From the NCBI RefSeq assembly GCF_025263485.1, contig NZ_CP079863.1:5270001-5334000 (forward strand): a DNA stretch of 64,000 nt, written 5' to 3'. Under the pieces are notes generated by a model, which saw nothing but the letters and a program-made list of their open reading frames with translations, did not search any database and was not told the DNA's origin. The position numbers and the translations under genes were made by a program. The DNA is from Mycobacterium sp. SMC-2. GTDB lineage: Bacteria > Actinomycetota > Actinomycetes > Mycobacteriales > Mycobacteriaceae. Of this stretch, positions 1-64,000 are shown piece by piece (the first letter of the stretch is position 1; each line of letters begins with the position of its first letter).

Positions 1-1655
1 GGTGGCGCCGGCTCGGCGGTGGCAGCGGCGGCGAGCATGTCGGCGACGCGGGTGAACTTGTTCCGCGGCCGACCGTCGCCGCTGCCACGGGCGATCTCGG
101 CGGCGTCGATCGCCCGCCAGCCGCGGGCATCGACGGCGTCGGGCTGCCGGGCCCGCACCAGCTTGGCCAGCGCCCCCGGTGAGGCCACCGGGTCGCTGAG
201 CCTGCCGGCGTTGAAATCGGCCACCAGGGCCTGCACGGTCTGCAAGGAACACGACTTGTTCGTGCCGATGAACCCGCTCGGACCGCGTTTGATCCAGCCC
301 GCGACATACGCTCCGTTAACCGGCGCCCCGGAGTCGGGGTCCACCACACGGCCACCGTCGTTGGGCACGACGGCCGCCGACTCGTCGAATGGCAGATCGC
401 GAATCGGCTTGCCGCGATAGCCAATTGACGTCAGCACCAGGCCCGCGTCCAGTCGGTGCAACTCGTCGGTGCCGGTGACCGCGAACTCCACGCCGGTGGC
501 GCGCCCGTCCCCCAGGACGCGGTTCGGCGTGAGCCGATAGGTCAGCCTGACTCGCGGACGCACGTTTTTTTGCGCCGAGTCGTCGCCGAGGCTGGCCAGG
601 ATTTCCAGCTTGCGCTTCGCCAAGGGATCGGTGACGGTCGCGAGGTCGGCCGCCACCAGTTGGTGGTCGGCCGCGCTGAGCACGACCTCGGACGAGCCGG
701 TGAGTCCGATCAGTTCGGGCAGGGTGAACGCAGACTGGGCGGGGCCGCGCCGGGCGGCGACCACCACTTCGCGGACCGCGGAGGCGCGAAGCGCGGCCAG
801 TGCGCCATCGGAGATGTCGGTACGGGCCAGGTCGTTCGGGTCGGCCGTGAGCACCCGGGCCACGTCCAGGGCGACGTTCCCGTTGCCGACGATCACCACC
901 CGCTCGTGGCCGAGATCGACTGGCAGCTCGGCGAAGTCGGGGTGCCCGTTGATCCACGCGACCAGTTCGGTGGCGGTTCCGGTGCCCGGTAGGCCCATGC
1001 CCTCGATCCTTAGGCGACGGTCGTCGGGGGCGCCGACGGCGTACAACACCGCGTGATGGTGAGCCAGCAGATCGGCGTGACTCACGTGCCGGCCGACCTC
1101 GACGTTGAGGTAGAACCGGAAGCGGCGATCACCGGCGACTCGGTCGAACAACCGGGTGACCCTTTTGGTGTTCTGGTGATCGGGCGCCACGCCGGCGCGC
1201 ACCAACCCGTAGGGCGTGGGCAGCTTCTCAAAGACGTTGACCCGCACGCCATGCTGCGTGAGCAGTTCGTCGGCGGCATACATCGCCGCTGGCCCGGAGC
1301 CGACGATGGCCACGGTCAGCGGCCGGCGCCGGGCACGCACCTGGGCGGCCGGGATCACCGGGGCCAGCTTGGACGTCGGGGGTAATTTCTTCCCCTCGGG
1401 CCGGTCCGGGTAGAAGGATGCGTTGATCTCGACGAACGGCAGCTGCTTGATGTCCAGCCGGGTGTCCGGAGCGATCGCGCCGACGGGACAGGCGCTCACG
1501 CACGCGCCGCAGTCCACGCACGCCACCGGATCGATGTAGAGCATCTCCGATGTGGCGAAGCCCGGCTCATCGGGCGTGGGGTGAATGCAGTTCACCGGGC
1601 ACGCGAAAACACAGGACCCGTCGTTGCAGCACGACTGGGTAATAACGTGCGGCAT
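1..1655 (-). CDS. fprB: Ferredoxin/ferredoxin-NADP reductase fusion FprB (C-terminus cut by window edge)
   Basis: Predicted NADPH-dependent flavoprotein reductase with its own ferredoxin domain, passing electrons from NADPH to iron-sulfur partners. Reading from ATG 1655, the first ~60 residues carry two Cys clusters (CCNDGSCVFACP and CVDCGACVSACP) of a 7Fe/8Fe ferredoxin. An FAD-binding GSGPAAMYAADEL motif and an NADP-binding VVIVGNGNVALDVAR motif follow. About 551 codons are visible; the M. tuberculosis protein is about 575 residues, so only ~24 should lie beyond position 1. It is 21 nt downstream of the diiron-protein gene on the same strand, so the two are probably co-transcribed and may be redox partners (inference). 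No in-frame stop is seen to the edge. Confidence 0.93.
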   Translation of the reverse strand, partial: MPHVITQSCCNDGSCVFACPVNCIHPTPDEPGFATSEMLYIDPVACVDCGACVSACPVGAIAPDTRLDIKQLPFVEINASFYPDRPEGKKLPPTSKLAPVIPAAQVRARRRPLTVAIVGSGPAAMYAADELLTQHGVRVNVFEKLPTPYGLVRAGVAPDHQNTKRVTRLFDRVAGDRRFRFYLNVEVGRHVSHADLLAHHHAVLYAVGAPDDRRLRIEGMGLPGTGTATELVAWINGHPDFAELPVDLGHERVVIVGNGNVALDVARVLTADPNDLARTDISDGALAALRASAVREVVVAARRGPAQSAFTLPELIGLTGSSEVVLSAADHQLVAADLATVTDPLAKRKLEILASLGDDSAQKNVRPRVRLTYRLTPNRVLGDGRATGVEFAVTGTDELHRLDAGLVLTSIGYRGKPIRDLPFDESAAVVPNDGGRVVDPDSGAPVNGAYVAGWIKRGPSGFIGTNKSCSLQTVQALVADFNAGRLSDPVASPGALAKLVRARQPDAVDARGWRAIDAAEIARGSGDGRPRNKFTRVADMLAAAATAEPAP

Positions 1656-1676
1656 AGGCGATTACCCGTTCGGCCC

Positions 1677-4065
<2,389 letters not shown>

Positions 4066-4124
4066 CCGCCTCGCAATCCAAGCGCAACCGCCCAGCGTGT
4101 CAGCACAGGTTATGGGCGTTAGCT

Positions 4125-4136
4125 GCACTAGAGTGC
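4125..4136 (+). promoter_or_regulatory. Candidate sepH promoter -10 within small palindrome
   Basis: GCACT-AG-AGTGC is a perfect 12-bp palindrome 48 bp before the sepH start. It contains TAGAGT, which fits the loose mycobacterial -10 pattern TANNNT. No convincing -35 is visible. Low-confidence call. Confidence 0.25.
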
Positions 4137-4183
4137 GCACGAGACGGGTCCGTCGACCTGCACGGAGCCTGCGAGGAGAAGCC

Positions 4184-4954
4184 ATGCGGGAACTCAAAAT
4201 GGTTGGGGTCGATGCCGAGGGCAAACACATCATCTGTGAGGCCGGCGATCCTGGGGAACCGTTCAGGCTCGCCGTCGACGATCAGCTGAAGGCCGCGGTG
4301 CGCGGCGACCTCGTGCCGCTGGAACAGCCACAGCTCGACATCCAGGTCACCAACATGTTGAGCCCCAAGGAGATTCAGGCCAAGATCCGGGCCGGCGCGT
4401 CCGTCGAGCAGGTGGCCGCGGCGTCGGGCTCCGACGTCGCGCGCGTCCGCCGGTTCGCGCACCCGGTGTTGCTGGAACGTGCTCGGGCCGCAGAGCTGGC
4501 GACGGCCGCGCATCCGGTGCTCGCCGACGGCCCCGCGGTGCTCACCCTGCTGGAAACCGTGAGCACCGCCCTGGTGACGCGTGGCCTGGAACCCGACAGG
4601 CTCAGCTGGGATGCCTGGCGCAACGAGGACAGCCGCTGGACCGTGCAACTGGCCTGGAAGGCCGGCCGGTCCGACAACATCGCGCACTTCTGCTTTGCTC
4701 CCGGGGCGCACGGCGGAACCGTCACGGCTATCGACGATGCGGCCAAGGAGCTGGTCGACCCGAACTTCGACCGTCCGCTGCGGCCGCTCGCGCGGGTGTC
4801 CCACGTCGACTTCGATGAGCCGGTGAAGCCCGCCGCCGCTCCGCAAGAGGAGCCCGCTGCGCAAGAGCAGCCGGTGCACACCCGACGGGGCAAGCCGGTC
4901 ATCCCGGCTTGGGAGGATGTGCTGCTCGGCGTGCGCTCGGCCGGACAGCGCTAG
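4184..4954 (+). CDS. sepH: Cell-division protein SepH (DUF3071)
   Basis: 256-residue protein opening with MRELKMVGVDAEGKHIICE, typical of SepH, which in actinobacteria binds FtsZ and promotes its assembly at the septum. It has a conserved N-terminal DUF3071 region with a helix-turn-helix-like segment (VEQVAAASGSDVARVRRFAHPV, ~residues 73-95, split here as seen) and a charged Glu/Pro-rich C-terminus. ATG 4184 is preceded by GAGGAGAA. The longer open frame from 4004 overlaps serC and lacks support. Its stop codon is the first triplet of a 55-bp tandem repeat. Confidence 0.9.
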   Translation: MRELKMVGVDAEGKHIICEAGDPGEPFRLAVDDQLKAAVRGDLVPLEQPQLDIQVTNMLSPKEIQAKIRAGASVEQVAAASGSDVARVRRFAHPVLLERARAAELATAAHPVLADGPAVLTLLETVSTALVTRGLEPDRLSWDAWRNEDSRWTVQLAWKAGRSDNIAHFCFAPGAHGGTVTAIDDAAKELVDPNFDRPLRPLARVSHVDFDEPVKPAAAPQEEPAAQEQPVHTRRGKPVIPAWEDVLLGVRSAGQR

Positions 4955-5064
4955 GCCGACGGTGGCGACCCGCAGCGCCCGGCTACGCCGCGCTTGCGAT
5001 CGCCAATAGGCCGACGGTGGCGACCCGCAGCGCCCGGCTACGCCGCGCTTGCGATCGCCAATAG
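4952..5064. repeat. Two tandem copies of a 55-bp repeat (VNTR-like)
   Basis: Copy 1 spans 4952-5006 and copy 2 spans 5007-5061. They are identical by eye and followed by a third TAG. The unit begins with TAG, which serves as the sepH stop. Each unit can fold imperfectly because GGCGACCCGCAGCGC faces GCGCTTGCGATCGCC. It lies between convergent sepH and the DUF2537 gene, so it may act as a bidirectional terminator. Size and intergenic placement resemble mycobacterial interspersed repeats used for strain typing. Confidence 0.85.
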
Positions 5065-5071
5065 CTAGCCG

Positions 5072-5344
5072 CTACCGCGTCACCGTCAGCGCGAGCAGCG
5101 TCAGCCACGCTCCCGCAACCCCGATTCCGGCGCCCAGCAAAAACCAGCGCAGCACCAACTTGTGCCGCCAACCCCAGAGCGTCGGCGCCAGCCCGCCGGC
5201 CGCGACGATGTTGAGCCCGACCGCCAGCAGTGGATGCACCCGGATCAGCCCCAAACTGAGCACCACGATCGCGGCCCCGGTCACTGCGGCGACGAACCCG
5301 GCAACCGTCAAACCCGTTGCCCAGGGCACGGAATCGTCGGTCAC
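5072..5344 (-). CDS. Small DUF2537-type membrane protein (Rv0882-like)
   Basis: 90-residue hydrophobic protein with three probable membrane spans (~residues 9-31, 38-57 and 66-87) and little else. Its start overlaps the stop of the upstream methyltransferase gene by four bases (ATGA at 5341-5344), so the two are translationally coupled. It is the last gene of the marR-trmH-DUF2537 operon. Function unknown. Confidence 0.8.
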   Translation of the reverse strand: MTDDSVPWATGLTVAGFVAAVTGAAIVVLSLGLIRVHPLLAVGLNIVAAGGLAPTLWGWRHKLVLRWFLLGAGIGVAGAWLTLLALTVTR

Positions 5345-6174
5345 GGCCCGAGCCTAGCCCGCTCGTAGAACGCCAAAGCGGCCGCAGTGGCGACGTTCAG
5401 GGAGTCCGTGCCGCGCGCCATCGGGATGCGCACCCGCACATCGCTCAAGCGCAGGGTGGCCGGCGTTAGCCCGGGTCCCTCGGCGCCCACCAGCACCGCG
5501 ACGCGTTCGCCGCGCACCGCCGCCATGGCCTCCGGCAGCGCGCAGGCCGAGCCCTGCGGGGTCATCGCCAGCAGCCGAAATCCGTTCTCTTTCAGCGTGA
5601 ACAGCTCGGCGGGCCAGTCCGTCGCTCGTGCGTACGGGACCAGCAAGGCGTGGCCCATGGAGACCCGGACGGCGCGCCGGTATAGCGGGTCAGCGCAGCC
5701 GCTGCCGAACACCACCGCGTCCACGCCCAATCCGGCGGCGTTGCGAAAGATCGAGCCCAGGTTCTCGTGGTCGTTGACGCCCTCGAGCACCGCGACGGTC
5801 CGGGCGCGCTCGACCAGCTCGGCCACGCCCGGCTCCGGCACCCTGCGGGCGGCGGCCAACACGCCACGATTGAGGTGAAAGCCCACCACTCGCGCCATGA
5901 CGTCGGCGGAGGTCCGGTAGAACGGCACGCCGCTACCCGCGAGGTCGTCTGCCAGCTCGGCGAGCCGGCGCTCGGTCCCCAATAGGGCGTGCGGGGTGAA
6001 CCGGGACGCGAGCATGCGCTGGACGACCAGCACCCCTTCGGCGATCACCAGGCCTTTGCCGGACGGCAAATCGGGACGACGATCTACGCTGTTCAGGTCG
6101 CGGAAATCGTCGAGCCGCGGGTCGTCGGGATCGTCAACGTCCTGAACGTTTGGGCCATCGGTTTTCTCGCTCAC
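5341..6174 (-). CDS. TrmH/SpoU-family RNA 2'-O-methyltransferase (Rv0881-like)
   Basis: 277-residue SPOUT methyltransferase predicted to transfer a methyl from SAM to a ribose 2'-OH in rRNA or tRNA. The three SpoU motifs are present: [14 protein letters not shown] (motif 1, central), [10 protein letters not shown] (motif 2) and [22 protein letters not shown], interrupted here as [11 protein letters not shown] plus [11 protein letters not shown] (motif 3, C-terminal). An acidic linker of ~30 residues precedes a substrate-binding N-terminal domain. The start overlaps the marR stop by four bases. The exact RNA target cannot be read from sequence. Confidence 0.87.
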
Positions 6175-6602
6175 GGGCCTTCGTCGACCAGGGCCACCAT
6201 CAGGTCAGCCGCGTTGCGCAGAGTGTCACGTTGCGCGTCGTCCAGCGTCGCCAGCCGCTTGGCCAGCCACTCCTGACGGGCACGCCGGGTCGCCTTGACC
6301 AACTCGGCGCCGGACGCGGAAACCGAGACCAGCACCTGCCGGCCGTCGATCGGATGCGGGGCTCGGTCCACCAGGCCCATCTCGGCCAGCGACGCAATCA
6401 CCCGGGTCATCGACGGCGGCCGGACCCGTTCGCGAATAGCCAGCGCGCCGGGCGTCATCGGGCCCTCATTGGCCAGCGTGGCCAGCGCCGACAGCTGAGA
6501 CAACGACACCGGCGATGACGGGTTGCGGAACCGCAATTGGCGGGCCAGCCGCATGACCGCCAGCGACAGGTCACTGGCCAGCCGGGCATCGCTGTCAGGC
6601 AT
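6171..6602 (-). CDS. MarR-family transcriptional regulator (Rv0880-like)
   Basis: 143-residue winged-helix protein matching the length of Rv0880. The DNA-binding core is [19 protein letters not shown]..., followed by a recognition helix ([18 protein letters not shown]) and a wing ([16 protein letters not shown]). MarR proteins bind as dimers to short palindromes and are commonly released by small ligands. It leads a three-gene overlapping operon. A perfect palindrome sits immediately upstream (6608-6625), suggesting autoregulation. Confidence 0.9.
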
Positions 6603-6607
6603 GGCGC

Positions 6608-6625
6608 GAGGTTACACGCAACCTC
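6608..6625. promoter_or_regulatory. Palindrome GAGGTT-N6-AACCTC, candidate MarR operator
   Basis: Perfect 6-bp arms with a 6-bp spacer (18 bp in total) begin five bases before the marR start codon. Length and location fit an autoregulatory MarR box that would also block the ribosome-binding region. Confidence 0.5.
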
Positions 6626-6790
6626 AAGAAAGCGGGACACGAACCGGCGAACGATGGGCTTTGGTCCTCAACGCTGCGCGGGCCGGGTAGCGCCGAGCCG
6701 CTTGGGTGGGCACTAACCCGCGCAGGCCAGGCGATTTCGGGCACCCGGCCGCGCAAGTGGGCGGTACGGCGGGCCGCTATGTTAGTCGCG

Positions 6791-7066
6791 ATGCCCGTTG
6801 AACCCGGCCCGAAGCGCGAGGCGCCGCCCCTGCCGCCCGCGCTGCTCAACGCGTGGCCGTTCATCGCCCTTGGCGCGCTCGGCTGGCTGGTCGCTGCGGC
6901 CGCCGCCTTCTTCGTGCCGTCCCTGCAGAGCTGGCGCCCGCTGACGCTGGCCGGGCTGGGAGTGGGGGCGCTCGGCACGACCATCTTCGTCTCACAACTC
7001 GTGGCGGCCCGCCGCGGCGCGCGAGGGGCACAAGAGGGACTCGAGAACTATTTCGACCACGGCTAG
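6791..7066 (+). CDS. Small DUF2530-type membrane protein (Rv0879c-like)
   Basis: 91-residue protein, the same length as Rv0879c when started at ATG 6791 (MPVEPGPKRE). A Pro-rich N-terminus is followed by two membrane spans (~residues 22-44 and 52-74) and a short Arg-rich cytoplasmic tail ending EGLENYFDHG. An upstream ATG at 6779 would add four residues. Divergent from the marR operon. Function unknown. Confidence 0.75.
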   Translation: MPVEPGPKREAPPLPPALLNAWPFIALGALGWLVAAAAAFFVPSLQSWRPLTLAGLGVGALGTTIFVSQLVAARRGARGAQEGLENYFDHG

Positions 7067-7094
7067 TTTCGCAATCACGAACCCGGGAGGATCG

Positions 7095-7550
7095 ATGGTA
7101 GCCCCACTACTGCAAGCGCAAATCGATATCAACGCACCGGTTTCCACGGTGTGGGGATTGATATCGGACCTTCGGCGGATGCCGGAGTGGAGCCCGCAAT
7201 GTCGTTGGATGAAGACCTTCGGCCCGCTGCGCCAGGGCATGCGCACCCTCAATATCAATCGTCGTAACCGAATGTTCTGGCCGACCACGTCCACGGTCGT
7301 CGAGGTCATCCCGGAGACCAAGCTTGCGTTCCGAGTCGACGCCAACCGGACGATCTGGAGTTACGAGCTGCAACCGACCGGTGAGGGCACGCGAGTCATC
7401 GAAAGCCGCCACGCCGAGAACGGCGTGACAGCGGTCTCCAACTTGACCGTGAACGCGCTGTTCGGGGGGACCACCAACTTCGAACGGGAATTGCTCGACG
7501 GCATGAACGCCTCGTTGGCCAAGATCAAGGCCGCCGCCGAGAAGGGCTAG
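7095..7550 (+). CDS. SRPBCC (polyketide cyclase/dehydrase-like) protein
   Basis: 151-residue single-domain START/SRPBCC fold. It opens with LQAQIDINAPVSTVWGLISDL, shortened here to LQAQIDINAPVSTVW, and contains MPEWSPQCR and a hydrophobic C-terminal helix. Such proteins bind hydrophobic ligands in a deep cavity; no ligand can be named. GGGAGG precedes ATG 7095. The gene converges with the DUF3027 gene, and the two stop codons share the four bases CTAG at 7547-7550. Confidence 0.8.
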   Translation: MVAPLLQAQIDINAPVSTVWGLISDLRRMPEWSPQCRWMKTFGPLRQGMRTLNINRRNRMFWPTTSTVVEVIPETKLAFRVDANRTIWSYELQPTGEGTRVIESRHAENGVTAVSNLTVNALFGGTTNFERELLDGMNASLAKIKAAAEKG

Positions 7551-8509
7551 TCCGCCTCGGGCTCCGACTCCGGCGCTTCGGGCTCCGGCTCCGGCGCCTC
7601 GGGCCCTGATGCCGACAACTCCGGTTCGCCGTCCTGGGGCGGCTCGGCCGACTCCGAAGGTTCCGGCGGAGTCGTCGGCTCCGAAGATTCCGGCGGAGTC
7701 TCGGGGGCCTGTGCCGGCTCGGGCGGCACGGGCGGCGCCGCCACGACGTCGAGTACGCCGTCGTCGTATGGCTCGTACGCGGGCGAACCGGTGCCCGCCG
7801 GAGCCGGGGTGTCCGAATGCGCGCCGCAACCGTACTGCTTGTCGACGATCTGCCCGTCGGCCGACAGTTCGTTTCCGCAGACGCCGAACATCGTGCCGAG
7901 CGACCCCGCCAACGGCAGGAAGAATCCGCAGTCACGGCACACCCGTTTTGTGGAGCGCGCCATCGGCGAGTCGGGACCGTGCTCGCCGGTGTGCCATCGC
8001 TCGGCGGCCTCCGCGCGGCCCCAGGCACTCATCACCCAGCGCCGGCCCAGCCCGATTTCGGCGGCGGTCTCGTCGACCTCGGGGTCACCGCTGGCGACGT
8101 AGCCGGGGACCAATCGCGGATCGTCGGCGGCGGGCGCCAGCAGGTCCCCGGGGCTCAAGTCTCCGGGGCGCACCCGCCGGTCCCACGGAACCCACTCCGG
8201 CGCGAGCAGGGCCGTCGGGCCCGGAATCAGCACCACTTCGCTGACGGTGGCGTGGTCGGCGCCGGGGTACGCGGCGACGACGACGGCCCATTGCCAGCCC
8301 TGGTAACCGGGCAGGTGCGCCAGGAACCGGTGGGTGGCCGCGGTCGGATCCTCGTAGCTGGCGCCCAGGTAATCGCCGACCGTTTCCGCGCCGCTGAACT
8401 CCACGACGGCGGCTCTGGCCTGGTCGACCGCGCCCGTGAGCACCGCCGCCAGCTCCTCGGGCCACTCGGCCACGCTCGCCACGGCGGATTCCTCCATGGA
8501 CCCGGTCAC
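7547..8509 (-). CDS. DUF3027 protein with Cys-rich centre and Pro/Glu-rich tail (Rv0877-like)
   Basis: About 320 residues. The N-terminal ~210 residues form the conserved domain. A zinc-ribbon-like segment (CRDCGFF ... CGNE ... YGCGAHS) follows, then a low-complexity tail rich in Pro, Glu and Ser. GTG 8509 is chosen because AGGAAGGGG lies just upstream; ATG 8527 and 8557 are in-frame alternatives. The M. tuberculosis counterpart is shorter (about 262 residues), mostly because of the tail. Function unknown. Confidence 0.75.
   Translation of the reverse strand: MTGSMEESAVASVAEWPEELAAVLTGAVDQARAAVVEFSGAETVGDYLGASYEDPTAATHRFLAHLPGYQGWQWAVVVAAYPGADHATVSEVVLIPGPTALLAPEWVPWDRRVRPGDLSPGDLLAPAADDPRLVPGYVASGDPEVDETAAEIGLGRRWVMSAWGRAEAAERWHTGEHGPDSPMARSTKRVCRDCGFFLPLAGSLGTMFGVCGNELSADGQIVDKQYGCGAHSDTPAPAGTGSPAYEPYDDGVLDVVAAPPVPPEPAQAPETPPESSEPTTPPEPSESAEPPQDGEPELSASGPEAPEPEPEAPESEPEAD
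7653..7700. repeat. 27-bp imperfect direct repeat in DUF3027 tail
   Basis: Two copies of TCCGAAG-R-TTCCGGCGGAGTC start at 7653 and 7680, differing at one base, with a 27-bp period that keeps frame. They encode repeated Pro/Glu/Ser nonapeptides. Such repeats can vary in number between strains. Confidence 0.6.
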
Positions 8510-8606
8510 ACTGTCCCCTTCCTGCATTGCGGTTCCAATACTAGGTTGACGAGCCACGCCCCGTTACCTGCAGACGCTTGTCGGCGGCATAGGGGAGAAT
8601 CGGAAC

Positions 8607-10292
8607 GTGTCTGGACGGCGGCGTGACGATCCGGGCCGCGTGGCCTCTTCCCCGGGTCGCCGGCCCCGCAACGGAGCTGCCAATCAGCATCCGGGCATGG
8701 CCAATTACCCCGCTGACGATGCTGACTATCGCCGGGCGCGCCGGCCACCGCCGATGCCCAGCGCCAATCGCTATCTACCGCCCATCGGCCACCGCTCGGA
8801 GCCGGAACCAGACGACAGTGCACCCCCACGCGGGGCCCCTGGGGGCGAACGGATCACCGTCACCCGCGCCGCCGCGCAGCGAAGCCGCGAGATGGGTTCG
8901 CGGATGTACTGGATGGTGCAGCGCGCCGCCACCGCCGACGGCGCCGACAAATCCGGTCTGACCGCGCTGACGTGGCCGGTGATGGCCAACTTCGCGGTGG
9001 ACGCCGCGATGGCGGTGGCGCTGGCCAACACCCTGTTCTTCGCGGCGGCCACCGGGGAGAGCAAGGGCCGGGTCGCGTTGTACCTGCTGATCACCATCGC
9101 GCCGTTCGCGGTCGTCGCGCCCCTCATCGGCCCGGCACTGGACCGGTTGCAGCACGGCCGACGGGTCGCACTCGCCGGGTCGTTCGTCTTGCGCACGGCA
9201 TTGGCGTTGGTGCTGATCATGAATTACGACGGCGCCACCGGAAGCTACCCGTCCTGGGTGCTCTATCCGTGCGCGCTGGCCATGATGGTGTTCTCCAAGT
9301 CCTTCAGCGTGCTGCGCAGCGCCGTGACCCCGCGGGTCATGCCGCCGACCATCGACCTGGTGCGGGTGAACTCCCGGCTGACCGTGTTCGGTCTGCTCGG
9401 CGGCACCATCGCCGGCGGGGCCGTCGCGGCCGGTGTCGAGTTCGTCTGCACCCACCTGTTCAAGTTGCCCGGCGCGTTGTTCGTCGTCATCGCGGTCACG
9501 GTCGCCGGCGCATCGCTGTCGATGCGGATCCCACGCTGGGTCGAGGTGACGGCCGGCGAGGTGCCCGCCACCTTGAGCTACCGCCAGGACAGCGAACCGC
9601 AGCGCCGCAATTGGCACAAAGAGGTCAAGAAGGTCGGCGGAACGCTGCGACAACCGCTGGGCCGCAACATCATCACGTCGTTGTGGGGCAACTGCACCAT
9701 CAAGGTGATGGTCGGCTTCCTGTTCTTGTACCCCGCGTTCGTCGCCAAGGCGCACGAAGCCAACGGCTGGGTTCAGCTGGGCATGCTCGGGATGATCGGC
9801 GCGGCGGCCGGCATCGGCAACTTCGCCGGCAACTTCGCCGCCGCACGCCTGCGGCTGGGCCGGCCGGCCGTCCTGGTGGTGCGCTGCACGCTGGCGGTCT
9901 CGGCGGTCGCGCTGGCGGCGTCGGTGGCGGGCACCCTCGTGGCGGCCGTGATTGCCACCCTCGTCACGTCGGGCTCCAGCGCGATCGCGAAGGCGTCGCT
10001 GGACGCCTCGTTGCAGCACGACCTGCCTGAGGAGTCGCGGGCGTCGGGCTTCGGGCGCTCGGAGTCGACGCTGCAGCTGGCCTGGGTGCTGGGCGGCGCC
10101 GTAGGCGTGTTGGTCTACACCGAACTCTGGGTCGGCTTCACCGCGGTCACGGCGCTACTCATCCTCGGGTTGGCGCAGACGCTTGTGAGCTATCAAGGGA
10201 ATTCGCTGATTCCCGGCCTCGGAGGTAACCGGCCCGTCATGGTCGAGCAGGAGGGCGTGCGCCGCGGCAGCGCCGCGGTGGTGCCCGAGTGA
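8607..10292 (+). CDS. Major facilitator superfamily transporter (Rv0876c-like)
   Basis: 561 residues from GTG 8607, close to the 548 of Rv0876c. A ~110-residue Pro/Arg-rich cytoplasmic N-terminus precedes about 11-12 membrane spans beginning near TWPVMANFAVDAAMA. The second half starts after a basic loop (YRQDSEPQRRNWHKEVKK). MFS fold is the best reading; the substrate is unknown. Its stop overlaps the next start by GTGA, implying coupled translation with the DUF2771 protein. Confidence 0.82.
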   Translation: MSGRRRDDPGRVASSPGRRPRNGAANQHPGMANYPADDADYRRARRPPPMPSANRYLPPIGHRSEPEPDDSAPPRGAPGGERITVTRAAAQRSREMGSRMYWMVQRAATADGADKSGLTALTWPVMANFAVDAAMAVALANTLFFAAATGESKGRVALYLLITIAPFAVVAPLIGPALDRLQHGRRVALAGSFVLRTALALVLIMNYDGATGSYPSWVLYPCALAMMVFSKSFSVLRSAVTPRVMPPTIDLVRVNSRLTVFGLLGGTIAGGAVAAGVEFVCTHLFKLPGALFVVIAVTVAGASLSMRIPRWVEVTAGEVPATLSYRQDSEPQRRNWHKEVKKVGGTLRQPLGRNIITSLWGNCTIKVMVGFLFLYPAFVAKAHEANGWVQLGMLGMIGAAAGIGNFAGNFAAARLRLGRPAVLVVRCTLAVSAVALAASVAGTLVAAVIATLVTSGSSAIAKASLDASLQHDLPEESRASGFGRSESTLQLAWVLGGAVGVLVYTELWVGFTAVTALLILGLAQTLVSYQGNSLIPGLGGNRPVMVEQEGVRRGSAAVVPE

Positions 10293-10777
10293 AACGCGGT
10301 GTGGTCGTGCTCCTTGCCGGCCTGATGGCTCTGGCGTGCGTGGCCGTTGGGGTCGGCACCTGGCTGCTGGTACGCCCGTCCGGTCCCCAGCGCCCGGAGA
10401 TCAGCGCGTATTCGCACGGCCACCTCACGAGGGTGGGGCCGTACCTGTACTGCAACGTGCTCAACCTCGCCGACTGCGACACGCCCCAAGCACAGGGCGA
10501 GCTGAAGGTCAGCGAGCGCTATCCGGTCCAGCTCTCGGTGCCCGACGCGATATCCCGGGCGCCATGGCGGCTGCTGCAGGTGTACGAGGACCCGACGAAC
10601 ACCACCAGCACCATCTTTCGGCCGGGCACGCGGTTCGCGGTCACCATCCCCCCGGTCGACCCACAGCGCGGGCGCCTGGTCGGGATAGTCGTGCAATTGC
10701 TGACGCTCGTCATGGATCCCGGCGGCGAGTTGCGCGATGTCCCGCACGCGGAATGGTCGGTGCGCCTTACCTATTGA
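10289..10777 (+). CDS. DUF2771-type exported/anchored protein (Rv0875c-like)
   Basis: 162 residues, identical in length to Rv0875c. A single N-terminal hydrophobic segment (MKRGVVVLLAGLMALACVAV) acts as signal or anchor. A Cys at position 17 could be a lipobox variant but the context (LALAC) is imperfect. The rest is a predicted extracytoplasmic beta-rich domain with a Cys pair (YCNVLNLADC). Four-base overlap with the MFS gene suggests a shared role at the envelope. Confidence 0.77.
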   Translation: MKRGVVVLLAGLMALACVAVGVGTWLLVRPSGPQRPEISAYSHGHLTRVGPYLYCNVLNLADCDTPQAQGELKVSERYPVQLSVPDAISRAPWRLLQVYEDPTNTTSTIFRPGTRFAVTIPPVDPQRGRLVGIVVQLLTLVMDPGGELRDVPHAEWSVRLTY

Positions 10778-10793
10778 GCGCTAGGGCGCCGAA

Positions 10794-10842
10794 CGTCGAG
10801 TTGTTGGGCGAATTCAGGCCGTTCCGGCACGACAAGTCCACG
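10794..10842. repeat. 49-bp palindromic element, copy A
   Basis: Arms CGTCGAGTTGT and ACAAGTCCACG (two mismatches in pairing) enclose 27 bp, preceded by GGCGCCGAA. It shares arms, 49-bp length and inner bases (ATTC..GGCC.TTCC) with copy B at 11761-11809. It ends 40 bp before the DUF559 gene start. Confidence 0.8.
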
Positions 10843-10882
10843 TTGGGCCGAGGGTGTCGGTGTCACCGGGCAGTGTGTCGGC

Positions 10883-11749
10883 ATGGGAAACCTGGGGTGG
10901 CCATTCAGAGGAACCGAAGCGCTGGCAGCCGGCATTGTCACGCCGCACCAATTGCGAACCAACTTCGAGATGGTCCACCGCAATGTGTACATCCCCCGCG
11001 GCCAGAAGTTGACGCCCGTGACCCGGGCGGTGGCGGCCTGGCTGTGGTCGGGCCGGACCGCGACCGTGGCGGGCCTATCCGCGGCGGCGCTACATCGCAC
11101 GGCATGGATCGACGATTGGTTGCCGGCCGAGCTCAACCGGACCAGCCGCGATAAGGCGCGTGACATTGTTCTCCACAGCGACACTTTGGCCGACGACGAA
11201 ACGTGCGTCCGAGATGGAATTTGCCTTACCACGCCGGCTCGCACGGCGTTCGACTTAGGACGACGAAAAGGCCTGACCGCGGCGGTGATTCGGTTGGACG
11301 CGCTTATGCGTGCCACCGAGGTGAAGACGGCTGACGTCGAGCTGCTGGTCGAACGTCATCGCGGGGCGCGCGGTTTGGTGCAGTTGCGACGGGCGTTGCT
11401 CCTGGCCGACGCAGGCGCCGAATCGCCGTGGGAATCCAGAACTCGTCTTGTGCTTGTCGGCGGCGGCTTACCACGGCCACAGACCCAGATCGAAGTACTC
11501 AACGAGTGGGGCGCAGTGATTGCGCGCGTAGATATGGGCTGGGAAGACTGCAAGGTCGGTCTGGAATTCGACGGCGCGCAACACTGGACGGACCCCGTCC
11601 AGCGAACCCGAGACATCGATCGGCTGGCCGAACTCGAGGCGCTAGGGTGGACGGTTGTCCGGGTCAGCGCCGACGTGCTGCGGCACCGGCCCGACGTCGT
11701 GGTGGCACGCGCCCGAAGGGCACTGCTCGCCGCCGGCTACCGGCTTTGA
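10883..11749 (+). CDS. DUF559 / Vsr-like nuclease-fold protein with AbiEi-like N-terminus
   Basis: 288 residues. The N-terminal ~90 residues resemble the AbiEi-type antitoxin/HTH region (GIVTPHQLRTNF, VYIPRG, AAALHRTAWI). The C-terminal ~100 residues match the DUF559/very-short-patch-repair fold: ESRTRLVL, an aspartate in ARVDMGW, the GLEFDGAQHW core, RDIDRLAELEALGW, and VVRVSADVL. These fit a PD-(D/E)XK nuclease site (Glu near 178, Asp near 216, Glu/Asp in LEFDG). The family is abundant in mycobacteria without assigned function. Bracketed by 49-bp palindromic elements. Confidence 0.75.
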   Translation: MGNLGWPFRGTEALAAGIVTPHQLRTNFEMVHRNVYIPRGQKLTPVTRAVAAWLWSGRTATVAGLSAAALHRTAWIDDWLPAELNRTSRDKARDIVLHSDTLADDETCVRDGICLTTPARTAFDLGRRKGLTAAVIRLDALMRATEVKTADVELLVERHRGARGLVQLRRALLLADAGAESPWESRTRLVLVGGGLPRPQTQIEVLNEWGAVIARVDMGWEDCKVGLEFDGAQHWTDPVQRTRDIDRLAELEALGWTVVRVSADVLRHRPDVVVARARRALLAAGYRL

Positions 11750-11760
11750 TCGGCGCCGAA

Positions 11761-11809
11761 CGTCGACTTATCGTGGCAGATTCGGGCCATTCCGCCCGAC
11801 AAGTCGACG
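11761..11809. repeat. 49-bp palindromic element, copy B
   Basis: Arms CGTCGACTTAT and ACAAGTCGACG (one mismatch) enclose 27 bp, again preceded by GGCGCCGAA. It starts 12 bp after the DUF559 stop and carries the last codons and stop of the convergent GST-like gene. Confidence 0.85.
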
Positions 11810-12841
11810 CTCGCGGGCAAAGTTCGGCACGCTGCGCTGGGCGCCGTGCCCGTCGGGCACCCGCTCCCCCTCGACCGGTGGCCCCGGAGGAGTTCCGCCG
11901 CCGAAGGGCCTGCCGCCCAAGGCCTCCCGACCATGCGGCGACAGCCAGCCCGCGAGGTCCGGCCCCTTGGGCACGATGCCGGTGGGGTTGATGTCGGCGT
12001 GCACGATGTAGTAGTGCTGCTTGATCTGCACGAAGTCGACGGTGTCGCCGAACCCGGGTGTCTGGAACAGGTCACGCGCGTACGCCCACAACACTGGTAT
12101 CTCGCTCAATTTGCTTCGGTTGCACTTGAAGTGACCGTGGTAGACGGGGTCGAAGCGGGCCAGTGTGGTGAACAGCCGCACGTCGGCCTCAGTTATGGTG
12201 TCGCCCACCAGGTATCGCTGGTTGGCCAGGCGGTCGCTCACCCAGTCCAACGCGGCGAACAGCCGGTCGTAGGCCGCCTCGTAGGCCTGCTGTGAGCCGG
12301 CGAAGCCACAGCGGTACACACCGTTGTTGATCTCGGTGTAGACCCGCTTGTTCACCTCGTCGATCTCGGCGCGCAACCGCTCCGGGTACAGCTCCGGGGC
12401 ACCCTCGCGGTGGTGAGCGGTCCATTCCGTCGAGAAGTCCAGGGTCATCTGCGCGAAATCATTCGTCACCACAGCACCGGACGGGACATCGACGATCGCG
12501 GGAACCGTGATGCCTTTCGGATAGTCGGGATAGCGCTTGAAATAGGCATCTTGTAGCCGCGGGATCTTCAGCACGGGGTCGACGCCCCCGGGATCGAGAT
12601 CGAACGTCCAGCTGCGTTCGCCGTGGGTGGGCCCGCAAAACCCAATGGAGAGAACGCGTTCCAGGCCCAGCAACCGCCGCACGATGATGGCGCGGTTAGC
12701 CCACGGACATGCGCGGGCGACGATGAGCCGGTACCTGCCGGGCTCCACCGGGTAGCCGTCGCGCCCGTCGGCGGTGACGCGGGTGGTGATGTAGTTGGTG
12801 TCGCGGGTGAATTCACCCGTCCCGGCGACGTAGGTGGCCAT
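11768..12841 (-). CDS. Glutathionyl-hydroquinone-reductase-type GST (YqjG/ECM4 family)
   Basis: 357 residues. The N-terminal thioredoxin-like domain has the family's catalytic CPWA motif at Cys45 and a conserved GPTHGERSW segment. The C-terminal helical GST domain contains EINNGVYRCGFA, TEADVRLFTTLARFDPVYH and FKCNR. The family reduces S-glutathionyl-hydroquinones. Mycobacteria use mycothiol rather than glutathione, so the natural thiol here is uncertain. The last ~17 residues are encoded by palindromic element B, so the C-terminus looks borrowed from the repeat. Copy C lies 28 bp upstream of the start. Confidence 0.85.
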   Translation of the reverse strand: MATYVAGTGEFTRDTNYITTRVTADGRDGYPVEPGRYRLIVARACPWANRAIIVRRLLGLERVLSIGFCGPTHGERSWTFDLDPGGVDPVLKIPRLQDAYFKRYPDYPKGITVPAIVDVPSGAVVTNDFAQMTLDFSTEWTAHHREGAPELYPERLRAEIDEVNKRVYTEINNGVYRCGFAGSQQAYEAAYDRLFAALDWVSDRLANQRYLVGDTITEADVRLFTTLARFDPVYHGHFKCNRSKLSEIPVLWAYARDLFQTPGFGDTVDFVQIKQHYYIVHADINPTGIVPKGPDLAGWLSPHGREALGGRPFGGGTPPGPPVEGERVPDGHGAQRSVPNFARERRLVGRNGPNLPR

Positions 12842-12868
12842 GGCGACAATTCTGCCTCACGGCCCCAA

Positions 12869-12917
12869 CGTCGACTTGTTGGCGCCAAATCGCAGAATCT
12901 CGCTCAACAAGTCGACG
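12869..12917. repeat. 49-bp palindromic element, copy C
   Basis: Arms CGTCGACTTGTT and AACAAGTCGACG are perfect 12-bp inverted repeats around 25 bp. Outer-end to outer-end length is 49 bp, as in copies A and B. It lies between the GST-like start and the fadE10 stop. The inner bases differ from A and B. Confidence 0.88.
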
Positions 12918-12932
12918 CTCGGCGCCACGGGC

Positions 12933-14861
12933 TCAAGAACTCAGGAATCGCCGAGCCAGATTCGTCTCGGTTGATGCGCCCTGCTCCCAGTGGGCGATCC
13001 ACGGGCCGGTGCCCTCCGACTGGTCGATGATGCCGTCTTCGAGCCAGACGTAACGGCCTCGCACCACCTCCCGGGTCAGCCGGACATCCCAGCCGTCGGT
13101 ATTGGTCCACAACGCATCGAACAACGCCTCGACCCGCAAGGTGGCCTGCCGGCAAAACGTATCGGCCAACTCGTAGGCCTGTCGACCGGCCGCCGGGTCC
13201 GCGGCGCGCTGGGCCTCGGCCCGCACGCAGGCCGCGGACATCGCGAACAGCTCGGCGCCGATGTCGACGATGCGCCCGAGGAACCCCTGGCGCTGCTCCA
13301 ATTTGGCCTGCCAGCGCGCCATCCCGTAGAAGGTGTTGCGGGCCAGCTTGCGGCTGGAGCGCTCGACGAAACGCAGATGCGACGCCAGCGGTCCGAATTC
13401 GCTGTATGCCCTGGGTCGCTGGCCTTCTCCAAAAACGAGCTGGGGCAACCACTTTGCATAGAACCCGCTGGCGCCGACCGCCGCCGCGGCCTTCTGCCGC
13501 AAACCAGCGTCGGGCTTCGCGAGGTCACCGGCCGCGGACAGGTGGGCATCGACCGCCTCCCGGGCGATGAGCAGCCTCATGATCTCGCTGGATCCTTCGA
13601 AGATGCGGTTGATCCGCAAGTCCCGCAATACCTGTTCGACCGGCACCGCGCGTTCGCCGCGCGCGGCCAGCGACTCCGCCGTCTCATAGCCCCGGCCACC
13701 GCGGATCTGCATGACCTCGTCGGCAATGATGCACGCCATCTCGCTGGACCACAGCTTGGCCAACGCCGCCTCGATCCGGATGTCGTTGCGCCCTTCGTCG
13801 GCCATCTGGCCGGACAGCTCGAGCACCGCGTCGAGCGCGTAGTTGGTCGCCGCGATGAACGAGATCTTGCGGGCCACCGCTTCGTGCTCGGCCAGCGGCT
13901 TGCCCCATTGCACACGCTCCCTGGACCAGTCGCGCGCCACCTTCAAGCCCCACTTCGACGAACCCGCCGCGTTCGCGGGAATCGACAGCCGCCCGGCGTT
14001 AAGCGTGGTCAGCGCGATCTTCAAACCGTCGCCCTCGCGGCCGATCAGGTTTTCGCCGGGCACCCGAACGCGGTGCAGCCTGGTCACCCCGTTCTCGATG
14101 CCGCGCAACCCCATGAACTTGTTGCGCCGCTCCACGGTGATCCCGGGTGAGTCGGCCTCGACGACGAAAGCGCTGATGCCCCCACGGTGCCCATCACTGC
14201 GGGGCACCCGAGCCATGACGACCAGCAGTTCGGCGACCACGCCGTTGGTGGTCCACAACTTCACGCCGTCGAGCTCGTAGGCCGTCCCGTCTTCGACGGG
14301 TGTTGCCGTGGAGGCCAGCCGGGCCGGATCGGAGCCCACGTCCGGTTCGGTCAACAGAAACGCCGATATGGCGCCCGCGGCACACCGGGGCAAGAACTTC
14401 TTCTTCTGCTCCGGGGTGCCGGCGAGTTTGAGCGGCTCCGGCACCCCGATCGACTGATGGGCCGACAACAGCGCACCGAGGCTGGGATGAACGGAGGAAA
14501 CCATCATCAGCGCCCGGTTGTAGGCCACTTGCGACATGTTCAGGCCGCCGTATTCCGACGGAATTTTCATGCCGAAACAGCCCAGTTCGGCTAGACCCTT
14601 CACATACTCGTCGGGAATTTGCGCGTCGCGTTCGATGACGCTGCCATCAACGCCGTCAAGGAAGTCGCGCAATTTGTCCAGAAACGCGCGTGTGCGCGCC
14701 TCGTCGGCGTCGGACGGTTTGGGAAACGGGTGGATTAGCTCGAGCGGGAAACGACCGAGGAACAGTTCCTTCGCGAAGGATGGTTTGTCCCAACCGGTTT
14801 CGCGAGACTCCTCGGCCAGTGCCCTGGCTTGCTCCTCGGTGACGTGCGCTTGCTGTGCCAT
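12933..14861 (-). CDS. fadE10: Acyl-CoA dehydrogenase FadE10
   Basis: 642-residue FAD-dependent acyl-CoA dehydrogenase (Rv0873 about 650). Family signatures include LLTEPDVGSDPA (FAD/acyl-CoA binding), NGVTRLHRVRVPGENLIG, QWGKPLAEHEAVARKI and the C-terminal QIRGGRGYETAESL and NRIFEGSSEIMR. The extra ~230 C-terminal residues are typical of this larger subgroup. Start 14861 (MAQQAHVTEE) is set by a strong AAGGAGG nine bases upstream; the open frame extends 21 codons further without support. Predicted to form trans-2-enoyl-CoA in beta-oxidation; chain-length preference unknown. Confidence 0.92.
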   Translation of the reverse strand: MAQQAHVTEEQARALAEESRETGWDKPSFAKELFLGRFPLELIHPFPKPSDADEARTRAFLDKLRDFLDGVDGSVIERDAQIPDEYVKGLAELGCFGMKIPSEYGGLNMSQVAYNRALMMVSSVHPSLGALLSAHQSIGVPEPLKLAGTPEQKKKFLPRCAAGAISAFLLTEPDVGSDPARLASTATPVEDGTAYELDGVKLWTTNGVVAELLVVMARVPRSDGHRGGISAFVVEADSPGITVERRNKFMGLRGIENGVTRLHRVRVPGENLIGREGDGLKIALTTLNAGRLSIPANAAGSSKWGLKVARDWSRERVQWGKPLAEHEAVARKISFIAATNYALDAVLELSGQMADEGRNDIRIEAALAKLWSSEMACIIADEVMQIRGGRGYETAESLAARGERAVPVEQVLRDLRINRIFEGSSEIMRLLIAREAVDAHLSAAGDLAKPDAGLRQKAAAAVGASGFYAKWLPQLVFGEGQRPRAYSEFGPLASHLRFVERSSRKLARNTFYGMARWQAKLEQRQGFLGRIVDIGAELFAMSAACVRAEAQRAADPAAGRQAYELADTFCRQATLRVEALFDALWTNTDGWDVRLTREVVRGRYVWLEDGIIDQSEGTGPWIAHWEQGASTETNLARRFLSS

Positions 14862-14960
14862 CGCAGCCTCCTTGCTCGACGACTGTGGCGAGGTGGGAGT
14901 ACCCCGTGACCGGCACTTCCTCACCCCTTCCGCGCAGACGGCGCACGCCGTGGCGAGGAG

Positions 14961-15386
<426 letters not shown>

Positions 15387-15530
15387 TCACGGATCAATAG
15401 GATGGAAAACACAATAAGCGTCCCGCCTGCGCAGGACGCCGTTTGGTCCTTGATCCTACTCGGATGCTTGCCTGACGAGCACCCCTGTTTTTGCCCACTC
15501 GGTACGCTGGGCATCGACGGTGGAGGAGAT

Positions 15531-15935
15531 ATGCGCCTGATCCTGAACATCATCTGGCTCGTGTTCGGCGGCCTATGGATGGCCGTCGGATACCTCGTCG
15601 CGGCGCTCCTCAGCTTCGTGCTGATCGTCACCATCCCCTTTGGTTTCGCGTCGCTGCGCATCGCCTCCTACGCGTTGTGGCCGTTCGGCCGCACGATCGT
15701 CGACAAGCCGACCGCCGGGACGGCGGCCCTCATCGGAAACGTCATCTGGGTGCTGTTGTTCGGGATTTGGCTGGCGATCGGTCACTTGGCCAGTGCGCTG
15801 GCGATGGCGATCACCATCGTCGGCATTCCGCTGGCGCTGGCCAACCTCAAGCTGATCCCCGTGTCGTTGATGCCGCTGGGCAAGGAGATCGTGCCGGTCA
15901 GTTCACCGTCCCACTATTCGCCGGTGGGCGCATGA
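15531..15935 (+). CDS. YccF-domain inner-membrane protein (Rv0870c-like)
   Basis: 134 residues in two similar halves, each with the YccF pattern: NIIWLVFGGLWMAVGYL ... IPFGFASLRIASYALWPFG, then NVIWVLLFGIWLAIGHL ... GIPLALANLKLIPVSLMPLG, given here as fragments. About four membrane spans. ATG 15531 follows GGAGGAGAT; an upstream open frame from 15402 lacks support. Its stop overlaps the moaA2 start by ATGA, coupling it to cofactor biosynthesis genes. Function unknown. Confidence 0.85.
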   Translation: MRLILNIIWLVFGGLWMAVGYLVAALLSFVLIVTIPFGFASLRIASYALWPFGRTIVDKPTAGTAALIGNVIWVLLFGIWLAIGHLASALAMAITIVGIPLALANLKLIPVSLMPLGKEIVPVSSPSHYSPVGA

Positions 15936-17011
15936 CGCTGACCGCGCTGGGTGTGCCGACGGTGCCGGGCCGCACCGACGGCGCCGCCGCGCGGAACGCC
16001 CCGGGCACCGGCCCGTTGGTGGACACCTACGGGCGGGTCGCCACCGACCTGCGGGTCTCGCTGACCGACCGCTGCAACCTGCGGTGCACTTACTGCATGC
16101 CGGCCGAGGGGCTGGACTGGCTGCCCGGCGAGCAACTGCTGCGCCCCGACGAGCTGGCACGGCTGATGCACATCGCCGTCACCAGGTTGGGTATCACCAG
16201 CGTGCGCTTCACCGGTGGCGAGCCCCTGTTGGCGCGACACCTCGAAGAGGTGGTCGCGGCGGCGGCGGCCCTGCGGCCGCGCCCGGAGATCTCCCTGACC
16301 ACCAATGGCATCGGACTGGCGCGCCGCGCCGCGGCGCTCGCCCGGGCGGGCCTGGACCGGGTCAATGTGTCCATGGACAGCGTGGACCGTGACCACTTCG
16401 CGGCGATCACTCGCCGGGACCGGCTCGACGACGTGCTCGCCGGCTTGGCCGCCGCCCACGACGCGGGCCTGACACCGGTCAAGGTGAACGCCGTGCTCGA
16501 CCCCACCACCGGCCGCGAGGACGTCGTCGAGCTGCTGCGGTTCTGTCTTGAGCGCGGCCACCAATTGCGCGTCATCGAGCAGATGCCGCTGGATGCGGGG
16601 CACCAATGGCGCCGGGGCGTCGCGCTGAGCGCCGACGATGTGCTCGAGACGCTGCGCCCACACTTCCGGCTACGCCCGGACCCGGCGCCGCGCGGATCGG
16701 CGCCCGCCGAACTCTGGCTCGTCGACACGGGCCCGGGTACGCCGAGCGGGAAGTTCGGCGTCATCGCGTCGGTCTCGCACGCTTTCTGCTCGGCCTGTGA
16801 TCGCACCCGCCTGACCGCCGATGGCCAAGTCCGCAGCTGCTTGTTTTCCGCGGAGGAAACCGACTTGCGGACCCTGCTGCGTACCGGCGCGTCCGACGAC
16901 GCGATCGAGACCGCCTGGCGCGTCGCGATGTGGGGCAAGCCGGCGGGTCACGGCATCAACGACCCGAACTTCATCCAGCCCGACCGTCCGATGAGCGCGA
17001 TCGGTGGCTAG
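15932..17011 (+). CDS. moaA2: GTP 3',8-cyclase MoaA (MoaA2)
   Basis: 359-residue radical-SAM enzyme that starts molybdopterin synthesis by converting GTP to 3',8-cyclo-GTP. It has the N-terminal radical-SAM cluster CNLRCTYC (~residues 48-55), the SAM-binding FTGGEPLL, and the second 4Fe-4S cluster ligands CSACDRTRLTADGQVRSC near the C-terminus. It ends in Gly-Gly as MoaA enzymes require. Start 15932 overlaps the YccF stop. moaD2 follows 4 nt after the stop. Confidence 0.95.
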   Translation: MTLTALGVPTVPGRTDGAAARNAPGTGPLVDTYGRVATDLRVSLTDRCNLRCTYCMPAEGLDWLPGEQLLRPDELARLMHIAVTRLGITSVRFTGGEPLLARHLEEVVAAAAALRPRPEISLTTNGIGLARRAAALARAGLDRVNVSMDSVDRDHFAAITRRDRLDDVLAGLAAAHDAGLTPVKVNAVLDPTTGREDVVELLRFCLERGHQLRVIEQMPLDAGHQWRRGVALSADDVLETLRPHFRLRPDPAPRGSAPAELWLVDTGPGTPSGKFGVIASVSHAFCSACDRTRLTADGQVRSCLFSAEETDLRTLLRTGASDDAIETAWRVAMWGKPAGHGINDPNFIQPDRPMSAIGG

Positions 17012-17015
17012 CCCC

Positions 17016-17294
17016 ATGGGTCAAGCCTCCGTCCAGCAAGACGGGATTCAGGTGACGGTGCGCTATTTCGCGGCCGCACGGGCGGCGGCCGGAGCCGAGT
17101 CGGAGACGGTGGTGGTGCGGCCCGGGACCACGGTGGCCGATCTGGTCGAGCGCCTCGCCACGCGCGGCTCTCGACTCGCCACGGTGTTGAGCAGGTGCTC
17201 CTACCTCTGTGACGGGGTCGCGGTCCGCGACGAAACCGCACCGTTGCACGCCGGCAACACGATCGACGTTCTGCCGCCCTTCGCCGGCGGCTGA
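17016..17294 (+). CDS. moaD2: Molybdopterin synthase small subunit MoaD2
   Basis: 92-residue ubiquitin-fold sulfur carrier ending in PPFAGG. The C-terminal Gly-Gly is thiocarboxylated and donates sulfur to cyclic pyranopterin in complex with MoaE. ATG 17016 gives the same length as Rv0868c; GTG 17004 is in frame but overlaps moaA2. Partner subunit MoaE2 is encoded beyond rpfA on the other strand. Confidence 0.92.
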   Translation: MGQASVQQDGIQVTVRYFAAARAAAGAESETVVVRPGTTVADLVERLATRGSRLATVLSRCSYLCDGVAVRDETAPLHAGNTIDVLPPFAGG

Positions 17295-17297
17295 AAC

Positions 17298-17313
17298 TGT
17301 GAAATATGTCACG
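17298..17313. promoter_or_regulatory. Crp-type site TGTGA-N6-TCACG upstream of rpfA
   Basis: TGTGA AATATG TCACG matches the Crp consensus TGTGA-N6-TCACA at nine of ten arm positions. It begins four bases after the moaD2 stop. In M. tuberculosis the Crp homologue Rv3676 is known to control rpfA, so this placement is meaningful. It lies ~430 bp before the rpfA start because the long leader intervenes. Confidence 0.7.
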
Positions 17314-17510
17314 TAACGGAACGATAACGACGCAATCACGCTGCGATATCGGGTGCTATGACCTGGGTGAATGGCGCGTGTTCCTCGGCTTTTCGCAAGT
17401 GGACGAGAGGGAAACGCCGGGTTTCGCAGAACGTGACGGGACCAACATAAACCGCTACGTTTCTCCGAAGGCTCGCCAAGACAACCGAATTGGCGGACCT
17501 CCCCTCCCTA

Positions 17511-18595
<1,085 letters not shown>

Positions 18596-18614
18596 GGCCC
18601 GCCCGCCAGACTGC

Positions 18615-18653
18615 CCGGCACGCCTCGAACGTTCGCGCTTCGGGGCGTGCCGG
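18615..18653. terminator. Hairpin between convergent rpfA and moaE2
   Basis: CCGGCACGCC and GGCGTGCCGG form a perfect 10-bp stem around a 19-base loop that itself contains the palindrome CGAACGTTCG. It lies just after the rpfA stop and ~20 bp from the moaE2 stop, so it may serve both strands. There is no U-tract, as is common in mycobacteria. Confidence 0.6.
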
Positions 18654-18672
18654 CATTCCAATGGCTACCGCG

Positions 18673-19098
18673 TTACGCCGAGCCGACCCATTCTTCGGCT
18701 CCGTCGTCGAAGAACTGGTGCTTCCACACCGGTAGCCGGGCCTTGATGGTGTCGACCAGAAGCGCGCAGGTGGCGAACGCCGCCTGACGATGGTCCGCGG
18801 CCACCGCCGCCACCAGCGCCGCCTCCCCGATGTGCAGCACCCCGATCCGGTGGCTCGCCGCCACGGCGCGCACCCCGCTCGACTGCTCCGCGACCTCGGA
18901 GACCACTGCGGCCAACACCTGGTCGGCCGACGGATGCGCGGAGTACTCCAGCCGCACCACCCGTCGCCCGCCGTCGTGGTCGCGGATCATGCCGACGAAG
19001 CCGACGACGGCCCCGGCCGACTGATGCCCCACGAGTTCCTCGTGCTCGGCCAGGAAGATCGGGTGATCGGTCACGGCCGCGCGGACGACGACCGTCAT
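18673..19098 (-). CDS. moaE2: Molybdopterin synthase large subunit MoaE2
   Basis: 141 residues, the same length as Rv0866. Family features include [43 protein letters not shown] and the catalytic-region [16 protein letters not shown] with active-site lysines. It forms the heterotetramer with MoaD that inserts the dithiolene sulfurs. Start 19098 (MTVVVRAAV) overlaps the mog stop by four bases; the open frame runs further upstream inside mog without support. Confidence 0.93.
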
Positions 19099-19577
19099 CG
19101 CTGGTGATCTCCACCGGCGAGCTGATCGAGCGCGTGGTCGAGCACATCGGCGAGCACGCCCAAGCCGTCGCGCACCCCGCCGGGCGAACCCGGCAGGTTG
19201 ACGATCAGGGTCCGTCCAGCCACGCCACACACGCCGCGGGACAACACCGACGTCGGCACCTTCGGCAAGCCCGACCGGCGGATGGCGTCGGCCAGCCCCG
19301 GGATCATGGAATCGAGCACCGCGACGGTCTGGTCGGGCGTGGTGTCGCTGGGCGAGATGCCGGTGCCGCCCGAGGTGATGATGACGTCGACGCCCTCGTC
19401 GATCGCCTTGCGCAAGGCCTCGCCGACCGGCTCACCGTCGGCGACCACCTGCGGCTCGGTGAACGAAAACCCCCGCTGTCCAAGCCATTCGGCGATGATC
19501 GGCCCGCATCGGTCGTCGTACACTCCGGTCGACGCACGGGTCGAGGCGATGATGATACGGGCGGATCGGGCGCTCAT
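19095..19577 (-). CDS. mog: Molybdopterin adenylyltransferase Mog/MoaB-type
   Basis: 160 residues, equal to Rv0865. The substrate-binding [15 protein letters not shown] motif and [23 protein letters not shown], shown in parts, mark the MoCF fold that adenylylates molybdopterin before molybdenum insertion. ATG 19577 overlaps the moaC2 stop (ATGA at 19574-19577), which supports it over 19589. It is the middle gene of moaC2-mog-moaE2. Confidence 0.93.
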
Positions 19578-20104
19578 CGCCGCACCCACGTTCCGGTTTT
19601 CCCGCCTTCCTTGCGCAGCACCCGAATTTCATCGAGCCGCGCGGCGGGGTCCACCGCTTTGATCATGTCGTAGAGCGTCAGACCGGCCACACTGACGGCG
19701 GTCAGCGCCTCCATCTCCACACCCGTTCGGTCGGTGCTGCGCACCGTCGCGATGATCTCGATGTCGGCGGGCCCCACGGTGAAATCCACGTCGACACCGG
19801 TGAGCGCCAACTGATGGCAGAGCGGGATCAGGTCACTGGTGCGCTTCGCCGCCAGAATCCCCGCCACCCGGGCGGTAGCCAGCGCGTCGCCCTTGGGCAG
19901 GCCCCCGGCCGAGATGAGCTCCACGACGTGCGGCGACGTATGCAAGGTACCCGCGGCGACGGCGGTGCGCTTGGTGGCTCCCTTGCCGCTGACGTCGACC
20001 ATGTGCGCTGCCCCACGGTCGTCCACATGTGACAAGGCACCCGAGGGGGGTTCCCCCGCTGTCCAGGTCGCCGGGGGCTTGGCGGCCTCGGAGGCCTTAG
20101 CCAT
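19574..20104 (-). CDS. moaC2: Cyclic pyranopterin monophosphate synthase MoaC2
   Basis: 176 residues. Acts with MoaA to form cyclic pyranopterin monophosphate. MoaC signatures include MVDVSGKGATKRTAVA, ISAGGLPKGDALATARVAGI, LIPLCHQLALTGVDV and GVEMEALTAVSVAGLTLYDM, each conserved around the active site. The first ~20 residues (MAKASEAAKPPATW) are a variable extension. First gene of the overlapping moaC2-mog-moaE2 set, with a small hypothetical gene just upstream. Confidence 0.95.
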   Translation of the reverse strand: MAKASEAAKPPATWTAGEPPSGALSHVDDRGAAHMVDVSGKGATKRTAVAAGTLHTSPHVVELISAGGLPKGDALATARVAGILAAKRTSDLIPLCHQLALTGVDVDFTVGPADIEIIATVRSTDRTGVEMEALTAVSVAGLTLYDMIKAVDPAARLDEIRVLRKEGGKTGTWVRR

Positions 20105-20112
20105 CCTGGCGC

Positions 20113-20322
20113 CTACCTGTTAACGACGGTGACCGGATGCAGGTAGGGCAGGTCAGTGGAGGGCAGCGGGAACACCAGCTCGCCGAAGGGCGACAATGCG
20201 CCCGTCCGGTCGGTCGCGAGTTCGCTCACCGCGTGGTCGTCGGCGTCCGTCGTCGGCCACCCGTTGTCGACATACCTGGTTTTGCGGGCTTTGCCCTCAG
20301 CAGTGTCAGCCACGCCGTCCAT
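20113..20322 (-). CDS. Small conserved hypothetical protein (Rv0863 position)
   Basis: 69 residues from ATG 20322, ending eight bases before moaC2 on the same strand. It is polar, then ends in a hydrophobic-aromatic run ([19 protein letters not shown]). Its position between moaC2 and the divergent helicase-associated gene matches Rv0863 (about 93 residues). A much longer open frame continues upstream but is antisense to the Rv0862c-like gene. Function unknown. Confidence 0.6.
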
Positions 20323-20431
20323 TCTGACAGGTCGCTCTCGCGCCCGTCGTGCAAGACCGTCAGTTCGCCGGACGAGCCTCCGGCATCCGTTGCCCGCTTG
20401 GAACCCGCCGGCTGCTTTACGCTGGTCAGCA

Positions 20432-22690
20432 ATGACCGACAACACCCCGGATATCCCGCTGGGGTCGTGGCTGGCCGGCTTGCCCGACGAGCGGCTGATC
20501 CGACTGCTGGAGCTGCGGCCGGACCTCGCCCAGCCCCCGCCCGGCAGCATCGCCGCGCTGGCCGCGCGCGCGCAGGCCCGCCAGTCGGTCAAGGCCGCCA
20601 CCGACGAGCTCGACTTCCTGCGGCTGGCGGTGCTCGACGCGCTGTTGGTGCTGCAAGCCGATGCCACGCCGGTCCCGACGGCCAAACTGCTGGCGCTGAT
20701 CGGCGAGCGCGCCCCCGAGGCGGACGTGGTCGGCGCGCTGGACGATCTGCGGGAGCGCGCCCTGGTCTGGGGTGACGCCGCGCTTCGTGTCGCACCCGAC
20801 GCCGGGACGGCACTCCCCTGGTATCCGGGCCAGGTCACCCTCGAGGACGCCTCCCGCAGTGGCGAAGAGATCGCCGGCCTCATCGACGACCTCAGCGAGG
20901 CGCAGCTGGACGTGCTGGAAAGGCTTCTGGAGGGTTCCCCGATGGGCCGCACCCGTGACGCCGCGCCCGGCGCCCCCCCGGACCGGCCGGTGCCCCAGCT
21001 GCTGGCGATGGGCCTGCTGCGCCGCATCGACGCCGAGACGGTGATCCTGCCCCGCCACGTCGGGCAGGTGCTGCGCGGCGAACAGCCCGGCCCCATGCGA
21101 TTGACCGCACCGGACCCGGTGGTCTCGACCACCACCACCGGCGACGTCGACGCGGCGGCGGCCGGCGCCACCATCGACCTGCTGCGAGAACTCGACGTCC
21201 TGATCGAAACGCTAGCCGCCGCACCGGTTTCCGAGCTGCGCAGCGGCGGACTGGGAATTCGGGACGTCAAACGGCTCAGCAAGGTGACCGGCATCGACGA
21301 GTCGCGGCTGGGTCTGGTCCTCGAGGTGGCGGCCGCGGCCGGCTTGATCGCGAGCGGGATGCCCGACCCGGAACCGGCAAGCGGCGAGGGCCCGTACTGG
21401 GCGCCGACCGTGGCCACCGAACGGTTCGCGGCGCTGCCCGCCGCCGAGCGCTGGCAGCTGCTGGCGACCAGCTGGCTGGACCTGCCGAGCCGGCCGGCCT
21501 TGGTCGGGACTCGGGGACCCGACGCCAAACCCTATGGCGCCCTTACCGATGCGCTGTACTCCACGGCCGCACCGCTGGATCGCCGGCTGCTGCTGGGGAT
21601 GCTGGCCCACTTGCCGCCGGGTGCGGGTGTGAATGCGGTCGAAGCCTCCGCGGCACTCATCTGGCGACGCCCCCGCTGGGCCAAGCGGCTGCAGCCCGGA
21701 CCCGTGGGTGACCTGCTGGCCGAGAGCCAGGCGCTGGGGCTGGTGGGGCGGGGTGCGCTCAGCACCCCCGGCCGTGCCCTGATCGACGACAGCGCCGACG
21801 CCCAGGCCGCGATCGATGCCATGGCGCGGGTCCTGCCCAAACCGATCGACTACTTCCTGGTCCAGGCCGACCTGACCGTGGTGGTGCCGGGCCCGCTGCA
21901 GCGCGACCTCGCCGAGCAGCTGGCCGCGGTGGCCACCGTCGAATCGGCCGGCACCGCGATGGTGTACCGGATCAGCGAGCAGTCGATCCGGCATGCGCTC
22001 GACGTGGGAAAGACCAGCGACTGGATGCATGCCCTGTTCGCCAACCATTCCAAAACTCCTGTGCCGCAAGGGCTTACCTACCTCATCGACGACGTCGCGC
22101 GCCGGCATGGCCAGCTGCGGATCGGCATGGCGGCTTCGTTTGTGCGATGCGAGGACCCGGCGCTGCTGGCGCAAGCCGTGGCCGCCCCCGCGACGGAAGG
22201 GGTGCAACTGCGCGCCCTGGCCCCGACGGTCGCGGTGTCTCCGGCTCCGATCGGCGAGGTGCTGGCCGCGCTGCGGGCGGCGGGCTTCGCCCCGGCGGCC
22301 GAGGACTCCACCGGCGCCATCGTCGACGTCCGGCCTCGTGGGGCCCGGGTGCCCACGCCCGCGCAGCGGCGGCCCTACCGCCCGATGCCGCGCCCGAACG
22401 CCGAGAACCTGAACGCGGTGGTGGCGGTGCTGCGAAAGGTGACCGCCGCACCGTTCGGCAACAATCGCGTCGATCCGGCGGTCACCATGTCGTTGTTACA
22501 GCGCGCGGCCAAGGAACAAGACACGTTGGTAATTGGTTATTTGGATGCCGCGGGTGTCGCGACCCAGCGGGTTGTGGCGCCGATCACCGTTCGGGGCGGT
22601 CAGCTCACCGCATTCGACTCGGCGTCTGGGCGTCTGCGCGAGTTCGCCATCCACCGCATCACGTCGGTGGTGTCGGCCGCCGGCCGATAA
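20432..22690 (+). CDS. Helicase-associated (XPB/Ssl2-like N-terminal domain) protein, Rv0862c-like
   Basis: 752 residues starting [13 protein letters not shown], close to the 756 of Rv0862c. No Walker motifs are visible. The C-terminal half ([21 protein letters not shown], cut here) carries the helicase XPB/Ssl2 N-terminal-type domain, and the tail ([26 protein letters not shown], cut) resembles a WYL-like or helicase C-terminal segment. The stop is 54 nt before the XPB helicase gene on the same strand, so the two probably act together in DNA repair (inference). Confidence 0.85.
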
Positions 22691-22744
22691 TGGATGGGCG
22701 ATGACTCGCGGCGACGATGCAGAGAATGAAAAGGAGCGGCGCCA

Positions 22745-24394
22745 TTGACTGACGGCCCGTTGATTGTGCAGTCCGACAAGACGGTGCTGCTCGAAGTCGA
22801 CCACGAGCAGGCCGGCGCGGCGCGCGCCGCCATTGCGCCGTTCGCCGAACTCGAGCGCGCGCCCGAGCACGTGCACACCTACCGCGTCACCCCGCTGGCG
22901 CTGTGGAACGCCCGCGCCGCCGGCCACGACGCCGAGCAGGTCGTCGACGCACTGGTCAGCTACTCGCGCTACGCGGTGCCCCAGCCGCTGCTGGTCGACA
23001 TCGTCGACACCATGGCCCGCTACGGCCGCCTGCAACTGGTCAAACACCCGGCACACGGCCTCACGTTGGTCAGCCTGGACCGGGCGGTGCTCGAGGAGGT
23101 GCTGCGCAACAAGAAGATCGCACCCATGCTCGGCGCCCGGATCGACGACGATACGGTCGTCGTCCACCCCAGCGAGCGCGGCCGCGTAAAACAGATGCTG
23201 CTCAAAATCGGTTGGCCCGCGGAGGATCTCGCGGGTTATGTCGACGGCGAGGCACACCCGATCAGCCTGGCTCAGGAGGGCTGGCACCTGCGCGATTACC
23301 AGCAGATGGCCACCGATTCGTTCTGGTCCGGCGGCTCGGGAGTGGTGGTCCTTCCGTGCGGGGCCGGCAAGACGCTGGTCGGTGCTGCCGCGATGGCGAA
23401 GGCCAGCGCGACGACGCTCATTTTGGTCACCAACATCGTCGCGGCGCGGCAATGGAAGCGCGAGCTGGTGGCGCGCACCTCGCTGACCGAGGACGAGATC
23501 GGCGAATATTCCGGGGAGCGCAAGGAGATTCGGCCCGTCACCATCTCGACGTATCAGATGATCACCCGCCGCACCAAGGGCGAGTACCGGCATCTCGAGC
23601 TCTTCGACAGCCGCGACTGGGGGCTGATCATCTACGACGAGGTTCACCTGCTGCCGGCGCCGGTGTTCCGGATGACCGCCGACCTGCAATCCAAGCGGCG
23701 GCTAGGCCTGACCGCCACACTGGTCCGCGAAGACGGCCGCGAGGGCGATGTCTTCTCCCTGATCGGCCCGAAGCGCTATGACGCGCCGTGGAAGGACATC
23801 GAGGCCCAGGGCTGGATCGCGCCGGCGGAGTGCGTCGAAGTGCGGGTCACCATGACCGACAACGAGCGAATGATGTACGCGACCGCCGAACCCGAAGAGC
23901 GCTATCGGGTTTGTTCGACGGCGCACACCAAAATGGCTGTGGTCAAGTCGATTCTGGACAAGCACCCCGGCGAACAGACGCTGGTGATCGGCGCCTACCT
24001 CGACCAGCTCGACGAGCTGGGCGCCGAGCTCAACGCCCCGGTCATCCAGGGGTCGACCCGGACCAAGGAACGCGAGGAGCTGTTCGACGCGTTCCGCCGC
24101 GGTGACGTGTCCACGCTGGTGGTATCCAAGGTGGCCAATTTCTCCATCGACTTACCGGAAGCGTCTGTGGCCGTTCAGGTTTCGGGTACCTTCGGCTCCC
24201 GCCAGGAGGAGGCGCAGCGGCTGGGGCGGTTACTGCGGCCCAAGGCCGACGGTGGCGGCGCCATCTTCTACTCCGTAGTCGCGCGCGACAGCCTGGACGC
24301 CGAGTACGCTGCACACCGGCAGCGTTTCCTCGCCGAGCAGGGTTACGGCTACATCATCCGCGACGCGGACGACCTGCTGGGGCCGGCCATCTAG
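22745..24394 (+). CDS. ercc3: DNA helicase XPB (ERCC3-type)
   Basis: 549-residue superfamily-2 3'-5' DNA helicase. N-terminal damage-recognition-like domain, then Walker A LPCGAGKT (~residues 203-210), DEVH box near 297, motif III TAT, and C-terminal motifs VSKVANFSIDLPEASVAVQVSG and RQEEAQRLGRLLRP, given in pieces. The start is TTG 22745 (MTDGPLIVQSD) behind AAAAGGAG; no better ATG is available upstream. Homologue of Rv0861c. Bacterial XPB unwinds forked DNA and is linked to nucleotide-excision repair. Confidence 0.94.
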   Translation: MTDGPLIVQSDKTVLLEVDHEQAGAARAAIAPFAELERAPEHVHTYRVTPLALWNARAAGHDAEQVVDALVSYSRYAVPQPLLVDIVDTMARYGRLQLVKHPAHGLTLVSLDRAVLEEVLRNKKIAPMLGARIDDDTVVVHPSERGRVKQMLLKIGWPAEDLAGYVDGEAHPISLAQEGWHLRDYQQMATDSFWSGGSGVVVLPCGAGKTLVGAAAMAKASATTLILVTNIVAARQWKRELVARTSLTEDEIGEYSGERKEIRPVTISTYQMITRRTKGEYRHLELFDSRDWGLIIYDEVHLLPAPVFRMTADLQSKRRLGLTATLVREDGREGDVFSLIGPKRYDAPWKDIEAQGWIAPAECVEVRVTMTDNERMMYATAEPEERYRVCSTAHTKMAVVKSILDKHPGEQTLVIGAYLDQLDELGAELNAPVIQGSTRTKEREELFDAFRRGDVSTLVVSKVANFSIDLPEASVAVQVSGTFGSRQEEAQRLGRLLRPKADGGGAIFYSVVARDSLDAEYAAHRQRFLAEQGYGYIIRDADDLLGPAI

Positions 24395-24400
24395 CCGCGA

Positions 24401-24452
24401 GCAGACCCAAACTCGCACGAAAAGCGCTGAACTAACACGAGTTTGCGTCTGC
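24401..24452. terminator. 15-bp stem hairpin between convergent XPB and thiolase genes
   Basis: GCAGACCCAAACTCG (24401-24415) pairs with CGAGTTTGCGTCTGC (24438-24452) at 14 of 15 positions around a 22-base loop. It begins 7 bp after the XPB stop and ends 12 bp before the thiolase stop. Likely a bidirectional terminator. The element resembles intergenic sequences I associate with mycobacterial genomes in general, so it may be a dispersed repeat. Confidence 0.7.
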
Positions 24453-24464
24453 CCGCGCCGCTAA

Positions 24465-25610
24465 CTAGAGCGACAGGATGGTCGCCGACGCGGTGCCGGG
24501 TGCGCCGTACACCTGGGCCAGGCCGACGCGCGGGTTGCCGGGCACCTGACGCTCGCCCGCCTCACCGCGGAGCTGACGCACAAGTTCGTGCATCTGCCGC
24601 AGCCCGGACGCGCCGATCGGCTCGCCGTTGGCGATCAACCCGCCGTCGGTGTTGACCGGCATCGAGCCGTGGATCTCGGTCGCGCCGTCGGCCAGTAGCT
24701 TCTCCTGCTCGCCGTCGGCGCACAGGCCCGTCTCGGCCATGTGGATCACCTCGTTGCCGGCGTCGGTGTCCTGAAGTTGCGCCACGTCGACATCCTCGGG
24801 GCCGATGCCGGCGGCCTCGTAGGCCGCCTTGGCCGCGTACACCGTCGGGGAGACGTCGCCGTCCAACGGAGCGAACGTGGCGTGCACCTCGTAGGCGCCG
24901 TAACGGCGGGTGCGGATTTCGCAGGCGCGCACGTACACCGGCTTGTCGGTGTACTTGTGCGCGATGTCGCCCCGGCACATGATCACCGCGGCGGCGCCCT
25001 CGTCGGGCGCGCAGAACATGTACTGCGTCAGCGGGTAGTTGAGCACCGGGGAGTTGAGGATCTCTTCCTCGGAAATCGGCTTGCGGCGGAACGCATTCGG
25101 GTTCAGCGCGCCGTTGCGGAAGTTCTTGGCGGCCACCTTGGCCAAAGTGGCCTGCGAGATGTTGTGGTCGTGCAGGTACTTGTTGGCCTTCATCCCGAAG
25201 AACTTGGTGGTGACGAACTGCCCGTTCTGGGCGTACCACTGCGGCAGCGCCAGCTTGGCGGGGTCGTCGGTGAACGCGCCGCGCGGGTGCTTGTCCAGGC
25301 CGATGGCGATGCCGATGTCGTACTTGCCCAACCGGATGGTGTCGGCGGTCTGCTGAATGGCACTGGCTGCGGTGGCGCACGCGTTGAACACGTTGGTGAA
25401 CGTGATGCCGGTCAACCCAACCAGGCGGGTGACCGCGTCGGGGTTGGACACCTCGTGACTACCGCCGAAGCCGAACTGAATGTCCTTCCACGACACCCCG
25501 GCGTCGGCGAGCGCGGATTGGATGGCCTCGGCGCCCATCTGCATCGCGGTCTTCTCGAAGCGGCCGAACGGGTGCAGGCCCACGCCGATGATGGCGACGT
25601 CGTTGGTCAT
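24465..25610 (-). CDS. Thiolase-fold protein (SCP-x/acetyl-CoA acetyltransferase-like)
   Basis: 381-residue thiolase superfamily member with nucleophile Cys78 in NACATAAS and the C-terminal substrate-pocket motifs QDTDAGNEV and VNTDGGLIANGEPIGASG. The second catalytic Cys-containing CXG motif of degradative thiolases is replaced by QVYGAPGTA, which points to the non-classical SCP-x/lipid-transfer-associated branch, which often works with an OB-fold DUF35 partner. That partner is encoded 10 nt upstream. Predicted role is in retro-Claisen or aldol-type cleavage of sterol or fatty acyl-CoA side chains (inference). Confidence 0.85.
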   Translation of the reverse strand: MTNDVAIIGVGLHPFGRFEKTAMQMGAEAIQSALADAGVSWKDIQFGFGGSHEVSNPDAVTRLVGLTGITFTNVFNACATAASAIQQTADTIRLGKYDIGIAIGLDKHPRGAFTDDPAKLALPQWYAQNGQFVTTKFFGMKANKYLHDHNISQATLAKVAAKNFRNGALNPNAFRRKPISEEEILNSPVLNYPLTQYMFCAPDEGAAAVIMCRGDIAHKYTDKPVYVRACEIRTRRYGAYEVHATFAPLDGDVSPTVYAAKAAYEAAGIGPEDVDVAQLQDTDAGNEVIHMAETGLCADGEQEKLLADGATEIHGSMPVNTDGGLIANGEPIGASGLRQMHELVRQLRGEAGERQVPGNPRVGLAQVYGAPGTASATILSL

Positions 25611-25620
25611 CTCAGCTCTC

Positions 25621-26037
25621 CTACGCGACCGGCTGGAACGCGAACGTCATGATTTCGGTGCCCTCTTCGTCAGTGGTGAGCGGGACCATGGTCAGCTCGA
25701 CCTCCTGACCGAATTGCAGCTTGGCCGGGTCGTTCTCGGTCAGCCGCCCCTCGACTCGGATCACGTCGTCGAGCTGGACCAGCCCCACGCCGAACGGGAC
25801 GAAGTCCTTGCCGGCCGGGCCGGCGTACGGAGCCCCGGGCGGGAAGCCCTGAGTGGTCCACGCGACGAGGGTTCCGCGGCGCGGCAGCAACACCTCGGAC
25901 ATGTCACCGAGGCTGCAACGCGGACACCACTGCTGCACGGGAAAGGTGGTGGCGCCGCAACTGCCGCACCGGCTGCCGATCAGCTGTGGGTTCTCATCGG
26001 GCCAGGTAGAGATCTCGGGGGCGAGTGCCTTCTGCAT
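25621..26037 (-). CDS. Zn-ribbon/OB-fold (DUF35) acyl-CoA-associated protein
   Basis: 138 residues. An N-terminal rubredoxin-like zinc ribbon (Cys24, Cys27, Cys38, Cys41 in CGSCG ... CPRC) is followed by an OB-fold (RGTLVAWTTQGF ... FQPVA). DUF35 proteins partner with thiolase- or aldolase-fold enzymes. Start 26037 (MQKALAPE) is fixed by a GGAGG upstream; the open frame to 26397 is unsupported. Gap to the thiolase is 10 nt, so it is the first gene of a two-gene operon. Confidence 0.85.
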   Translation of the reverse strand: MQKALAPEISTWPDENPQLIGSRCGSCGATTFPVQQWCPRCSLGDMSEVLLPRRGTLVAWTTQGFPPGAPYAGPAGKDFVPFGVGLVQLDDVIRVEGRLTENDPAKLQFGQEVELTMVPLTTDEEGTEIMTFAFQPVA

Positions 26038-26211
26038 CGGGCGATCCTCCAAAAGCGTCCGCGGTGCGCCAACAGATTGTTGCTGACTGAAACCGTATAA
26101 CAGCTTTCCGAAAAGTGGAAACCGCATTCTCATTGTGGTGGCCCGCCCGGTGCGGGGTGCGGCAACCGGGCGGCTATCTTGGGATCGCCGTCGCAACCGA
26201 GGAGACTCCCC

Positions 26212-26505
26212 ATGCCAGTCACCGTGATACTCGAACTGAACTTCAAGCCCGACGCGGTGCCGCAGGCGCGCGACGTCATGGGCCGGGCGTTGCGGGACAC
26301 CCGGGCGTTCGCCGGGAACCTCCGCACCGACGTGCTCGTCGATGAGGACGACGACGCCCACTGGCTGATCTATGAACTGTGGGACACGGTCGAGCACGAC
26401 GAGGCATACCGCGCGTTTCGTGCCGGCGAAGGCCGGCTGACCGATTTGCCGCCGCTGCTGGCCGAGCCGCCCGTCAAGAAGCGGTACGTCACTTCCGACA
26501 TCTGA
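26212..26505 (+). CDS. ABM-domain (quinol monooxygenase-like) protein
   Basis: 97-residue dimeric alpha/beta-barrel protein of the antibiotic-biosynthesis-monooxygenase group. Features are VTVILELNFKPD, VLVDEDDDAHWLIYELWDT and an aromatic helix (EAYRAFRAGEG). ATG 26212 follows GAGGAGAC. Members include cofactor-free oxygenases and accessory folds; the substrate is unknown. Divergent from the OB-fold gene and convergent with the LLM oxidoreductase, four bases between stops. Confidence 0.75.
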   Translation: MPVTVILELNFKPDAVPQARDVMGRALRDTRAFAGNLRTDVLVDEDDDAHWLIYELWDTVEHDEAYRAFRAGEGRLTDLPPLLAEPPVKKRYVTSDI

Positions 26506-26509
26506 CGGT

Positions 26510-27499
26510 TTAGCTCAACGCGGGAATCACCTCGCGCTCGAACAGCTCGACGCCTGAGCGGTCATACGCGGCCTCCGGGAAATAGCAGATGGCGTAGTCG
26601 CACCCGAGGTCGCGGAGCTTGGCGATCCGCTCGATCACCTGTTCCGGTGTGCCCGTCGCCGAATCGGGTCCGCTGCCGGCGGCGAGCATCGCATCCGCGG
26701 CCGCCTCGGGCACGTAGCGGACGATACGGTCGCGGACCCGCCGCAGCCGGTCGTTGACGTCGGCCTCCGACGTGCCGACGACGGCGTTGAAGTTGGCCGA
26801 ACGGACGATGGCGTCGAAGTCGGTCCCAACCTGCCGACAGTGCTGCGCCAGCACTTCCGACTTGTGCGCGAACGCCTCGGGTTCCGGGGTGAAGTTGGTG
26901 TACTGCGCGTATTTCGCGGCGATGCGCAGGGTAACCTTCTCACCGCCGCCGGCGATCCAGAGTGGAATCCCGTTGTCCTGCAAAGGCTTGGGGGAAATGA
27001 TGGCGCCGTCGACCTGGTAGTGCTTGCCGTCGAAGCTGACCTTGCCGTCGCGCCAGGCATCGCGCATGATCTGTACGCCCTCGTCCAGCCGACCCAGCCG
27101 CACGCCGGCCGACGGGAAACCGTAACCGTAAGCGCGCCATTCATGTTCGTACCAGCCGCCGCCGATGCCCATCTGGATCCGACCGCCGGAGATGATGTCG
27201 GCGGTCGCCGCGACCTTGGCCAGGTACACCGGATTGCGGTAGCTCATCGCGGTGCACATCTGGCCGAGTTTGATCCGCGACGTGACCGCCCCGTAGGCGG
27301 CCATCAGCGACCACGCCTCGTGGGTGGCTTCGCCGGTCGGCATCGGGACCGTGTGGAAGTGGTCGTAGACCCACAGCGAGTCCCAGGCGCCGTTGTCGGC
27401 ATAGGTGGCCAGGTCGCGCATCACCGCCCAGTGCTTGTCCGGTTCGATGTCGACCAGATCCATTCGCCAGCCCTGCGGGATGAAGAGACCGAAGCGCAT
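26510..27499 (-). CDS. LLM-class F420-dependent oxidoreductase
   Basis: 329-residue luciferase-like TIM barrel. Signatures include MRFGLFIPQGW at the start, WDSLWVYDHFH, QMCTAMSYRNPVYLAKVAAT with RIQMGIGGGWYEHEW, and GIPLWIAGGGEKV, each conserved in F420-dependent members. ATG 27499 is chosen over 27529 because it aligns with the family start. Predicted hydride transfer with F420 or FMN; the substrate is unknown. Confidence 0.85.
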   Translation of the reverse strand: MRFGLFIPQGWRMDLVDIEPDKHWAVMRDLATYADNGAWDSLWVYDHFHTVPMPTGEATHEAWSLMAAYGAVTSRIKLGQMCTAMSYRNPVYLAKVAATADIISGGRIQMGIGGGWYEHEWRAYGYGFPSAGVRLGRLDEGVQIMRDAWRDGKVSFDGKHYQVDGAIISPKPLQDNGIPLWIAGGGEKVTLRIAAKYAQYTNFTPEPEAFAHKSEVLAQHCRQVGTDFDAIVRSANFNAVVGTSEADVNDRLRRVRDRIVRYVPEAAADAMLAAGSGPDSATGTPEQVIERIAKLRDLGCDYAICYFPEAAYDRSGVELFEREVIPALS

Positions 27500-27608
27500 A
27501 GCAACGGACTCTAGCCCCGCGGGGCCCACCGCAGATGGATAAGTCGCGGGCAGCGGTCCGGCGGGCCGCCGCTAGGCTTACCCATCGTCCACCAAGCGGG
27601 AGGTCGCC

Positions 27609-28850
27609 ATGCGGATTCTCGTGTCCGGTGCCAGCATCGCAGGCCCGGTGCTGGCGTACTGGCTGACCCGCCACGGCTTCGACGTCACCGTCGTCGAGCG
27701 CGCGCCCACCTTGCGTAAAACCGGCGGCCACGCCGTCGACCTTTTCCGTCCCGCGATGGAGATTTCGGCGAAGATGGGCGTCCTGTCCCAGATCGAGGCA
27801 CTCGCCACCGGAACGAACCGCATGACCATGCATCGGGAAGGCCGGGCGCGCCCCTTCGAGATCGACCTCACCAAGATCTACGCCGCCACGTCGGACCGGC
27901 ACGTGGAGATCATGCGTGACGACCTGAGCGACATCTACTACTCCGCCGGCCGCGACGAAGTCGAGTACCTGTTCGGCGACTCCGTCACCGCGATCGAGCA
28001 CGACGGCGAAGTGACGTTCGAGCATGCCCCCGCCCGCCGGTTCGACGTCATCGTCGGCGCCGACGGCCTGCACTCCAACGTTCGGCGCCTGACCTTCGGC
28101 GAGGAAGCCGACCTCACCCGGTTCCTCGGCGGCTACCTGGCGGTGGTGTCGGCCCCCAAGGCGCTGGCCAGGCGGGGCGAGGTGACCTGCCATGTCGGCA
28201 TGGGCCGCGTCGCGGCCATCTACACCGCCGAACACCTCGACGACGCACGGGCGGTCTTCCTGTTCCGCAGCGATCGGGAGCTCGATTACGACCACCGGGA
28301 TACGTTGCGGCAGAAGGCCTTGTTGCGCGACGCGCTTGCGGGCATGCACGAGCAGGTGGACGGGTGGCTAAAGGAAATCGACCGCACGCCCGCGTTCTAC
28401 TTCGATTCGATCAGCCAGCTTCGGCTGGACCGATGGTCGCGGCGGCGGGTCACCCTCGTCGGCGATGCCGGATACTGCCCCGGGCCCGCGGTGGGCGGCA
28501 GCACCAGCCTTGCGGTGCTCGGCGCCTACGTGCTGGCCGGAGAGCTCGCCCAAGCAGACGGGGACCACCTGCGCGCGTTCGCCGCCTACGAATTGCAGAT
28601 GCGCGAACCGGTGCGCCGCAGCCGGGCCTTCGCCCGCGGCGCCGCCAAGGGCATCATCCCCGGCTCGCGACTCGGGGTGTGGGCGTTGACGCGTGGCGCC
28701 CAGCTGGTGTCGCTGATGCCCGGGTCGTTGTCGCGGTCGCTGGCGAAGCTGAATGCCAAGGGCATCCGGATGCACGACTCGATGGCGGTGCCCGACTACA
28801 GTGCGACCGACCTCCAAGCGAACGAAAGGAAAGCCCGCCGATGGAATTGA
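27609..28850 (+). CDS. FAD-dependent aromatic-ring-type monooxygenase
   Basis: 413 residues, class A flavin monooxygenase. It has an N-terminal Rossmann motif (VSGASIAGPVLAYWLTRHG), a central DVIVGADGLHSNVR (the DG motif) and a C-terminal GDAGYCPGPAVGGSTSLA (the GD motif contacting FAD ribose). GGGAGG precedes ATG 27609. Predicted NAD(P)H-dependent hydroxylation; substrate not evident. The last 10 bases overlap the next LLM gene, so they are co-translated. Confidence 0.87.
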   Translation: MRILVSGASIAGPVLAYWLTRHGFDVTVVERAPTLRKTGGHAVDLFRPAMEISAKMGVLSQIEALATGTNRMTMHREGRARPFEIDLTKIYAATSDRHVEIMRDDLSDIYYSAGRDEVEYLFGDSVTAIEHDGEVTFEHAPARRFDVIVGADGLHSNVRRLTFGEEADLTRFLGGYLAVVSAPKALARRGEVTCHVGMGRVAAIYTAEHLDDARAVFLFRSDRELDYDHRDTLRQKALLRDALAGMHEQVDGWLKEIDRTPAFYFDSISQLRLDRWSRRRVTLVGDAGYCPGPAVGGSTSLAVLGAYVLAGELAQADGDHLRAFAAYELQMREPVRRSRAFARGAAKGIIPGSRLGVWALTRGAQLVSLMPGSLSRSLAKLNAKGIRMHDSMAVPDYSATDLQANERKARRWN

Positions 28851-29698
28851 CCGGTGTCGGAATCTGGAGCAGTCAACTGCGCTACGGCGATCCGTCCGAA
28901 TCCGCCGAGGCGGCAGCGGAATTGGATGAACTGGGCTTCCCAGCACTGTGGATCCCCGACGTCGGCGGGCCGGTGTTCGACGCGGTCGGCAACCTGCTCG
29001 CGGCGACGCAGCGGACCGTGATCGCCACCGGGATCCTCAACCTGTGGATGCATTCGCCCGCCGACGTCGCCGATTCCTATGCGACGCTGACCGCCGAGCA
29101 CGGGGACCGCTTCCTGCTGGGCATCGGCGTCAGCCACGCCCCGCTGATCGACGCCGGCCAACCCGGCCGCTACCGCAAACCGCTGGCGGCCACGGCGTCG
29201 TTCCTGGACGGGCTGGACGAAGCCGCACAACCAGTACCCGCCGAGAATCGGGTGCTCGCCGCTCTCGGCCCGAAGATGTTGGCCCTAGCCGCGTCCCGCG
29301 CCCGCGGGGCGCATCCCTACCTGGTCACGCCCGACCACACCGCCTTTGCCCGTGCGACTTTGGGTGACGGGCCCCTGCTGCTGCCCGAGCAGACGGTGAT
29401 CCTGACCGACAGCGGCGACGAGGCGCGGCGCATCGGAACCGATTGGCTGCGTGCGTATTTGGCGTTGCCGAACTACGCCAACAACCTGCTGCGCAGTGGC
29501 TTCTCCGAAGACGACCTGACACAGGTGAGCGATCGGCTCTTCGATGCGATCATCGCGTGGGGCGACGAATCGGCGATCATGCGCAGGGTCGGCGAGCATC
29601 GTGCGGCCGGCGCCGACCACGTGTGCGTGCAGGTGCTGCTGGACGACCCCAAGGCGTTCCCCCGCGAGCAATGGCGCCGAATCGCCGCCGCGCTGTAG
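28841..29698 (+). CDS. LLM-class F420-dependent oxidoreductase (second copy)
   Basis: 285-residue luciferase-like barrel beginning MELTGVGIWSSQLRYG, with LGFPALWIPDVGG, AERGDRF-like AEHGDRFLLGIGVSHAPLI, and a C-terminal GADHVCVQVL. This resembles the mycobacterial TIGR03620-type group. ATG 28841 lies within the end of the monooxygenase gene, with GAAAGGAAA upstream. Pairing with a flavin monooxygenase suggests sequential oxidation or reduction of one compound (inference). Confidence 0.83.
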   Translation: MELTGVGIWSSQLRYGDPSESAEAAAELDELGFPALWIPDVGGPVFDAVGNLLAATQRTVIATGILNLWMHSPADVADSYATLTAEHGDRFLLGIGVSHAPLIDAGQPGRYRKPLAATASFLDGLDEAAQPVPAENRVLAALGPKMLALAASRARGAHPYLVTPDHTAFARATLGDGPLLLPEQTVILTDSGDEARRIGTDWLRAYLALPNYANNLLRSGFSEDDLTQVSDRLFDAIIAWGDESAIMRRVGEHRAAGADHVCVQVLLDDPKAFPREQWRRIAAAL

Positions 29699-29722
29699 TG
29701 GTTTTAGGCATACCGTTGGGAT

Positions 29723-30346
29723 ATGGCCTCCAAGCACACCCTCTTTCGGATCTTCTACCGCATCGGCTTCACCCCGTGGGACGGTCATCCGATCGCACAA
29801 AAGCTGCGGGACCTGGTCGAGGGGACCACTGACGCGCCCGCGTTGCCGGTCGGATCGGCCCTCGATCTCGGCTGCGGCACCGGGGACTCGGCGATCTACC
29901 TGGCACAACACGGGTGGAAAGTCACCGGCGTCGACTTCGTAGCGAAACCTCTCGACAAGGCCCGGGCCAAGGCCGGCAACTTGCCGGTCGACTTCGTCCG
30001 GGCCGACGTCACGCGGCTGAGTCAGACCGGGATCGGCACGGGCTTCCAACTGATCGTCGACAACGGCTGCCTGCACAACATGAGCGACGCAGATCGCGAC
30101 GCGTACGTCCGGGAGGTCAGCGCGGTGGCCGCGCCCGACGCACGGCTGTTCGTCGTCGCGTTCCGTCCCGGTGGGAGGTTCGGCGTGCGGGGTGTCGAGC
30201 CCGCCGAGATGGAATCACGATTCTCAGCCGCATGGACGCTGTTGTCCGCCGGTGACGAGGGGGACCTCGATGAAGCACGGCTGAGTCGGGGAAATGCGCG
30301 CGAGCAGACCCCGGCGCGGTACTACCTCTTTGCGCGCCGCGGCTGA
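29723..30346 (+). CDS. Class I SAM-dependent methyltransferase
   Basis: 207 residues with motif I DLGCGTG (residues 48-54), an acidic end of strand 2 (VTGVDF), FVRADVT and the post-motif LIVDNGCLHNM. Small-molecule methyltransferase fold; acceptor unknown. It starts 24 nt after the second LLM gene on the same strand and is followed by a strong terminator, so it closes the three-gene unit 27609-30346. Confidence 0.83.
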   Translation: MASKHTLFRIFYRIGFTPWDGHPIAQKLRDLVEGTTDAPALPVGSALDLGCGTGDSAIYLAQHGWKVTGVDFVAKPLDKARAKAGNLPVDFVRADVTRLSQTGIGTGFQLIVDNGCLHNMSDADRDAYVREVSAVAAPDARLFVVAFRPGGRFGVRGVEPAEMESRFSAAWTLLSAGDEGDLDEARLSRGNAREQTPARYYLFARRG

Positions 30347-30354
30347 GTCCCAAA

Positions 30355-30397
30355 GCGCGAAAGCCCCCGAAGGCAACGCTTTTCGGGGGCTTTGCGC
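30355..30397. terminator. Strong bidirectional intrinsic-type terminator
   Basis: AAAGCCCCCGAA (30360-30371) pairs perfectly with TTCGGGGGCTTT (30382-30393), extended by GCGC on both sides with one bulged G. The loop is 10 bases. A-rich and T-rich flanks in the stem make it effective for both the methyltransferase transcript and the opposing fadB transcript. Confidence 0.85.
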
Positions 30398-30406
30398 GTA
30401 GAGATG

Positions 30407-32551
30407 TTACGTCAGCGACTTCGGCGGCAGGAAGCGGTCGCCGTACTTGGCGGCCAGCTCGCGGGCCCGGGCCACGAAGGCTTCCTTGCCCGTACCGCCC
30501 GGACCGGAGTAGCCGACGATGAACTGCGCGCTACCACCGGTGTACGGAGGGAAGCCGATGCCCATGATCGACCCGATGTTGGCGTCGGCGGTCGACGTCA
30601 ACACGCCCTCGTCGAGGCACTTCTGCGTTTCCAGCGCCTCGGCGAACAGCATCCGGTCGATCATGTCCTGCAGCGGCGGCTGCGACGAACCGGACTTGAA
30701 CGTCTCCCGCAGGCCCGGCCACAGGCCGGTGCGCTTGCCGTCGACGTACTCATAGAAGCCCGCGCCCTTCAGCCGTGAGGGGCGGCCGATCTCTATCATC
30801 TTCTCCACGACCGCTTCCGCCGGGTGCGGCTCATAGGTGCCGCCGGCGTCCTCGACACCCTTGCGGGTGGCGACCGCGATCTTGTGCATCAGCTCCAGGT
30901 TGAGCTCGTCGGACAGCTGCAGCGGCGGCGCCGGGTAGCCGGCCTGCGACCCGGCGTGCTCGATGGACGCCGGCTCGACGCCCTCACCGAGCATCGCCAG
31001 GGCCTCGTTGACAAACGTGCCGATGACGCGGCTGGTGAAGAAGCCGCGGCTGTCGTTGACCACGATCGGGGTCTTGCCGATGGCCAGCGTGTAGTCGAAC
31101 ACCCGGGCCAGCGCCTCGTCAGAGGTCTTCTCGCCCTTGATGATCTCGACCAGCGGCATCTTGTCGACCGGCGAGAAGAAGTGGATCCCGATGAAGTCCT
31201 CCTGCCGCTTGACGCCGGTCGCCAGACCGGTGATCGGCAGCGTCGAGGTGTTGGACCCGAGCAGCGCGTTCGGCTCGACGATGTCCTGGATCTCCTGGAA
31301 CACCTTGTGCTTGAGTTCCTGGTTCTCGAACACCGCCTCGATCACGAAGTCGACGCCCTTGAAGTCGGCGGGGTCGGCTGTCGGCGTGATGCGGTCCAGC
31401 AGCGCCTTGCTCTTCTCCTCGGTGGTCTTGCCCCGCTGAAGCGCCTTGGCCTCAAGCTTTTCCGAGTAACCCTTGCCCTTCTGGGCGGCCTCGATGCTGA
31501 CGTCCTTGAGCACCACGTCGAACCCGGCCTTAGCCGACACGTACGCGATGCCGGCGCCCATCATGCCCGCGCCCAGCACGCCGATCTTGTTGATCTTGAC
31601 CGGCTCGATGCCGTCGGGGCGCGAGCCGCCGCCGTTGATGTGCTGCAGGTCGAAAAAGAACGCCTGGATCATGTTCTTGGCGACCTGGCCGGTGACCAGC
31701 TGGGTGAAGTAGCGGCTCTCGATGCGGCTGGCGGTGTCGAAGTCCACCTGCGCGCCCTCGACGGCCGCGTCCAGGATGGCCCGCGGCGCCGGCATCGGCG
31801 CACCCTTGAGCTGCTTGCGCAGCAGCGCGGGGAACGACGGCAGGATGCCGGCCAGCGCCGGGCTGGACGGGGTGCCGCCGGGCATCTTGTAACCCTTGGC
31901 ATCCCACGGCTGGGTGTGCGAGTCGGGGTTGGCCTTGATCCACGCCTTGGCGGCGGGCACCAACTCCTCGACCGAGCCGACGAGCTCATCGACGAGCCCG
32001 ATCTCCTTGGCCTTGTCCGGCTTGAACCGGGTGCCCTGAGACAGCACGTTCATGAATGCGTTCTGGATGCCGAACATCCGCACGCTGCGGGCCACCCCGC
32101 CCCCGCCGGGCAACAAGCCCAGCGTGACTTCGGGGAACCCGACGACGAGGCCCTTGACATCCGCGGCGATGCGGTGGTGACAGGCCAGCGCGATCTCCAG
32201 GCCGCCGCCGAGCGCGGCGCCGTTGATGGCGGCCACCACCGGCTTGCCCAGGGTCTCCAGGGCCCGCAGGTCGCGCTTGATCTCCTCGACCTCGGTGAAG
32301 ACGTCCCCGGCATTCTCCGGGCCGGCGTTGATCATGCTCTTGAGATCGCCGCCGGCGAAGAACGTCTTCTTCGCGCTCGTGATCACCACGCCGGTGACCG
32401 AATCCTTCTCCGCGACAAGGCGTTCGACGGCCTTGTGCATCGACTCCTTGTAGTGCTCGTTCATCACGTTCGCCGAACCGGTCGGGTCGTCGAGCGTCAG
32501 GGTGACGATGCCGTCGGCATCCTTGTCCCACTGAATGGTGTTCTCTGCCAT
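30407..32551 (-). CDS. fadB: Fatty-acid oxidation complex alpha subunit FadB
   Basis: 714-residue bifunctional beta-oxidation enzyme (Rv0860 about 720). The N-terminal crotonase domain has SAKKTFFAGGDLKSM and GAALGGGLEIALACHHRIA, cut to size, for enoyl-CoA hydration. The central NAD-binding domain has IGVLGAGMMGAGIAYVSA for 3-hydroxyacyl-CoA oxidation, followed by two HCDH C-terminal domains (NDSRGFFTSRVIG). ATG 32551 (MAENTIQWDKD) is conserved; the frame extends 11 codons upstream into fadA. It lies 4 nt after the fadA stop, forming the trifunctional complex operon. Confidence 0.95.
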   Translation of the reverse strand: MAENTIQWDKDADGIVTLTLDDPTGSANVMNEHYKESMHKAVERLVAEKDSVTGVVITSAKKTFFAGGDLKSMINAGPENAGDVFTEVEEIKRDLRALETLGKPVVAAINGAALGGGLEIALACHHRIAADVKGLVVGFPEVTLGLLPGGGGVARSVRMFGIQNAFMNVLSQGTRFKPDKAKEIGLVDELVGSVEELVPAAKAWIKANPDSHTQPWDAKGYKMPGGTPSSPALAGILPSFPALLRKQLKGAPMPAPRAILDAAVEGAQVDFDTASRIESRYFTQLVTGQVAKNMIQAFFFDLQHINGGGSRPDGIEPVKINKIGVLGAGMMGAGIAYVSAKAGFDVVLKDVSIEAAQKGKGYSEKLEAKALQRGKTTEEKSKALLDRITPTADPADFKGVDFVIEAVFENQELKHKVFQEIQDIVEPNALLGSNTSTLPITGLATGVKRQEDFIGIHFFSPVDKMPLVEIIKGEKTSDEALARVFDYTLAIGKTPIVVNDSRGFFTSRVIGTFVNEALAMLGEGVEPASIEHAGSQAGYPAPPLQLSDELNLELMHKIAVATRKGVEDAGGTYEPHPAEAVVEKMIEIGRPSRLKGAGFYEYVDGKRTGLWPGLRETFKSGSSQPPLQDMIDRMLFAEALETQKCLDEGVLTSTADANIGSIMGIGFPPYTGGSAQFIVGYSGPGGTGKEAFVARARELAAKYGDRFLPPKSLT

Positions 32552-32555
32552 GGTC

Positions 32556-33767
<1,212 letters not shown>

Positions 33768-33960
33768 GTCGAGTTCCTCTTCGAAAGTGGGTTTCGGATC
33801 CGTATTAAAGGTAGGTCCAGATACCGCACCCTAACAAAGTGCCCGGCCAACCTGTTGGTTGGGCCGATCGCTCCGCTCGTCAGCGCCTATACCCCGGCTC
33901 GCGCGCGACTGTATGGCCGGCCGCACGCCCGGGCAGTCACGCACCCTAAGCTCGACCAGC

Positions 33961-35127
33961 ATGACGGTGTCGCGGCTGCGTCCGTACGCGACGACGGTGT
34001 TCGCCGAGATGTCGGCGCTGGCCGCGCGGGTCGGCGCGGTCAACCTCGGCCAGGGTTTCCCCGACGAGGACGGGCCGGCGGCCATGCTCAAGGCCGCCCA
34101 AGACGCCATCGCCGAGGGGAACAACCAGTACCCGCCCGGCATCGGCGTGGCGGCGCTGCGGCACGCCATCGCCGCCCAGCGCCGGCGGCACTTCGGCATC
34201 GACTACGACCCCGACACCGAGGTGCTGGTGACGGTCGGGGCGACCGAGGCCGTCGCGTCCGCGGTGATCGGCCTGGTCGAACCCGGCTCGGAGGTGCTGC
34301 TCATCGAGCCGTTCTACGACTCCTACTCGCCGGTGGTGGCGATGGCCGGCGCGCACCGGGTGGCCGTGCCCCTGGTCCCCCATGGCCGCGGCTTCGCCTT
34401 GGACGCCGACGCCCTGCGCCGGGCGGTGACGCCGCGCACCCGCGCGTTGATCGTCAACACACCGCACAACCCGACCGGCACGGTGCTCAGCGCGGCCGAA
34501 TTGGCCGCGATCGCGGAGGTCGCGGTCGCCGCCGACCTGTTGGTGATTACCGACGAGGTTTACGAGCACCTGGTGTTTGACGACCATCGGCATCTGCCGT
34601 TGGCCGGCTTCGACGGTATGGCCGAGCGCACGGTCACCATCTCCAGCGCGGCCAAGATGTTCAACTGCACCGGATGGAAGATCGGATGGGCCTGCGGCCC
34701 AGCGCATCTCATCGCGGGGGTGCGCGCGGCCAAACAGTATCTGAGCTACGTCGGCGGCGCGCCGTTCCAGCCGGCGGTGGCGCTCGCACTCGACACCGAG
34801 GACGCGTGGGTGGCGAAGCTTCGCGGCTCGTTGCGGTCCCGCCGCGATCGGCTGTCGGCCGGGTTGTCCGAGATCGGCTTCGAGGTGCACGACAGCGCCG
34901 GCACTTACTTCCTGTGCGCCGACCCGCGCCCCCTGGGTTACGACGACAGCACCGCGTTCTGCGCGGCCCTACCGGAAAAGGCGGGGGTGGCCGCCATTCC
35001 GCTGTCGCCATTCTGCGATTCGGCGGGCTCACATCCCGACGTGTGGAATCACTTGGTGCGCTTCACCTTTTGCAAACACGAGGACACCCTGGACGAGGCG
35101 ATCAGGCGGCTGGCCGTCCTGCGCTGA
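33961..35127 (+). CDS. dapC: N-succinyldiaminopimelate aminotransferase DapC
   Basis: 388-residue class I/II PLP aminotransferase for the lysine/meso-diaminopimelate pathway (Rv0858c about 397). Motifs are NLGQGFPDEDGP, NNQYPPGIG, VNTPHNPTGTV, ITDEVYEHLVFD and the PLP-lysine region SSAAKMFNCTGWKIGW. ATG 33961 (MTVSRLRPYAT) is the conserved start; the frame is open upstream to 33859 without support. Divergent from fadA. Confidence 0.93.
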   Translation: MTVSRLRPYATTVFAEMSALAARVGAVNLGQGFPDEDGPAAMLKAAQDAIAEGNNQYPPGIGVAALRHAIAAQRRRHFGIDYDPDTEVLVTVGATEAVASAVIGLVEPGSEVLLIEPFYDSYSPVVAMAGAHRVAVPLVPHGRGFALDADALRRAVTPRTRALIVNTPHNPTGTVLSAAELAAIAEVAVAADLLVITDEVYEHLVFDDHRHLPLAGFDGMAERTVTISSAAKMFNCTGWKIGWACGPAHLIAGVRAAKQYLSYVGGAPFQPAVALALDTEDAWVAKLRGSLRSRRDRLSAGLSEIGFEVHDSAGTYFLCADPRPLGYDDSTAFCAALPEKAGVAAIPLSPFCDSAGSHPDVWNHLVRFTFCKHEDTLDEAIRRLAVLR

Positions 35128-35135
35128 CCGGCCGG

Positions 35136-35585
35136 TTATCCCGCCGCGCCGTAGCCCTCGATCACGCGCTTACGCAGACCCTCCAGCGCGGCGTGGAGGA
35201 TTTTCTTGCGGGCCCGGCCGACCCAGAACTCCGGCAGCGGCGCAAACGGTTCGACCGTGATGGTGAATCGCACCAGGGTCTTGTCGTCGCTCAATCGGCT
35301 CAGGTTGTACTCCCCGTGCTGACCTCGTTGCTGGGCGGTCTTGGCGGCGTCCCACACCATCCAATCCGGACCCCAGTGGTATTCGAGCAGCTCGGTGTCG
35401 TGAATGCCGGTCACCGCGATCGTGACCTTCACGTGGTGCGGCCGCCCGTCGGGATATTTGTCGACGACCTCCACCCGCTTGTGCACCGACGACCACGACG
35501 GCACGGCGTCGATATCGGCCAGCGCCTCCAGGATCACTTCCGGAGGCGCGTCGATGACGATTTCCGACGACGCTTGAATGGCCAC
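35136..35585 (-). CDS. SRPBCC lipid/ligand-binding protein (Rv0857-like)
   Basis: 149-residue START-like fold. It opens MAIQASSEIVIDAPPEVILE and contains PSWSSVHKRVEVVDKYPDGR and LEYHWGPDWMVWD. Strong similarity to the next two SRPBCC genes shows tandem duplication. Ligand unknown; hydrophobic cavity expected. Last gene of the operon 37687-35136, separated from its paralogue by 59 nt. Confidence 0.85.
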   Translation of the reverse strand: MAIQASSEIVIDAPPEVILEALADIDAVPSWSSVHKRVEVVDKYPDGRPHHVKVTIAVTGIHDTELLEYHWGPDWMVWDAAKTAQQRGQHGEYNLSRLSDDKTLVRFTITVEPFAPLPEFWVGRARKKILHAALEGLRKRVIEGYGAAG

Positions 35586-35644
35586 TGCTATTAAGTTAGC
35601 AACCGCTCAGGCAGTCCCGAAGGTAAAAAAGTCCGAGCCGCTGA

Positions 35645-36100
35645 CTATTCCGCTTCGGCCGAACCGTTGACACGCTTTACCAATTCGCACAATCCCTTTA
35701 CCGCTGAGTCGAGAACGCTTTCGCTGGCCCGCCGGACGATGAAGGCGGGCATGGGCCGGCCGGGTTCGACCGTGACATCGAAGCGCACCCGGGTCTTGTC
35801 GACGCCCTCGGGTTTCAGGTTGTACTCGACATGCTGACCGTGCTGCTGGGAAGTCCCTTTGGCGTCATAGACCACCCAATCGGGACCCCAGTGATATTCG
35901 AGGATCTCTTTGTCGACGAGCCCCAGAATCTTGATGGTGGTCTTGACGTGGTGTGGGCGGCCGTCGGGATAACGGTCGATCACTTCGATGTGCTTGTGTA
36001 GCGGCGACCACGACGCTAGGACCGCGACATCTGTCAGCGCCTCCATGACCACTTCTGGCGGCGCGTCGACGACAAATTCCCGTGATGCTTTTACGGCCAC
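35645..36100 (-). CDS. SRPBCC lipid/ligand-binding protein (Rv0856-like)
   Basis: 151 residues. GTG 36100 gives MAVKASREFVVDAPPEVVME, which aligns with the start of the downstream paralogue; TTG 36109 is the alternative. It shares VIDRYPDGRPHHVK and LEYHWGPDWVVYDA with Rv0857-like. About half of residues appear identical by eye, indicating recent duplication. The stop of the racemase gene far lies 58 nt upstream of this start. Confidence 0.83.
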   Translation of the reverse strand: MAVKASREFVVDAPPEVVMEALTDVAVLASWSPLHKHIEVIDRYPDGRPHHVKTTIKILGLVDKEILEYHWGPDWVVYDAKGTSQQHGQHVEYNLKPEGVDKTRVRFDVTVEPGRPMPAFIVRRASESVLDSAVKGLCELVKRVNGSAEAE

Positions 36101-36158
36101 TGAGTTCAACCTAGCAACGTCGGGTCGCCCGCGGAATTGAAACGGCGTAAAAGGCTGG

Positions 36159-37238
36159 CTACCAGTCGATTTCGGTAAGGAGTGTGGTGGCCGCGGGCGG
36201 CCGGCCGACGGGTGCCGCCGGGGTGCGCGAGAAGCGCGGTCCGGGTGCGGCCTGGTCGACGCCGTGGGCGGTGATCACCGTGGACCGTGTCCGCAAGTGC
36301 TCGTCGGCCGCCGCTTCGCTCCACGTCAGCACCGGGGTGACGCACGCATCGGTGCCGGCGAAAACGGTCGTCCACTCGTCACGGGTCCGGCTGGCGAATC
36401 GTGTCGCGAAAACGTCGTACATCTGCGGGTAGGAGCCGATGTCGAGCTGGCCGGGCACCTCGTCGGCCGACAGGCCGAGTCCGGTCAGCAGCGCGGCGAA
36501 GAACTGCGGCTCGATGGCGCCGACGGCCATGTACTTGCCGTCCGCGGTCTCGTAGCAGCGATAGAACGGGGCGCCGCCGTCGAGCAGAAACGATTCGCGC
36601 CGGTCGCGCAGCGCCCCAGTCGACTTCATGGTCCACATCATCTGGGCGAGCAGGCTGACGCCGTCCACCATCGCCGCGTCGATGACCTGCCCCTTGCCCG
36701 ATCGTTCCCGTTCGTACAGCGCGACCGCGATGCCGAGCAGCACCAGCATCGAACCGCCGCCGAAGTCGGCGACGAGGTTCAGCGGCGGCATCGGGGGCCG
36801 GTCGGCGTAGCCCAGCGCGGAGAGCGCGCCGGTCTGCGACAGGTAGTTGATGTCGTGGCCGGCCGTGTGGGCCAGCGGCCCGTCCTGTCCCCAGCCGGTG
36901 ATCCGGGCGAAGATCAGGCGCGGATTGACCGCGGCGCATTCGTCGGGACCGATGCCGAGTCGTTCGCAGGTGCCGGGCCGGAAACAATCCAGCAGCACGT
37001 CGGCCTTGCCGGCGAGATCGAGCAGCGCCGCAGGCTGCGCCTTGACGTCCAGGTCGACGATCCGCTTCCCGCGATGCAGCAGGTCGCGGTCCTCGGGCGG
37101 CATGGTGAGGCCGCCGGGCCGCCGCACCCGCACCACGTCGGCCCCCAGATCGGCGAGCATCATCCCCGCGTGCGGCCCCGGTCCGATCCCGCCGAGCTCG
37201 ATGACCTTCACCCCGGCCAGGGGCCCAGCGTCGCCCAC
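36159..37238 (-). CDS. far: CaiB/BaiF-type racemase Far (alpha-methylacyl-CoA racemase-like)
   Basis: 359 residues, equal to Rv0855. The N-terminal GVKVIELGGIGPGPHAGMML, cut, with LGADVVRVRRPGG binds CoA, and the conserved catalytic-region HDINYLSQTGAL carries the His-Asp typical of alpha-methylacyl-CoA racemases (GHDINYL). It interconverts R and S 2-methylacyl-CoA for branched-chain or sterol side-chain oxidation. It lies 5 nt after the third SRPBCC gene in one operon. Confidence 0.9.
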   Translation of the reverse strand: MGDAGPLAGVKVIELGGIGPGPHAGMMLADLGADVVRVRRPGGLTMPPEDRDLLHRGKRIVDLDVKAQPAALLDLAGKADVLLDCFRPGTCERLGIGPDECAAVNPRLIFARITGWGQDGPLAHTAGHDINYLSQTGALSALGYADRPPMPPLNLVADFGGGSMLVLLGIAVALYERERSGKGQVIDAAMVDGVSLLAQMMWTMKSTGALRDRRESFLLDGGAPFYRCYETADGKYMAVGAIEPQFFAALLTGLGLSADEVPGQLDIGSYPQMYDVFATRFASRTRDEWTTVFAGTDACVTPVLTWSEAAADEHLRTRSTVITAHGVDQAAPGPRFSRTPAAPVGRPPAATTLLTEIDW

Positions 37239-37243
37239 GACGA

Positions 37244-37687
37244 TCAGTTGCCCTTCTTCACTTTCAGTACCTGCTTGCGCAGGCCGTCGGTCGCCGTCTC
37301 CATCGAGCCCTTCACGACCCGCTTCAGCACGAAGCCCGGTAGCGGGACCGTCGGGTCGACGGTGAAGTCGAATTTCACCCGAGTCTTGTCACCCTCGGGC
37401 GTCAGCACGTACTTCCCGTCCTGGGCACGCTGCGCACCGGAGCTGACCAACGTCCAGCTCACCGTGTTGTCCCCCCAGGTATAGGCCACCACCTGCTCAT
37501 CGGTGATGCCCGCCGTCTTGACCTTCATCTTCACTTCCCTGGGCAGCCCGTCGTCTCCGGTGTTGAGCACTTCGGCGCTCTGATGGGCCGACGACCAATC
37601 CTTCAGGGAATCGAAATCTGCGATGACGTCCAGGATCTCCTGGGGCGTCGCCTCGATGACTACTTCGCGTGATTCGCTGATTGCCAT
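37244..37687 (-). CDS. SRPBCC lipid/ligand-binding protein (Rv0854-like)
   Basis: 147 residues from ATG 37687 ([20 protein letters not shown]), the same length as Rv0854. More diverged than the other two paralogues: [12 protein letters not shown] replaces LEYHWGPDW. First gene of the operon with far, starting 63 bp from the divergent pdc start. Ligand unknown. Confidence 0.87.
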
Positions 37688-37750
37688 GGCCCGCACCATA
37701 GCGAAACGACGTCCCGGCCGGATGGTTTCGGCCCAGGTACCGTCGTGCTT

Positions 37751-39424
37751 GTGACTGATCCCGTCTACACCGTAGGTGACTACCTGTTGGACCGCCTCGC
37801 CGAACTCGGCGTCACCGAGATCTTCGGGGTTCCCGGCGACTACAACCTGGAATTCCTCGACCACATCGTCGCCCACCCCACCATCCGTTGGGTGGGCAAC
37901 GCCAACGAGCTGAACGCCGGCTACGCCGCCGACGGGTACGGCCGGCTGCGCGGAATGTCAGCGGTGGTAACCACTTTCGGCGTCGGTGAACTGTCGGCGG
38001 CCAACGCGATCGCGGGCAGCTATGCCGAACAGGTGCCCGTCGTGCATATCGTCGGCGGGCCGTCCAAGGACGCGCAGGGCACCCGGCGCGCGCTGCACCA
38101 CTCGCTGGGCGACGGAGACTTCGAGCACTTCTTGCGCGTCAGCCGCGAGATCACCTGCGCCCAAACCAACCTCATGCCCGCGACGGCCCGCCGGGAGATC
38201 GACCGGGTGCTGTCCGAGGTGCGCGAACAGAAGCGGCCCGGATACATCCTGCTGTCCACCGACGTGGCCCGCTTCCCCACCGAACCGCCCGCTGACCCAC
38301 TGCCCCGCTACACCGGCGGCACCAGTCCGCGCGCGTTGTCGCTGTTCGTCGAGGCCGCCTCCGAACTCATCGACGACCGTCAGCTGACCGTGCTGGCCGA
38401 CCTGCTGGTGCATCGGTTGCAGGTGGTCAAGGAACTGGAGGCGCTGCTGGCGGCCGATGTGGTGCCCTACGCGACGCTGATGTGGGGTAAGAGCCTGCTT
38501 GACGAAAGCTCACCCAACTACCTGGGCATCTACGCCGGCTCGGCGAGCGCCCCAGCGGTGCGCACCGCGATCGAAGAGGCACCGGTACTGGTGACCGCCG
38601 GCGTGGTGTTCACCGACATGGTCAGCGGTTTCTTCAGCCAGCGGATCGACCCGGCGCGGACCATCGACGTCGGGCAGTACCAGAGCAGCGTGGCCGGCGA
38701 GGTCTTCGCGCCGCTGGAGATGGGCGCCGCGTTGGAGGCGTTGGCCACCATCCTGACCCGGCGCGCGATCACGTCACCGCCCGTAGCGTCGCCGCCCGCC
38801 GACGCGCTGCCCCCGCCCCCGCCGCGCGACCAACCGCTGACGCAAGAGATGCTGTGGGACCGCCTGTGCGTAGCACTCACCCCGGGCAACGTCGTCCTCG
38901 CCGACCAGGGCACCTCGTTCTACGGCATGGCCGACCACCGCCTACCCCGGGGCGTGACCTTCATCGGCCAACCGCTCTGGGGCTCAATCGGTTACACGCT
39001 GCCTGCGGCGCTGGGGGCCGGGGTGGCGCATCCGGACCGCCGGACGGTATTGCTGATCGGTGACGGCGCCGCGCAGCTGACCGTCCAAGAGCTCGGCAAC
39101 TTCTCGCGGGAAGGCCTCGCACCGGTCATCGTGGTGGTCAACAACGATGGCTACACAGTCGAGCGGGCGATCCACGGTGAGGCGGCACCCTACAACGACA
39201 TCGTGAATTGGAAGTGGACGGCCGTCCCCGAGGCGCTGGGAGTCGCCGACCACCTGGCGTTCCGGGTGCAGACCTACGGTGAGCTCGACGACGCCTTGAC
39301 CGCCGCCGCTCAGCACCGCGACCGCATGGTGTTCGTCGAGGTGGTCTTACCGCGGCTCGAAATCCCGCCCCTGCTGGTCGAACTCGTCCAGCCAACGTCG
39401 CCGGACGGCAGCGTCCGCCGCTAG
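37751..39424 (+). CDS. pdc: Thiamine-diphosphate-dependent 2-oxo-acid decarboxylase (Pdc/Kdc)
   Basis: 557 residues; homologue of Rv0853c (560). The N-terminal [13 protein letters not shown] and catalytic glutamate in [17 protein letters not shown], cut, activate Th[11 protein letters not shown] carries the adjacent histidine pair of pyruvate/indolepyruvate decarboxylases. The C-terminal ThDP/Mg motif is [13 protein letters not shown] ending in NNDGYTVE. The M. tuberculosis enzyme acts on branched-chain and aromatic keto acids. GTG 37751 is chosen; GTG 37745 adds two residues. The last 78 bp overlap the convergent ferredoxin gene. Confidence 0.9.
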
Positions 39425-39628
39425 GGGCGCCGCGTCAGCGGGCCGGGAGCCAGTGTGCACACCGTTTGGATCCGTTGATCGCAGCATCGCCTGCACGGTT
39501 CGCCGGCAGCGCCCGCAGTCGGCGCCTGCCCCGCAGGCCTGGGCGACATCCTTGGTCGTGCAGGCCCCGGCTGCTACCGCCTCGCTCACCGTTTGGCTGG
39601 TGATCCCGTTGCACAGGCACACAAACAT
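39347..39628 (-). CDS. bfd: Bacterioferritin-associated ferredoxin-like [2Fe-2S] protein
   Basis: 93 residues. Cys4, Cys6, Cys38 and Cys41 (CLCNGIT ... GADCGRC) fall at exactly the E. coli Bfd positions, predicting a 2Fe-2S cluster that donates electrons to bacterioferritin for iron release. The C-terminal ~35 residues are an extension ([14 protein letters not shown]...) whose last 26 codons lie antisense to the pdc 3' end. A shorter true protein cannot be excluded because no earlier stop exists. No bacterioferritin gene is nearby. Confidence 0.8.
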
Positions 39629-39640
39629 GGAGCTGGCCGC

Positions 39641-40243
39641 TCAGTCCGCCTCGATGCGCATCATGTTGGTGAATTGGCCGACGAAAACCGGCGGGTAGGG
39701 CCCCACCCCGGCGCCCGACATCCACTCGGCCACAGCGTCGGGATGCTCGATCCACCGCCGCGCGCTCTCTTCGTCGGGCAACTCCGACATGATCAGCACC
39801 TCGTGCTCATCGTCGAAGGCCTGGAAGATCCAGGTCTTGCGGATGCCGGCCGCGACGAATCTCTCAGTGGCGGAAGCGACTTCGGCGGCGAGGGCCGGCA
39901 CGTCGTGCACGGAGGCGATGGTGGCGACCACGACGCCGGGCGCCTCGGGAGTCGCCGTGGGCGCCGTGACGAACCTGTCGACGATCTCGCCGGCGAACAC
40001 CGCGGGAATGTCGTCGACGCCGGCCGCGTCGAACCAGTCGAAGAACACCCGCGAACGCAGCAGTTCCACGATCGGCTCGCGGCTGTGGACCCCGATCATC
40101 ACCAGCACGCGGCCGTAGTCATGGGTCGAGGTGTAGACCAGGACGTGGTGGGCGCCGATGTCGGCCAGGGCCGCCTTCCTGCGCTCGAGCAGCGGCCACA
40201 CCCGGCTGGGATCCGGAACACGATAGTCCGAAGCGATGACCAT
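39641..40243 (-). CDS. Two-domain dimeric alpha/beta-barrel-like protein, function unknown
   Basis: 200 residues from ATG 40243 (MVIASDYRVPDPSRVW). TTG 40267, overlapping the fadD stop, is an alternative start. The protein is an internal duplication: FFDWFDAAGVDDIPAVFAGEIVDRF, split, in the first half aligns with VAEWMSGAGVGPYPPVFVGQFTNMM, split, in the second. Each half also has a beta-strand pair (HVLVYTSTHDYGRVLVMI; TWIFQAFDDEHEVLIM). This suggests two ferredoxin-like barrel domains. Its place, convergent with pdc, equals that of Rv0852 (annotated fadD16), but no adenylating motifs are visible. Confidence 0.7.
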   Translation of the reverse strand: MVIASDYRVPDPSRVWPLLERRKAALADIGAHHVLVYTSTHDYGRVLVMIGVHSREPIVELLRSRVFFDWFDAAGVDDIPAVFAGEIVDRFVTAPTATPEAPGVVVATIASVHDVPALAAEVASATERFVAAGIRKTWIFQAFDDEHEVLIMSELPDEESARRWIEHPDAVAEWMSGAGVGPYPPVFVGQFTNMMRIEAD

Positions 40244-40263
40244 CGAATGAATGTCGCCGTCAC

Positions 40264-41688
40264 TCAACGGAGTTGGTCCTTCATCACTTTCCCGGTGGCA
40301 TTGAGCGGCAGCTCGTCGAGAAACTCGATGAATCTCGGCGCTTTGAATCCAGCCATCCGCTGTTGGCACCATATCAGCAGGTCACCCTCGGTCACCGGCG
40401 TTTTCACCACCACGAAGGCCTTGCCCACCTGGCCGAGGCGTTCATCGGGAACACCGATGACGGCGGCCTGCGCCACCGCCGGATGCTCCAGCAGGTAGTC
40501 CTCGATCTCGGCCGGGTACGCGTTGAAGCCGCCGACGATGAACATGTCCTTCTTGCGGCCGACGATGCGCAGCCGGCCCGCCTCGTCGAAGTTGCCCAGG
40601 TCGCCGGTGTGCAACCAGCCGTCCGTGTCGATCGCCGCCGCGGTGCCCTCCGGGTCGTCCAGGTACCCCTGCATCACGCCGTAGCCGCGGACGAGCACCT
40701 CGCCGTCGTCGGCGATGCGCACCTCGACCCCGTCGCAGGGCAGGCCCGCGGTGGTGGCCACGTCCTCGAACGAATCGCCGGGCCGGGACAAGGTGACGTT
40801 GCCCGCCTCGGTGAGGCCGTATCCGGTCATCAACGTCTGGAAGGGCAATTCGTCGTGGATGCGGCGGACCAGTTCGACGGGGATGTCGGCGGCGCCGGTC
40901 ACACCTGCCCGCAGTGTCGACAGCTTGGACTTGTCGGCGACCGTCAGCAGCGAATGGTATAGCGTCGGCGGCCCGGGAAGCATCGTGATGCGTTCGCGCG
41001 CAATAAGGTCCACCACCGTGTCGACGTCGAACACCGCCACCGGCAGCATGGTCGCGCCCCGAAGGAACGACGTGATCAGTCCCGCCTTCAGCCCGAACGT
41101 GTGGAAGTACGGGTTGATCTGCAGGTAGCGATCGCCCCGGCGCAGATCGGCGAGCGTCGCCCACTCCTCGTACATCCGCAGCGTCTGGCGATGGTTCATC
41201 ATCGCGCCCTTTGGGCGGCCGGTCGTGCCCGAGGTGAAGATGATGTCCGAGATGTCGCCGCCGCTCACCGCCCGCTCGAACGGTGAACCGCTGGAAAGGA
41301 AGTCGGACTTCAGGTCGATGACCGGCACGCCCGCGGGCGCGGTGTAATCCTGTCCCAGAAAACCCTTCTGCACCAGGACGGCCTTGACTTTACTGCGGGT
41401 GATGATGTCGCCCGCTTCGTCGGCCTTGAACCGCGTATTGACCGGGACCAGCACGCCGCCCGCGGTGAGCAGCCCAAAAGCCGCGATTATCCACTCCGCC
41501 GAGTTGGGCGCCCAGACGGCGACGCGATCACCTTTGTCGACGCCCAGGTCGGTGAAAGCGCCTGCCGCGCAACGGATTCGGTCGACGATCTCAGTGAAGG
41601 TGAAGCGCAGCGGACCGTCCACGATCGCTTCCGCGTCGCCGAAACGGTCCGCCGCGCTCAAGACCATCTCAGGGATGGTGTCCCACAT
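40264..41688 (-). CDS. Acyl-CoA synthetase (FadD3-like AMP-dependent ligase)
   Basis: 474-residue ANL-superfamily ligase: P-loop FTSGTTGRPKG (~residues 151-161), MTGYGLTEAGN, WLHTGDLG, the hinge GRKKDMFIVGGFNAYPAEIE, cut, and a catalytic Lys near 468 in NATGKV. It activates a carboxylate to acyl-AMP and then acyl-CoA. The layout resembles FadD3, which acts on steroid-ring HIP, but substrate assignment from motifs alone is not safe. 20 nt precede the downstream barrel protein. The upstream amidohydrolase is separated by a strong hairpin. Confidence 0.85.
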   Translation of the reverse strand: MWDTIPEMVLSAADRFGDAEAIVDGPLRFTFTEIVDRIRCAAGAFTDLGVDKGDRVAVWAPNSAEWIIAAFGLLTAGGVLVPVNTRFKADEAGDIITRSKVKAVLVQKGFLGQDYTAPAGVPVIDLKSDFLSSGSPFERAVSGGDISDIIFTSGTTGRPKGAMMNHRQTLRMYEEWATLADLRRGDRYLQINPYFHTFGLKAGLITSFLRGATMLPVAVFDVDTVVDLIARERITMLPGPPTLYHSLLTVADKSKLSTLRAGVTGAADIPVELVRRIHDELPFQTLMTGYGLTEAGNVTLSRPGDSFEDVATTAGLPCDGVEVRIADDGEVLVRGYGVMQGYLDDPEGTAAAIDTDGWLHTGDLGNFDEAGRLRIVGRKKDMFIVGGFNAYPAEIEDYLLEHPAVAQAAVIGVPDERLGQVGKAFVVVKTPVTEGDLLIWCQQRMAGFKAPRFIEFLDELPLNATGKVMKDQLR

Positions 41689-41720
41689 TCGCTGGCCAGC
41701 TCCTCCTCATCGCGCCACGT

Positions 41721-41743
41721 CCCCAGCCGCTTCGCGGCTGGGG
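41721..41743. terminator. Perfect 10-bp GC hairpin between amidohydrolase and fadD-like genes
   Basis: CCCCAGCCGC-TTC-GCGGCTGGGG is a perfect inverted repeat with a three-base loop in the 108-bp gap of two same-strand genes. It probably terminates or attenuates the amidohydrolase transcript. No U-tract follows. Confidence 0.65.
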
Positions 41744-41796
41744 TGCCCCACCATCGTCGCCGACCGCGGCGGGGCGGGCGTCATCTGGCTCGGGCG

Positions 41797-42987
41797 TTAC
41801 ACCGAGACGAGCCGGGAGAGGTTGCCGCCCATGATCTTTGCCTGATCCTCGACGGGCAGGTGCGACAGCGCGTTGATGTAGTAGGTCGGCTCCGCCAGCC
41901 CTTCCGGGTGCGGCCAGTCCGAGCCGTACAACACCTGGTCCACACCGACGAGGTTGATCAGATCGTCGATGCCCTCCTCGAAGAACGGGCTCACGTGGAT
42001 GCGGTTCTTGACCATCTCGACGGGGTCGCTCGGGAAAACTTCCGGGGCCTTCCGGTAGACCTCGGCCAGGCCCTCGAGCAGCGGGGTCATCCACTTCGAA
42101 CCGGCCTCGACGATCGCGACCTTCAGCTTGGGATGGCGGTAGAGCGCACCGTGGATAACCCAAGAGCCCACCGCGTCCTGGATCGGCCGCCACTCGTTGA
42201 GGATGCCCATCGCATTTGTTTGGAACGGCAGCATCTCCTGGTCGGCACCGTCCCACTCGGAGGTGTACCGGGAATAGCCACTGTCGGACGAGTGCATACC
42301 GACCAGCAGGTCGTGCTCGACAACGCGCTCCCAGAACGGGTCGAACTCGGGCAGCGCGAACGACCGGGGGCCGCGGAAGCCGGGGACCGGCGCCGGGCGG
42401 ATCAGGATGCAACGCGCGCCGCGCTTGACCACCCACTCCAGCTCCTCGATCGCCTTCTCGACAATCGGGAGAGTGATGACCGGCGTGGTGAAGATGCGGT
42501 TCTGGTAGTTGAATCCCCAGACCTCGTCGAGCCACTGGTTCAGCGCATGGATCAGGACGTGGATGGCGACCGGGTCGTCGCGCAGCCGCTCCTCGATGAG
42601 GCTGGCCAGCGTCGGGAACATCAGGGTGCGGTCCAGGCCCAGCTCGTTCATCTTCTCCAGGCGCGGACCGGGCTCGAAGAACGCCGGGATCGCGCGCATC
42701 GGCTCGCCGAAGAGCTCGCGCTTGCTCTTGCCATCCGGGTTGCCGTACTTGAAGTACTCCTCCCAGGCCCCCGGCCGGGCGACGACTTCGAACGTCGGGT
42801 TGGGGATGTAGTTGCTGATCACGCCTCGCAACGCGATCTTGGTGCGCCCATTGATCTGCACGTACTGGACGAAGTCCTTGTACTCCTTGGGCAGGAACTT
42901 GGTCAGCGCCTCCGGCGGCTCGTAGAGGTGATTATCGGCGTCGAACAGCGGAAACGGGACGTCCTCCCGGTGCGACAACTGGCCCAT
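41797..42987 (-). CDS. Amidohydrolase-2 family metal-dependent hydrolase
   Basis: 396-residue TIM barrel. The metal-binding entry is FDADNHLYEP (an HxH variant with D-N-H), with a central LVGMHSSD histidine and the C-terminal LYGSDWPHPEG catalytic aspartate. This ACMSD-like group includes decarboxylases and hydrolases of aromatic or lactone compounds. AAGGAGGATT precedes ATG 42987. A palindrome at 43010-43024 lies just upstream. Confidence 0.87.
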   Translation of the reverse strand: MGQLSHREDVPFPLFDADNHLYEPPEALTKFLPKEYKDFVQYVQINGRTKIALRGVISNYIPNPTFEVVARPGAWEEYFKYGNPDGKSKRELFGEPMRAIPAFFEPGPRLEKMNELGLDRTLMFPTLASLIEERLRDDPVAIHVLIHALNQWLDEVWGFNYQNRIFTTPVITLPIVEKAIEELEWVVKRGARCILIRPAPVPGFRGPRSFALPEFDPFWERVVEHDLLVGMHSSDSGYSRYTSEWDGADQEMLPFQTNAMGILNEWRPIQDAVGSWVIHGALYRHPKLKVAIVEAGSKWMTPLLEGLAEVYRKAPEVFPSDPVEMVKNRIHVSPFFEEGIDDLINLVGVDQVLYGSDWPHPEGLAEPTYYINALSHLPVEDQAKIMGGNLSRLVSV

Positions 42988-43009
42988 GGAATCCTCCTTC
43001 GCAATTTAC

Positions 43010-43024
43010 GAGAATACTATTCTC
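43010..43024. promoter_or_regulatory. Palindrome GAGAAT-ACT-ATTCTC, candidate operator
   Basis: Perfect 6-bp arms with a 3-bp centre, 23 bp before the amidohydrolase start. On the minus strand it contains TATTCTCG, the same core as the paired sites at 43543-43570 and 52129-52156. This suggests one regulator for several loci. Confidence 0.55.
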
Positions 43025-43072
43025 TACGGGCGCCAAACCGCAACGTGGCCCCCGGATCGCACTCCTAAGCGG

Positions 43073-43495
43073 TCAGCACGTCACGACGATCTTGAACGCG
43101 GCGGTGGCCGGTTCACTGGGTTTGTCCGTCTTGTAGCCGTTGGCGGTGCCACTGATGGTGAATTTGTCACCGGTCACGCTCATGTCGGCGTTGCCGCCGT
43201 CACCCCGCGAATACATCCCGCTGAACCCGCCCAGGTTCTGGATGCGCACGGACTCGACCGTCGCCGGTTGCACGTCCTCGTCGATGACGACCTTGGCCCC
43301 GGCAAAATTGCCGCCGATGTCGATCGTCCGGGTCCACTGCAACTGACCGCACTTCACGATGTGCAGCGTCCGGTCCTTACCGTCGACGGTCACTGATGCC
43401 GTGCCGGAGATCTGGGTTGGTGGTCGCGACGCGCATGCCGCCAACAGGGCAACGGCCAGTGCCGCCGCGACCGTGGCCGCGATTCGATCCCGCAC
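43073..43495 (-). CDS. LpqH-like (19-kDa antigen family) lipoprotein
   Basis: 140 residues. Signal peptide with lipobox LLAAC (Cys21 lipidated), then a beta-rich domain with the LpqH-type pattern SGTASVTVDGKDR, VKCGQLQW and SGTANGYKTDKPSEPATAAFKI, cut, ending in a terminal Cys that likely pairs with Cys49. Surface-exposed lipoprotein expected. It shares a 110-bp divergent region with the enoyl-CoA hydratase gene. Function unknown. Confidence 0.85.
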   Translation of the reverse strand: MRDRIAATVAAALAVALLAACASRPPTQISGTASVTVDGKDRTLHIVKCGQLQWTRTIDIGGNFAGAKVVIDEDVQPATVESVRIQNLGGFSGMYSRGDGGNADMSVTGDKFTISGTANGYKTDKPSEPATAAFKIVVTC

Positions 43496-43542
43496 CGAGC
43501 ACCCCTGTCTTCGCTGACGATGGCCCTTCGGCCTGGAGCGAC

Positions 43543-43570
43543 GATGTTATTCTCGCACCGAGAGAATGCC
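43543..43570. promoter_or_regulatory. Operator-like site TTATTCTC-N4-CG-N-GAGAA-N-GCC
   Basis: Located in the divergent lipoprotein/enoyl-CoA hydratase region. It contains TCTCG-CAC-CGAGA and the wider ATTCTC/GAGAAT inverted repeat. TGTTATTCT could also be an extended -10 for the hydratase gene, 57 bp upstream of its start. The same arrangement with identical spacing recurs at 52129-52156. Confidence 0.55.
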
Positions 43571-43605
43571 AATATCGTGTGTTCTCATCAGAGGAGCGAT
43601 AAAGC

Positions 43606-44352
43606 ATGGTGGACCTGGAGATCGACGACGGGTTGGCGGTGCTGACCATCGATCGCCCACAAGCGCGCAATGCCATCGCGCTGGACACCATGCAGCAGCT
43701 GGAAAAGGCGCTCGATGCGGCAGCGGGCGCCAAAGCCCTGGTGATCAAGGGCGCCGGTGATCGTGCCTTCGTGTCCGGTGGCGACCTCAAGGAATTGCGC
43801 GTGCTGCGCACCGAAGAGGATGCCGCGGCGATGGCCAAGCGAATGCGGGCGATCTGCGACCAACTTGCCAGCTTCCCGGCACCGGTGATCGCCGCGCTGA
43901 ACGGCCACGCCTTCGGCGGCGGCGCCGAAGTCGCCGTCGCCGCCGACATCCGGCTGGCGGCCGACGACATCAAGATCGCCTTCAATCAGGTGGAGCTGGA
44001 AATCATGCCGGCCTGGGGCGGCGCGGAGCGGCTGGCCGCGCTCGTCGGAAAGAGCCGGGCGCTGTTGTTGGCGGGCACCGGAACTGCGCTCACGGCGGAC
44101 GAGGCCGAACGAGTCGGCTTGGTGGATCGGGTGTTCCCCCGCGCCTCGTTCGACGAAGGATGGCAATCGGTCGCCAGGTCGCTGGCTCGCCACCCGGCCA
44201 CGGAGATAAAGCGTGTAATCAGCGGCGTTTCGGCAGACGAAGCCATAGCGTCCTTCGCGCGGCTGTGGGTGGCCGACGCACACTGGCGGGCCGCGGAGCG
44301 GGTGATGAACCGCACCACGAGTGCGCAACGGGTGGCCGGAGGAGCGAAATGA
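43606..44352 (+). CDS. Enoyl-CoA hydratase/isomerase (crotonase family)
   Basis: 248 residues. Crotonase signatures are AFVSGGDLKEL (oxyanion hole 1), AALNGHAFGGGAEVAVAADIRLA, cut, (oxyanion hole 2) and VELEIMPAWGGAERL. The usual catalytic glutamates are partly preserved, with Glu in the ELEIMP segment. Hydration or isomerisation of an acyl-CoA is expected. The stop overlaps the next start by ATGA, coupling it to a secreted protein. Confidence 0.87.
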   Translation: MVDLEIDDGLAVLTIDRPQARNAIALDTMQQLEKALDAAAGAKALVIKGAGDRAFVSGGDLKELRVLRTEEDAAAMAKRMRAICDQLASFPAPVIAALNGHAFGGGAEVAVAADIRLAADDIKIAFNQVELEIMPAWGGAERLAALVGKSRALLLAGTGTALTADEAERVGLVDRVFPRASFDEGWQSVARSLARHPATEIKRVISGVSADEAIASFARLWVADAHWRAAERVMNRTTSAQRVAGGAK

Positions 44353-44777
44353 CGGGCCGGCGGTTGGGCGTGGGCGCCGCGACTTTGTCGGCACTGCTGG
44401 TGGGTGCGAGCGGTTCAGTCGTGAGCGCCGGACACGCCATGGCCGACCCGGCCATGCATCATGTCAAGTACACCGTCACCGCGCAGAATCCGATTTATAC
44501 CGACATCTACTATCTGGATCACCAGCCGGAAAAGTTCTCCGATTACAGCCACAACCCCTACTCGTTCACACCGCACGTCGATGTCGATCTCGGACCGGGC
44601 AAACCGTGGAGCTTCGAGCTGGACATGTCGGACCCCGATGATTACGCGATGGTCGTGGCGAGCACAGGCACGGAGCCCGGCACGCCGGGGCTTCACTGTG
44701 AGTTGGCGGTAGACGGAGCCGTCGTCGTATCCAAGGATGGGCCCAAAGGCGTGCTTTGCTCGCTGCGCAACTGGTGA
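44349..44777 (+). CDS. Secreted MmpS-like beta-rich protein
   Basis: 142 residues. Signal peptide ~1-32 (SALLVGASGSVVSAGHAMA), then a small beta-sandwich: HVKYTVTAQNPIYTDIYYLD and PWSFELDMSDPDDYAMVVAS, with a Cys pair (LHCELAV ... VLCSL). The fold pattern resembles MmpS siderophore/lipid-transport accessory proteins, but without an MmpL neighbour. Translation is coupled to the enoyl-CoA hydratase. Its 3' 85 bp overlap the convergent TetR gene. Confidence 0.7.
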   Translation: MTGRRLGVGAATLSALLVGASGSVVSAGHAMADPAMHHVKYTVTAQNPIYTDIYYLDHQPEKFSDYSHNPYSFTPHVDVDLGPGKPWSFELDMSDPDDYAMVVASTGTEPGTPGLHCELAVDGAVVVSKDGPKGVLCSLRNW

Positions 44778-45403
44778 ACCACCCAGGCCGGCGGGATACC
44801 TTCGATGGGTCGCGGCTCGCCTTCCAGCCGACGCAGATATTTTTCGACCAACTCCACGGTTTCGGCGTGGCCGCCAGACATGCCGATCGCCTGCTCGAGC
44901 ACGAGGAACCGCGACAAGCTCGTCATCAGGACCGTCCACACCACCGGCGGTACGTCCTCGTTCTCCGCGCCGTAGCGTTGCAGCGCGGCCGACACCGCTT
45001 GGCGCTGCTCCTCGCGAAAACGTTCGGCGTAGTAAGCGATTTCGGCCCGCATCTCCTTGCGGTGATTGGCCAGCGCCATGAATTCCATCGAGATGCGGGT
45101 GAAGGCCGGATCGGTGCCGAACCTCCACAGCGCCCACAACGGCTGCGCCGATTGCAGCAACTGGGCCTGCGCCTGCAGCCCCTCCTCGGCACGGCGCCGG
45201 AAGACTTCGAGGAACAGGTCCTCCATGGTGCGGAAGTAGTAGTGCACCAACTGCGGTTTCAGCCCCGCCTTGTGCGCGAGACGGCGCGACGTCACGGCGG
45301 CATAGCCATCTTCGAGCATCAGCTGCTCGGCCGCGTCGAGCAGCAGGCCGCGATTCTTCGCATCCGGCGCTCCGATCCTGCGGGCCCCGGAAGCAGATGT
45401 CAT
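44693..45403 (-). CDS. TetR-family transcriptional regulator
   Basis: 236 residues. N-terminal HTH with AAEQLMLEDGYAAVTSRRLA and GLKPQLVHYYFRTMEDLF; the ligand-binding domain is larger than average and ends in a Ser/Thr-rich tail (TPLGPSLDTTTAPS) encoded within the overlap with the MmpS-like gene. Divergent from the P450 across 206 bp that contains a 22-bp imperfect palindrome, so local control of the P450 is likely (inference). Confidence 0.87.
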   Translation of the reverse strand: MTSASGARRIGAPDAKNRGLLLDAAEQLMLEDGYAAVTSRRLAHKAGLKPQLVHYYFRTMEDLFLEVFRRRAEEGLQAQAQLLQSAQPLWALWRFGTDPAFTRISMEFMALANHRKEMRAEIAYYAERFREEQRQAVSAALQRYGAENEDVPPVVWTVLMTSLSRFLVLEQAIGMSGGHAETVELVEKYLRRLEGEPRPIEGIPPAWVVHQLRSEQSTPLGPSLDTTTAPSTANSQ

Positions 45404-45506
45404 GCCCTCACCCCACGCTCTCGAAATAACGCTGTCGACCTAGTCAGATCGTAGCCAGGTCATCGCGCTGCCTTGGCGCGGCGATCTTGACCCCGACATT
45501 ACCGCC

Positions 45507-45528
45507 ATGCTAAGCAGGTGCTCAGCAT
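45507..45528. promoter_or_regulatory. 22-bp palindrome ATGCTAAGC-N4-GCTCAGCAT, candidate TetR operator
   Basis: 9-bp arms with one mismatch and a 4-bp centre lie midway between the divergent TetR and P450 genes, 104 and 82 bp from their starts. CTTGAC at 45486-45491 just before it could be a -35 element for the P450. Confidence 0.5.
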
Positions 45529-45609
45529 ATTTGCGATTTTCGAAATCGGGGGCGCCACAGCCTGCCGCCGAACACAGCCGGTAATCCAAGCCCAGGGAGA
45601 CGCAATCCG

Positions 45610-46905
45610 ATGAGTGACTACGAGTCGATCGACTTCTTCACCGACCCGTCTCTGGTACCCGACCCGCACCCGTACTTCGACTACCTGCGCAGTCAGAACC
45701 CGGTGTTGCGTCTGCCCCACCACGGCGTTGTCGCCGTCACCGGCTACGAAGAAGCCACCGAGGTCTACAAGGACCCCGACACCTTCTCCAACATCGTCGC
45801 GCTCGGCGGCCCCTTCCCCCCGCTGCCTTTTGTGCCCGAAGGCGACGACATCAGCCCACAGATCGACCAGCACCGCAGCTACTTCCCGATGAACGAGCAC
45901 ATGGTCACGATGGACCCGCCGGAACACACCAAGGCCAGGTCGGTGCTCGCGAAACTGCTGACCCCCAGCCGGCTGAAGCAGAACGAGGAGTTCATGTGGC
46001 GCCTTGCCGACCGTCAGCTCGATGAGTTCCTCGGCATCGGTGAGTGCGAGTTCATCGCCGAATACTCAAAGCCGTTCGCCACCTTGGTGATCGCCGACCT
46101 GCTCGGCGTGCCGGAGGAGGACCACAAGGAGTTCCGCACCGTCCTGGGCGCCGACCGTCCGGGCGCCCGGGTCGGGGCACTGGATCACGAGTCGGTCGGC
46201 ATCAACCCGCTGGAGTGGCTCGACGACAAGTTCTGCAACTACATCGAGGACCGGCGGCGCGAACCGCGCAACGACGTGCTGACCTCGCTGGCGTCGGCGA
46301 AGTACCCCGATGGCTCGACGCCGCCCGTCATCGAGGTGGTTCGCTCGGCGACGTTCCTTTTCGCCGCCGGCCAGGAGACCACGGCGAAGCTGCTCAGCGC
46401 CGCCCTGCAGGTGCTCGGTGACCGGCAGGACATCCAGCAGGAGCTGCGTGAGGACCGCAGCCTGATCCCCGCCTTCATCGAGGAGTCGCTCCGGATGGAT
46501 AGCCCGGTTAAGAGCGACTCGCGGCTGGCCCGCAGGGCCACCACCATCGGCGGTGTCGACATCCCGGTGGGCACCGTCGTGATGGTGCTGCCGGGCGCCG
46601 CCAATCGCGACCCGCGCCGGTTCGAGAACCCGCACGAGTTCGACCTGCACCGCAAGAACGTGCGGGAACACATGGCGTTTGCCCGCGGCGTCCACTCGTG
46701 CCCCGGCGGGCCGCTCGCACGCGTGGAGGGCCGCGTCTCGATCGAGCGCCTGCTGGATCGGATGTCGCACATCGAGATCGACGAAGCCCACCACGGGCCG
46801 GCCGGGGAGCGTCACTACACCTACGAGCCGACGTACATCCTGCGCGGCCTGAGCGAACTCCACCTCACGTTCAGCACCGCGGACGCGGTCGCGATCGCGG
46901 GCTGA
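45610..46905 (+). CDS. Cytochrome P450
   Basis: 431-residue soluble P450. I-helix oxygen-activation motif AAGQETT (~residues 255-261), K-helix EESLR, and heme-binding loop FARGVHSCPGGPLAR with proximal Cys364. The N-terminus lacks a membrane anchor, as in bacterial P450s. A CYP number cannot be given without alignment. ATG 45610 follows AGGGAGACG. It converges with the COX4-like gene, one base between stops. Monooxygenation of a lipid, sterol or aromatic is plausible. Confidence 0.92.
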   Translation: MSDYESIDFFTDPSLVPDPHPYFDYLRSQNPVLRLPHHGVVAVTGYEEATEVYKDPDTFSNIVALGGPFPPLPFVPEGDDISPQIDQHRSYFPMNEHMVTMDPPEHTKARSVLAKLLTPSRLKQNEEFMWRLADRQLDEFLGIGECEFIAEYSKPFATLVIADLLGVPEEDHKEFRTVLGADRPGARVGALDHESVGINPLEWLDDKFCNYIEDRRREPRNDVLTSLASAKYPDGSTPPVIEVVRSATFLFAAGQETTAKLLSAALQVLGDRQDIQQELREDRSLIPAFIEESLRMDSPVKSDSRLARRATTIGGVDIPVGTVVMVLPGAANRDPRRFENPHEFDLHRKNVREHMAFARGVHSCPGGPLARVEGRVSIERLLDRMSHIEIDEAHHGPAGERHYTYEPTYILRGLSELHLTFSTADAVAIAG

Positions 46906-46906
46906 A

Positions 46907-47194
46907 TCACAGGTTCATGCCGACGAAGTAGCAGCCGAGCAGGGCGGCGGCCATCACCACCACCCAGGCGTCGGTCAGCCGGCACAGCAGGACCGGAGCG
47001 TTCCGGACCTCCATGAACTCGCGAAAAATGATGCGCACCTTGATGAGTGCGATCACGATGACGCTCGACGTGACGACCGCGCTGGACTTGAGCGAACCCG
47101 CGGCCCAGTGGTCGATCCAGAGGTAGCCCAGCGTGAGCGACGCCAGGATCACCCACACCGCCAAGAGCCTCTTGTTGAATTTGATCTCGATCAC
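46907..47194 (-). CDS. COX4-like (prokaryotic cytochrome c oxidase subunit IV) protein
   Basis: 95-residue protein with three membrane spans (LLAVWVILASLTLGYLW; SSAVVTSSVIVIALIKVRI; TDAWVVVMAAALLGCYFVG). It matches the small subunit IV of caa3/bo3-type oxidases. GTG 47194 overlaps the COX3 stop as GTGA. Last gene of the four-gene membrane operon. No catalytic subunit I gene is present in the window. Confidence 0.8.
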   Translation of the reverse strand: MIEIKFNKRLLAVWVILASLTLGYLWIDHWAAGSLKSSAVVTSSVIVIALIKVRIIFREFMEVRNAPVLLCRLTDAWVVVMAAALLGCYFVGMNL

Positions 47195-47769
47195 CTCACC
47201 ACGTAGAGCAGCGCGAAGATGAGCACCCACAAGAAGTCGACCGTGTGCCAGTAGGTGGCACACGTTTCGACCAGCTCTTGAGATCGCCTCGCGGGGCTCC
47301 GAAGCTGATACACCACAATGCCCAACGCGACGAAGCCGATCAGCAGGTGCACGAAGTGGATGCCGGTGAGAAAGAAGTAGTAGGTGAAGAAGTCGTTGCT
47401 GTCCAGGCCATTTCCCATGCGGACCAACCGGACCCACTCGAACACCTTGAAGAGGAGGAACACCGTGGCGAACGCGGCCGTGATGAATACGTCCCGCAGC
47501 GCCGCACGGTAGGCGCCCGCGCGGGCCGACTGGACACACCGCGCCACCGACCAGGAACTCAGCAGCAAGACGAGGGTGTTGAGAACTCCGATGCGCAGGT
47601 CGAGTTGGGCCTGAGAGTGCAGAAAGAGCTCGGGGCTGCGGGCGCGATAGAACAGATAGAAGCCGAAATACCCTGTGAAGACCAGGGTTTCGAACAGAAC
47701 GAATGCCCACATGTCGGGCTGGCCGGGCACGAACCGGGCACGACCGTTCTTGTCGGCCAGGTCGGTCAT
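47191..47769 (-). CDS. COX3/NorE-like heme-copper oxidase subunit III
   Basis: 192 residues with about five membrane spans. Signatures are PDMWAFVLFETLVFTGYFGFY, cut, at the N-terminus, FFLTGIHFVHLLIGFVALG and the C-terminal YWHTVDFLWVLIFALLY. The short N-terminus and FFYTYYFF-type loop suit the NorE-like branch associated with NO reductases or alternative oxidases. Four-base overlap with the upstream membrane gene (47766-47769). Confidence 0.87.
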   Translation of the reverse strand: MTDLADKNGRARFVPGQPDMWAFVLFETLVFTGYFGFYLFYRARSPELFLHSQAQLDLRIGVLNTLVLLLSSWSVARCVQSARAGAYRAALRDVFITAAFATVFLLFKVFEWVRLVRMGNGLDSNDFFTYYFFLTGIHFVHLLIGFVALGIVVYQLRSPARRSQELVETCATYWHTVDFLWVLIFALLYVVR

Positions 47770-48584
47770 TGCGCAGCCACCGCTGTGGGCGCGGGGTCCG
47801 GCTTGAGCTCTGGGAGGGGCCCGGCACCGAAATCTTCACGCTGAATCATCCGAAACAGCATCACGATGAAAGTGATTTGGTAGACACCAAACACCACCAT
47901 GTCCAGCCACCAGGCGATCTGACCGTCCCATGCCAACACGCCCCGCCGGAAGATCCAGCAGGGTGCCACGACGACCTCGGTGAGCGCGTTGCACAGGTTG
48001 AGATAGCCGAACCACTTGGGGAAGACGCGATTCTTGTCGAGCAGGATCGCGGCCATCCAGATCAGCGAGCCGATCAGAAAGACCCCCATGGTTCCGTCGA
48101 AAGACAGGAAGGCGAAGTCGTAGAGCCAGCCGACCGCTTCGGGGTCACGCTCGGGCCGCAGCGTCCCCACGATCAGCGCGATGTTGAGCAGGAGCATGCC
48201 GGGAATCGCGCTGAGCGAGTAGATGATCAGATATGAATAAGCGAACGCCGGGCTGACCGACATTCGCCGCATCGAATACGCGATCAGGGCATTGTTGATC
48301 GCGATCATCCCGCTGATCGCGAAGATCACGCCGAAGCCGACGGGTATCCCGAGGTGGCGCTCGTGGAACCAGTGGACCTGCGTCGCGAGGTCCCAGGTTG
48401 GCTGCGGCGGGGGCTGGACTTGGGCCACGATGAAGAACACCGGGAAGAAGATGTTGTAGAAGACGACGAGTATCGTCCACGCCAGCCACAGTTCGCGCTT
48501 GGGGCCACGCCGCAGGTGCCAACCGATTCGGTGATGCAGCGGCCCTGCAGGGGGCGTGGCCGGCGGCGTGATCACCGCGCTCAT
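47766..48584 (-). CDS. Polytopic membrane protein of unknown function (paralogue 1)
   Basis: 272 residues with about seven membrane segments and no catalytic motif I recognise. It shares a clear block with the upstream gene product: GTLRPERDPEAVGWLYDFAF here against AAFRPERSPELTQLLNDFGW, then FLIGSLIWMAAILLDKNRVFPKW against FLIGQSVILALAIYFDDQPRP, each cut. Tandem duplication is the simplest reading. Start ATG 48584 overlaps the upstream stop by ATGA. Confidence 0.75.
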   Translation of the reverse strand: MSAVITPPATPPAGPLHHRIGWHLRRGPKRELWLAWTILVVFYNIFFPVFFIVAQVQPPPQPTWDLATQVHWFHERHLGIPVGFGVIFAISGMIAINNALIAYSMRRMSVSPAFAYSYLIIYSLSAIPGMLLLNIALIVGTLRPERDPEAVGWLYDFAFLSFDGTMGVFLIGSLIWMAAILLDKNRVFPKWFGYLNLCNALTEVVVAPCWIFRRGVLAWDGQIAWWLDMVVFGVYQITFIVMLFRMIQREDFGAGPLPELKPDPAPTAVAAQ

Positions 48585-49366
48585 GCGTCGACCAACTCGC
48601 TTCCGCGCCTGGGGATCTCGGCTCGCTCACGATAAACAGCCCGGCCCAACACGACGCCCATCACGACGATCCAGACGGCTATGGCAACGTTCTTGACCCA
48701 GAATGACAAGAAGCCGTCCCAGGCCAGCGGGCCGGTCAGCGTCGCGCCCACGAACGCGGCGGGTACCAGCGCGGCCGCAACGAGCAGGTTGAAGTGGGCC
48801 ACCCAGCGGTGGAAGACCGGACGCGGCTGATCATCGAAATAGATTGCCAGGGCAAGGATCACGCTTTGGCCGATCAGGAACGGAACCAGGATCGTGAAGG
48901 TGACCCAGCCGAAATCGTTGAGCAACTGGGTCAGCTCGGGGCTGCGTTCGGGACGAAAGGCAGCCAGCAGCCAGCACACGTTCGCGACGAGGAAAAGCGT
49001 CGGACCGCCGGCGGCGCAGCCCAGCATCGCGTAGGAGAAGATCGGCGTCCGATGCGCCATCCTGCCGATCTGCAGGACGATCAGGGCAAGGACCGGCACC
49101 AGGCAGACGCCGAACCAGTTGAACAGGATCATGCTGTACCGGATCTCGGGGAGGTGCGCCGGATCGCGATAGAACGCGGCAACCTGTTCTGCCGGCATCG
49201 TCGGTGACATCGGCGGATTGAAACCCGGGAAGAGAAAGAACGAGGCGGTCCAGAGGATCAAGGCAGCGGGCAGAGTCCACAGCAGTATCAGCTCACCGTC
49301 GGTCCGCCGCACCGCAGCCCGCGTCGACCGCCGACCTCGCGCATCACCACCGTCGACGTCCGACAT
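48581..49366 (-). CDS. Polytopic membrane protein of unknown function (paralogue 2)
   Basis: 261 residues with about six to seven membrane segments after an Arg-rich N-terminus (RGRRSTRAAVRRTDGE). ATG 49366 is chosen because GGAGGGG lies seven bases upstream; GTG 49372 is too close to that site. First gene of the operon. The aromatic FNWFGVCLVPVLAL and shared RPER block tie it to the next gene. It may form a membrane complex with the COX3/COX4-like subunits (inference). Confidence 0.75.
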   Translation of the reverse strand: MSDVDGGDARGRRSTRAAVRRTDGELILLWTLPAALILWTASFFLFPGFNPPMSPTMPAEQVAAFYRDPAHLPEIRYSMILFNWFGVCLVPVLALIVLQIGRMAHRTPIFSYAMLGCAAGGPTLFLVANVCWLLAAFRPERSPELTQLLNDFGWVTFTILVPFLIGQSVILALAIYFDDQPRPVFHRWVAHFNLLVAAALVPAAFVGATLTGPLAWDGFLSFWVKNVAIAVWIVVMGVVLGRAVYRERAEIPRRGSELVDA

Positions 49367-49385
49367 CAGCACCCCTCCCCTACGA

Positions 49386-49437
49386 GATCGGCTAGCTAAA
49401 CACGGCTAGTCAGCGAAGCTAGCCGATCGGCTAGCTT
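49386..49437. promoter_or_regulatory. Strong palindromic operator array for divergent TetR
   Basis: A perfect 22-bp palindrome occupies 49416-49437: AAGCTAGCCGA followed by its exact reverse complement. A further GATCGGCTAGCT half-site at 49386-49397 makes a 12-bp inverted repeat with it, and ACGGCTAGT lies between at 49402-49410. All sit in the 100-bp divergent region, starting 20 bp from the membrane operon and ending 30 bp from tetR. Dual control by the adjacent TetR is very likely. Confidence 0.82.
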
Positions 49438-49466
49438 GGGTCAATAGCATCGTCTAGTCTCGGTGC

Positions 49467-50069
49467 GTGGGAACAGCACGACAACCGGTCGCCGACACGC
49501 AATTCTGGCTGATCGAGCACAGCGCGGCACGGACGCGGGTGCTCGACGCCGCGCTGGATCTGTTCGCCACACACGGTGTCAGCGGCACATCGCTGCAGAT
49601 GATCGCTGACGCGGTCGGTGTAACGAAAGCTGCTGTCTACCATCAATTCCGGACCAAAGAGCAGATCGTGATCGCCGTGACCGAGCGCGAACTCGGCCGG
49701 CTCGAGCCGGCGCTCGAGGAGGCCGAGGCATACGACGACGGCCCCCAAGCACGAGATGCCTTGTTGGTGCGCGTGATCGAGATGGCCGTGCGCGACCGCC
49801 GATTGGTGCGCACGCTGCAATTCGATCCCGTCGTCGTCCGATTGCTGGCCGAGCACAAGCCGTTTCAGCTTTTCATGGACCGTCTGTACCGGGTGCTGCT
49901 GAGCGATGCGGGGCTGGACGGGCGGATCGAGGCGGCCATGTTCTCCGGCGCGCTGAGCACCGCCGTCATGCATCCGCTGGTTGCCGACATCGACGACGAC
50001 ACATTGCTCGCCAGGGTCACCGATTTGAGCCGGCGCCTGCTAGGTCTCCCGCGGGAAGACCGCGGCTGA
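49467..50069 (+). CDS. TetR-family transcriptional regulator of the COX-like operon
   Basis: 200 residues from GTG 49467. HTH region ALDLFATHGVSGTSLQMIAD and GVTKAAVYHQFRTKEQI; the ligand-binding domain has LVRTLQFDPVVVRLLAEHKP. Divergent from the four-gene membrane operon with a 22-bp perfect palindrome between them. Its inducer is unknown. Confidence 0.9.
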   Translation: MGTARQPVADTQFWLIEHSAARTRVLDAALDLFATHGVSGTSLQMIADAVGVTKAAVYHQFRTKEQIVIAVTERELGRLEPALEEAEAYDDGPQARDALLVRVIEMAVRDRRLVRTLQFDPVVVRLLAEHKPFQLFMDRLYRVLLSDAGLDGRIEAAMFSGALSTAVMHPLVADIDDDTLLARVTDLSRRLLGLPREDRG

Positions 50070-50113
50070 CCATCCCGGTCCGTGTGGCATCCGGCTGAAC
50101 GCAACCGGTGCGG

Positions 50114-50515
50114 CTACGTGTCGGCGCGGACCCAGGTCAACATTCCGTCGTGGGCGAAACAGACCAGGAACAGGCCATCGGGCGCCTGCGCGACGTAGTT
50201 CTGGTAGTTCTGGCAGCTGGCGCCTTCCTCCTTGACGCCGGCCATCGGCGGCGACCGGAACCAGCGCGGCTGGTATCTCCTCGGCGAACCACAGAACATC
50301 AGCCGTCCGGGCTCCGAGGCGAACGAAACGTAACCGTCGGCGACGCCGAAGGCGTAGTAGGTGGTGTTTTCACACGGGGCGCCCAAAACCTGATGCGGCA
50401 TGATGCCCGGGGTGCAGGCGGGGTAGTCGCAGACGGTCGGCCCGGCCGACGATGGCGGCGCGGCCAGCACGCCGACGCCGAGCAACGCGGCAGCCATTGC
50501 CACGAAGAATCGCAC
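50114..50515 (-). CDS. Small secreted Cys-rich protein
   Basis: 133 residues from GTG 50515. Signal peptide MRFFVAMAAALLGVGVLA ending at about PSSAG, then a mature domain with six Cys (CDYPACTPG, GAPCENTTYY, MFCGSPRRY, ASCQNY, FLVCFAHDG), implying disulfides in an oxidising compartment. ATG 50497 is an alternative start that would truncate the signal. No family recognised. It is convergent with tetR (44 bp). Confidence 0.68.
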   Translation of the reverse strand: MRFFVAMAAALLGVGVLAAPPSSAGPTVCDYPACTPGIMPHQVLGAPCENTTYYAFGVADGYVSFASEPGRLMFCGSPRRYQPRWFRSPPMAGVKEEGASCQNYQNYVAQAPDGLFLVCFAHDGMLTWVRADT

Positions 50516-50714
50516 CCGATTACTTTGCCACACCCGAAAAGAAAATTCTCCTCCTTGGAGAAGATCACCCGAACCGAACGGCCGTCGGCGCCGGGCCACC
50601 CCAACCCACACCGCCTCGCTCCCTGGCGGGTAAGCATTTCCGCACGTGAGAGCCACGATTGCGGCCGTACGACGACGCCGTTGAGGCCGTGCCGAAGTGA
50701 TAAGCTCATTCTCC

Positions 50715-51470
50715 GTGCACGACCCGGAGGGACCTGACACCAGCCACGGGGCCGACCCCGGCGCCGGAGCGGCCGTCTCGGAAGCCGAAGCAGAAGACGA
50801 AGTTGCCGAGGCTGAAGCGCGCGCGGCGGCAGCTCGGGCACGCCTCGCAAGACTGCGCGGGATAGCCGAGACCGGGGACGCGGACGACGGCGCCGCTTCC
50901 CAAGATGCCGGGCAGCGCCCGGCCGAGTCGCCCCGGGCGCGACTGCGGCTGCCGCGGCGGCCCAGGCGACCGCGGTGGCTTCGACGCCCGGGGCGGAAAA
51001 CAATCGCCGCCGGGGTGGGCATCATGCTCGCCTCCGCCTCGCTCGCGGCGAGCGGTTACATGGTGTGGCAGCACCGCATTACCGTGCACAAACAACGCCT
51101 CGCGGCGGAGTTCACTGCAGCAGCCGCGCAACGTGCCACGGAGCTGATGTCGATTGACGCCAACCATGCCAGGGACGACTACCAGCGCATCATCGACGAC
51201 TCCACGGGCGACTTCAAGGCCCAAATGTCGGCGATGTCAGCAATTATGGCCAAGCAGACGGAGGAATCGAAGGTCAGCAGCAAGGCCACCGTCGAAGCCG
51301 TCGCGGTCGAGTCGATGAGCGACAATTCGGCGGTCGTGCTTGTCGCGGCGAGATCCGATGTCATCAATGCGGACAACACACATCGGCCACCTGTCGTGTG
51401 GCGGATCAGCGTTGGCCTCACGCGGGACGGCGGCCAGCTCAAAATGTCGAAAGTCGATTTCCTGCGATGA
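50715..51470 (+). CDS. Mce-associated membrane protein (Mam), first copy
   Basis: 251 residues from GTG 50715; GTG 50697 is the alternative. An acidic Glu/Ala-rich helical segment (EAEAEDEVAEAEARAAAARA) and an Arg/Pro-rich stretch precede one membrane span (IAAGVGIMLASASLAASGYMV, cut here in function only) and an extracytoplasmic NTF2-like domain. Typical of proteins encoded with mce operons, thought to stabilise the importer. ATGA overlap with the next gene. Opposite strand to the mce operon, converging on it. Confidence 0.78.
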   Translation: MHDPEGPDTSHGADPGAGAAVSEAEAEDEVAEAEARAAAARARLARLRGIAETGDADDGAASQDAGQRPAESPRARLRLPRRPRRPRWLRRPGRKTIAAGVGIMLASASLAASGYMVWQHRITVHKQRLAAEFTAAAAQRATELMSIDANHARDDYQRIIDDSTGDFKAQMSAMSAIMAKQTEESKVSSKATVEAVAVESMSDNSAVVLVAARSDVINADNTHRPPVVWRISVGLTRDGGQLKMSKVDFLR

Positions 51471-52084
51471 CTGTCGAGCAAGGTTCGTCGCTGGACGGCA
51501 GGGAAACCACGCCGTCCGACGAGATGGCGTCCTCACCCCCTTCGGCGGGACCGGCTCGCGCCGAAGCACTGGCCACGATCAAGCGCTGGATCCGCCGGTG
51601 TGTGAGGCGGTGGCGTTCAGTAGTCGCGACACTGTTGGTCGTTACCGCGATGGGCGTCGCTGGCGGTCTGTATTTCGTTCTGTACCGGCCCGATCAGCAA
51701 GTCGGCGACGCGGCGGCACACCGGGCAATCCAGGCGGCGTCGGAAGGTTCGGTGGCGGTGTTGTCGTACGACCCCGACAACCTGGACCGCGATTTCTCCA
51801 AGGCGAAGTCATATCTCACGGGTAATTTCCTCGCCTACTACACCAAATTCACCGAACAGATCGCCGTGCTGGCACAGCAGAAGCACGTCACGGAGACGGC
51901 CCAGGTGGTTCGGGCCGCCGTTTCAGAGTTGCACTCCGATTCAGCGGTCGTGCTGGTATTCATCAACCAGACCGCCACAAGCAAGGACAAGCCACAACCG
52001 CAGACAACCGCCAACAGCGCCCGGGTGACGTTGACGAAGGTCAAGGGTTCCTGGCTGATATCGAAATTGGACCCATTGACGTGA
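51467..52084 (+). CDS. Mce-associated membrane protein (Mam), second copy
   Basis: 205 residues starting MTVEQGSSLDG at 51467 in an ATGA overlap. It has a basic juxtamembrane stretch (RRCVRRWR), one span (SVVATLLVVTAMGVAGGLYF) and an outer NTF2-like domain (DRDFSKAKSYLTGNF; KGSWLISKLDP). Paralogue of the preceding protein. Together they would form a heteromeric accessory unit of the Mce importer (inference). Confidence 0.8.
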   Translation: MTVEQGSSLDGRETTPSDEMASSPPSAGPARAEALATIKRWIRRCVRRWRSVVATLLVVTAMGVAGGLYFVLYRPDQQVGDAAAHRAIQAASEGSVAVLSYDPDNLDRDFSKAKSYLTGNFLAYYTKFTEQIAVLAQQKHVTETAQVVRAAVSELHSDSAVVLVFINQTATSKDKPQPQTTANSARVTLTKVKGSWLISKLDPLT

Positions 52085-52128
52085 CCGCTTGCCATTTTCG
52101 GTTCAATCGGTACCCGACCGGGGACGCC

Positions 52129-52156
52129 GGTGTTATTCTCATCGCGCGAGAACGCC
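52129..52156. promoter_or_regulatory. Operator-like site TTATTCTC-N4-CG-N-GAGAA-N-GCC (second copy)
   Basis: Twenty of 28 positions match the site at 43543-43570, with identical spacing, including TGTTATTCTC and GAGAA. It sits 61 bp before the secreted-protein start. TATTCT may double as a -10 element. Confidence 0.55.
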
Positions 52157-52217
52157 GCAACCGATGCCGAAAAGCTGCCGTAGGCACTATCGGGTTATTC
52201 GCGTCGAGGAGCACCTG

Positions 52218-52739
52218 ATGCGTTCAGTTCGATCACTCACCACCGCAACGCTGGTCGCTGCCACCGTATTCGGCGGTTTGGGCACGGCATCCATAGCCCG
52301 GGCGACGACCAAGGAAGAAGTGGCCGTCAACGGGACGTTCCGCGCCACCTCCATCGGCGATTGGGCCCAACGAAACGATCAGTACTTCGGCGAGCCGACG
52401 GTCGTCCAGACATGGACGATCAGTTCGACGTGCATCACGTTCCAGGAATGCCACGGCACAGTGACCAGCGACCAGGGATGGAGCGCTCCCCTATATATGA
52501 ATGACGGGGAGATGTGGAAAGTTAAGCGCGAGGTGCGGGACTGGGAGCGCTGCGAGGACGGCACCGCGTACCCGGGACAGCAGACCTACTATTTCTATCC
52601 GGTGAACCAATACGGCGGATATCAACTCGGGTCGTCGACCTACGCCGGAAAGGACAAGACGGTCGGCCCGTCTGGTGCCTGCGGGCAAAACCAGTGGCTT
52701 GACATCGCGATGCCGTTGCGCCTGGACAAAATAGGCTGA
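52218..52739 (+). CDS. Secreted protein of unknown function
   Basis: 173 residues. Signal peptide ~1-29 (TATLVAATVFGGLGTASIARA), then a beta-rich domain with four Cys (STCITFQECHGTV, ERCEDG, GACGQN). ATG 52218 is preceded by [16 protein letters not shown] Shine-Dalgarno GAGGAG. The pattern (VNGTFRATSIGDWAQRND, WTISSTC) recalls small exported mycobacterial proteins, but I cannot name a family. It ends 71 bp from the convergent mceF stop. Confidence 0.72.
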   Translation: MRSVRSLTTATLVAATVFGGLGTASIARATTKEEVAVNGTFRATSIGDWAQRNDQYFGEPTVVQTWTISSTCITFQECHGTVTSDQGWSAPLYMNDGEMWKVKREVRDWERCEDGTAYPGQQTYYFYPVNQYGGYQLGSSTYAGKDKTVGPSGACGQNQWLDIAMPLRLDKIG

Positions 52740-52810
52740 CCGGGCGTTCCCACTGACTTACCTCGCCCCACCTTCGGGCGCTGGGGGTGCCGGATCGCTG
52801 CGCGGCGGTT

Positions 52811-54556
52811 TCAGGTGGGAAGCATGTCCTGCCACGTCTTGGGCGCCTTCGGGGCAACGAGATCCGACTGCTGGTACAACTTCCCGTCCGGACCGACATA
52901 GCGACCCGTGCGTGGGTCGTACTGGGCGATGGTGACGGATGGCGCCGGCTTACCGGTCCCGCCACCGAATGAGCTTGGCGCAGCCTGCGGATCTCCGGCG
53001 CCGGCCGTGTCGGGCGGTGCGGCATCGGGAGGAGCGGGCGCGGCGGGCGCGGCGGGCGGCGGGGGAAGTTCGCCGGGCGCAGGGACGTCGAGGGGCGCTA
53101 TGGGCGGAAGGTCGGCCGACATTCTCGACATGGGCGCCAGCGGAGGTGGTCCCGACGACGGCACGGGCGGTACAGCCGCTCCGACCGTCCCCGGTGGGGG
53201 ATTCTCTCCCCGGGGCCCCGCGGGTGTGCCACGCGGCACCGCCCCCGGCGGCAGCGGAGTTCCCTCCACCGGGCCGAAGATCCTGTCGTTGACGGTAACC
53301 CGGTCATCGGGCGGGACGCCCTGGGCGAGCAGGTTGGGGTCAAGCGGGTAGGGGCCGAGGACGTGCTGTTTCATCGCCAGCGGCATGAATGGCTTGTCGC
53401 TGTTGCAGATTTCGACGGTGGGCGCGCGCTTGCCCGGGTGCCCCATGCACGGATAGTTGCGGGCACCGCGAACCCCGATCGGTGAATCCTGCGGGAGTTT
53501 GCAATACAAGCCGTCCGGCGTGTCGATGTCGGTCAGGTCATCTGGGGATCGCCACGTGTTGGGTGGCATGAAACCGACCGTGCAGATTGGCGGATCGTCG
53601 ATCGTGAGTGCGAAGTCGCCTTGGGCCGTTCCCTCGGGATGGTTTGGCGCCGCGGCGGCCTGCTCGATGGCAACCGCAGACGGCAGCAACACCAGCAGCT
53701 GCTCCAGCGAAGGGTGGTAGGTGACGCCGATCTGCCCGATGGTGGTCAGGTTGGCCAACAACACCGGCAGCGTGGGTTTGACTTGTTCGAGCAGCCGGGA
53801 CGCTTCGTTGGCCGCCTCGGGACCGTTCTGCAGGATGGTCCGGAAGTGGGAATCGTTGTTCACCAACACATCCGAGATGCCGGCCAAACTACGTGCCCAC
53901 GTCCTGATCGAATCGGTGGTGTGCGCCTGGGTGTCCAATAGCGGCCCGGTGTCTTCGGTGAGGGCTCTGGTGCGATCGACGACGCCGTTGGCGTCGCGGG
54001 ATATCGTCTGTGAGGAATCGATCAGTGATCCCAGGTCGTAACCGGAACCGTTGAAGCCCTGGAAGGATTCATCGAGCAGTTGGCCGAGTTTGGTCTTCGG
54101 GATGCTTTGGACCAAGGCGTTGAGCTGGTCGAGCATCGGCCCGACCGCCTGCGGAATCGTCGTGTCGCGCGCGGCGATTACCGACCCGTCGTGCAGGTAG
54201 GGCGGCGAATCGGTCTTGGGCCGCAAGTCCACGTACTGTTCACCCACCGCGGAAACACTGAGCACCTCCGCTGTCAGGTCCGCGGGCACCTTCGGTGAAG
54301 TGCTAAGCGACAGAGTCGCTTTCGCGCCGGTCGGCGTCAGGCCGACCGAGGTGACCTTACCGAGCTGGACCCCCCGATAGGTCACGTTGGAAAACCGGTA
54401 CAGGCCGCCGGTGGCCGGCAGCTCCAGCGTCACCGTCATCCGACCGATCCCCAGCAGGGTCGGCGCTTGGATGTAGTAGAGGACCATCGCGATCACGCCA
54501 ATGGTCCCGGCGATCGCGAAAACGGCCAGCTGGATCCGAACGAAACGCGTCAGCAT
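52811..54556 (-). CDS. mceF: Mce family protein MceF
   Basis: 581 residues. One N-terminal anchor (QLAVFAIAGTIGVIAMVLYY), the MlaD/MCE beta-barrel (~residues 35-115, with YRGVQLGKVTSVGL), a long helical domain, a Cys-containing region (PPICTVGFMPP; YPCMGHPGKRAPTVEIC, in parts) and a ~140-residue Pro-rich C-terminus ending QDMLPT. MCE subunits form the periplasmic lipid tunnel. Starts directly after the mceE stop. Last gene of the operon. Confidence 0.93.
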   Translation of the reverse strand: MLTRFVRIQLAVFAIAGTIGVIAMVLYYIQAPTLLGIGRMTVTLELPATGGLYRFSNVTYRGVQLGKVTSVGLTPTGAKATLSLSTSPKVPADLTAEVLSVSAVGEQYVDLRPKTDSPPYLHDGSVIAARDTTIPQAVGPMLDQLNALVQSIPKTKLGQLLDESFQGFNGSGYDLGSLIDSSQTISRDANGVVDRTRALTEDTGPLLDTQAHTTDSIRTWARSLAGISDVLVNNDSHFRTILQNGPEAANEASRLLEQVKPTLPVLLANLTTIGQIGVTYHPSLEQLLVLLPSAVAIEQAAAAPNHPEGTAQGDFALTIDDPPICTVGFMPPNTWRSPDDLTDIDTPDGLYCKLPQDSPIGVRGARNYPCMGHPGKRAPTVEICNSDKPFMPLAMKQHVLGPYPLDPNLLAQGVPPDDRVTVNDRIFGPVEGTPLPPGAVPRGTPAGPRGENPPPGTVGAAVPPVPSSGPPPLAPMSRMSADLPPIAPLDVPAPGELPPPPAAPAAPAPPDAAPPDTAGAGDPQAAPSSFGGGTGKPAPSVTIAQYDPRTGRYVGPDGKLYQQSDLVAPKAPKTWQDMLPT

Positions 54557-55804
54557 CTATCCGCCACCTTCCGTCGGTGCCGTATCCGGCGCGGGCCCGG
54601 GTGGCGGTGCGGTAGCCGGCGGGGGCCCGGGCAGCGGGGCCGCGGCAGGCGGAGGCCCGGGCAGCGGAGGGAGGCTCGCCGGATCGACCCACGGTGGCCG
54701 CAGGGGGTCATGCATCGGATCGTGTGTGTATTGCAGGTAATACGGGTCCCCGGGGGCCGGCACCAACGGCTGGTCCAGCTGCCCCCAGTGGGTCCCCAGC
54801 ATCAGTCCTCGCTTGAGCCGTGGAATCGACAAGTCCAAATCGACGTGCAGGTTGAAGTAGTCGCCCCGGACCGCTCGGTCGACGAAGTTCTGGGTGAACG
54901 GGAACACGAACGTGGCCGCGAGAGCCGTGCCGAGTTCGGGTCCGACGTCGGCGATCGCGCGGATGGTCGGCTCCAAGTTCTTGAGGTTCTTGACCAGGTC
55001 GGCCTGACTGTCGTTGATCAACCGGTTGGCGGTGTTGCTGAAGACGCGAAGCTTGTCCAGGGCGGCCGTTAGCCGTGGCCGCTCCCTGACAAGCACGTCG
55101 AGCGCGGGCGGGATCTTCTGTAGCGCCTGGGTGAGAACGTCGCGTTGGTCGGCGAACGTGCTGGCCAGCCGGTTCAGCGCCTGGATCGAGTCGACGAGGT
55201 TGTCCCGCTGATCGTCGAGCGTTCCGACGAACGTGTCGAGGCGGGTGATCAGATCACGTACCGCGCCCTCACGCCCGGACAATGCGGCGGAGAAATTGTG
55301 GATGATCTCGCCGATCTGTCCCAGCCCCCCGCCATTGACGACGGCTCCCAGCGACGACAGCGTCTGCTCTGTCGACGGGTAGGCCGATGATCGACTGAGC
55401 GGGATGGTTGCGCCCGGCTGCAGGCGTCCGCTTCCCTGCTGGCCGAGCGGCGTATTGAGCTCCACATGCATCGACCCCAGCAGGCTGGTCTGGCCGACGG
55501 TGGCAACCACATTGGCCGGGACGACGACGTCGCGCTTGACCGAGATCTCGACGTCGGCGTGCCACCCCTTGACCCTCATCGTGCCGACGCTGCCGACTAC
55601 CACATCGTCGATCATCACCGGCGAATTCGACTCCATCGTGCCGACATTCGGGAGCTCGACGTGGTAGATGTTGGCCCCCGGCCCGCGTCCGACCGCGCCG
55701 GGCAGCGGTAGCGAATTCATGCCGTGGAACGCGCATCCCGTCGCCGTCACCACCACGCAACAGCCGACCGCGAACACCCGCCGCGCCGCAGCCCGGGCGA
55801 TCAT
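54557..55804 (-). CDS. mceE: Mce family lipoprotein MceE (LprN-type)
   Basis: 415 residues. A signal peptide with a lipobox-like TATGC places Cys24 as the lipidated residue, the hallmark of the E subunit. The MCE domain follows (GTMESNSPVMIDDVVVGSVG, cut), then a coiled helical region (DQRDNLVDSIQALNRLAS) and a Pro-rich tail of PGPPPA repeats. ATGA overlap with mceD (55801-55804). Confidence 0.93.
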   Translation of the reverse strand: MIARAAARRVFAVGCCVVVTATGCAFHGMNSLPLPGAVGRGPGANIYHVELPNVGTMESNSPVMIDDVVVGSVGTMRVKGWHADVEISVKRDVVVPANVVATVGQTSLLGSMHVELNTPLGQQGSGRLQPGATIPLSRSSAYPSTEQTLSSLGAVVNGGGLGQIGEIIHNFSAALSGREGAVRDLITRLDTFVGTLDDQRDNLVDSIQALNRLASTFADQRDVLTQALQKIPPALDVLVRERPRLTAALDKLRVFSNTANRLINDSQADLVKNLKNLEPTIRAIADVGPELGTALAATFVFPFTQNFVDRAVRGDYFNLHVDLDLSIPRLKRGLMLGTHWGQLDQPLVPAPGDPYYLQYTHDPMHDPLRPPWVDPASLPPLPGPPPAAAPLPGPPPATAPPPGPAPDTAPTEGGG

Positions 55805-57228
55805 TGTTGTGGCCCGTCGGCCGGCAGCAGCATGTCTGACGCGCTCTGCGCTGGGGGCGGTGGGGGTGGCATCGGTGTCGACGGCGGGGGCGGCAGCGGC
55901 ATCGCCGCGCCCGGTATCCGCGCCGGCGGCACCGCCCCCGGCGGTCCGACCGGATCACCGGGCAAGCCGGTGTAAGCCGACACCGCGGGCGGGATCTCGG
56001 GCGGGCCGGGTTTCGGGCCCTCGCCGCCGGGCGCCAGGCGCGGTTCGGTGTAGAGGATGTTGGAAGGGTCCATCGATTTCTGCAGGAAAATGTTGATGGG
56101 GATCGGCAGGTTGTTGAAGTTGAGCACCCGCAACCCGGGCCCGAGGAACAGGGAGCACAGCTTGCCCGATTCCACTGCGGTGACGTTCTCGATGGCGCCG
56201 AGTGCCGTACAGCCGGGCACGGGCAGCGGAACCATCAAACCCGAAAACGTGGGGTTCGCGAAGTTCATGATTCCGAATCCCCCCACGATGGTTCCGGTGT
56301 CGGCGTTGTAGTCGTTGAAGAAGTTGCCGAGCGCGTTCGGCGCTGCGTGCAAAATGTTTTCCAGATCCATGTGCTGATCGACCAGGACCTGCGTGACATC
56401 GGCCAACCGGGCGATCTGCTCGCTGGTCTGGTTGCGCGTCCCGGCGATGAAGCGCTGCACCTCGCCGACCGCCGTCGACAGGTCGGTCAACGCCGCGTCC
56501 AGCTCGGACTTGCTGTCGTTGACCACGCTGGTGAGCGTGGCCAGGCGGTCGTTGAACTGCACGATCTGGACGTTGCTGTCCCGCAGCGCGGCAACGAAGG
56601 TCTGCAGGTTCTTGATGATGTCGACGATGTTGCCGCTACCGTTGGCGAGGATGCGGCCTACCCCTGACAGTTGACCGAGTGTTTGCCGCAGCTTGTCGCC
56701 GTTGCCGTCCAGCGCGTTGGCGGCGCTGTCGATGAACCGGCCCACCGACGTGCCCGATACACCACTCTTGGGTCCCAAATCCGTTGCCAGGCGCATCAAC
56801 TGGGTTTTGACCTCGTCCCACTCGACCGGCACTGCGGTCCGTTCGACCGGTATGACTGCCCCGTCGCGCATGACGGGCCCACTGTCTCGGTAGGCCGGCG
56901 AGAGTTGGACGTAACGGGCGGACACCAGATTCGAGGCGACGATCACCGCCTTCGCGTCCGCCGGAATAGGCACACTGCGGTCGACCTCGAGGATCATCTT
57001 GGCCCGCGTGCCCTGCGGCTGAATGGATTTGATGTTGCCGACTTTGACGCCCGATACCCGCACCTCATCGTTGGGATAGATTGCGGTGGCGGTGGTGAAG
57101 TAGGCCGTAATCGTCTGGGGGCGAAGCAACGTGTTGCGGACGAGCACGGCAGCTCCGGCGACGACGAGCCCGACCAGGACAATCGCCGTCACGACCGTCA
57201 GCCTCGTGCGGGGGATCCGGGCGATCAC
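55801..57228 (-). CDS. mceD: Mce family protein MceD
   Basis: 475 residues from GTG 57228 (MIARIPRTRLTVV), which overlaps the mceC stop as GTGA. N-terminal span, MCE domain with DEVRVSGVKVGNIKSI, helical region, Cys pair (PGCTALGAIENV; GKLCSLFLGPG) and a Pro-rich C-terminus. The open frame to 57270 lies inside mceC and is not used. Confidence 0.93.
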   Translation of the reverse strand: MIARIPRTRLTVVTAIVLVGLVVAGAAVLVRNTLLRPQTITAYFTTATAIYPNDEVRVSGVKVGNIKSIQPQGTRAKMILEVDRSVPIPADAKAVIVASNLVSARYVQLSPAYRDSGPVMRDGAVIPVERTAVPVEWDEVKTQLMRLATDLGPKSGVSGTSVGRFIDSAANALDGNGDKLRQTLGQLSGVGRILANGSGNIVDIIKNLQTFVAALRDSNVQIVQFNDRLATLTSVVNDSKSELDAALTDLSTAVGEVQRFIAGTRNQTSEQIARLADVTQVLVDQHMDLENILHAAPNALGNFFNDYNADTGTIVGGFGIMNFANPTFSGLMVPLPVPGCTALGAIENVTAVESGKLCSLFLGPGLRVLNFNNLPIPINIFLQKSMDPSNILYTEPRLAPGGEGPKPGPPEIPPAVSAYTGLPGDPVGPPGAVPPARIPGAAMPLPPPPSTPMPPPPPPAQSASDMLLPADGPQQ

Positions 57229-58343
57229 TGCGATCCTCCGACCCTGCCGCCCAACGTGCAGCCCGGGCACACCGGAATACCGTTGTACGGCCAGGGAGTC
57301 AGCGACCGGGGCAGCGGCGACGGGTAGCCAGGACCGCGGCTGGTGTCGAACGTGCGGAATCCCCAGAGGTAGTCGATGATCGGTTGGAAGAGTTGCGGGG
57401 CAAGGAAGTTGGGGACGAACGCCTGATAGGCGTACATGCTGGAGATGCCCTCACCGACGGTGATCTGGAATTTCTTGAGGCCCGGCAGCGCCTTGCTTAT
57501 GTTGTCGCGGTTCTTTTGCAGCATCGCGGTCACCGAATTCAGCCTCTGAAGCGTCGGTGCCAGTTTGCTTTCGTTGTCGTGTACCAATGCCGTCAGCTGT
57601 TTGGCCACCGCCGACGTGTTCGCCAGCAGGTCCACGATCTCTTGTCGCCGCGCCACCAGCACTTGCAGCAGCGAGTCGGAGTTCAGGATGAGTTTGTTGA
57701 CCTGTTGGCTGCGTTCGGAGAGGACCCCGGTGACGTCGCCGGCGCTCTTGAACAGCTCGCCCAGGTTCTTATTGCGGCTGTTGAGGCTGCGCGACAACCG
57801 GGTGAGTGCGTCGAAGGCCGGCCCCATTTGGGGCGCGATCTGGTCGAGCGTCGCCGACAGCGTGTCCAATGACTGGTTCAGCGCCGTGGTGTTCGTTCCG
57901 GCAGTGTCGGTCGTCAGGTCGCTGACCGCTTCCGTCAGTGAGTAGGGCGAAGACGTGCGCGAAACGGGGATGAGAGCCATCGGATGCATCGTGCCGCTGC
58001 CGGCGGACTCCAGCGCCAGCATCCGCTCGCCCAACAGCGTGCCGGTGCGGATGTGCGCGGAAGTCTCCGACCCGAGCAGGACGTTGCCCTTCATCACGAA
58101 CGTCACCAGCGCATCGCCGTGACGCAGCTTCACGTCCGACACCGTGCCGACCTTGACGCCCGACACGATCACGGGGTTGCCCGTCGCAAGGCCGCCGGCT
58201 TCGGTGAACAGCGCCTGGTACCTGACCATCGTCGCCCACGCGATGAACCGGTCGGGCGACAGGCCTACGAGGATGACCATCACCGCCAGAACCACGCCGA
58301 TGAGTCCGGCCTTGACGAGCCCAGTTCCGCGATACTTGAGCAT
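57225..58343 (-). CDS. mceC: Mce family protein MceC
   Basis: 372 residues from ATG 58343 (MLKYRGTGLVKAG), which shares its A with the mceB stop (TGATG). GTG 58358 would add five residues. N-terminal span, MCE domain with NPVIVSGVKVGTVSDVKL, helical repeats and a short C-terminus with PVCPGCTLGG. Lacks the Pro-rich extensions of D-F. Confidence 0.93.
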   Translation of the reverse strand: MLKYRGTGLVKAGLIGVVLAVMVILVGLSPDRFIAWATMVRYQALFTEAGGLATGNPVIVSGVKVGTVSDVKLRHGDALVTFVMKGNVLLGSETSAHIRTGTLLGERMLALESAGSGTMHPMALIPVSRTSSPYSLTEAVSDLTTDTAGTNTTALNQSLDTLSATLDQIAPQMGPAFDALTRLSRSLNSRNKNLGELFKSAGDVTGVLSERSQQVNKLILNSDSLLQVLVARRQEIVDLLANTSAVAKQLTALVHDNESKLAPTLQRLNSVTAMLQKNRDNISKALPGLKKFQITVGEGISSMYAYQAFVPNFLAPQLFQPIIDYLWGFRTFDTSRGPGYPSPLPRSLTPWPYNGIPVCPGCTLGGRVGGSQ

Positions 58344-59365
58344 CAGGGTTCCGTGCACCTTCCAGCATCTGACCTAAATATGGGGGCTTTGACGGTCCTG
58401 CCCTGAAGATCCGTGCCGCGGAGCTCCAACTGGCATAGGTAGTACGGGATGGTGGCACCGTTCGCGCCGAGTCGGACCAGCTTGCGGTAGTTTTTCGGCG
58501 CCTTGCCGATTGCGGCGTCGAGGCGGTCCTTGTCGTTATCGATAATCGGCGCCAGCCGATTCAACTGATCTATGGTGCCGGACAGCGGCGGCCGCGCGCT
58601 GCTCAGCAGATCCGCCAGCGATGCGGTTCCCCTGTCCAGGGCGTCGATGGCGGAGCCGATGGTGTTGCGGTCGTCCGACAGCCCGCTGACGAGCCGCTCG
58701 AGGCGATCGATTGCGCCGGAGAACTTGGTGCCGTCCTTGGAGATCGTGCCGATCACGATGTTGAGGTTGTCGATCAGTTGCTGCACGGTTTGATCGTTGT
58801 CGGCCAAGGCGTTTGAAAACGATGTCGTCTTGGCGAACAGCGACTCGAGAGTCCCGCCTTGCCCCTGGAAGACCTGCAGCAATCCTGCGGTCAGGGCGTT
58901 GACGTCACGCGCATTCAGGCCCTGGGTAACGGGTTTCAGACCGCCGAGCAGCAGATCGAGGTCGAGCGCCGGCGCGGTGCGGTTTACGGGAATCTGACCG
59001 CCGGCCGGCAGGCGCTTGGTCGGGCCCGGGCCATCGACGAGTTCGAGGTAGCGATCGCCCACCAAGTTCAGGTAGCGGACAGCCGCCCTGGTGCCCTCAG
59101 TGAGGACGACGCTGCGGTCGGCGTCGAACTTCACCACAACTTTCTTGTCCGGCTGCAGCGCAACGCTATTGACAGTGCCGACCCGGATACCGGCTACCCG
59201 CACCGACTGCCCCACCTTGAGACGCGACACGTCGGTGAACACCGCCGAATACCCCGTTGTCGCACCGGTCCGGTACTCGCCGAAGATGAAGAACAGGAAG
59301 GCGGTCAGTATCGCCATCACGACCGCAAAGATCGTGAACTTGATCAGCGTGGCACGCGTTCTCAT
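58343..59365 (-). CDS. mceB: Mce family protein MceB
   Basis: 340 residues from ATG 59365 (MRTRATLIKFTIFAVV), overlapping the mceA stop by four bases. N-terminal span, MCE domain with GQSVRVAGIRVGTVNSVAL, long helical region and C-terminal IPYYLCQLELRGTDL, typical of B subunits. The frame is open to 59548 inside mceA without support. Confidence 0.93.
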   Translation of the reverse strand: MRTRATLIKFTIFAVVMAILTAFLFFIFGEYRTGATTGYSAVFTDVSRLKVGQSVRVAGIRVGTVNSVALQPDKKVVVKFDADRSVVLTEGTRAAVRYLNLVGDRYLELVDGPGPTKRLPAGGQIPVNRTAPALDLDLLLGGLKPVTQGLNARDVNALTAGLLQVFQGQGGTLESLFAKTTSFSNALADNDQTVQQLIDNLNIVIGTISKDGTKFSGAIDRLERLVSGLSDDRNTIGSAIDALDRGTASLADLLSSARPPLSGTIDQLNRLAPIIDNDKDRLDAAIGKAPKNYRKLVRLGANGATIPYYLCQLELRGTDLQGRTVKAPIFRSDAGRCTEP

Positions 59366-60624
59366 CCGGGCATTCCAACCATGGCGGAGTTGCGTGGCGG
59401 GCCGGCGATCGGTCCGTACAACAGCTGTTTGAGGAGATCGGAGTTGATCAGCAGCTGCGGGTTTCCGTAGCCCACCGGGTTGGCACCGATATCGGCGATG
59501 AGTTGCTTCGGGTGCGTGTCGAACGGCAGGTTCGGCAGACCCATGCACTGGGGACCGCCCGTCGCCGCAACCTTGGGCAGGTTCGTCGGATACCGATAGC
59601 GTTCCCCGCCCCAGGTGAGGCTCGCCGAGATGTTGATGCTCGGTTCCGACAGCGGCGGACCGTGCGCGATGTTGAGCAGCCCGCCGAAACCGCAGGTGAA
59701 CACCTCGTGATACTCGTTGGTCAGATCGGTGGTCGGCACCAGCAGATGCAACACATTCGTCAGCGGTTGGCGGTTGGTCGACAAGACGTTGTTGCCGATG
59801 TCGGCCAAGCCGATCGCGCTGATCAGCAAGGCATCCAGGTTGCGCTGCTCATCGACGAGCGTCTTGCTGATCCGGGTCGCGTTCGCCGCGGTCTTCACCA
59901 GGTTCGGTGCCGCGTCGGCATAAGCGTTGGACACCACCGGTAAGACGGTGAGGTCGTGCCTGAATGCGGGAAGGCTCGGCTCCAGCCTGGCCAAAAAGGA
60001 ATCCAGGTCGCTCAGCGCCTGGCCGAGCTGTGGGCCCCGACCGCTGAACGCTTGTGCCAGCGCACCCAGTGACTCGTTGAGCTTCGGCGGGTCGATGGCC
60101 GACAGAACCGACACCAGTTGCTGGAACACCGTGTTGATCTCGACCATCACGTGCTGGCCCTGCAGCGTCTGCCCACCGCGTAGCCGCTTGGCCGAGGGTT
60201 GGTCGGGTTCGACCAGCAGCACCGACTTCGCGCCGAATACCGTCGACGACGCAATCTCGACGAGCACGTTGCTGGGAATGAAGCGCAACTGCGACGGGTC
60301 CATCGCCAAGTGAATGGCCGCTTGGCCGTCGGGCAGCGGTTCGACGGAGGCGACTTTACCCACCTGCACGCCGCGCATCTTGACCTTGGCATCCGGGTTC
60401 ATGACCAGGCCGGCTCGTTGCGAGATCACCGTCACCGGCACGGTTTCGGTGAACGAGCCCTGAAACAGACCCACTGCCACGGCGAAAATCAAGCCAATGA
60501 TGACGATGGTGATCAGTCCGAGCAGGGGTGGCAGGTAGTTCCGCCCGGCCGGTGGACGCGCGTGGCCGGTGCGCACGAGTTGGCCGGCGACCGCGCCGCG
60601 ACCCGCTGGCACACTCTGCGTCAC
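59362..60624 (-). CDS. mceA: Mce family protein MceA
   Basis: 420 residues from GTG 60624 behind a strong AGGAGGT. A basic N-terminus, one span (LPPLLGLITIVIIGLIFAV), MCE domain with DAKVKMRGVQVGKVASVEP and AKSVLLVEPDQPS, then the helical domain and a short tail. A subunits are the first MCE component after the permeases. 20-nt gap to yrbEB. Confidence 0.93.
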   Translation of the reverse strand: MTQSVPAGRGAVAGQLVRTGHARPPAGRNYLPPLLGLITIVIIGLIFAVAVGLFQGSFTETVPVTVISQRAGLVMNPDAKVKMRGVQVGKVASVEPLPDGQAAIHLAMDPSQLRFIPSNVLVEIASSTVFGAKSVLLVEPDQPSAKRLRGGQTLQGQHVMVEINTVFQQLVSVLSAIDPPKLNESLGALAQAFSGRGPQLGQALSDLDSFLARLEPSLPAFRHDLTVLPVVSNAYADAAPNLVKTAANATRISKTLVDEQRNLDALLISAIGLADIGNNVLSTNRQPLTNVLHLLVPTTDLTNEYHEVFTCGFGGLLNIAHGPPLSEPSINISASLTWGGERYRYPTNLPKVAATGGPQCMGLPNLPFDTHPKQLIADIGANPVGYGNPQLLINSDLLKQLLYGPIAGPPRNSAMVGMPG

Positions 60625-60644
60625 TGCCGTTCCACCTCCTGGAG

Positions 60645-61490
60645 CTAACCGGACAGGTTGAAGTTGCCGTTCGTACCGTAGATAGACAGCGAGACCAACA
60701 GCGTTACCGATACCACGACGATGAGCGAGGTGCGCACCGCGTTACCGGTCGCGTTGCCCACACCGGCAGGCCCCCCCGAAGCGAAATAGCCGTAATACGT
60801 GTGGATCAGCAGGATGGTGAGCGCCATCAAGATGGCCTGCAGGAACGACCACAACAAGTCGATCGGGTTCAGGAACGTGTTGAAGTAGTGCTGGTACAAA
60901 CCCTGCGACTGTCCGAGCAAGAACGTCGTGGTGAACTGACTGGCCACGAACGACAGGATGACGGCGATGCTGTACAACGGCGTGATGGCCAGCATTCCCG
61001 CCAAGATCCTGGTGCTCACCAAGTAGGCGACTGGCCGAATAGCCATGCTCTCCAACGCATCGACTTCCTCGTTGATCCGCATGGCGCCCAGCTGCGCGGT
61101 CACCCCGGCGCCGAACGTGGCCGCCAGACCGATCCCCGCGACCACCGGTGCCGCGATACGCACGTTGATGAACGCGGCCAGGAAGCCCGTCAGTGCCTCG
61201 ATGCCGATATTGCCCAGCGACGTGTAACCCTGAATCGCCAGTGTGCCGCCCGCCGCGAGCGTCAGAAACCCGACGATCACAACGGTTCCGCCGATCATCG
61301 CCAAAGTGCCCGCGCCCATGCTGATCTCGGCAACGAGTCGAACGACCTCGCGCGTGTAACGGGTAGCTGCGAAGGGCACTCCGGCGAGCGCTTTACCGTA
61401 GAACAGGGCGTGGTCGCCGATCCCGCCCAGCCAGGCGACCGGCCTCTCGAGTTCGCGGATCAATCGCGGATATGCCGCCCTCAGCGCCAT
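60645..61490 (-). CDS. yrbEB: MlaE-type permease YrbEB of the mce operon
   Basis: 281-residue integral membrane permease. It has the conserved amphipathic start (IGDHALFYGKALAGVPFAATRY, cut), the MlaE coupling region EEVDALESMAIRPVAYLVSTR, cut, and five to six membrane spans. Pairs with YrbEA to form the transmembrane channel energised by MceG, an ATPase encoded elsewhere in mycobacteria. 9 nt after yrbEA. Confidence 0.93.
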   Translation of the reverse strand: MALRAAYPRLIRELERPVAWLGGIGDHALFYGKALAGVPFAATRYTREVVRLVAEISMGAGTLAMIGGTVVIVGFLTLAAGGTLAIQGYTSLGNIGIEALTGFLAAFINVRIAAPVVAGIGLAATFGAGVTAQLGAMRINEEVDALESMAIRPVAYLVSTRILAGMLAITPLYSIAVILSFVASQFTTTFLLGQSQGLYQHYFNTFLNPIDLLWSFLQAILMALTILLIHTYYGYFASGGPAGVGNATGNAVRTSLIVVVSVTLLVSLSIYGTNGNFNLSG

Positions 61491-61499
61491 GCGCAGCCC

Positions 61500-62318
61500 C
61501 TACTTCGCCGTCATCTTGATGCCGATCGCGGTGACGACCACGTTGACCACAAACAGGGACATGAAGGCATAAACCACGGTTTCGTTCACCGCGTTGCCAA
61601 CGGCCTTGGCGCCCCCGCCGGTGATCGACAGGCCCCGATAGCAGGCGACCAAGCCCGCGATGAGGCCGAAAAGCGCTGCCTTGACGCACGAAATGATCAC
61701 CTCGGGCACGCCGGTGAGCAAGGTGATACCGGCGGCGAACGCGCCGGGATTGACGTCTTGCACAAACACCGAAAAGACGTAGCCGCCAAGTACGCCGATG
61801 ATGACGACGAGGCTGTTGAGCAAAAACGCGACCAATCCGGAAGCCAGCATGCGCGGTGTGACCAGCCGTTGCACCGGGTTGATGCCCAGCACCTCCATCG
61901 CGTCGATTTCTTCACGAATTGTTCGCGCCCCCAGGTCCGCACACATTGCCGTGGCACCCGCGCCGGCCACGATCAAAACCGTGACCAGCGGCCCGAGCTG
62001 GGTGACTGCACCGAACGCGGCACCCGCGCCGGACAGATCCGCCGCGCCCAGTTCGCGCAGGAGGATGTTGAGCGTGAAGCTGACAAGGACGGTGAATGGG
62101 ATCGCCACCAGCAGGGTGGGAGCCAGCGACACCCGCGCGACGAACCAGGACTGCTCCAAGAACTCCCGCCACTGGAAGGGCCGGCGGAACAGGAACTTGA
62201 CCGCGTCGGCCGACATTGCGAACAGAGCTCCGACGGCCTGCATCGCCCCCGACATGTCCCACTTCAGTTTCAGCTGCGGCAATCCCGCTGACCAGTGGTC
62301 TGCACCTCTAGTCGCCAT
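61500..62318 (-). CDS. yrbEA: MlaE-type permease YrbEA of the mce operon
   Basis: 272-residue permease paired with YrbEB. The conserved EEIDAMEVLGINPVQRLVTPRML, cut, is the MlaE coupling helix; about five spans follow ending VVNVVVTAIGIKMTAK. ATG 62318 lies inside the 3' end of a small upstream ORF (11-bp overlap); an internal ATG at 62255 is possible. Which numbered mce locus this is cannot be told from sequence alone. Confidence 0.92.
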   Translation of the reverse strand: MATRGADHWSAGLPQLKLKWDMSGAMQAVGALFAMSADAVKFLFRRPFQWREFLEQSWFVARVSLAPTLLVAIPFTVLVSFTLNILLRELGAADLSGAGAAFGAVTQLGPLVTVLIVAGAGATAMCADLGARTIREEIDAMEVLGINPVQRLVTPRMLASGLVAFLLNSLVVIIGVLGGYVFSVFVQDVNPGAFAAGITLLTGVPEVIISCVKAALFGLIAGLVACYRGLSITGGGAKAVGNAVNETVVYAFMSLFVVNVVVTAIGIKMTAK

Positions 62319-62574
62319 CGGCGGCGGCCCCTTCCCACGCTACGAGACCGACAGTCTTGTTGTTGCGCACCGGCTGCGGTAGATTCGGCTCAACCAACGG
62401 TCCGGAGTGGATGCTGCCGCCCACGAAATGCCTGGCGAACGGCCGGAATTCGGCGTCTATCGCCAGCATGGCGGCGCTTCCCATCCTCACGCCGGGACCT
62501 CCGTTCTGTTGCGTGAGTAGGCGCTTCAAAACGTGGAGCCGCGTGTCTTGAAGCGTCCGGCGATTATGACTCAT
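62308..62574 (-). CDS. Hypothetical 88-residue protein upstream of yrbEA
   Basis: ATG 62574 has GGAGG four bases upstream and overlaps the stop of a 37-codon ORF (ATGA). The stop lies 11 bp inside yrbEA, so translation may be coupled. N-terminus is basic and helical (HNRRTLQDTRLHVLKRLLTQ). G or C at third positions is lower than in neighbours, so real coding status is uncertain. No family recognised. Confidence 0.5.
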   Translation of the reverse strand: MSHNRRTLQDTRLHVLKRLLTQQNGGPGVRMGSAAMLAIDAEFRPFARHFVGGSIHSGPLVEPNLPQPVRNNKTVGLVAWEGAAADGD

Positions 62575-62684
62575 GCCGCCTCCGAGCGGAACGGAAACTG
62601 CATAACCGTTATCGGACAACCCATCAGCACGCCGCTCAGCCGCAGCGACCGAGTCGCAACGGACGCGACGGTCGGCTCAAACAT
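62571..62684 (-). CDS. Hypothetical 37-residue ORF, coupled leader of mce operon
   Basis: ATG 62684 follows GGAGGTGTCCTTG, a good ribosome-binding site. It starts MFEPTVASVATRSLRL and ends FPFRSEAA, the stop overlapping the next start by four bases. It begins 17 bp after the CoA-transferase stop. It could be a genuine small protein, a leader peptide, or the front of a frame-shifted gene continued by the 88-residue ORF. Confidence 0.4.
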   Translation of the reverse strand: MFEPTVASVATRSLRLSGVLMGCPITVMQFPFRSEAA

Positions 62685-62701
62685 CAAGGACACCTCCGGT
62701 C

Positions 62702-63907
62702 CTAAGTGACGGCGCCAGCCGTCTTGAGTTCGATGATGCGGTCCCAGTCGAGTCCGAGCTCCATCAAGATCTCGTCGGTCTGCTCGGCGAACCCGGGCGC
62801 CGGGCCCGTGTGTGGCGCCGCCACATTGAACTGGACCGGGTTGGCGACCAGGTCGAGCTCGCCCGCGTGCACCATGTACTCGTTCGCCCGAACCTGTGCA
62901 TCCTCGACGGCTTGCAGCGTGTCCTGCACGGGCGCCCACGGCCCCGCCAGCGTGGCGAAGCGCTCGCTCCACTCGGCAAGCGTGCGGGTCGCGATGGCCT
63001 TGGTCAGGAGCTCCACCGCGTCTGCCGTGTTGGCGGCGATCGATTCAACGGTCGCGAAGCGAGGATCGTCGGCCAGCTCCGGCAGGTCGACGTGGCGGCA
63101 CACGTCGGCCCAGAACTTGGTGGGCTGCATCATCACGAAGGAGATGTAGCGTCCGTCGGACGTCGTGTACAGGCCCACCAACGGGTTATTCGGGGCGCCG
63201 TGCACGCCGGGCGGCGGCGCTTCCAATCGCTGGCCCAAATGCTTTGTCAGCGCGACGGTGTGACCCATCGACCACAGCCCGCTGCCGAGCAGTGACACGT
63301 CGACGATGGACGGTTCGCCGGTGCGTTCCCGCTTGAGCAGGGCCGCCGCGATTCCCCCGGCAAGGTTGGTGCCGGAGATGGTGTCACCGTAGGCCGGACC
63401 GGGCGGCGCGATCATCCCCGGCATCCCCGCCGGGGTGATGGTCGCGGCGGTTCCGGCCCGGCACCAGAAGGCGGTCATGTCGTACCCGCCCTTCGTGGCC
63501 TCCTCGCCGCGCGGGCCGAGCGCGCTGCCGCGCGCGTAGATGATCGTCGGGTTCACCGCGCGGATGTCGTCGACGTCGATCCCGAACTTCTGGCGCGCGC
63601 CGGGTAAGAAGCTGGTCAGAAACACATCCGACCGGCGGGACAGCTCGTAGAGGACTTCCTTGCCCTCGGGCACCGACATGTCGAGTCCGATGCTGCGCTT
63701 GCCGCGGTTCGCGTGTTCGATGTTGGGATTCGGGTCGCCTTCGACGCGCAGCATGCCGGTCTGCCGCAGGCCGCGTTGTGGGTCGCCGGTCACCGCGTGC
63801 TCGACCTTGACGACGTCCGCGCCCCACTCGGCGAGCACGGCGCCCGCCGACGGGACGAACCCGTACATGGCGACTTCCAGGACCCGGATGCCCTCGAGTG
63901 GCCTCAC
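62702..63907 (-). CDS. CaiB/BaiF-family CoA transferase
   Basis: 401 residues. Family III CoA-transferase signatures: PLEGIRVLEVAMYGFVPSAG, cut, LAEWGADVVKVEH, NRGKRSIGLDMS and a central GYDMTAFWCRAG. The invariant catalytic Asp of true CoA transferases appears in the GGYD position; racemase relatives have HDINYL there instead, so transferase is favoured. GTG 63907 overlaps the upstream stop as GTGA. Same strand as the mce operon 82 bp or less downstream. Confidence 0.85.
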   Translation of the reverse strand: MRPLEGIRVLEVAMYGFVPSAGAVLAEWGADVVKVEHAVTGDPQRGLRQTGMLRVEGDPNPNIEHANRGKRSIGLDMSVPEGKEVLYELSRRSDVFLTSFLPGARQKFGIDVDDIRAVNPTIIYARGSALGPRGEEATKGGYDMTAFWCRAGTAATITPAGMPGMIAPPGPAYGDTISGTNLAGGIAAALLKRERTGEPSIVDVSLLGSGLWSMGHTVALTKHLGQRLEAPPPGVHGAPNNPLVGLYTTSDGRYISFVMMQPTKFWADVCRHVDLPELADDPRFATVESIAANTADAVELLTKAIATRTLAEWSERFATLAGPWAPVQDTLQAVEDAQVRANEYMVHAGELDLVANPVQFNVAAPHTGPAPGFAEQTDEILMELGLDWDRIIELKTAGAVT

Positions 63908-64000
63908 GCCGAGGCCCCCGCCGAGGCCGGCACCGCCGGAACCGCATAAGTCTTGCGTTCCAAGAACTCCTCCGGCCCGGCCACACCCATCTCGCGGCCC
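63904..64000 (-). CDS. C-terminal end of an unidentified protein (cut by window edge)
   Basis: The frame is open from 64000 to a TGA at 63904-63906 and encodes about 31 residues (GREMGVAGPEEFLERK, then an Ala/Pro/Val-rich tail). The GTGA overlap with the CoA-transferase gene shows they are co-translated. Too short to identify. Confidence 0.6.
   Translation of the reverse strand, partial: GREMGVAGPEEFLERKTYAVPAVPASAGASA

Follow-up and report, generated by a model that had tools for sequence, protein, structure and literature searches.

The DUF559/MTES_1575 nuclease gene of Mycobacterium sp. SMC-2 and the two palindromes that bracket it (A and B, Table 1) probably form a small mobile cassette, consisting of a homing-type, EDxHD/Vsr-like nuclease with a palindrome at each end, whose arms we infer to be its target. 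More broadly, sequence comparison suggests that palindrome-bracketed DUF559 genes are an undescribed kind of small mobile DNA. The computed observations comprise the bracketing, the matching of palindrome type to nuclease type, the dispersal of the palindromes, a series of empty, solo and occupied sites, a modelled protein fold and its active-site residues. A literature search covering few subscription papers found no prior description of DUF559 genes with palindromes in Mycobacterium; similarly, among the matches listed for any of four arm strings, no paper concerned mycobacterial palindromes by its title.

The DUF559 gene and its palindromes in Mycobacterium sp. SMC-2

The window, i.e. the whole 64,000-nucleotide stretch of DNA analysed, contains the three 49-bp palindromic copies A, B, and C where the first-pass annotation had placed them (Table 1). 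Their common outer length of 49 bp holds for the core; the arms extend further out, giving full imperfect palindromes of 57-61 bp. Likewise, the GGCGCCGAA lead that the annotation had described in front of A and B is there, as the outer portion of the left arm, and C carries a diverged version of it. Alignment of 53 copies (A, B, C, and 50 from elsewhere) yields the arms CGAACGTCGACTTGTTG / CAACAAGTCGACGTTCG, separated by a variable centre some 20 bases long. A covariance model, whose training set also includes A, B, and C, scores them on the best strand at 53.9, 62.9, and 63.5 bits, respectively; they are its only strong matches in the window, where the next best score is 16.6 bits. When folded as single-stranded DNA, C and B perform better than shuffled sequences (z -4.1 and -2.5), and A no better (z -0.6). 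None of the three is followed by a T-run, and the two Rfam matches in the region, both below the gathering score, do not lie on a palindrome.

Table 1. Features of the Mycobacterium sp. SMC-2 window (positions in the 64-kb stretch)
Feature	Position	Strand	Description
Palindrome A	10788..10848	none	61 bp; 49-bp core 10794-10842
DUF559/MTES_1575 nuclease gene	10883..11749	+	288 aa; Pfam PF18741, PF04480; PADLOC AbiEi models
N-terminal half, aa 1-176	10883..11410	+	fold resembling AbiEi antitoxins; presumed to bind DNA
C-terminal nuclease domain, aa 181-286	11423..11740	+	EDxHD residues; Vsr-like modelled fold
Palindrome B	11757..11813	none	57 bp; core 11761-11809
GST-like ORF	11768-12841	-	357 aa; last codons extend into palindrome B
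Palindrome C	12865..12921	none	57 bp; core 12869-12917
Palindrome of another family	24393-24460	none	solo, between convergent genes; contains CGCGAGCAGACCCAAACTCG

Palindrome A is preceded by the DUF2771 stop codon (10 nt) and followed by the DUF559 start codon (34 nt), while B lies 7 nt past the DUF559 stop, between the convergent DUF559 and GST genes, the latter of which enters it. The palindromes had been proposed to punctuate the nuclease gene and its neighbour: A and B indeed bracket the former, but C is a solo copy, 11 nt past the stop of a fadE10-like gene and upstream of the GST start. In the GST-like ORF, most relatives align only to about residue 334, and this reading frame may have been lengthened by the insertion of palindrome B. 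The window also holds a solo palindrome of another, DUF559-linked family (Table 1), which differs by 7 mismatches in 36 arm bases from the one upstream of a DUF559 gene of M. lepraemurium (locus L175); random palindromes of the same composition gave 0 matches.

The window DUF559 protein matches PF18741 (3.6e-9, 37 bits, slightly below its cut-off of 38.2) and PF04480 (4.6e-6, above its cut-off), and the PADLOC AbiEi models match its N-terminal half. According to its modelled fold, the protein is composed of an AbiEi-like half and a Vsr/I-Bth0305I-like EDxHD nuclease. In agreement with the EDxHD class, the modelled protein has both the catalytic residues and the Vsr-like fold, and residues E184, D217, H234, and D244 of the nuclease domain are invariant among 46 aligned sequences. 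It has no match to Y1_Tnp (PF01797), matching PF18741 and PF04480 instead. The gene is a free-standing ORF between unrelated genes; no AbiEii toxin gene lies beside it, its neighbours being DUF2771 and GST.

Pfam lists DUF559 as a protein of unknown function, and its genes are abundant. Among 7999 candidates scored, 4339 are database relatives of the window protein; PF18741 matches number 7-11 per genome in four Mycobacterium genomes, and strong DUF559 matches at least 3-14 per genome in the 14 genomes shared by the order sample and the genus sample (up to 16 candidates scored per genome).

Dispersed palindromes and their association with DUF559 genes

Sought beyond the window, the palindromes proved to be a family dispersed in Mycobacterium. 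When a public genome collection was scanned for exact matches to 20 fixed bases, 56 stretches emerged. Fifty come from Mycobacterium/Mycolicibacterium, and in 36 of these the inner length is exactly 47 bp. The other six belong to a Planctomycetia MAG, a Blastococcus MAG (two), Sutcliffiella (two, with T runs directly after the copies), and a cyanobacterial MAG; the two exact copies in the Blastococcus MAG are its only ones, and one lies about 60 nt upstream of a DUF559 gene. The exact palindrome was absent from viral contigs, and five plasmid records carry distant DUF559 matches. With the covariance model, E-values reach about 1e-20 in four genomes, which hold roughly 14-24 sites each (M. paraense ~24, M. 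kyorinense ~23, M. triplex ~19, M. lepraemurium ~14; both-strand matches halved, 150 candidates scored per genome).

The dispersed copies are found mainly at gene ends. We located 57 sites in M. kyorinense, M. paraense, and M. triplex relative to genes called by our own simple gene finder, leaving out six DUF559-flanking sites: 29 lie between convergent, 21 between tandem, and four between divergent genes, two at ends, and one inside a predicted gene. A stop codon lies within 30 nt of 49 of these sites, i.e. of 49 of the 50 with a measurable stop, at a median of 13 nt. Base-pair changes in both arms account for 169 alignment cells, versus 92 in shuffles, and 86% of cells pair. Since each site was aligned twice, once per strand, and the alignment was fitted to the structure, this covariation supports symmetry and is not proof of RNA folding.

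The first-pass annotation had anticipated that the palindromes would cluster beside DUF559 genes. For the window type this had to be rejected: its model flanks at most 3 of 37 DUF559 genes in the four genomes, one of the three with a related palindrome type, which accounts for about 6 of some 80 sites. Most of the dispersed copies have no DUF559 gene next to them. This seemed a refutation, but the picture changed because other DUF559 genes carry palindromes of different sequence at equivalent places, and the idea was replaced by one palindrome type per nuclease group. In the unbiased set from these genomes (37 loci, two without a usable gene), 26 of 35 DUF559 genes have a repeat in their flanks, a palindrome upstream, or both, compared with 3 of 95 control genes taken from loci selected without regard to palindromes (Fisher 1.3e-16); this control supersedes another (11/128) that included some DUF559 genes and palindrome-chosen loci. 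The remaining 9 of the 35 have neither feature, which counts against a cassette.

Across 73 distinct DUF559 genes, which are not an unbiased sample, the upstream and downstream flanks of 52 match each other above the 99.9% level of shuffles, a level exceeded by 5.8% of cross-gene flank pairs. The upstream palindrome typically ends 30-45 nt before the start codon. Where it is present, the upstream neighbour is on the same strand in 50 of 64 cases and the downstream neighbour convergent in 58 of 63, settings in which solo copies are also commonest. In the downstream flank of L084, L178, L255, L257, and other loci, the nuclease TGA lies inside the palindrome arm (...CGAACGTGAGCTTG...); in several families the element thus supplies the stop codon. 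Sixteen loci (L193-L208) that are probably from other genera encode DUF559 proteins of 34-42% identity and have less regular flanks, with two-sided palindromes in a few (L198, L201, L204, and L208). In L201 and L204, these are short, near-perfect, and built around AAAATGGCCATTTT on either side of the DUF559 gene.

We then compared palindromes between genes (82 genes, duplicates and L011 dropped; match defined as a score above 16; ancestry ignored). Among non-syntenic pairs, a shared upstream palindrome was found in 2 of 2278 below 55% protein identity, 2 of 400 at 55-60%, 21 of 372 at 60-70%, and 9 of 24 at 70-80%; the only two pairs above 80% include L063, which lies at a contig end, and were set aside as evidence. 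The matching pairs stem from a handful of nuclease groups. The arms are not the same from one nuclease type to the next, and a nuclease type can keep its arms at a different chromosomal location.

Genus-wide counts were made for three types. The GAACGTTCCTTACC type occurs in 6 of 248 Mycobacterium genomes (10, 10, 10, 8, 3, and 2 copies) and in none of the other 242, the reversed-pattern control giving 0. All five genomes in which a protein search found a GAACGTTCCTTACC-flanked DUF559 gene lie among these six, ancestry being ignored; the gene-flanking copies are present by construction, through the choice of pattern, and the dispersed ones are not. The one DUF559 gene examined in the sixth genome (G151) is of another type. 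A third type, GTGAAGAAGAT, was found in 14 genomes (pattern control 0), of which only six have a gene-adjacent copy by coordinates, which counts against a cassette. Of three other nucleases from GTGAAGAAGAT genomes, that of G142 is accompanied by a near variant of the type and those of G029 and G030 by another type.

For the window type, at least 10 model matches (about five sites or more) occur in 14 of the 17 genomes that have a nuclease of 69% identity or more, compared with 24 of 231 genomes without one (Fisher 1.8e-10, ancestry ignored; 20 candidates scored per genome, counts therefore capped at 20 matches or about 10 sites). The 24 count against a cassette. Strict co-presence of palindromes and nuclease was rejected, because M. 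triplex and other genomes have many copies and no close nuclease at the window's locus. In M. triplex, a palindrome of the L101 type also stands alone roughly 30 kb away from its nuclease. The model matches in L259-L264 are not solo, as they adjoin DUF559 genes.

Empty, solo, and occupied sites

The annotation had also called for a comparison of empty and filled sites, which we made between species. The 30 genomes were chosen by hand to include many with palindromes and no close nuclease, a few with one, and some with none, and the site could be judged in 20 species. All three states, empty, solo, and occupied, were found behind the DUF2771 stop codon. The nuclease is present between DUF2771 and GST in three species; the covariance model matches both sides of it in L222, matches poorly in L217 (15 bits), and finds nothing in L218; the latter two count against a cassette. 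Five species have a solo palindrome (weak in L210), one has half a palindrome (L213), and ten have nothing. In the remaining species (L221, genome G143), two palindromes at 1969-2342 surround a short nuclease-like remnant. The ~240 bp between them begin like a DUF559 reading frame, and L221 is possibly a decayed cassette. Elsewhere, the 14 other orthologues of the nuclease with 69% identity or more all have a model match in their locus, and 11 of the 14 exceed 30 bits on both sides of the gene.

Where copy C lies in the window, eight species have an empty site. The site holds a solo palindrome in the window and in L210, and a solo copy of a related type in L227. In M. frederiksbergense (L232, L250), a related, apparently frameshifted nuclease gene lies at the copy-C edge of the GST gene, flanked by model matches of 44 and 31 bits. 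Genome G193 has a similar cassette (flanks 40 and 29 bits) with similar downstream sequence.

A candidate mobile cassette and the alternatives

The first-pass annotation had likened the locus to REP palindromes flanking a RAYT gene, with a DUF559 nuclease in its place. Two-sided palindromes, type matching, and the empty/solo/occupied series bear out this layout; however, dispersed copies do not generally cluster at DUF559 genes, and some genomes have many copies and no close nuclease relative. In the portions of PMC2817692 and PMC3733652 considered here, RAYTs are HUH transposases flanked by REPs. Similar to the REPtrons described there, a nuclease gene stands between two palindromes of one family (A and B in the window; the 52 of 73 genes with matching flanks), and the palindromes are dispersed outside genes, with a type that tracks the enzyme type. 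In contrast to the same descriptions, DUF559 proteins have an EDxHD/Vsr-like nuclease and an AbiEi-like half instead of an HUH/Y1 domain, and their palindromes measure ~60 bp, compared with 20-40 bp for REPs, and mostly lie right past stop codons, at ~14-24 copies per genome in the four genomes.

The layout is REPtron-like but the enzyme is not, its modelled fold placing it nearer to homing endonucleases. I-Bth0305I dimerises and has a target of nearly 60 bp, according to the part of PMC3943268 considered. With EDxHD homing endonucleases, the window protein shares the EDxHD residues and the Vsr-like modelled fold, and its gene is free-standing. As differences, the DUF559 gene was not seen in an intron or intein, encodes an AbiEi-like N-terminal half, and has target-like palindromes on both sides and many more dispersed in the same genome. 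On a stricter view, the cassettes could be a form of free-standing homing genes. The locus also differs from type IV toxin-antitoxin AbiE systems, as an adjacent AbiEii toxin gene is missing and the AbiEi-like half is fused to a nuclease. In integron gene cassettes, a gene is followed by attC, an imperfect palindrome of similar length; unlike attC, the DUF559-linked palindrome has a sequence common to solo copies behind host genes.

If A-DUF559-B is a cassette, it would sit behind the stop codon of a host gene, and palindrome C and the other dispersed copies would be solo palindromes of the A/B family. The AbiEi-like N-terminal half would bind the family-specific arms, with one of two protomers on each arm of the ~60-bp site. 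The nuclease domains would then make a nick or cut in or close to the variable centre. Repair might then copy the whole cassette (occupied state) or the palindrome alone (solo state) to new or allelic 3'-end sites, while recombination between the flanking palindromes would leave a solo copy behind. Binding, cleavage, and movement by the DUF559 nuclease on its palindromes are what we infer here from sequence. One objection is that a nuclease with ~20 cleavable sites in the genome that encodes it would be expected to do harm unless it is repressed or a nickase; the sites could be tolerated through nicking, through tight autorepression via the upstream palindrome, which may allow the DUF559 protein to repress its own gene, or through action on single strands.

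Palindromes that are simply host transcription terminators or 3'-end RNA hairpins such as TRIT, with DUF559 genes there by coincidence, seem to us unlikely. Such a role would fit the closeness of 49 of 57 dispersed sites to a stop codon, the 29 convergent settings, and the arm pairing maintained by double changes (169 cells versus 92). TRIT is reportedly a terminator motif of M. tuberculosis, described by Gardner and colleagues in 2011, and it may overlap some of these palindromes. The part of PMC3526491 considered mentions this M. tuberculosis motif and names the TRIT model, in keeping with such a role. However, the arms are conserved in sequence and differ by nuclease type, and 242 of 248 genomes lack the GAACGTTCCTTACC type. 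Moreover, other species can have nothing at the locus, A, B, and C are not followed by a T-run, and a palindrome upstream of the start codon is far commoner in DUF559 genes than in controls. The 3'-end position would nonetheless allow a host role in transcription ending, which may be the reason that copies persist. Since AbiEi antitoxins use inverted repeats for autoregulation, the palindrome could by analogy be an operator through which the AbiEi-like half represses its own gene, the dispersed copies forming a regulon. The AbiEi-like matches and modelled fold and the spacing of upstream copies from the start codon agree with this proposal, which we nevertheless consider distinctly improbable: the dispersed copies follow genes, with only 4 of 57 found between divergent ones, and a regulon leaves both the empty/solo/occupied states and the second copy past the nuclease stop unexplained.

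Dispersal and position are REP-like, as would be expected if another mover (a RAYT/HUH transposase or another IS enzyme) spread the palindromes with DUF559 as a passenger. Y1_Tnp (E <= 0.001) is absent from 14 of 15 palindrome-bearing genomes, the fifteenth (G073) having two, and RAYT was rejected as the mover on this ground; together with the tracking of DUF559 type by palindrome type, this makes another mover very improbable. Two-copy short repeats can arise randomly, but coincidence and a repeat-finding artefact are both negligible as explanations, given that 50 of 56 exact-scan matches fall in one group, E-values reach ~1e-20, and the pattern controls gave 0.

Returning to the mobile cassette, the case for a wider class is evenly balanced: the DUF559/EDxHD nucleases of Actinobacteria may, or may equally not, be the engines of a large unrecognised class of minimal elements, each subfamily carrying, recognising, and spreading its own ~60-bp palindrome to 3'-end landing pads. 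If so, the system would be REP-like yet lack an HUH transposase, tying homing-type nucleases to REP-like repeats through cognate palindromes. It would also explain many sequence-conserved palindromes at mycobacterial gene ends, as a rival or complement to terminator accounts of the hairpins found there. DUF559/MTES_1575 genes are common, and a cognate palindrome for each subfamily would provide an immediately testable DNA target. As a contrast to these palindromes, the window also contains a short hairpin of the classical terminator kind, AAAGCCCCCGAA...TTCGGGGGCTTT, between the convergent genes at 29723-30346 and 30407-32551.
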